IMG/VR virus record: IMGVR_UViG_3300032267_000094
Coordinates: 1-20,647 of that record
Direction: 5' to 3' (one strand)
From: a virus
DNA: 20,647 nucleotides
Shown here: positions 1 through 20,647 of the stretch, piece by piece
Numbering within the stretch: position 1 is the first letter of the stretch
Layout: every line of letters starts with the position of its first letter
The notes under the pieces: model-generated
Told to the model about the DNA's origin: nothing
Database searches by the model: none
What the model saw: the letters and a program-made list of their open reading frames with translations, nothing else
Position numbers and translations under genes: made by a program

Positions 1-1
1 G

Positions 2-94
2 TTATTGTTTAGCCAGGAGCGCTCCGCCGGTCTTGGACAAGATCAAACGACATTGGGCGGCGGTGCTGGCCCAGGTCAAAATACTTTAGCGTAA
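2..94 (+). CDS. C-terminal end of a small pre-portal protein (partial)
   Basis: An open frame enters from the left edge and stops at TAA 92-94; about 30 residues remain, beginning LLFSQERSAGLGQDQTT and ending in a Gly-rich tail. The LLFSQER motif recurs near the C-terminus of the next protein (105-368), so the two look like adjacent paralogues. Small phage proteins with a Pro-rich N-terminus and a short hydrophobic or polar C-terminal motif plus Gly-rich tail are common just upstream of portal genes; their function is unknown to me. The stop codon is fused to the next gene's ribosome binding site (TAAGGAG), as expected for a real upstream gene. The start lies outside the window. Confidence 0.6.
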   Translation, partial: LLFSQERSAGLGQDQTTLGGGAGPGQNTLA

Positions 95-104
95 GGAGAA
101 AACC

Positions 105-368
105 ATGGGCGGACTATTTGGCGGGCCATCTATACCGGCACCACCCCCACCACCGGAACCGGATCCAGCGATCGCGGCCAATCAGAAGAAACAAGAAGAG
201 CGCCTGGCATCACAGGAGAAAGCGCAACAAGATCGTCTCCGGGCAACTAAGCGCGCCCGTCAAACCGGCGGTATGCGTTTGCTTTTTAGCCAGGAACGTC
301 AAAATCCAGCTTTGGGTATTACTCCTGAATCCCTTGGATCAGGCGGCACCAACACAATGGGGAGCTAA
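105..368 (+). CDS. Small Pro-rich pre-portal phage protein, paralogue of the upstream partial gene
   Basis: This 87-residue protein opens with MGGLFGGPSIP, followed by a proline run (about residues 10-20), a charged helical middle rich in Q, E, K and R (25-52) and a C-terminal part GGMRLLFSQERQNPALG with a Gly/Ser tail. The order Pro-rich start, charged helix, short conserved motif, Gly-rich end is seen in small proteins lying before podophage portal genes. No enzymatic motif is visible. The start is preceded by TAAGGAG at a good distance, formed by the stop of the preceding gene. An overlapping frame starting at 118 is a shadow. A minor virion or head-associated role is a guess from position only. 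Confidence 0.75.
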   Translation: MGGLFGGPSIPAPPPPPEPDPAIAANQKKQEERLASQEKAQQDRLRATKRARQTGGMRLLFSQERQNPALGITPESLGSGGTNTMGS

Positions 369-370
369 TC

Positions 371-538
371 ATGCCGGAAGTCTATGACAAAAAGGGCAAT
401 AAGCTAAAAGAGTTTGCGTACACCAAGTCTGGAATGGCGGCCGCACGTCGCTATGCCGCCCAGGTTAAGGGCCGCGTCGAAATTGAACACAAGGACGAAA
501 TGGCCAAGACAATGAAACGCAAAAAAGCATATATGTAA
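371..538 (+). CDS. Small basic hypothetical protein (55 aa)
   Basis: A 55-residue frame starts at ATG 371, two bases after the previous stop, and ends at TAA 536-538. The protein begins MPEVYDKKGNKLKEFAY, has an alanine/arginine-rich central helix (SGMAAARRYAAQVKG) and a lysine-rich C-terminus (KTMKRKKAYM). It is basic, soluble-looking and without signal peptide or membrane segment. The stop overlaps the next start by one base (TAATG), which implies translational coupling. I do not recognise a named family. Tight packing on both sides and codon use like its neighbours support it as a real gene. Basic charge would allow nucleic-acid binding, but this is inference. Confidence 0.72.
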   Translation: MPEVYDKKGNKLKEFAYTKSGMAAARRYAAQVKGRVEIEHKDEMAKTMKRKKAYM

Positions 539-852
539 TGCCGCTGAAAAAGTACCAAAACCCTAGTGGCGGATTAAATGCGGCTGGACGTGCGTTTTAT
601 AAACGTACCGAAGGATCAAATTTAAAAGCGCCAGTCAAGGGTGCCGCTACCGGGCCGGAATCAATGCGTCGCAAGGCGTCATTCCTGGCCAGGATGGCTG
701 GTAATGCTGGACCTGATTTTGATGAGAAGGGGCGACCAACCAGGAAACTTTTATCACTTCGGGCTTGGGGTGCCAGCTCTACGGCAGATGCAAAAAAGAA
801 AGCGGCAACGCTTTCGGCACGATATAAACGAATGAAGGAAAGTAAAAAATGA
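538..852 (+). CDS. DUF6321-like small basic phage protein
   Basis: The 104-residue protein starts MPLKKYQNPSGGLNAAGRA and continues with GSNLKAPVKG, RRKASFLARMAG and a lysine-rich C-terminus. The series NPxGGLxAxGR, NLKxPV, RRKxFxARM is what I recall of the DUF6321 phage family, of unknown function; a profile search was not possible. It is strongly basic and without membrane segments. It is coupled on both sides: start by TAATG to the 55-residue gene, and its stop lies in the ATGA shared with the portal start at 849. The position immediately before the portal suggests a head or packaging-related role, but nothing in the sequence proves this. Confidence 0.8.
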   Translation: MPLKKYQNPSGGLNAAGRAFYKRTEGSNLKAPVKGAATGPESMRRKASFLARMAGNAGPDFDEKGRPTRKLLSLRAWGASSTADAKKKAATLSARYKRMKESKK

Positions 853-2411
853 AGAAAATGCCGGTAGCACACGTTTTAAAACGTGCAGAATTAGCAGATT
901 CGCGTAAGGATTTATGGCGCTCGATTTACGAAGAGTGCTACGAATTTGCTTTACCCCAGCGTAATCTCTATTCCGGCCAGTACGAAGGCAAAACTCCTGG
1001 GCAACATAAGCGCGCCAGGGTCTTTGATTCGACTGCAATCAACTCGACCCAGCGTTTTGCGAACCGTATCCAGTCGGGCCTATTCCCGCCGTACCGGAAG
1101 TGGATGCAACTTACTCCAGGATCATCGATCCCGGCCAGCAAACGCAAAGAAGTAGCCGACGCCCTGGACATTTACTCGGATAAATTCTTTGAAGTATTGC
1201 GTCAAACAAACTTTGACCTGGCAATCTCGGAGATGCTCCTAGATATGGCCGTGGGTACCGGCGTTATGCTCATCATGCCAGGCGACAAGGATACCCCAAT
1301 CCGTTTTACTGCGGTGCCGCAATACCTGGTCTCATTCGAAGAAGGCCAGCATGGTACCGTCGATAACGTGTACCGTAAGTTACGCGTCAAGGGTGAGGCA
1401 ATTACGACACAATGGAAGGATGCCAAGATCCCGGCCGATCTCCAGGTCAAGATTGATCGCAAACCCGAAGAAGAGATCGATCTAATCGAGGCAACGATCT
1501 ACAACTATTCAACGGGTGCAGTTTGTTACTACGTTTTAGAACCTAAAGGTAAGAATGAGATCGTTTATCGTGAGCTAAAGAAGAGTTCTCCCTGGGTAGT
1601 AGGCCGTTATATGAAAGTAGCCGGCGAGGTTTATGGCCGCGGTCCCCTGGTAAACGCCCTACCTGACATTAAGACACTTAATAAAGTAAAAGAATTGTTA
1701 CTAAAGAACGCGTCGATCTCCGTGGCTGGCGTATATACGGCCGCAGATGATGGCGTATTAAACCCAGCGACAGTCAAGATCGCTCCAGGCGCCATTATCC
1801 CAGTAGCACGTAACGGCGGCCCCCAGGGCGAGAGCTTGCGTCCATTGAGATCCGGTGGTGACTTCAACGTATCCCAGCTCGTTATCAATGATTTGGTCAA
1901 TGCCATCAAAAAGATGCTATTGGACGATACTTTGCCGCCGGATACCATGAGTGCGAGATCCGCAACCGAAGTCGCGGAGCGCATGAAAGAGCTATCTCAG
2001 AACATTGGACCCGCATACGGCCGCTTGATTACCGAAGTCATGCAACCAATCGTGCGACGCACCATGGAAGTCATGGACGAAATGGGTATTGTTGATTTCC
2101 CATTGCGCGTAGATGGATCCGAAGTTAAGGTAGTGCCAACTGGATCGCTGGCCCAGGCTCAGAATATGCAAGAAGTCAATGACGTATTGCAATTCGTCCA
2201 GGTGGCCGGGCAAGTAGGTCTTGGCGCCCAGCTTGCTATCAACCAGGAAGAGCTGGCCGATTACCTGGCCGATCGCCTGGGAGTACCAAGCTATCTGATT
2301 AACTCAAAAGAGCAACGCCAGGCAATTATGGCGCAAATGGCCCAGGCCGCCCAAATGGCCCAGGCCGCGCAACAAGGCGGCGCAGAACAACCACAAGCAC
2401 AAGAGGTCTAA
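849..2411 (+). CDS. Portal protein (T7 gp8-like head-tail connector)
   Basis: At 520 residues it is close to T7 gp8 (536). The portal forms the dodecameric ring at one capsid vertex through which DNA is packaged and to which the tail attaches. Family-like features are the N-terminal helical part with the aromatic stretch YEECYEFALPQRNLY (about 28-42), an SGLFPPYRKWMQL segment near 77-89, and the central VGTGVMLIMPGD (135-146) followed by a beta-rich wing and the FTAVPQYLVS motif. The C-terminus is a low-complexity Gln/Ala tail (about 490-520), common in this family. The start is ATG 849 with AAGGA about ten bases before; ATGA overlap with the upstream gene. Followed at short distance by the Bbp19-like gene and scaffold, as expected. 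Confidence 0.93.
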   Translation: MKKMPVAHVLKRAELADSRKDLWRSIYEECYEFALPQRNLYSGQYEGKTPGQHKRARVFDSTAINSTQRFANRIQSGLFPPYRKWMQLTPGSSIPASKRKEVADALDIYSDKFFEVLRQTNFDLAISEMLLDMAVGTGVMLIMPGDKDTPIRFTAVPQYLVSFEEGQHGTVDNVYRKLRVKGEAITTQWKDAKIPADLQVKIDRKPEEEIDLIEATIYNYSTGAVCYYVLEPKGKNEIVYRELKKSSPWVVGRYMKVAGEVYGRGPLVNALPDIKTLNKVKELLLKNASISVAGVYTAADDGVLNPATVKIAPGAIIPVARNGGPQGESLRPLRSGGDFNVSQLVINDLVNAIKKMLLDDTLPPDTMSARSATEVAERMKELSQNIGPAYGRLITEVMQPIVRRTMEVMDEMGIVDFPLRVDGSEVKVVPTGSLAQAQNMQEVNDVLQFVQVAGQVGLGAQLAINQEELADYLADRLGVPSYLINSKEQRQAIMAQMAQAAQMAQAAQQGGAEQPQAQEV

Positions 2412-2414
2412 AAG

Positions 2415-2672
2415 ATGATGGAAGAAGGATGGGAAGGTCTCCGGTCTCCGGAGATCAAGCAAAAGGGCGCGTCGGATAATGAGATTGATCTCCTGGTCAC
2501 TCGCGTCTTTTCAACCGATGATGGCGTAAAGCTCTTGGAATGGCTAAGAGCTACAACCATCGAACAGCCGACCTGGTTTCCGGGAGAGGACCCTTCCCAT
2601 GGGTTTGCCCGCGAGGGTCAAAACTCCCTGGTCCGGGAATTAGAGCGGCGAATTAAACGAGCGAGGTCTTAA
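2415..2672 (+). CDS. Bbp19-like small phage protein
   Basis: This 85-residue protein contains VTRVFSTDDGVKLLEWLRATT (about 28-48), then FPGEDPSHGFAREGQNSLVREL. The pattern VFxTxDGxxxLxWL ... DPxxxxxREGQxSLVxxI matches what I know as the Bbp19-like phage family, named after a protein of Bordetella phage BPP-1 that also lies among portal, scaffold and capsid genes. Function unknown; a small head-morphogenesis helper is a fair inference from position. The start may be 2415 or 2418 (ATGATG); GAGGT at 2403-2407 fits either. It lies between portal and scaffold with only a few bases on either side. Confidence 0.78.
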   Translation: MMEEGWEGLRSPEIKQKGASDNEIDLLVTRVFSTDDGVKLLEWLRATTIEQPTWFPGEDPSHGFAREGQNSLVRELERRIKRARS

Positions 2673-2674
2673 AT

Positions 2675-3532
2675 ATGAGCGATACCGACAACTTGACCGC
2701 TGATACTAGCGATAATCAAGCCGGCAACAACGCAACAAGTAGCAATAAGGACGATTCGGGTAGCTTACTGAACGTTAAACCAGCGGAAAAACCAGGTCAA
2801 AAGATGGATGATCTAGCGGCTCCGCACATGGACGTAGATCCAAACGACAAACCCCAGGAAGTAGATAACGACGAAGAGCTGGATTTTGTTCGCCCGGAAT
2901 TTTTTCCTGAAAATTTTTGGGACGAAGAATCCGGTCCGGACGTTGAGGGTCTAGCCAAGGCGTACTCTGAGCTACGGGCCAAAATGTCTGCTGGTAAACA
3001 CAAGGCACCCAAGGACGGTAAGTATGAGATTACCAGTCTAAAGGACCGCGGAGTGGCAGAGGACGATCCCATGCTCAAGGATTTTGTAGGCCTGGCCAAG
3101 GATCAGGGTTTAAGCCAGGAGCAATTCGATCAAATGATCGATCTCTACACGAATCACATGGGCGCCGCAGATGAGCAAATGAAAACCAGCCGCGAAGCTG
3201 AGATGAAGAAACTGGGCCGCAATGCGGACAAGATCGTTCAATCAACTGAGCAATGGCTAGTCAAAATGCAAAATGCTGGCACATTAAACCAGGGCGAAAT
3301 CGAGGCAATTGGACGCGCCAGTAATAACGCGTCTTTTATCTCAGCGTTGCATAAGATCCGGGCATCCTATATGGAGACGGACATCCCTGGGCTTGAAATG
3401 CAAGAAAGTCAAAAGGCAAGTATGAGCGATGTTCAGTCGATGATGGCTGATCCAAAATACGGAAAAGATCCGGCTTACACCAAAAAAGTGGAAGATATGG
3501 TCTATTCAATGTTTGGAGAGGGAAACCGATAG
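2675..3532 (+). CDS. Capsid scaffolding protein (T7 gp9-like)
   Basis: At 285 residues it is near T7 gp9 (307). Scaffolding proteins line the inside of the procapsid, direct capsid protein assembly and leave before or during DNA packaging. The N-terminal 70 residues are acidic and rich in D, N and S, with no fold apparent; then comes the family-like motif RPEFFPENFWDEESG (73-87) and AKAYSELRAKMSAGKHKAPKDG. The rest is predicted helical and ends in a mixed-charge helix and YSMFGEGNR, where other scaffolds contact the capsid. It lies directly before the capsid gene, the canonical place, and a terminator follows immediately. No protease is visible nearby, so removal without cleavage, as in T7, is likely (inference). 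Confidence 0.88.
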   Translation: MSDTDNLTADTSDNQAGNNATSSNKDDSGSLLNVKPAEKPGQKMDDLAAPHMDVDPNDKPQEVDNDEELDFVRPEFFPENFWDEESGPDVEGLAKAYSELRAKMSAGKHKAPKDGKYEITSLKDRGVAEDDPMLKDFVGLAKDQGLSQEQFDQMIDLYTNHMGAADEQMKTSREAEMKKLGRNADKIVQSTEQWLVKMQNAGTLNQGEIEAIGRASNNASFISALHKIRASYMETDIPGLEMQESQKASMSDVQSMMADPKYGKDPAYTKKVEDMVYSMFGEGNR

Positions 3533-3548
3533 GCTTCCCGGTCACAAC

Positions 3549-3588
3549 AAAAAAGAGTGCGAAGCTGATTGCAACGCACTCTTTTTTT
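3549..3588 (+). terminator. Rho-independent terminator after the scaffold gene
   Basis: A perfect 7-bp GC-containing stem GAGTGCG (3555-3561) pairs with CGCACTC (3575-3581), extended by up to six A-T pairs outward, with a 13-base loop and a run of seven T (3582-3588). It lies 16 bases after the scaffold stop. The A tract on the left also pairs with the T tract, so the structure may work on both strands. It would reduce read-through from the portal-scaffold unit into the capsid gene and so allow separate capsid control. Confidence 0.85.
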
Positions 3589-3597
3589 ATTTATAGT
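3569..3597 (+). promoter_or_regulatory. Possible sigma70-type promoter overlapping the terminator
   Basis: TTGCAA (3569-3574) and TATAGT (3592-3597) are separated by exactly 17 bases, which resembles a sigma70 -35/-10 pair (four of six and five of six matches to TTGACA/TATAAT). It would start a transcript about 110 bases before the capsid start. The -35 lies in the loop and the -10 directly after the T run of the terminator, an economical stop-and-restart arrangement. AT-rich sequence makes chance matches easy, so this is a candidate only. Confidence 0.35.
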
Positions 3598-3598
3598 G

Positions 3599-3711
3599 TT
3601 ACGTAATGGATAACCGCAAGGCCCGTTACTACGCGTAGCGACCCGCTTGGATAATCGCAAAGCTAAAAATGATTTTTAATTTTTTAAACTTTGATATGAA
3701 AGGAAATTGAG
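3599..3711 (+). promoter_or_regulatory. Capsid leader region with palindromes, a direct repeat and a ribosome binding site
   Basis: The non-coding stretch holds an 8-bp palindrome TTACGTAA (3599-3606), a 10-bp palindrome CTACGCGTAG (3629-3638) and two copies of TGGATAAYCGCAARG (3607-3621 and 3648-3662; 13 of 15 positions identical, 41 bases apart) that bracket the second palindrome. A T/A-rich run (3671-3692) follows, then AAAGGA (3699-3704) seven bases before the capsid ATG. Dyads bracketed by repeats just ahead of the most highly expressed late gene look like a promoter or protein-binding site, or a structured 5' leader. The bound factor is unknown. Confidence 0.5.
3607..3662 (+). repeat. 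Pair of 15-bp direct repeats upstream of capsid
   Basis: TGGATAACCGCAAGG at 3607-3621 and TGGATAATCGCAAAG at 3648-3662 differ at two positions and start 41 bases apart, near four helical turns. The palindrome CTACGCGTAG lies midway. Same-face spacing is compatible with cooperative protein binding; this is inference. Confidence 0.6.
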
Positions 3712-4563
3712 ATGAGTATTCAAATCTCTAATGCTTTCGTCACGTTATTCGATAGCGAAGTTAAACAAGCATACCAGGCGCAACGCGCCCTGGCTGGTTT
3801 GACACGTGAGCGCACTAACGTAGAAGGCTCGACTGTAAAATTCCCAAAAATTGGTAAGGGAACTGCATCTGTTCGTGTACCACAAACTGACGTAGTACCT
3901 TTAAACGTTACTTATGCACAAGTAACTGCCACTATGACAGACTATATCGCCGCAGAATATAGCGATATTTTCAATCAGCAACGTGTTAACTTTAATGAGC
4001 GTCAAGAACTCGTTCAGGTTGTATCCGGTGCGATTGGACGTCGTATGGACCAAGTAATCATTGACGCTTTAACTGCCGCATCCAGCACCGGTACAGTCGC
4101 TAAGACTATTGCCGATGATGGTTCGACTGGTTCAGCATCAAACTTAAACGTTGGTAAACTCCGCGCCGCCAAGAAGATTTTGGACGCAAAGAACGTACCA
4201 ATGGAAGGTCGTACGATTGTTCTCCATGCGAACAACTTGTCCGCTCTGTTAGGTCTAACATCCGTGACCAGCTCTGACTTTAATACAGTTAAGGCTTTGG
4301 TAACTGGTGAAGTAGATACCTTCTTGGGCTTTAAGTTTGTGACCGTGGGTGATCGCGATGAAGGTGGCTTGCCACTCTCCAGCTCTGATCGTACTGTTTA
4401 TGCTTTCCATCGCGATTCCGTAGGCATGGCGATTGGCTTGAATCAAACTAGCCGTGTTGACTATATCCCTGAGAAAACTTCTTTCTTAGTGGCATCTATG
4501 TTCAGCGCCGGTTCAGTAGCAATTGATTCTGAAGGCATTGTTAAAATCACTTGCGCTGAATAA
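3712..4563 (+). CDS. Major capsid protein
   Basis: The 283-residue protein builds the icosahedral shell. Evidence is its place after the scaffold, its own leader and strong ribosome binding site, flanking terminators and its sequence: helical N-terminus MSIQISNAFVTLFDSEVKQAY, a segment GSTVKFPKIGKGTASVRVP typical of the extended E-loop region, IGRRMDQVIIDAL near 108-120 (spine-helix-like), a long alpha/beta middle and a beta-rich end (MFSAGSVAIDSEGIVKITCAE). These fit an HK97-type fold, shorter than T7 gp10A (345). Codons are biased to GTA, GGT, CGT and ACT, unlike neighbours, as expected for very high expression. I see no slippery site near the stop for a T7-like 10A/10B frameshift product. 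Confidence 0.9.
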   Translation: MSIQISNAFVTLFDSEVKQAYQAQRALAGLTRERTNVEGSTVKFPKIGKGTASVRVPQTDVVPLNVTYAQVTATMTDYIAAEYSDIFNQQRVNFNERQELVQVVSGAIGRRMDQVIIDALTAASSTGTVAKTIADDGSTGSASNLNVGKLRAAKKILDAKNVPMEGRTIVLHANNLSALLGLTSVTSSDFNTVKALVTGEVDTFLGFKFVTVGDRDEGGLPLSSSDRTVYAFHRDSVGMAIGLNQTSRVDYIPEKTSFLVASMFSAGSVAIDSEGIVKITCAE

Positions 4564-4575
4564 GGAGACTAGATC

Positions 4576-4860
4576 ATGGCATTTACTCGCGACAATTTTG
4601 GCCCAGTAGGTAACGTATCAAAAAGAGGTAACTCTCCAATTATGTGGGGTTACAAAACTGCTGATTCAATTGCTGATGTAAACACAGAAGGTTACTTTAA
4701 TGCAGTAACCGACTTGGTTAGCGTAGGCGATTTAATTTATTGCGTTACATCAACTGGTAGCACCGCAGTAGGCACTTTAGTTTATGTATTGACTAATACT
4801 ACCGCTGGTGTGGTTGACGTAAATGATGGTACAACACTATCAAATACTGATACTGACTAA
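4576..4860 (+). CDS. Small capsid decoration/cement-like protein
   Basis: This 94-residue protein lies 12 bases after the capsid gene, with AAGGAG formed over the capsid stop as ribosome binding site, and shares the capsid gene's codon style; a strong terminator follows. It is therefore co-expressed with capsid. The sequence is beta-rich and Thr/Val/Gly-rich: YKTADSIADVNTEGYFNAV (about 27-45), then LVSVGDLIYCVTS and short strands to an acidic Thr/Asp end. The DSxADV-xxGYF-xxxxxLxxGDxI pattern occurs in small proteins found after capsid genes in many phages and thought to be head decoration proteins. Role as a shell-stabilising protein is inferred from expression and position; it could instead be a small head fibre base. 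Confidence 0.65.
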   Translation: MAFTRDNFGPVGNVSKRGNSPIMWGYKTADSIADVNTEGYFNAVTDLVSVGDLIYCVTSTGSTAVGTLVYVLTNTTAGVVDVNDGTTLSNTDTD

Positions 4861-4871
4861 GTAGTAGGAAT

Positions 4872-4904
4872 AAATCCAGGCGAGTTTTCTCGCCTGGATT
4901 TTCA
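4872..4904 (+). terminator. Strong hairpin terminator after the capsid unit
   Basis: A 13-bp perfect stem, AAATCCAGGCGAG (4872-4884) with CTCGCCTGGATTT (4889-4901), closes on a TTTT loop and runs into ATTTTC. The T tract is short, but the stem is very stable. It ends the capsid-decoration unit and separates it from the tail genes, whose first ribosome binding site (AAAGGA) follows at about 4910. Confidence 0.88.
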
Positions 4905-4920
4905 TCATTAAAGGATTACT

Positions 4921-5547
4921 ATGGCGTCGGGTGATACAAAACTATCAATATGTTCTGATGCTCTGATTTATCTAGGGCAAAAACCACTAACGTCTTTTTC
5001 CGAAGTTTCTGATTCGTCGCAGATTTGCGACCGTCTTTATGACGACATCCGGGATATGGTTTTGTGTATGTACCCCTGGAGCTTTTCGTTTAAGAAAACC
5101 CAGCTTGCCCGTTTAGTCGATACACCAGCATTTGGCTGGAAATACTTATATCAATTACCTGGAGATCGCATTGCTGGTGTTCGCGCCGTATATGCTGACG
5201 ATACAGTTAATTACCCATCTACCGTTGAATTTGACGTACAACAAGATAAATTACTAACCAACATTGAAGAAGCCTGGATTGATTACCAGTACCGTACGCC
5301 GGAAAGCGAAATGCCAAGCTATTTCGTTAATTTCTTGAAGTACGCCCTGGCCGCCAATTTTGCACAGATGGTTACTGACCAACTGACCAAGGCGGAATAT
5401 TATCAGCGTCTCGCGTTTGGCTTGCCCGAAGAGAATATGCGCGGCGGATTCTTCCGTCAAACCATGACCATTGACGCGCAAAGCCGTCCATCTATTACCC
5501 TGGATCAACAGGACGCATTCCCACTTATCAATGTACGGTTTGGATAA
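4921..5547 (+). CDS. Tail tubular protein A (T7 gp11-like adaptor)
   Basis: At 208 residues it matches T7 gp11 (196). It forms the ring that joins the portal to the tail nozzle. The N-terminal part KLSICSDALIYLGQKPLTSF (about 7-26), then the helix SQICDRLYDDIRDMVLCMYPWSFSFKKTQLA, is typical of the family: a short helical bundle whose conserved PWSF-like motif leads into a beta-rich segment (YLYQLPGDRIAGVRAVYAD). The C-terminal third is helical again and ends in a beta strand and VRFG. The stop overlaps the next start by one base (TAATG), so A and B tail tubes are translationally coupled. The start is ATG 4921 with AAAGGA upstream. Confidence 0.9.
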   Translation: MASGDTKLSICSDALIYLGQKPLTSFSEVSDSSQICDRLYDDIRDMVLCMYPWSFSFKKTQLARLVDTPAFGWKYLYQLPGDRIAGVRAVYADDTVNYPSTVEFDVQQDKLLTNIEEAWIDYQYRTPESEMPSYFVNFLKYALAANFAQMVTDQLTKAEYYQRLAFGLPEENMRGGFFRQTMTIDAQSRPSITLDQQDAFPLINVRFG

Positions 5548-7526
5548 TGCCACGTTCAGTCCTTATTCAAACCAATTTTGTAGTGGGTGAATTGGACCCG
5601 CTCTTGCGCGGCCGTATTGACTTAAACCAGTATTACAACGCATTACAAAAAGCCACGAATGTGGTGATTCAACCCCAAGGCGGCGCACGTCGTCGTGAAG
5701 GATTGCAATACATTGACACCTTGCCGGCCAACCTAGCAAGCCAGGCACTTAAACTTGTACCGTTTCAATTTAATGTGGTCGATTCGTATATGTTTGCGAT
5801 CGTCCCTGGACGCGTTTACATTTACAAGAACAAGGCCCTACTGACCAATATCAACGGATCCGGTAATAGTTACTTGGCCGTGGCCAGCTTTACTGCCGGA
5901 GTGATTCCAGGACTAAAGTTTGCCCAGTCGGCCGATACGATTATTTTTGTCCAGGAAGATTTAGCGCCAATTAAGTTTGTACGGGGCGGAACCGATACGA
6001 GCTGGACCGTCTCAACGATTGCGTTTGATGAGATCCCGTTCTATGCCTATACGCTAACCGTTACCGTACCAACTTCCGGACACTTAACGCCATCGGCAAC
6101 AAGCGGCAATGTAACCCTTACGTCGCAAAATTCATTTTTTGCCAGCACCGATGTTGGCCAATATATCAATGCCGAACCCCAGGGACGCGCAAAGATTGTT
6201 GAATACAAAACAAATACTACTGTTAAAGCTATTGTTGAAATTCCATTTTTTGATACTAGCAATATTGCCCAGGGCAACTGGGAAATTGAACGCGGATATG
6301 AGGCATCCTGGAGCGCTGGCCGCGGATGGCCAAGAGCAGTAACATTCCACGAAGGTCGTCTATTCTTTGCTGGCGCCAAGTCCAGGCCGACTACGGTTTG
6401 GGGATCCCGCGTATCGGATTTCTTTAATTTTCAATATGGCGAAGGTTTGGACGATGAGGCCGTAGAGGCGACAATCGATACGTCACAATTAAATACGATT
6501 ACCGATATTTATTCGGGCCGTGACTTGCAAATCTTTAGTATTGGCGGCGAATTTTATGTCCCCCAGGCAACCCTGGAACCAATTACGCCGACTAACTTTA
6601 TTATTCGCACGTCAACCAAAATCGGCTCAAAGAATAATTTCCCAGTTATTGGCCTGGATTCCGGTACCTTGTTTTTGCAACGCCAGGGCAAATCAGTTAA
6701 CGAGCTATTGTTTACCGATACTGAGGCAACCTACATTGCCAATAACGTGACATTGCTATCCGGACACCTGGTCAAGAACCCAGTCGATATGGCTCTTAAT
6801 CGGGCAACGTCAACTGACGATACGGATCGTTTATATGTCGTTAATGGCGACGACGGTACGATTATGTGTATTTCATTGCTGAGATCGCAAAGCGTTATTG
6901 CACCATCGGAATTTACAACTGACGGGCTATTTAAAGCCGTGGCCGTTGACGTCAATACGGTTTACGTCATTGTGGCCAGGAGTGTCAACGGAGCAACTGC
7001 TTATTATGTTGAGACGTTTAATCGCGATCTGACAATGGATAGCGCTAAATATGCCAGCTCCGCGGCCGCATCTGCATCAATGTCTCACCTGGTAGCCAAA
7101 ACTGTCAAAGTAGTTCGCGACGGCATCCTGGAATCTGATAAGACTGTACCAGGGGGCGGCACAGTTACATTCTCAACGGCCGCAACTGCGTCCTGGCAAG
7201 TCGGTTTAAATTACAACATTAACTTAAAAACCATGCCAGTCGAGGCAAAGATGGCATCGGGTAATATCCGCGGATTTAAAAAGCGGATTATGGAAGTGAA
7301 TGCGGACGTATTTCAAACTCAGTCCATGACCATCAACGACAATCCTATTCAGTTTAGACAATTTGGAACCGGGGTTTTAGATACTGCTATTCAACCATTT
7401 ACCGGCGTCAAGAAAGCTGGACCATTGTTAGGCTTTGATAAAGAGGGAATAATAACGGTGACGCAAGGCGAACCGTTAAAGTTCAATTTGTTAAACATGG
7501 AATTTAAAGTTTCGATAGGACAATAA
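5547..7526 (+). CDS. Tail tubular protein B (T7 gp12-like nozzle)
   Basis: The 659-residue protein forms the tail nozzle below the adaptor ring, seals DNA in the mature particle and carries tail fibres near its joint with the adaptor. It begins with the family-like segment TNFVVGELDPLLRGRIDL (9-26) and YYNALQKATNVVIQPQGGARRREGLQYI (29-56), followed by long beta-propeller-like repeats, WPRAVTFHEGRLFFAG (about 256-271) and VWGSRVSDFFNFQYG. It is somewhat shorter than T7 gp12 (794), within the range of related podophages. A 6-frame shadow on both strands in the middle is ignored. It is coupled to tube A and followed two bases later by the first ejection protein gene. Confidence 0.9.
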   Translation: MPRSVLIQTNFVVGELDPLLRGRIDLNQYYNALQKATNVVIQPQGGARRREGLQYIDTLPANLASQALKLVPFQFNVVDSYMFAIVPGRVYIYKNKALLTNINGSGNSYLAVASFTAGVIPGLKFAQSADTIIFVQEDLAPIKFVRGGTDTSWTVSTIAFDEIPFYAYTLTVTVPTSGHLTPSATSGNVTLTSQNSFFASTDVGQYINAEPQGRAKIVEYKTNTTVKAIVEIPFFDTSNIAQGNWEIERGYEASWSAGRGWPRAVTFHEGRLFFAGAKSRPTTVWGSRVSDFFNFQYGEGLDDEAVEATIDTSQLNTITDIYSGRDLQIFSIGGEFYVPQATLEPITPTNFIIRTSTKIGSKNNFPVIGLDSGTLFLQRQGKSVNELLFTDTEATYIANNVTLLSGHLVKNPVDMALNRATSTDDTDRLYVVNGDDGTIMCISLLRSQSVIAPSEFTTDGLFKAVAVDVNTVYVIVARSVNGATAYYVETFNRDLTMDSAKYASSAAASASMSHLVAKTVKVVRDGILESDKTVPGGGTVTFSTAATASWQVGLNYNINLKTMPVEAKMASGNIRGFKKRIMEVNADVFQTQSMTINDNPIQFRQFGTGVLDTAIQPFTGVKKAGPLLGFDKEGIITVTQGEPLKFNLLNMEFKVSIGQ

Positions 7527-7528
7527 TC

Positions 7529-8059
7529 ATGGAAGTCGCAATTGCCGCAATGCTTGTAAGCGCCGTTGGCCAATATCAACAAGGTCAAACGCAACAGAAA
7601 ATTTATAATGCCCAGGCACAAGCCGCTCAACAACAGGCGGACTTTCAAGCCCAGCAAGTAACAATGCAAGGCAGAACCGAAGCTATTCGCGCCCAGCAAG
7701 AGGGGTTAAAAACGTTGACAAACATTAACCGAACAATCTCGACAGTAAGAGCTAGAGCTGGCGCCGGAGCAATTGATCCGTTTGGCGGATCTGCTGGCAC
7801 ATTGCAAACATACGCATTGCGCGAGGGTTATACAGAATTTAATATCTCCCAGGAGAATGCAAAGCTGGCTCAATCTTCTGCTGGATTCCAGGCAAACATT
7901 TACAAATATTCCGGCCAGCAAAACGCCAACATTCTGCGCGCATCCGGCGATGCCGCGGCCGAAGCTGGTATGTACCAGGCAATTGGCACAGTCGGCCAGG
8001 CTGGCATGATGTATTCATCTGCCGGCGGACCCAAATCTAAATACTCACTATTTGGATAA
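7529..8059 (+). CDS. Internal virion protein, T7 gp14-like ejection protein
   Basis: At 176 residues it is near T7 gp14 (196), which is ejected first and forms the outer-membrane pore in T7. The N-terminus MEVAIAAMLVSAVGQYQQGQ is a short hydrophobic helix; a Gln/Ala-rich coiled helix follows (about 25-65), then a conserved-looking segment STVRARAGAGAIDPFGGSAG (70-89) and Ala-rich helices. The pattern RARAGAxGxxxxGGSxxxL is typical of gp14-like proteins. It lies between nozzle and the large ejection proteins as in T7. The upstream sequence GGACAATAATCATGG has no classic Shine-Dalgarno but is nearly identical to the leader of the next gene. Confidence 0.82.
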   Translation: MEVAIAAMLVSAVGQYQQGQTQQKIYNAQAQAAQQQADFQAQQVTMQGRTEAIRAQQEGLKTLTNINRTISTVRARAGAGAIDPFGGSAGTLQTYALREGYTEFNISQENAKLAQSSAGFQANIYKYSGQQNANILRASGDAAAEAGMYQAIGTVGQAGMMYSSAGGPKSKYSLFG

Positions 8060-8064
8060 TAATC

Positions 8065-10329
8065 ATGGCCGATAGACTTCCACGATACCAACAAACCGGC
8101 ATAGCGATAGATCCGTATCGTGCCGCATCAATGCCATCAATTGATTATTCGCCATTAAGTCGCGAAAGCAGAAATCTTGCCCAGGCACAACAGGGAGCAT
8201 TAGATCGCGTTATTACATTTGCCGGCAAGATTGGTATGGAACAGGCCGAAGAAAAAGGTCGGGCATCCGTACAAACTGCTGAACAGGCTCGCCAGGTATT
8301 AGAAGATACCCAAAAAACTGGTATGCCGCGTAGTGTTTACGATAAAGCCGCTTATGACCAGGCGAATGAACTTGTTGCATTGCAATTGCAAAACGATGGC
8401 CGCAGACTTTTAAGCGAAAAAGTTAACGCATTCAAAAACGATCCCAATTCTGACCCAATTCAGTTTTTAGCAGAAGCCGCTGATGTACGCGATGGCCTGG
8501 AATCGCTGACAACTTTATTGGACCCAAAACTAAAGGGCCGAGTTTCTAACGATTTAGATCGTATTAAAAATGTCTCATTCCTAGAAATATCTGAGCGTCA
8601 CAATGATCGCGTTGCCCAGCAATTAAAGGCAACAACGCTGGCCGGATTAGAGCAAAATGGTCAAGATGCCATTCGCATCATGAGTAGCGGCATGGCAAAT
8701 TCTGAAAATATTTTATTTCAAGAATTACAAAGAATTAGACAGTACGCTATTGGCGGCGGATTTGGACCGGTAGAAGTAGAGCGTCAAATACAAAGCATTA
8801 CAGAGCAAGCTCACATAGCGCGCTTTAGAAAAGAATACGAAAGGGCGCCAAACAAGGCGGCATTCCTAAAGCAAGTGCAGTCTGATCTCGGAGCTGGTCC
8901 CATTGGCGAGCTATACGATAAAGAAGGTAATCCTCTCAAACAGAATCGCATTACCCGCGGCATCGATGTAAACCGCATGGGCGCCCTGGTCAATGAGATC
9001 GAGGCAGACTTGCGTGCCAGGGACGCACAATTTAGAGCATTGCGTACTGAATTGAAAACAGATGTATCGGAATCATTGCGAATTATTTCTCTTGGCCAGG
9101 TGCCAAGCGAAGGCGTAGTTACAGAAATTCAAGGCCGCGCCCGTCGTTTAGGATTACCCGACAATGATCCTACAATGCGCCAGGTTAACTATTTGAGTGT
9201 ATTGCGTCAAAACTCTATTGCATTTAATAAGATGTCGCCCATGCAATTAGGCGACTGGATTCGTGACGCGCAAAGCAAAACAACTGGCGGCGCAACTCTT
9301 GAACAAGCAATGTTAATTGACGTAGCTCAAAAATCATTAACTCATAAAACAACTATGCTTGATAAAGATCCGGTTAGTTACATGAATCAAACCGGAGCCG
9401 CCGAAGTTAAAACTCTTAACTTTGCGGCGGCACCCGTCGATTTAGTAAAGCAAATTGGAGAACGCGTAACGCAATCTAAATCGTTTGCGGCCAGCATGAA
9501 CTCGCAACCCAAGTATTTTTCCCAGGATGAGGCTAATGCTTTAAACACATTTTTACTAACTGCTACTCCCGATCAGCAAATTTCATTGCTTGGATTTATG
9601 AACCAAGGTTTTGGAAAAGATAGCTTGAACGCAATGCGCGAACTTTCAAAATCTGCGCCTGAGTTTGCCCATGTTGGCGGACTGGCTATATCCGGCGCAA
9701 GCAAGCAAACTCTTTTTGATGCGCTTAATGGTGCAAAACAACGCCAGGCTGGTAATAAACCATTTGAAGGTACTGGAGATGCGGCAACAAAGCGCAACGT
9801 TATTGCCGACCAATTGGGTAGCGCTTATGCAATATTGCCTGAGACGCGCGCCAACATATTAACAACTGCTGATAATATTTATACTCAGCGCGCGATTGTT
9901 GCTGGCAAAACAGTATTTGATGAAGATATGTATAAACAAGCATTTCAAGAGGCCGCCGGCGCAACCAAAGATAAAAATGGAAAAATGTATGGCGGAATTA
10001 TTGAATACAGGGGAAATCGTATTTCAATACCTAGCAATATTCCACAAGATCGTTTTAGCGATATTATTAGAAGAGCGACCTACGATGATTTTGTTGCCGC
10101 ATCAAATGGAGTGCCGGCTGACGATACAGGACGTGCATATACCATTGATAGGTTAAGAAAGGGTTATCCCGTATCCGACGCAAGTGGTACGGCATTTTGG
10201 TCATTTGATAATCCGAAAGAAAAAGCTGGCGGCACTCTTATAGGTTTTTATACTAAAGATGGATCACCATTAAAGGTTGATCTCAGAGTGCTGGGTGAAA
10301 GAGTAAAAGCAAGGGAAGGCATTAAATGA
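8065..10329 (+). CDS. Internal virion protein, T7 gp15-like ejection protein
   Basis: Length 754 is close to T7 gp15 (747). gp15 forms, with gp16, the inner core and the periplasmic tunnel through which DNA enters. The protein is almost wholly helical, rich in Q, A, R and D, with no signal peptide or membrane segment; the N-terminus RYQQTGIAIDPYRAASMPSIDY resembles the extended start seen in gp15-like proteins. The C-terminal quarter (about 630-754) is more mixed alpha/beta, with KMYGGIIEYRGNRISIPSNIP and AFWSFDNPKEKAGGTLIGFYTKDG, looking like a separate globular domain. Assignment rests on size, position and helical character; sequence identity to T7 itself is weak. Stop and next start share ATGA. 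Confidence 0.8.
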   Translation: MADRLPRYQQTGIAIDPYRAASMPSIDYSPLSRESRNLAQAQQGALDRVITFAGKIGMEQAEEKGRASVQTAEQARQVLEDTQKTGMPRSVYDKAAYDQANELVALQLQNDGRRLLSEKVNAFKNDPNSDPIQFLAEAADVRDGLESLTTLLDPKLKGRVSNDLDRIKNVSFLEISERHNDRVAQQLKATTLAGLEQNGQDAIRIMSSGMANSENILFQELQRIRQYAIGGGFGPVEVERQIQSITEQAHIARFRKEYERAPNKAAFLKQVQSDLGAGPIGELYDKEGNPLKQNRITRGIDVNRMGALVNEIEADLRARDAQFRALRTELKTDVSESLRIISLGQVPSEGVVTEIQGRARRLGLPDNDPTMRQVNYLSVLRQNSIAFNKMSPMQLGDWIRDAQSKTTGGATLEQAMLIDVAQKSLTHKTTMLDKDPVSYMNQTGAAEVKTLNFAAAPVDLVKQIGERVTQSKSFAASMNSQPKYFSQDEANALNTFLLTATPDQQISLLGFMNQGFGKDSLNAMRELSKSAPEFAHVGGLAISGASKQTLFDALNGAKQRQAGNKPFEGTGDAATKRNVIADQLGSAYAILPETRANILTTADNIYTQRAIVAGKTVFDEDMYKQAFQEAAGATKDKNGKMYGGIIEYRGNRISIPSNIPQDRFSDIIRRATYDDFVAASNGVPADDTGRAYTIDRLRKGYPVSDASGTAFWSFDNPKEKAGGTLIGFYTKDGSPLKVDLRVLGERVKAREGIK

Positions 10330-13300
10330 GTTTTGTCTTTGACCAAGAAAACCCATCTGCCATTACCTTTAAGCCATTGGGTGGTGGAGAGGATACTGGA
10401 TTTGTTGAAAATTATGATTCCGCATACCAAGCTACTTTAAAACTTAATCGTAGTGATTCGCGCCCCATCAGTTTGCGCGAACAATGGGATCCAATTGTCC
10501 AGGAGATACAACAAAAAACCGGTAAAAAATTTATTAACCCAGCAAACTATCTCGGTGGTTATACCGCATCTCCTGACACTCCAATTAGAGGATACAACTA
10601 TTCATCAAAACAAATTTTTGATTTTGTTAAAGAGCGCCCCGATATTTTTCCTGATTTAGTTAATTTAGATAACGATATTATTTTTGAAAAAGCAAAACAA
10701 AAAGCAATTAAATCCGGAGACGTTAGTGCCGACGTAGCATCAAGACAAACATTTTCCGGCTTGCTAGGAGAGTTTGCCGGTAGTGCAGTAGCCTCAATAA
10801 CAGACTTGCCTAATCTTGCAACCGCATTTATTGGCGGCGGATCAACGTCTATTCTTAAAACAATTTTTAAGCAATCAGCAATTGCGGCCGGGTCCGAAGC
10901 AGTTATTCAAACTGAGGTGGCCGACTGGTACAAAACCCTGGACCTTCCATACGATTACAGGACATTCTTAACAAACGTAGGCATGGCCGCGGCCGGAGCT
11001 GGCGTAGTTACTGGTGGAGTGGTGGCGGCAAAACCGTTATATCAATTTACTAAAAAACAATTGATCGATGGTATTGAGGCATTAGGTAAAGCCAGGGCAA
11101 CTCGCGAAGGCCGTCCGTATGAAATAGATCCCGACGTTAAGATGATTAAAGAGCTTGACGATATAGACGCAACAATTAACCAGGGCAACGTTTTAAAAGA
11201 TGACGTTGGCAACCTGGAGCATACTTCTCGCGTCGAGCAATCTTACAAAGCAATAGAAAACGGTGATTCGACTAAGATCACGGCCGCACCGCCTGAAAGT
11301 CCAATCAATCGACCAAAAGATATATTTTTTCACGACAACCTAAACAACGAGATTTTTGCGTACAAGCCAAAAGACTTGCTAGTCGATGCCGAGTTATTCC
11401 AATTTAAGGCTGGCGGCGATGTCATGGGCGTTACCGAAAGATTAAAAGATATTACCAAGTGGGATCCAGTTAAAGCAAACACGGCAATCGTTTATGAGTT
11501 TGCCGACGGACGTACATTTATTGCTGACGGCCATCAACGCCTGGGACTTGCCAAGCGTTTGCAAGAAGCAGATCCTACACAAGATATTCAGATTTACGCA
11601 TTCAAGATTCGCGAAGTCGATGGATTCGATCCGGCTTATGCCAGGGCAACGGCCGCCGGCAAGAACCTGGCAGAAGGTACTGGCACACTCATTGACGCCG
11701 CCAAGATTCTTAGAGATGCGCCGGAGCTGATTAAGTCATTGCCGCCCAGGTCACAGTTTGTAAGACAGGCAAACGAGCTATCTCAACTTGGACCCAAAGC
11801 ATTTAACGCCGTGGTCAATGATGTAGTGCCGCCACATTTTGGATCTATCGTCGGCCGTTATATTACAGACGAGGCCCAGCAATTGGCCATCCTTCAACTA
11901 TTGCGCCGCCTGGAACCAGCAAATGCAGTCCAGGCCGAGCAAATCGTACGCCAGGCAAGAGAGGCCGGATTCGTTAAAACCGAACAGGCCGGTCTATTTG
12001 GCGATGAGGATATTGCAGAAAGCCTATTCTTAGAGCGGGCCAAGATCCTGGATCGCGCCATGAAAGAATTGCGTAAGGATAAGCAACTATTTGAGACGCT
12101 GGTAAAGAATGCAAACGATATTGAACAAGCCGGCAATACCCTGGCTAAACTGAGCAACGAAGAGAAAGAGGCTATTTATGGCAAAGCGATCGCTATCATT
12201 GAAAATAACGCAAACGTCCGGGGACCCATCTCAGACAATCTCACCCGAATCGCCAAGGCGTGGAAAGATGGCGGCGGAACCAAAACTGAAACTTACGTCC
12301 GCGAGTTTACCGAAAGCGTCCGCCGAGCAATTGAGGACGGGAGTTATGAAAGGGTACCAAATGGCGGAGATCGCGGCGATCTCACAACTCCGGCGCAAAG
12401 CAATCGATTCACAGAACCAGGCGCAGACGAGCTAAAAGGATTTGATGAAGGCCCTGGATCAATTGGCTCAAAGAACCAGGGCAACATCCTGGAAGGTGAT
12501 CTTCTAGGAGATATGCCCAATGCTGGCAAACCGATTACTGTTGATGAGTATGTAGCCAAGTCATTAAATGAAAATGATCTTGCGGCGCTGGATGTTGAGG
12601 CACAAACAACGTTGCGTAATCTGTACCAAGACGCCGCATTACGTAAAGAACAGTTTGACAATATCAATCGCAATATTGCCAACCTGGTTAATGCTGAATA
12701 CAAAGCCGCAAACTTAAAAGGATCTAGTCGTGCAGTCGAAAAGATTGTCTATGACTATGCTGGCGACGCAACCATGATTAAGGATTTATTGCGCGCTACG
12801 ATTATTGTTGACAACTTCCAACAAGCTGGCGTTGCACTAAGAGAATTGCGTGGCCAGTATCGCGTACTTGATGGCGGCTTTAGAAACCTACTCGATCCAA
12901 AAGTAAAAGCATTGGATGGCGGGTATCGCGATATTAAGATGAACGTTGAGATTGACGGACATATTGCAGAAGTGCAGATTAGCATTCCTGAATTTATGAA
13001 GGTCAAGGATAAATATCATGCGATGTATGCAGAGCGCGATGGTATCTTGCGCCGCATTACAGATGAGAACCGTCAACCTACTAGAGCTGAACAATCACAG
13101 ATTGATAAGATGAATGCCGAGATGGGCCTGGCTTATGATGAGGCGTTAGCGGCAGTTCTTAATCGCTCGAACTCGGCCTTGTCAACTGGCGCGCCATTAC
13201 GTAATGCTGAATCTGCTGGGAAAGGTCTTGGTGAAGATTTATCCCAGGCCGCGCAAAAGCCAGGAAAACCAGGAACAGAACCTAAAGTAACTGGGATTCC

Positions 13301-13547
13301 TTCAACGTCGAGAAACTCTACTTTTTTAGATGATTTCATTAAGGACACTCCTGACTTAACTCTAGCACAGATCGGTACTGGTGGCAAACGCAATGCTGAT
13401 CTTATGGACCTGGAAGTGCCTATTGCGGAAAGAATCGACCCAGTAACCGGTGAGAGAATATCGGAAGTGCAAACTGTAAAACAAATTTTAGACGACTTTG
13501 AACAGGATAAGTCTATGTTAGAGCGCTTAGTAGGGTGCGTTAAATGA
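10326..13547 (+). CDS. Large ejection (internal virion) protein with ParB-like and RelA/SpoT-like domains
   Basis: The 1073-residue protein lies in the gp16 position among ejection genes. Visible parts: N-terminal segment WDPIVQEIQQKTGKKFINP (54-72); Gly/Ala-rich hydrophobic stretches (143-175 and 220-235) that could insert into membrane; a ParB-like domain (about 332-510) with FQFK, IADGHQRLGLA (399-409; core DGHQR 401-405) and KNLAEGTGTLIDAAKILRD (446-464); a charged helical middle (515-690); a RelA/SpoT-like nucleotidyltransferase domain (about 775-910) with R802, K806, KDLLRATI (D820), GGYRDIK (Y867) and EVQI (E882, Q884); and a disordered Pro/Ser-rich tail. No T7-type transglycosylase is seen. 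Multi-domain ejected proteins of this kind are known as phage polyvalent proteins. Start and stop overlap neighbours by ATGA. Structural placement is firm, domain calls good, activity unproven. Confidence 0.82.
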   Translation: MSFVFDQENPSAITFKPLGGGEDTGFVENYDSAYQATLKLNRSDSRPISLREQWDPIVQEIQQKTGKKFINPANYLGGYTASPDTPIRGYNYSSKQIFDFVKERPDIFPDLVNLDNDIIFEKAKQKAIKSGDVSADVASRQTFSGLLGEFAGSAVASITDLPNLATAFIGGGSTSILKTIFKQSAIAAGSEAVIQTEVADWYKTLDLPYDYRTFLTNVGMAAAGAGVVTGGVVAAKPLYQFTKKQLIDGIEALGKARATREGRPYEIDPDVKMIKELDDIDATINQGNVLKDDVGNLEHTSRVEQSYKAIENGDSTKITAAPPESPINRPKDIFFHDNLNNEIFAYKPKDLLVDAELFQFKAGGDVMGVTERLKDITKWDPVKANTAIVYEFADGRTFIADGHQRLGLAKRLQEADPTQDIQIYAFKIREVDGFDPAYARATAAGKNLAEGTGTLIDAAKILRDAPELIKSLPPRSQFVRQANELSQLGPKAFNAVVNDVVPPHFGSIVGRYITDEAQQLAILQLLRRLEPANAVQAEQIVRQAREAGFVKTEQAGLFGDEDIAESLFLERAKILDRAMKELRKDKQLFETLVKNANDIEQAGNTLAKLSNEEKEAIYGKAIAIIENNANVRGPISDNLTRIAKAWKDGGGTKTETYVREFTESVRRAIEDGSYERVPNGGDRGDLTTPAQSNRFTEPGADELKGFDEGPGSIGSKNQGNILEGDLLGDMPNAGKPITVDEYVAKSLNENDLAALDVEAQTTLRNLYQDAALRKEQFDNINRNIANLVNAEYKAANLKGSSRAVEKIVYDYAGDATMIKDLLRATIIVDNFQQAGVALRELRGQYRVLDGGFRNLLDPKVKALDGGYRDIKMNVEIDGHIAEVQISIPEFMKVKDKYHAMYAERDGILRRITDENRQPTRAEQSQIDKMNAEMGLAYDEALAAVLNRSNSALSTGAPLRNAESAGKGLGEDLSQAAQKPGKPGTEPKVTGIPSTSRNSTFLDDFIKDTPDLTLAQIGTGGKRNADLMDLEVPIAERIDPVTGERISEVQTVKQILDDFEQDKSMLERLVGCVK

Positions 13548-16039
13548 GCTTTAGAGAATGTATTACCAACGGCGAAAATGAGGGAAAACTCTCAGGGGAT
13601 CAGGCCGCCAAGGCCAGGGGCTTATTTGACGAGCTAGAGGCGGAGTACGCCAAGAAGATGGATCCCATCCAGGCTGGCACCCAGGCGGCGAAAGATACTT
13701 TTGACGCATTGCAAAAAGAGGCCATTGAAAAGAAACGCGTTAAATTGTTGCAAATACGCAACTGGCAGAAGATTAGCTTTGACTTAAATCAATATGCGGG
13801 TGGTGAAAGTTTAGGAAAGGCCGCCCAGGCATTACTGGATCGCGACGAATTTGCTAAGTATTCAAACGTGGAAGCCAGGCGCAAAGCCGTACTTGGTCAA
13901 ATATATTCCAAGATGGATGATGTCCTGGCAACCTTTAGACGTCGCGGCGTAACCGGTGGACTAGGTAATAAGGCCATGGCCAAGGACCTGGTACGCGAAG
14001 TGTTTGGCGAGGATACCGGATCGGCCGCCGCAAAAGAATTAGCACAGTCCTGGTCAACTGCGGCGGATTATGCCCGCCAGCGCTTTAATGCGGCCGGTGG
14101 TGCCATTCCAAAACGTAAGGATTGGGGTATGCCTCAGATCCACGATTCGATGCTTGTACGCAAGGCTGGACGCGAAGAATGGACTAACTTTATCCGTGAG
14201 CGCCTAGACCTGGAAAAGATGATCGATGAGCGTACCGGGCTTAAATTTACCCCGGAACGCCTGGAGCTGGCCCTGGCACAAGTATTCGATTCTATTGCGA
14301 CGGAAGGCTGGAACAAGGTTAAACCGTCCGGCGCTGGTGGTGGCCGCTCAATGGCTAACCGTCACCAGGACCATCGATTCCTGGCGTTTAAGAATGCAGA
14401 TTCCTGGATGGAGTACCAGGAAAAATTTGGCAATCCTGAACCGTTCGTCACCATGGTTAATCACCTGGAAGGAATGTCCAGGGATATATCGATGATGGAG
14501 ATACTAGGGCCTAACCCTAATGCGACGGTCCGGTATATCCATCAAACCGTCATGCAAGACGCCAAGATCAAAGAAGCAAATCAACCTGAAACGAAGATGG
14601 TCGAGCGGGCCAATAAAGAGCTGGGTATGTTTGATTCGATGTACGCGATCCTCAATGGATCCACGGCATCCCCGGTCGATGGTACCGTTGCCAGGGGCTT
14701 TGCCGGCTTGCGCCAAATACTTCAATCGGCGCAACTTGGCGCGGCCGCCGTCTCTGCCCTAACCGATATTAACTTCCAGCGTATTGCCGCTCAAACTTCG
14801 GGAATACCCGCGGCTGACGTGATTAAACGCGTCGCCGATAACCTGGTCCCGCTCAACATTGACGAGAAGGGACGCCTGGCATCTCGCCTGGGATTGATCG
14901 CAGAAAACTGGACTAGCGTTGCAAACGCCCAGGCACGATTCGTCGGTGATATGACTGGCCCTGAAATTACACGTCGCATCTCTGATACGGTCATGCGGAT
15001 TACAGGGTTATCCCCATGGACCCAGGCCGGACGCTGGGCGTTTGGTATGGAGTTTATGGGTTACGTTGCCGACAATGCGGCCAAGAAGTTTAAGGATTTG
15101 GATAAGCCGCTCCAGGACACATTAACCAGGTATGGCATTGGAGAGGGTAACTGGGAAGTGATCCGTACTTCCGGGTTATACGAACACGAAGGTGCAACAT
15201 TCCTACGTCCTGAAGAGATCGCCCTACGGACCGACTTGCAACCAGGACGGGCCGATGATCTAGCGACGCGATTCCTGGAGATGATCCAGTCCGAGACGGA
15301 GTTTGCCGTACCTTCTGCATCCATCCGTGGACGCGTCATGCTGGTAGGCGAATCACGCCCTGGTACGTTTGTGGGTGAAATCTCCCGTTCGTTCGCCATG
15401 TATAAGAATTTCCCCGTCACGTTACTAAATACCCACGTCATGCGGGCCGTGAATGCGGAAAACTTTAATAAGAAGGGTGCGTACTTTGCGGACCTGGTTA
15501 TCTCGACTACCCTATTCGGCGCCCTGGCAATGCAACTCAAAGAGATTACCAAGGGGCGCGATCCACGTACAGTAATGACGCCTGAGTTTTGGGGATCTGC
15601 ATTACTCCAGGGCGGTGGCCTGGGTATCCTGGGCGACTTCTTATTTAACGACGTTAACCGTTTTGGCGGCGGACTAGAGCAAACCATTGCCGGCCCGGTA
15701 GTCGGATTCCTGGACGATACGCGCCGCTTAACAATTGGTAATGTCCAAGAATTAGCAACTGGCAAGGATACCAACTTCATGCGGGAGCTAATCTCATACG
15801 CCGGACGCTATACCCCAGGGTCATCCATTTGGTATTTGCGCCTGGCACTAGAGCGTCAAATCCTGGATCGCTTACAGATTTGGGGCGATCCGGACGCTAA
15901 ACAACGAATGCGGGAAATCGAAGCGCGTTACAGACGAGAAACTGGCCAGCGCTATTGGTGGTCCCCAGGTGATACCGAACCGGAACGCGGTCCGGATTTT
16001 GAGCGTTTAACTGCGGAACCCCCGCCAAAAAGGAAATAA
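13544..16039 (+). CDS. Large internal core/ejection protein with conserved C-terminal YWWSPG motif
   Basis: The 831-residue protein closes the ejection cassette. Its N-terminal half is helical and charged, the middle includes GMPQIHDSMLVRKAGREEW (about 195-213) and NRHQDHRFLAFKNADSWMEY, and the C-terminal third has FKNFP-like SFAMYKNFPVTLLNTH, a hydrophobic helix near 645-663, LLQGGGLGILGDFLF, and RYWWSPGDTEP near the end (Y804, W805, W806, P808). This last pattern is widespread at the C-terminus of large phage internal proteins and probably marks the core or membrane-tunnel domain. Together with the 1073-residue gene it may split the roles of T7 gp16 (1318). ATGA overlap with the previous gene; only a weak ribosome binding site, so coupling is likely. 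CCWGG is very dense here. Confidence 0.82.
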   Translation: MSFRECITNGENEGKLSGDQAAKARGLFDELEAEYAKKMDPIQAGTQAAKDTFDALQKEAIEKKRVKLLQIRNWQKISFDLNQYAGGESLGKAAQALLDRDEFAKYSNVEARRKAVLGQIYSKMDDVLATFRRRGVTGGLGNKAMAKDLVREVFGEDTGSAAAKELAQSWSTAADYARQRFNAAGGAIPKRKDWGMPQIHDSMLVRKAGREEWTNFIRERLDLEKMIDERTGLKFTPERLELALAQVFDSIATEGWNKVKPSGAGGGRSMANRHQDHRFLAFKNADSWMEYQEKFGNPEPFVTMVNHLEGMSRDISMMEILGPNPNATVRYIHQTVMQDAKIKEANQPETKMVERANKELGMFDSMYAILNGSTASPVDGTVARGFAGLRQILQSAQLGAAAVSALTDINFQRIAAQTSGIPAADVIKRVADNLVPLNIDEKGRLASRLGLIAENWTSVANAQARFVGDMTGPEITRRISDTVMRITGLSPWTQAGRWAFGMEFMGYVADNAAKKFKDLDKPLQDTLTRYGIGEGNWEVIRTSGLYEHEGATFLRPEEIALRTDLQPGRADDLATRFLEMIQSETEFAVPSASIRGRVMLVGESRPGTFVGEISRSFAMYKNFPVTLLNTHVMRAVNAENFNKKGAYFADLVISTTLFGALAMQLKEITKGRDPRTVMTPEFWGSALLQGGGLGILGDFLFNDVNRFGGGLEQTIAGPVVGFLDDTRRLTIGNVQELATGKDTNFMRELISYAGRYTPGSSIWYLRLALERQILDRLQIWGDPDAKQRMREIEARYRRETGQRYWWSPGDTEPERGPDFERLTAEPPPKRK

Positions 16040-16087
16040 TGATGGAAAAATCTTCCAGTTTAAGGTATAAATTATCAGGAGAAAAAA

Positions 16088-18466
16088 ATGGCTGATTTCC
16101 CAATATCACCCGTAGTGAGACGAGTAGTCTATACCGGCTCGGCTGGTACTGGACCATATGCGTTCACCTTTGAAATATTGGCGCAAACTGATATTGACGT
16201 TTATGTCGATTCAGTTTTAAAGACATTAACTACGGATTACACGGTAACGATTAACTCAAACGGTACCGGCGCAGTTAATTTCGTTTCTGCCCCAGGATCA
16301 ACTACCAGGATCACAATCGTAGGCGCCAGGGATATTACCCGCGCATCGGATTACGTAACCGGTGGCGACTTTACTGCGGCATCGCTCAACGTTGAGCTAG
16401 ATCAGCAAACCATCTTCAATCAACAAAATGCGGAAGCCTTGGGTCGTGCGATCTTGGCTCCCGTCACAGACCCGGCCTCTATCAATATGGTATTGCCGGT
16501 GCAAACTTCCCGCGCTGGAAAGATCCTGGCATTCGATTCGACTGGTAATCCTACGGTCGGTGAAGAGATTGGTAACTGGCGTGGTAACTGGGCCGCTGGT
16601 CAAGCCTATACCGTCCGTGACCTGGTAAAAGATTCTAGCAATGCAAACGTTTACCGGGCTAATACGGCCCATACTTCCAGCGGCACGACGCCAATCAGCT
16701 CGAATGCGGATTCGGCTAAGTGGGACCTGGTAGTCGATGCGGCTAGTGCGGCGTCATCCGCTACTGCCGCCGCGGCATCAGCAAGTGCGGCCTCTAGCTC
16801 GGCTAGTGCGGCCTCTACTTCTGCATCGAACGCCTCAACATCGGCCACGAATGCGGCCAGCTCTGCAAGTGCCGCTAGTACGTCGGCCAGCAATGCGTCA
16901 ACTTCTGCAACAAACGCGTCTAACTCAGCAACATCGGCCAGCTCATCCGCCTCGACTGCAACGACACAAGCGAGCAATGCGTCAACTTCTGCGTCGAATG
17001 CGGCAACAAGCGCAACGTCGGCCAGCAATAGCGCGTCAACTGCTACAACCCAGGCGACTAATGCGGCTACATCAGCAAGCGGCGCATCAACAAGCGCAAC
17101 GAACGCGGCTAGTAGTGCAAGCGCGGCATCGACTTCTGCCAGCAATGCGTCAACAAGTGCAACGAACGCAAGCAATTCAGCATCGACGGCCACAACACAA
17201 GCCACGAACGCCGCCAGCTCTGCGACTGCATCAGCTAATTCAGCAACATCCGCGGCGGCTAGTGCCGCAAGTGCGGCCGCCTTGTTGGATAACTTTGACG
17301 ATCGTTACCTGGGCGCGAAAACTTCTGATCCGGCCCTGGACAATGATGGCAATGCTTTAGTCCTGGGCGCGCTTTACTTTAATTCTACTGATGGCGTGAT
17401 GAAGGTTTACACGGCATCCGGCTGGATCGCCGCGTCATCTGCATCGGTCGCAACTCTCGCAACGTTTGAGTTTGTCGCAACTGCCGGGCAAACAGTATTC
17501 ACCGGCAACGATGCAAACGGGTCCAGCTTATCGTACGTCGCGCCAGCAATCATCGTTACATTGAACGGTGTTCGTTTGCGTCCTGGCGACGATTACACGG
17601 CCACGAATGGTACATCGATCACCTTAATAAGCGCCGCGGCATTGAACGACGAGCTAGTCGTTGATGCGTTTGGATCTTTCCTGGTGGCGAATACTTATAC
17701 GATTGCACAAACCGACGCTGGATTTGTTGCCGTAACTGGAAATCAATCCATTGCCGGCAATAAAAACTTTGCTAGTAATACGCTATATGTTGACGATACT
17801 AATGATCGCGTTGGCGTTGGTACCGCTAGTCCCCAGGAAAAATTTCATGTTTCTAGTGGAGCAATTAGAATTAGTAACACATCTAATTCTTTACTTGAGC
17901 TTAATACAAATGCTAATAATCGTTTTGGATACCTATTCGGCACATCATCTTCTTTGCAATTAGCGGCAGAAAGTACGGCTAATAATGTGTTATCTTTTAG
18001 TACCGACAACGCAGAACGTATGCGCATCGATTCCAGCGGCCGCATTACTACGCCATTCAGACCAGCGTTTGTGGCCCACGCAACTGGTAATTCCAGTTAC
18101 ACAAGTGTAGCTGAAACTGTTCCGTTCCCAGCTAATACTGCAAATTACAATCAAGGGTCTTGTTTTAACACTTCCAATTATAGATTTACTGCTCCTGTTA
18201 CTGGTTTATATTTATTTGCATTTTCAGCGCTCAATGGTAATACTTCGGCTGGTTCAAGGCCAACATTTTTCGTAAATGGTAGTAGCGGGTATAACGGAAT
18301 CCAGCATGGAATTTCAAATCAAGAAGGTGGGGGATCAAATTCAAACGCAACTAGCTCTTTGATATATTTACAAGCCAATGATTATGTTTTTGTTGCATCT
18401 TCAGCGGGCTCTTTATATTATTATGGACAAGGTCATTCAACTTTCTCCGGTTGTTTAATAGGTTAA
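16088..18466 (+). CDS. Tail fibre protein with T7 gp17-like N-terminus, heptad repeats and C1q-like tip
   Basis: The 792-residue trimeric fibre binds the host surface. Domain order: gp17-like tail-attachment domain (about 1-150, VVYTGSAGTGPYAFTF, then DLDQQT-type helix); a Trp-rich module like carbohydrate-binding domains (162-215: GNWRGNWAAGQAY ... VYRANTAH ... KWDLV); an Ala/Ser/Thr/Asn heptad-repeat shaft (218-398); DRYLGAK and GALYFNSTDGVMKVYTASGW (406-446); beta modules; DDTNDRVGVGTASP (569-582) and AERMRIDSSGR (642-652), both common in phage fibre tips; and a C-terminal jelly-roll resembling C1q/TNF (about 658-792: YRFTAPVTGLYLFAFSAL, LQANDYVFVAS, STFSGCLIG). From about 17760 the DNA is AT-richer with other codon use, which suggests tip replacement. 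Start ATG 16088 with AGGAG. Confidence 0.9.
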   Translation: MADFPISPVVRRVVYTGSAGTGPYAFTFEILAQTDIDVYVDSVLKTLTTDYTVTINSNGTGAVNFVSAPGSTTRITIVGARDITRASDYVTGGDFTAASLNVELDQQTIFNQQNAEALGRAILAPVTDPASINMVLPVQTSRAGKILAFDSTGNPTVGEEIGNWRGNWAAGQAYTVRDLVKDSSNANVYRANTAHTSSGTTPISSNADSAKWDLVVDAASAASSATAAAASASAASSSASAASTSASNASTSATNAASSASAASTSASNASTSATNASNSATSASSSASTATTQASNASTSASNAATSATSASNSASTATTQATNAATSASGASTSATNAASSASAASTSASNASTSATNASNSASTATTQATNAASSATASANSATSAAASAASAAALLDNFDDRYLGAKTSDPALDNDGNALVLGALYFNSTDGVMKVYTASGWIAASSASVATLATFEFVATAGQTVFTGNDANGSSLSYVAPAIIVTLNGVRLRPGDDYTATNGTSITLISAAALNDELVVDAFGSFLVANTYTIAQTDAGFVAVTGNQSIAGNKNFASNTLYVDDTNDRVGVGTASPQEKFHVSSGAIRISNTSNSLLELNTNANNRFGYLFGTSSSLQLAAESTANNVLSFSTDNAERMRIDSSGRITTPFRPAFVAHATGNSSYTSVAETVPFPANTANYNQGSCFNTSNYRFTAPVTGLYLFAFSALNGNTSAGSRPTFFVNGSSGYNGIQHGISNQEGGGSNSNATSSLIYLQANDYVFVASSAGSLYYYGQGHSTFSGCLIG
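16739..17281 (+). repeat. 21-bp/7-residue tandem repeat encoding the fibre shaft
   Basis: Residues 218-398 of the fibre consist almost wholly of Ala, Ser, Thr and Asn with a seven-residue period, for example SASNAST, SATNAAS, SASAAST, SATNASN and SASTATT, with rare Gln (QASNAST, QATNAAT). A higher-order block running from SATNAAS through SASTATT occurs twice, in slightly different length. Small residues at regular heptad positions fit a tightly packed trimeric coiled shaft. At DNA level synonymous codons vary, so copies are diverged rather than freshly duplicated. Long open frames on the opposite strand here are by-products of the repeat. Confidence 0.9.
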
Positions 18467-18484
18467 CATTTAAAGGAAAGTATT

Positions 18485-18757
18485 ATGGCAACTTACACAA
18501 TCACACTTAGCGCCGCAGAAGATAAAGCGCTCCACGTAGTAGCTCTCTCCGCCCAGGACTGGATCGACAACGCCGTCCATGAGCGATGCCGCATCGCAAT
18601 CGAAGAGATTGTTAACGCGGAAGTGCAACGCAAACTAGCGGCCGGACAACCGATCACCGGGTCCAAGGAAGATATAGTCCTGGCGGCGAATATCGAATCA
18701 GCGGCCGAGCGCCAGGCAAGACTAGACGCTGAACAAGCGGCAAGCCAAGGAGCATAA
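18485..18757 (+). CDS. Conserved small phage protein between fibre genes
   Basis: This 90-residue protein starts MATYTITLSAAEDKALHVVA and has the central helix SAQDWIDNAVHERCRIAIEEIVNAEVQRKL (about 22-51), then a hinge GQPITGSKEDIV and an Ala/Gln/Arg-rich C-terminal helix. I recognise the AVHERCRIAxxEIV core as recurrent in small proteins next to tail-fibre genes of many phages, with no established function. No signal peptide or membrane segment. Ribosome binding site AAAGGA before ATG 18485; two bases separate it from the next gene, whose AAGGAG lies inside the end of this one. A fibre-assembly or virion accessory role is inferred from place only. Confidence 0.75.
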   Translation: MATYTITLSAAEDKALHVVALSAQDWIDNAVHERCRIAIEEIVNAEVQRKLAAGQPITGSKEDIVLAANIESAAERQARLDAEQAASQGA

Positions 18758-18759
18758 CC

Positions 18760-19446
18760 ATGGGAATCGCCCGCAATCTAGCCAGGCTGGTACCGAACGG
18801 AAGTGGCCTACTACCCAACGCAAACATTGAGGCGGTGGCGGCGAGCAAGCTGACTGGATCAGTAGCTTTAGCGACACAAGTAAGCGGCACATTGCCGGAC
18901 GCGAATGCTCCATCCGGTAGTATTACTCAATGTATTCAATTTGAAGATAATACGCATCGATCATGGACTGGATCAGGTCGTTCAAATATTTTTGTTGTAC
19001 CAGGCCCATTCGGAGATGGCTCAGTATTTATTACTAGGTCTGTGAATACATCTAAAATACTTGTAGATGTTCGCCTTATGGTTGGCGCAGATAACGATAC
19101 ATGGTCAAACTTTTTAATGCAATACGCACCCGAAGGATCGGGATATTCTTACTTCCCAAATAGAGGGGTTACTACTGGTGGAATTACTGAGGCTGGAACT
19201 TTAGCGCACTTTGGTACATCAAGTGGTGGCGGCTCTCAATCTGATACGCAATATAGACTTCATCCAGCAACATATCAATACATATTAGATCCAAGCACAA
19301 CACAAAATAAAGTATTTATTAGAATTATGTCCACTTATGGTCATGCCGCATCAAGAACTGTTTATTTGAATAGGCCATCTAATACGGGTGACAACAATAG
19401 ATATGTTGCTAATTCAGTTATAACATTGAAAGAGATTGCAATATGA
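18760..19446 (+). CDS. Second tail fibre / receptor-binding candidate
   Basis: The 228-residue protein begins MGIARNLARLVPNGSGLLP and has an early KLTGSVA ... VSGTLPDANAPSGSI linker (about 30-55) of the kind seen in phage fibre necks. The rest is beta-rich: FVVPGPFGDGSVFITRSVNTSKILVDVRL, many aromatic and Gly/Ser loops, and a C-terminal RTVYLNRPSNTGDNNRY ... VITLKEIAI. SKILV-xV, LNRP and ITLxEIA are recurrent in the C-terminal domains of tail tip proteins of aquatic phages. DNA composition changes to AT-rich from about 18920, close to where the receptor-binding part should begin. It may be a short side fibre or tip separate from the main fibre. Stop overlaps the next start (ATGA). Confidence 0.75.
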   Translation: MGIARNLARLVPNGSGLLPNANIEAVAASKLTGSVALATQVSGTLPDANAPSGSITQCIQFEDNTHRSWTGSGRSNIFVVPGPFGDGSVFITRSVNTSKILVDVRLMVGADNDTWSNFLMQYAPEGSGYSYFPNRGVTTGGITEAGTLAHFGTSSGGGSQSDTQYRLHPATYQYILDPSTTQNKVFIRIMSTYGHAASRTVYLNRPSNTGDNNRYVANSVITLKEIAI

Positions 19447-19703
19447 ACCATAAAGCAATTTATAAACTTTATCCACAGGTTGCTACTGTTAGCGATGATA
19501 TTGGAGCGTTTGACGCACAAGGCAATCAGGTACAAATTGATCTTACCCTGATAAACGCCTGGGTCGATCCTGAGACTTACAAGTATCAACGCGCCGCCGA
19601 GTACCCATCATTCGCAGAACAATTCGATACGCTTTATCACGGCGGCTATGATGCCTGGAAGGCGACAATTGATTCTGTCAAAGCCAAGTATCCCAAGCCG
19701 TAG
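19443..19703 (+). CDS. Conserved small tail-region protein
   Basis: The 86-residue protein begins MNHKAIYKLYPQVATVSDD, has short predicted strands with DAQGNQVQIDLTLINAWVDP, and a C-terminal helix with EYPSFAEQFDTLYHGGYDAWKATIDSVKAKYPKP (about 53-86). The YPsxxEQxDxLYHGGxxxWKxxIxxVKxxYPKP motif is frequent in small proteins after fibre genes of unrelated phages; its role is unknown to me, though a fibre assembly function is often assumed from place. Start lies in the ATGA shared with the second fibre gene, so the two are coupled. The first half is AT-rich like the fibre tip, the second half returns to the backbone style near 19540. Confidence 0.78.
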   Translation: MNHKAIYKLYPQVATVSDDIGAFDAQGNQVQIDLTLINAWVDPETYKYQRAAEYPSFAEQFDTLYHGGYDAWKATIDSVKAKYPKP

Positions 19704-19716
19704 GAGTTAACCCAAA

Positions 19717-19920
19717 ATGACCGACGATCTTAACCAGCAAATCGGCCGCCTTGAAGCGCACGTCGAGCAACTCCAGCGCGACATGACAGATATAAAAGGT
19801 AGCATTAAAACCATGAGCGATCAGATGAATCGCTGGCGCGGAGCTGGCGCCATTCTCTTAATGGTGGGCGCGGCATTCGGTTGGGTGATCGATATGCTTT
19901 ACAAGGCCCTGGGAAAGTAA
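19717..19920 (+). CDS. Small coiled-coil membrane protein, holin candidate
   Basis: This 67-residue protein has an N-terminal heptad-like coiled coil (about 5-40: LNQQIGRLEAHVEQLQRDM ... KTMSDQMNRW) followed by one hydrophobic segment, GAGAILLMVGAAFGWVIDML (42-61), and a short basic end. The topology resembles XhlA-type or class II/III small holins and the length equals T7 holin gp17.5 (67 aa) in the same place after the fibre gene, though the sequence is not clearly related. Holins time lysis by opening the inner membrane. Ribosome binding site TAGGAG is fused to the previous stop. It could instead be a membrane anchor for another lysis or exclusion factor. Confidence 0.65.
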   Translation: MTDDLNQQIGRLEAHVEQLQRDMTDIKGSIKTMSDQMNRWRGAGAILLMVGAAFGWVIDMLYKALGK

Positions 19921-19929
19921 GCACATGAT

Positions 19930-20382
19930 ATGGCCGACGATTTTGGGTTTACAGAAGGCGTTAAAAGTCTTAGCGGATCTCTTGATGCGGCGCGAGAAGC
20001 CAGCAAAGGATTATCCAAGAGTATCCAAAACGTCCAAAACGACGGCCTCGAACTTGCCCAGCAACAAGCCAGGGAACGCAAGATCGCCGAAAAGCGCGCC
20101 GCGCTCCTTAAAGAGCGGGCCATCTTCAAAGCGCTCGAAGAATACAAGCACCGGAAAATCATCAGCGACCAGGAATACAAAGCAAAAGTAGAATTTGTAA
20201 AGAAGTACGGCACCAAAGAATGGGCCGAAGTGTTAAAAATTAAGAGTGATATTGAAGAGCTGGAAAAGAAAAGTAAAAAGTTATTCGATGCGGATTTAGA
20301 AAAGATTAGACGCGTACAGTTTTTATGTTTTCTTGTCGCTGGTTGGTGTGCATACTATCTTGTTTGGGGGATTAAAAAATAA
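19930..20382 (+). CDS. Tail-anchored coiled-coil membrane protein of the lysis region
   Basis: The 150-residue protein is a long charged helix (about 15-128; AREASKGLSKSIQ, QQQARERKIAEKRAALLKERA, LKIKSDIEELEKKSKKLFDADLEKIRR) with one C-terminal membrane segment VQFLCFLVAGWCAYYLVWG (129-147) and a KK end. A short break near 92-98 (YGTKEW) separates two coiled segments. It follows the holin candidate and may take part in lysis, for example in membrane disruption; a spanin would have the membrane segment at the N-terminus, so this is not a classic Rz. Not recognised as a named family. Start at 19930 is chosen over ATG 19925, whose frame is a shadow. Stop overlaps the next start (TAATG). Confidence 0.68.
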   Translation: MADDFGFTEGVKSLSGSLDAAREASKGLSKSIQNVQNDGLELAQQQARERKIAEKRAALLKERAIFKALEEYKHRKIISDQEYKAKVEFVKKYGTKEWAEVLKIKSDIEELEKKSKKLFDADLEKIRRVQFLCFLVAGWCAYYLVWGIKK

Positions 20383-20549
20383 TGGCAACAAAACCGATAT
20401 GGGAAAAAGAACGGCCCAAGGCCCTGGGCAAATCCAAGAAGCTATCACCTGGCCAGCTCAAGGCGGCCAAGGCCATGGCTAAGAAAGCCGGGCGTCCTTA
20501 CCCGAACATGATTGATAACATCCGCGCTAAAGCAATGAAAGGGGATTGA
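20382..20549 (+). CDS. Small lysine-rich phage protein with GRPYPN motif
   Basis: A 55-residue frame runs from ATG 20382, overlapping the previous stop by one base, to TGA 20547-20549. It is very basic: MATKPIWEKERPKALGKSKK, then LSPGQLKAAKAMAKKAGRPY and PNMIDNIRAKAMKGD. The pattern LxPxQxxxAKxxAKKAGRPYPNxxDNxxA occurs in small proteins of many phages; I know no function for it. It has no membrane segment. Codon use and tight coupling support it. The basic helix-turn-like form is compatible with nucleic-acid binding, which is inference. Confidence 0.75.
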   Translation: MATKPIWEKERPKALGKSKKLSPGQLKAAKAMAKKAGRPYPNMIDNIRAKAMKGD

Positions 20550-20550
20550 T

Positions 20551-20647
20551 ATGCCAATGAGTGGAAAGCAAATGATGAAGGTTGAAAAGGTGATGCGCGA
20601 ATACAAGGGCGGCAAGCTCAAGTCCAGCTCCGGGCAAAAGGTAATGA
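20551..20647 (+). CDS. DUF6496-like small phage protein (partial)
   Basis: Begins at ATG 20551 with AAAGGGGA upstream and runs open to the window end (32 complete codons). The residues KVEKVMREYKGGKLKSSSGQ match the start of the DUF6496 family as I recall it (KVMxEFKxGxLKSSSGxKV, followed by a RKQAIAIALSEA motif that would lie beyond the edge). Function of the family is unknown. It is basic, like the gene before it, with one base between them. Confidence 0.72.
   Translation, partial: MPMSGKQMMKVEKVMREYKGGKLKSSSGQKVM

Follow-up and report, generated by a model that had tools for sequence, protein, structure and literature searches.

What a RelA/SpoT-type nucleotide synthetase would be doing inside a large protein of a podovirus DNA-ejection cassette is the question raised by this locus. 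The stretch analysed, referred to here as the window, comprises the 20,647 nucleotides at positions 1–20,647 of virus record IMGVR_UViG_3300032267_000094; the early region lies outside the record. The gene of interest overlaps, at its 5′ end, the gp15-position gene (754 aa) and, at its 3′ end, the gene of an 831-aa virion protein:

7529..8059, + strand: gp14-like internal virion protein (PF24072 T7_gp14, E 4.3e-4, below the curated cut-off; phrog_418, E 0.0033)
8065..10329, + strand: putative internal virion protein in the gp15 position (phrog_992 'head protein', E 1e-16; position)
10326..13547, + strand: putative ejection (internal virion) protein of 1073 aa, carrier of the slot described below (open reading frame preceded by the gp14/gp15-like genes and followed by the phrog_684 virion protein)
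13544..16039, + strand: virion structural protein, next after the slot gene (phrog_684, E 9e-186)

Because a T7-type scaffold gene (PF05396, E 1e-24), the gp14-like gene and the gp15-position gene all lie upstream, sequence evidence places the 1073-aa gene in a gp14–gp15–gp16-type ejection cassette of a T7-like podovirus. From gene order we infer that its product is an ejection protein, and it probably belongs to the ejectosome of a T7-like or SI2-like podovirus. The downstream virion protein has homologues in Dunaliella virus SI2, phiV10 and SPN1S, and in the T7-like cyanophage P-SCSP1a a homologous core lies within a 2571-aa protein at the corresponding gene position. A search for a single-subunit RNA polymerase gave no match, with the control genomes equally silent. 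Directly upstream of the portal gene, the window also holds a small DUF6321 gene (538–852; PF19846, E 1e-26).

The 1073-aa protein combines a constant body, made up of an N-terminal part, a ParB-like core and a C-terminal motif, with an effector slot between core and motif:

11376..12413, + strand: ParB/Noc-like core, constant part, aa 351–696 (phrog_10691, E 1.2e-62; AF2 and Foldseek)
12546..13229, + strand: predicted RelA/SpoT-type (Tas1-like) synthetase domain, the variable cassette, aa 741–968 (phmmer, profile, AF2, Foldseek, VIA-align, residue invariance, dN/dS)
13395..13547, + strand: conserved C-terminal motif (...QDKSMLERLVGCVK) closing the slot, aa 1024–1073, which ends RSH, zeta and empty versions alike

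When the core was modelled with AF2 (aa 351–696; pLDDT 78.6, pTM 0.60), Foldseek gave clear matches to Noc and ParB alone (best E 8.5e-4); an invariant ADGHQR motif lies within the core. Profile searches with the core recovered 80 viral loci and 27 bacterial contigs, the bacterial homologues being prophage-like, mostly from Alphaproteobacteria (among them Methylobacterium jeotgali LMG 23639, L174, and Bradyrhizobium sp. NAS80.1, L178) and present in both RSH and short slot versions; the RSH profile, run against bacterial genomes, gave no match, although the core profile did recover these homologues. The bacterial core homologues L169, L176, L188, L189, L191 and L194 have tails of 200–890 aa with neither RSH nor zeta, which may represent further cassette classes. 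Within the core, aa ~400–500 (window 11526–11823) show just 64% identity in L009, L011 and L012, where neighbouring stretches reach up to 98–100%; these loci share a diverged RSH variant, and ParB segment and RSH variant seem to co-travel.

The initial annotation had recognised a RelA/SpoT-type domain in this protein from its sequence, and both homology searches and structure prediction bear this out. Phmmer with aa 755–930 against PDB sequences retrieved Tas1 (PDB 6ox6; E 8.2e-7), and a 13-member RSH family profile retrieved Tas1 at E 2.8e-17 and SaEAS weakly. With the AF2 model of aa 741–968 (14 sequences; pLDDT 85.5, pTM 0.80), Foldseek ranked Tas1 first (E 1.6e-7), followed by SaEAS, RelA, Rel and RelQ, with matches to RelA, Rel, RelQ and RelP at E<1e-4; VIA-align gave Z scores of 16.0 for RelP, 15.9 for RelQ and 13.8 for Tas1 (24% identity), and FaRel2 and CapRel were also among the structural matches. 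The phmmer, profile, Foldseek and VIA-align scores rule out a chance resemblance. Pfam, NCBIfam and PHROGs scans of the window protein, including Pfam RelA_SpoT (PF04607), returned no match for the domain, and the assignment therefore rests on Tas1, on structure and on a homologue in Bordetella phage PHB04 that does match PF04607 (E 4.4e-7). Sequence and model together identify aa ~745–960 as a RelA/SpoT homologue (RSH) synthetase (SYNTH/toxSYNTH) domain. The residues first singled out (R802, K806, D820, Y867, E882 and Q884) are correctly numbered, as are the ends of the segment first proposed, E775 starting at 12648 and R910 ending at 13055; that segment (aa ~775–910) is rightly located but too short, the model being confident to about aa 950 and the domain with its helices spanning aa ~741–960 (window 12546 to ~13210).

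Four synthetase motifs can be followed through 31 copies of the domain:

12717..12743, + strand: basic Syn1 KGSSRAVEK, aa 798–806; K798 and K806 kept in all 31 copies, R802 in 28
12783..12803, + strand: Syn2 DLLRATI with metal-binding-type D820 and R823, aa 820–826; both invariant in 31; R-x-T signature
12921..12944, + strand: Syn3/G-loop GYRDIKMN with Y867, aa 866–873; aromatic in 31 of 31 (27 Y, 2 F, 2 W)
12969..12992, + strand: Syn4 EVQISIPE with catalytic-type E882, aa 882–889; E882 invariant in 31

The copies in which K798, K806, D820, R823 and E882 are invariant are diverged and non-identical, and they take in L066, L067 and L069, whose proteins are unrelated outside the RSH domain. Pairwise dN/dS within the domain, for the pairs with unsaturated synonymous sites, was 0.066–0.133, and the domain is under purifying selection. 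Because the catalytic residues are invariant and dN/dS is low, the domain is likely to be an active enzyme; the earlier suggestion that its catalytic residues are kept and that activity is possible now draws on sequence, structure prediction, invariance and selection alike.

Which product such an enzyme would make is best approached through Tas1 (Apk1), the (p)ppApp effector of a Pseudomonas type VI secretion system (T6SS), which is the best sequence match and is alike in fold and in Syn1/Syn2/Syn4 pattern. Both domains are fused to a putative or known delivery protein, a T6SS PAAR protein in Tas1 and a phage ejection protein here; Tas1 has Tis1 immunity, whereas no Tis1-like immunity gene was recognised beside the window gene. 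Adenosine-type synthetases have R-x-T in Syn2, GxN in Syn3 and a Syn4 other than I-R, and guanosine-type synthetases have AVR, SxH and IR, respectively (PMC12226406). The corresponding window motifs are DLLRAT, GYRDIK and EVQIS. Syn2 (D-x-x-R-A-T) is of adenosine type (compare RNT in Tas1 and RYT in Apk2) rather than the AVR of (p)ppGpp synthetases, and Syn4 resembles EIQVN of Tas1. Syn3 differs from GYSGVN of Tas1 and, because it fits neither GxN of Apk2 nor SxH of (p)ppGpp makers, leaves the acceptor nucleotide uncertain. These signatures are in any case weak predictors of product, since motif swaps in Apk2 left specificity unchanged (PMC12226406). Judged by sequence, the nearest relatives of the domain are adenosine-type effectors, and the chances of a (p)ppApp-like product seem slightly better than even. 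Between an alarmone and tRNA pyrophosphorylated at its 3′-CCA, the two products originally proposed, the adenosine-type Syn2 and Syn4 favour the alarmone and make FaRel2/CapRel-type tRNA modification less likely; with the same two motifs, the role of guanine-stacking tyrosine given to Y867 also becomes less likely. Synthesis of (p)ppGpp, with a conventional stringent response helping the phage, would be compatible with the RSH fold and with Y867 stacking on guanine, and the exported Tas1 homologues VpEAS and AaEAS make (p)ppGpp only (PMC12691689); Syn2 and Syn4 speak against it, though such signatures predict weakly (PMC12226406), and we consider it unlikely.

We defined the slot as the stretch between the ParB-like core and the shared C-terminal motif. 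It holds an RSH domain in 34 of the 76 classifiable core proteins and a zeta-toxin kinase in 27 (Pfam PF06414, best E ~1e-22), is empty in 14, with a linker of 82–144 aa only, and has weak ART-like content in one; two classes were never found in one protein, and a further 6 proteins fell outside the classes, their contigs being incomplete or the protein a different long one. A core tree of 62 rows, some of its branches weakly supported, calls for 18 changes of slot class, against a shuffled mean of 27.4. Among the closest carriers the difference in cassette is unambiguous: the cores of L112 (RSH) and L113 (zeta) are 96% identical, those of L108 (RSH) and L106 (zeta) 95%, and those of L145 (RSH) and L142 (empty) 88%. 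At the DNA level, L112 and L113 are 92% identical before and 89% identical after an unalignable cassette, and in L108/L106 and L145/L142 the flanks likewise align, with a sharp break only at the cassette. The RSH domains found in the slot fall into three diverged subtypes. A contig-assembly artefact was rejected, as switches recur in independent contigs, in the core tree and in bacterial genomes. From these comparisons the slot looks like an interchangeable effector ('weapon') site. On unrelated carriers, the same RSH domain also appears in three other types of phage protein, accompanied by ddrB-ParB in L066, a portal domain in L067 and L068, and ART-PolyVal in L069.

Several individual loci deserve mention. 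The ART-like slot (L132:6982-7986) matches PF13151 at E 2.5e-4 and ART-PolyVal at E 2e-3, both below curated cut-offs. A 1490-aa open reading frame (L067:2114-6583) joins the portal domain (PF06381) and the RSH domain to a weak metallopeptidase match. An extra domain of ~166 aa with no Pfam match immediately precedes the RSH domain at L011:7428-7925, and also in L010 and L012.

Some relatives encode, in addition to the synthetase, a candidate enzyme for the removal of its product, which is known from those relatives as the window record stops short of the early region concerned:

L152:1480-2001: crown-clade hydrolase gene, PF13328 (HD_4)

This gene, next to that of a serine recombinase, was found in all seven records of the window's crown clade that contain its locus (G001, G003, G004, G005, G006, G051 and G052); the 41 records with a zeta, ART-like or empty slot all lack it. 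Its product resembles Mesh1, small alarmone hydrolases (SAHs) and a (p)ppApp hydrolase. The hydrolase is present in L003 (G006), whose RSH domain is 99% identical to that of the window, and L045, a zeta-bearing sister whose core is 81% identical, has both flanking genes with no hydrolase between them. In RSH-bearing L108 a second hydrolase gene lies on the opposite flank of the recombinase homologue. That the hydrolase always accompanies an RSH cassette is contradicted by two RSH-bearing loci, L144 (G030, a partial record), where the flanking genes are present without a hydrolase at that locus, and L145 (G014), with no hydrolase in 36 kb. The pairing thus amounts to two gains, both in RSH-bearing lineages, a phylogenetically thin pattern that may be due to chance. 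Phage hydrolases of this type also counter host toxSAS defences. The adjoining 228-aa serine recombinase (L152:797-1483, with homologues in G001–G006 and G041) could be an integrase or invertase, or could mark a hotspot of gene exchange.

A constant carrier, exchangeable enzymes of toxin classes, conserved catalysis and the lack of a co-exchanged immunity gene together fit an effector delivered with DNA. We favour, at a probability of roughly 0.68, an explanation in which a Tas1/Apk-like synthetase borne by the ejectosome is delivered with the genome, makes an adenosine-type product and is later countered by a hydrolase. The slot here holds a predicted RelA/SpoT-type pyrophosphokinase, its catalytic residues intact, that comes closest to the (p)ppApp-making enzymes Tas1 and Apk; the 1073-aa protein would be ejected along with the phage DNA, and its RSH domain would gain the cytoplasm, where it would move pyrophosphate from ATP to the 3′-OH of a nucleotide, most likely one of adenosine type. 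The purine pool might then be depleted, or used for signalling, in the first minutes of infection, and in crown-clade phages the early-region hydrolase may afterwards clear the product, or shield the cell during virion production. The broader proposal, in which an ejectosome protein with one exchangeable slot serves a podovirus family as its delivery platform and the synthetase-bearing clade couples its ejected synthetase to a hydrolase made later, so that infection opens with a timed pulse of alarmone, is tentative, and we would not bet on it in full.

An active synthetase might alternatively serve in the producing cell or in a lysogen, as the toxin or competition module proposed for MuF Apk2. 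The nearest characterised phage relatives are indeed the MuF-Apk2 toxins of temperate phages, which have immunity genes (PMC12226406, PMC5576092); 8 of 18 related records contain an integrase, related cores lie in genomes of Alphaproteobacteria, and the hydrolase gene resembles Aph1-type immunity. Window-clade records, however, have no integrase, no immunity gene is swapped with the cassette (L112 and L113 align on either side of it) and empty-slot versions are common, which makes action in the producing cell rather improbable. Pyrophosphorylation of the tRNA 3′-CCA end, shutting off host translation as with FaRel2 and CapRel, would involve the same superfamily, in which both of these enzymes match the model structurally, and a small hydrolase could reverse a tRNA modification too. 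Tas1 is nevertheless closest, and the G-x-R of Syn2 in tRNA-modifying FaRel2 (G93, R95; PMC11782079) is absent from DLLRATI, which has R-x-T; we dropped tRNA modification as the leading option and regard it as distinctly improbable. A catalytically dead filler, structural or DNA/nucleotide-binding, could be accommodated by a body that, with 14 empty-slot relatives, does not need the domain, but is highly improbable given the invariant catalytic residues of diverged copies, the purifying selection and the replacement by other enzymes.

Polymorphic effectors are familiar from secretion systems and from the MuF proteins of temperate phages. Under the delivery model preferred here, a constant carrier with an exchangeable toxin-like enzyme would bring the same logic into T7-like DNA-ejection machinery, apparently without a linked immunity gene, and, if true, some podoviruses would, just as they enter the cell, hit its pools of nucleotides or of cell-wall precursors. 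The pairs L112/L113 and L108/L106 are natural phages with near-identical carriers and different cassettes, and they offer a direct test of what each effector does.

Parts of this architecture have been described before. MuF-Apk2 toxins, whose enzymatic activity is proven (PMC12226406) and which a survey of MuF toxins places in temperate phages only (PMC5576092), are associated with phage virions, as the window protein would be, and likewise have a Tas1-like C-terminal domain and, in part of the family, a genome-encoded hydrolase. The window protein differs in being encoded by a podovirus ejection-cassette gene with a ParB-like core, in the non-adjacent position of the hydrolase and in a cassette that, within its family, is also swapped for a zeta kinase or absent; Pfam and PHROGs scans found no MuF domain in it, and directly downstream of its gene there is no immunity gene, the overlapping next gene encoding the virion protein. 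Polyvalent proteins (Iyer et al. 2017, PMC5512222) are also large phage proteins that mix ParB-like and RelA/SpoT domains, with ART and zeta among their other domains, and that study predicted their use as early-infection effectors and reported RelA/SpoT and zeta fusions to MuF; its main text does not describe a dedicated RSH/zeta/empty slot in a T7-like ejection-cassette family. Polyvalent proteins are recognised by several conflict-type domains, and the window protein has the ParB-like core and one effector domain, with virion association suggested by gene order. A search of open-access main texts for RelA/SpoT, zeta or toxin domains in the ejection proteins of podoviruses turned up no prior description of such a slot. 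It is established that polyvalent proteins can contain RelA/SpoT domains, and MuF proteins RelA/SpoT or zeta domains; for a T7-like ejection protein whose slot can be swapped, that search gave no precedent.

The PF04607-matching homologue in Bordetella phage vB_BbrM_PHB04 (ATI15652) has an RSH domain 37% identical to that of the window and an HD_4 hydrolase gene two genes downstream; it differs in following the portal gene, in its carrier and in lying outside any ejection cassette. At that locus (L015:5077-7342), the post-portal RSH gene is followed by a 69-aa gene and then by the HD_4 hydrolase, a trio that looks like a module of the Apk2-iapK-aph1 type and is annotated as hypothetical and (p)ppGpp synthetase/hydrolase.
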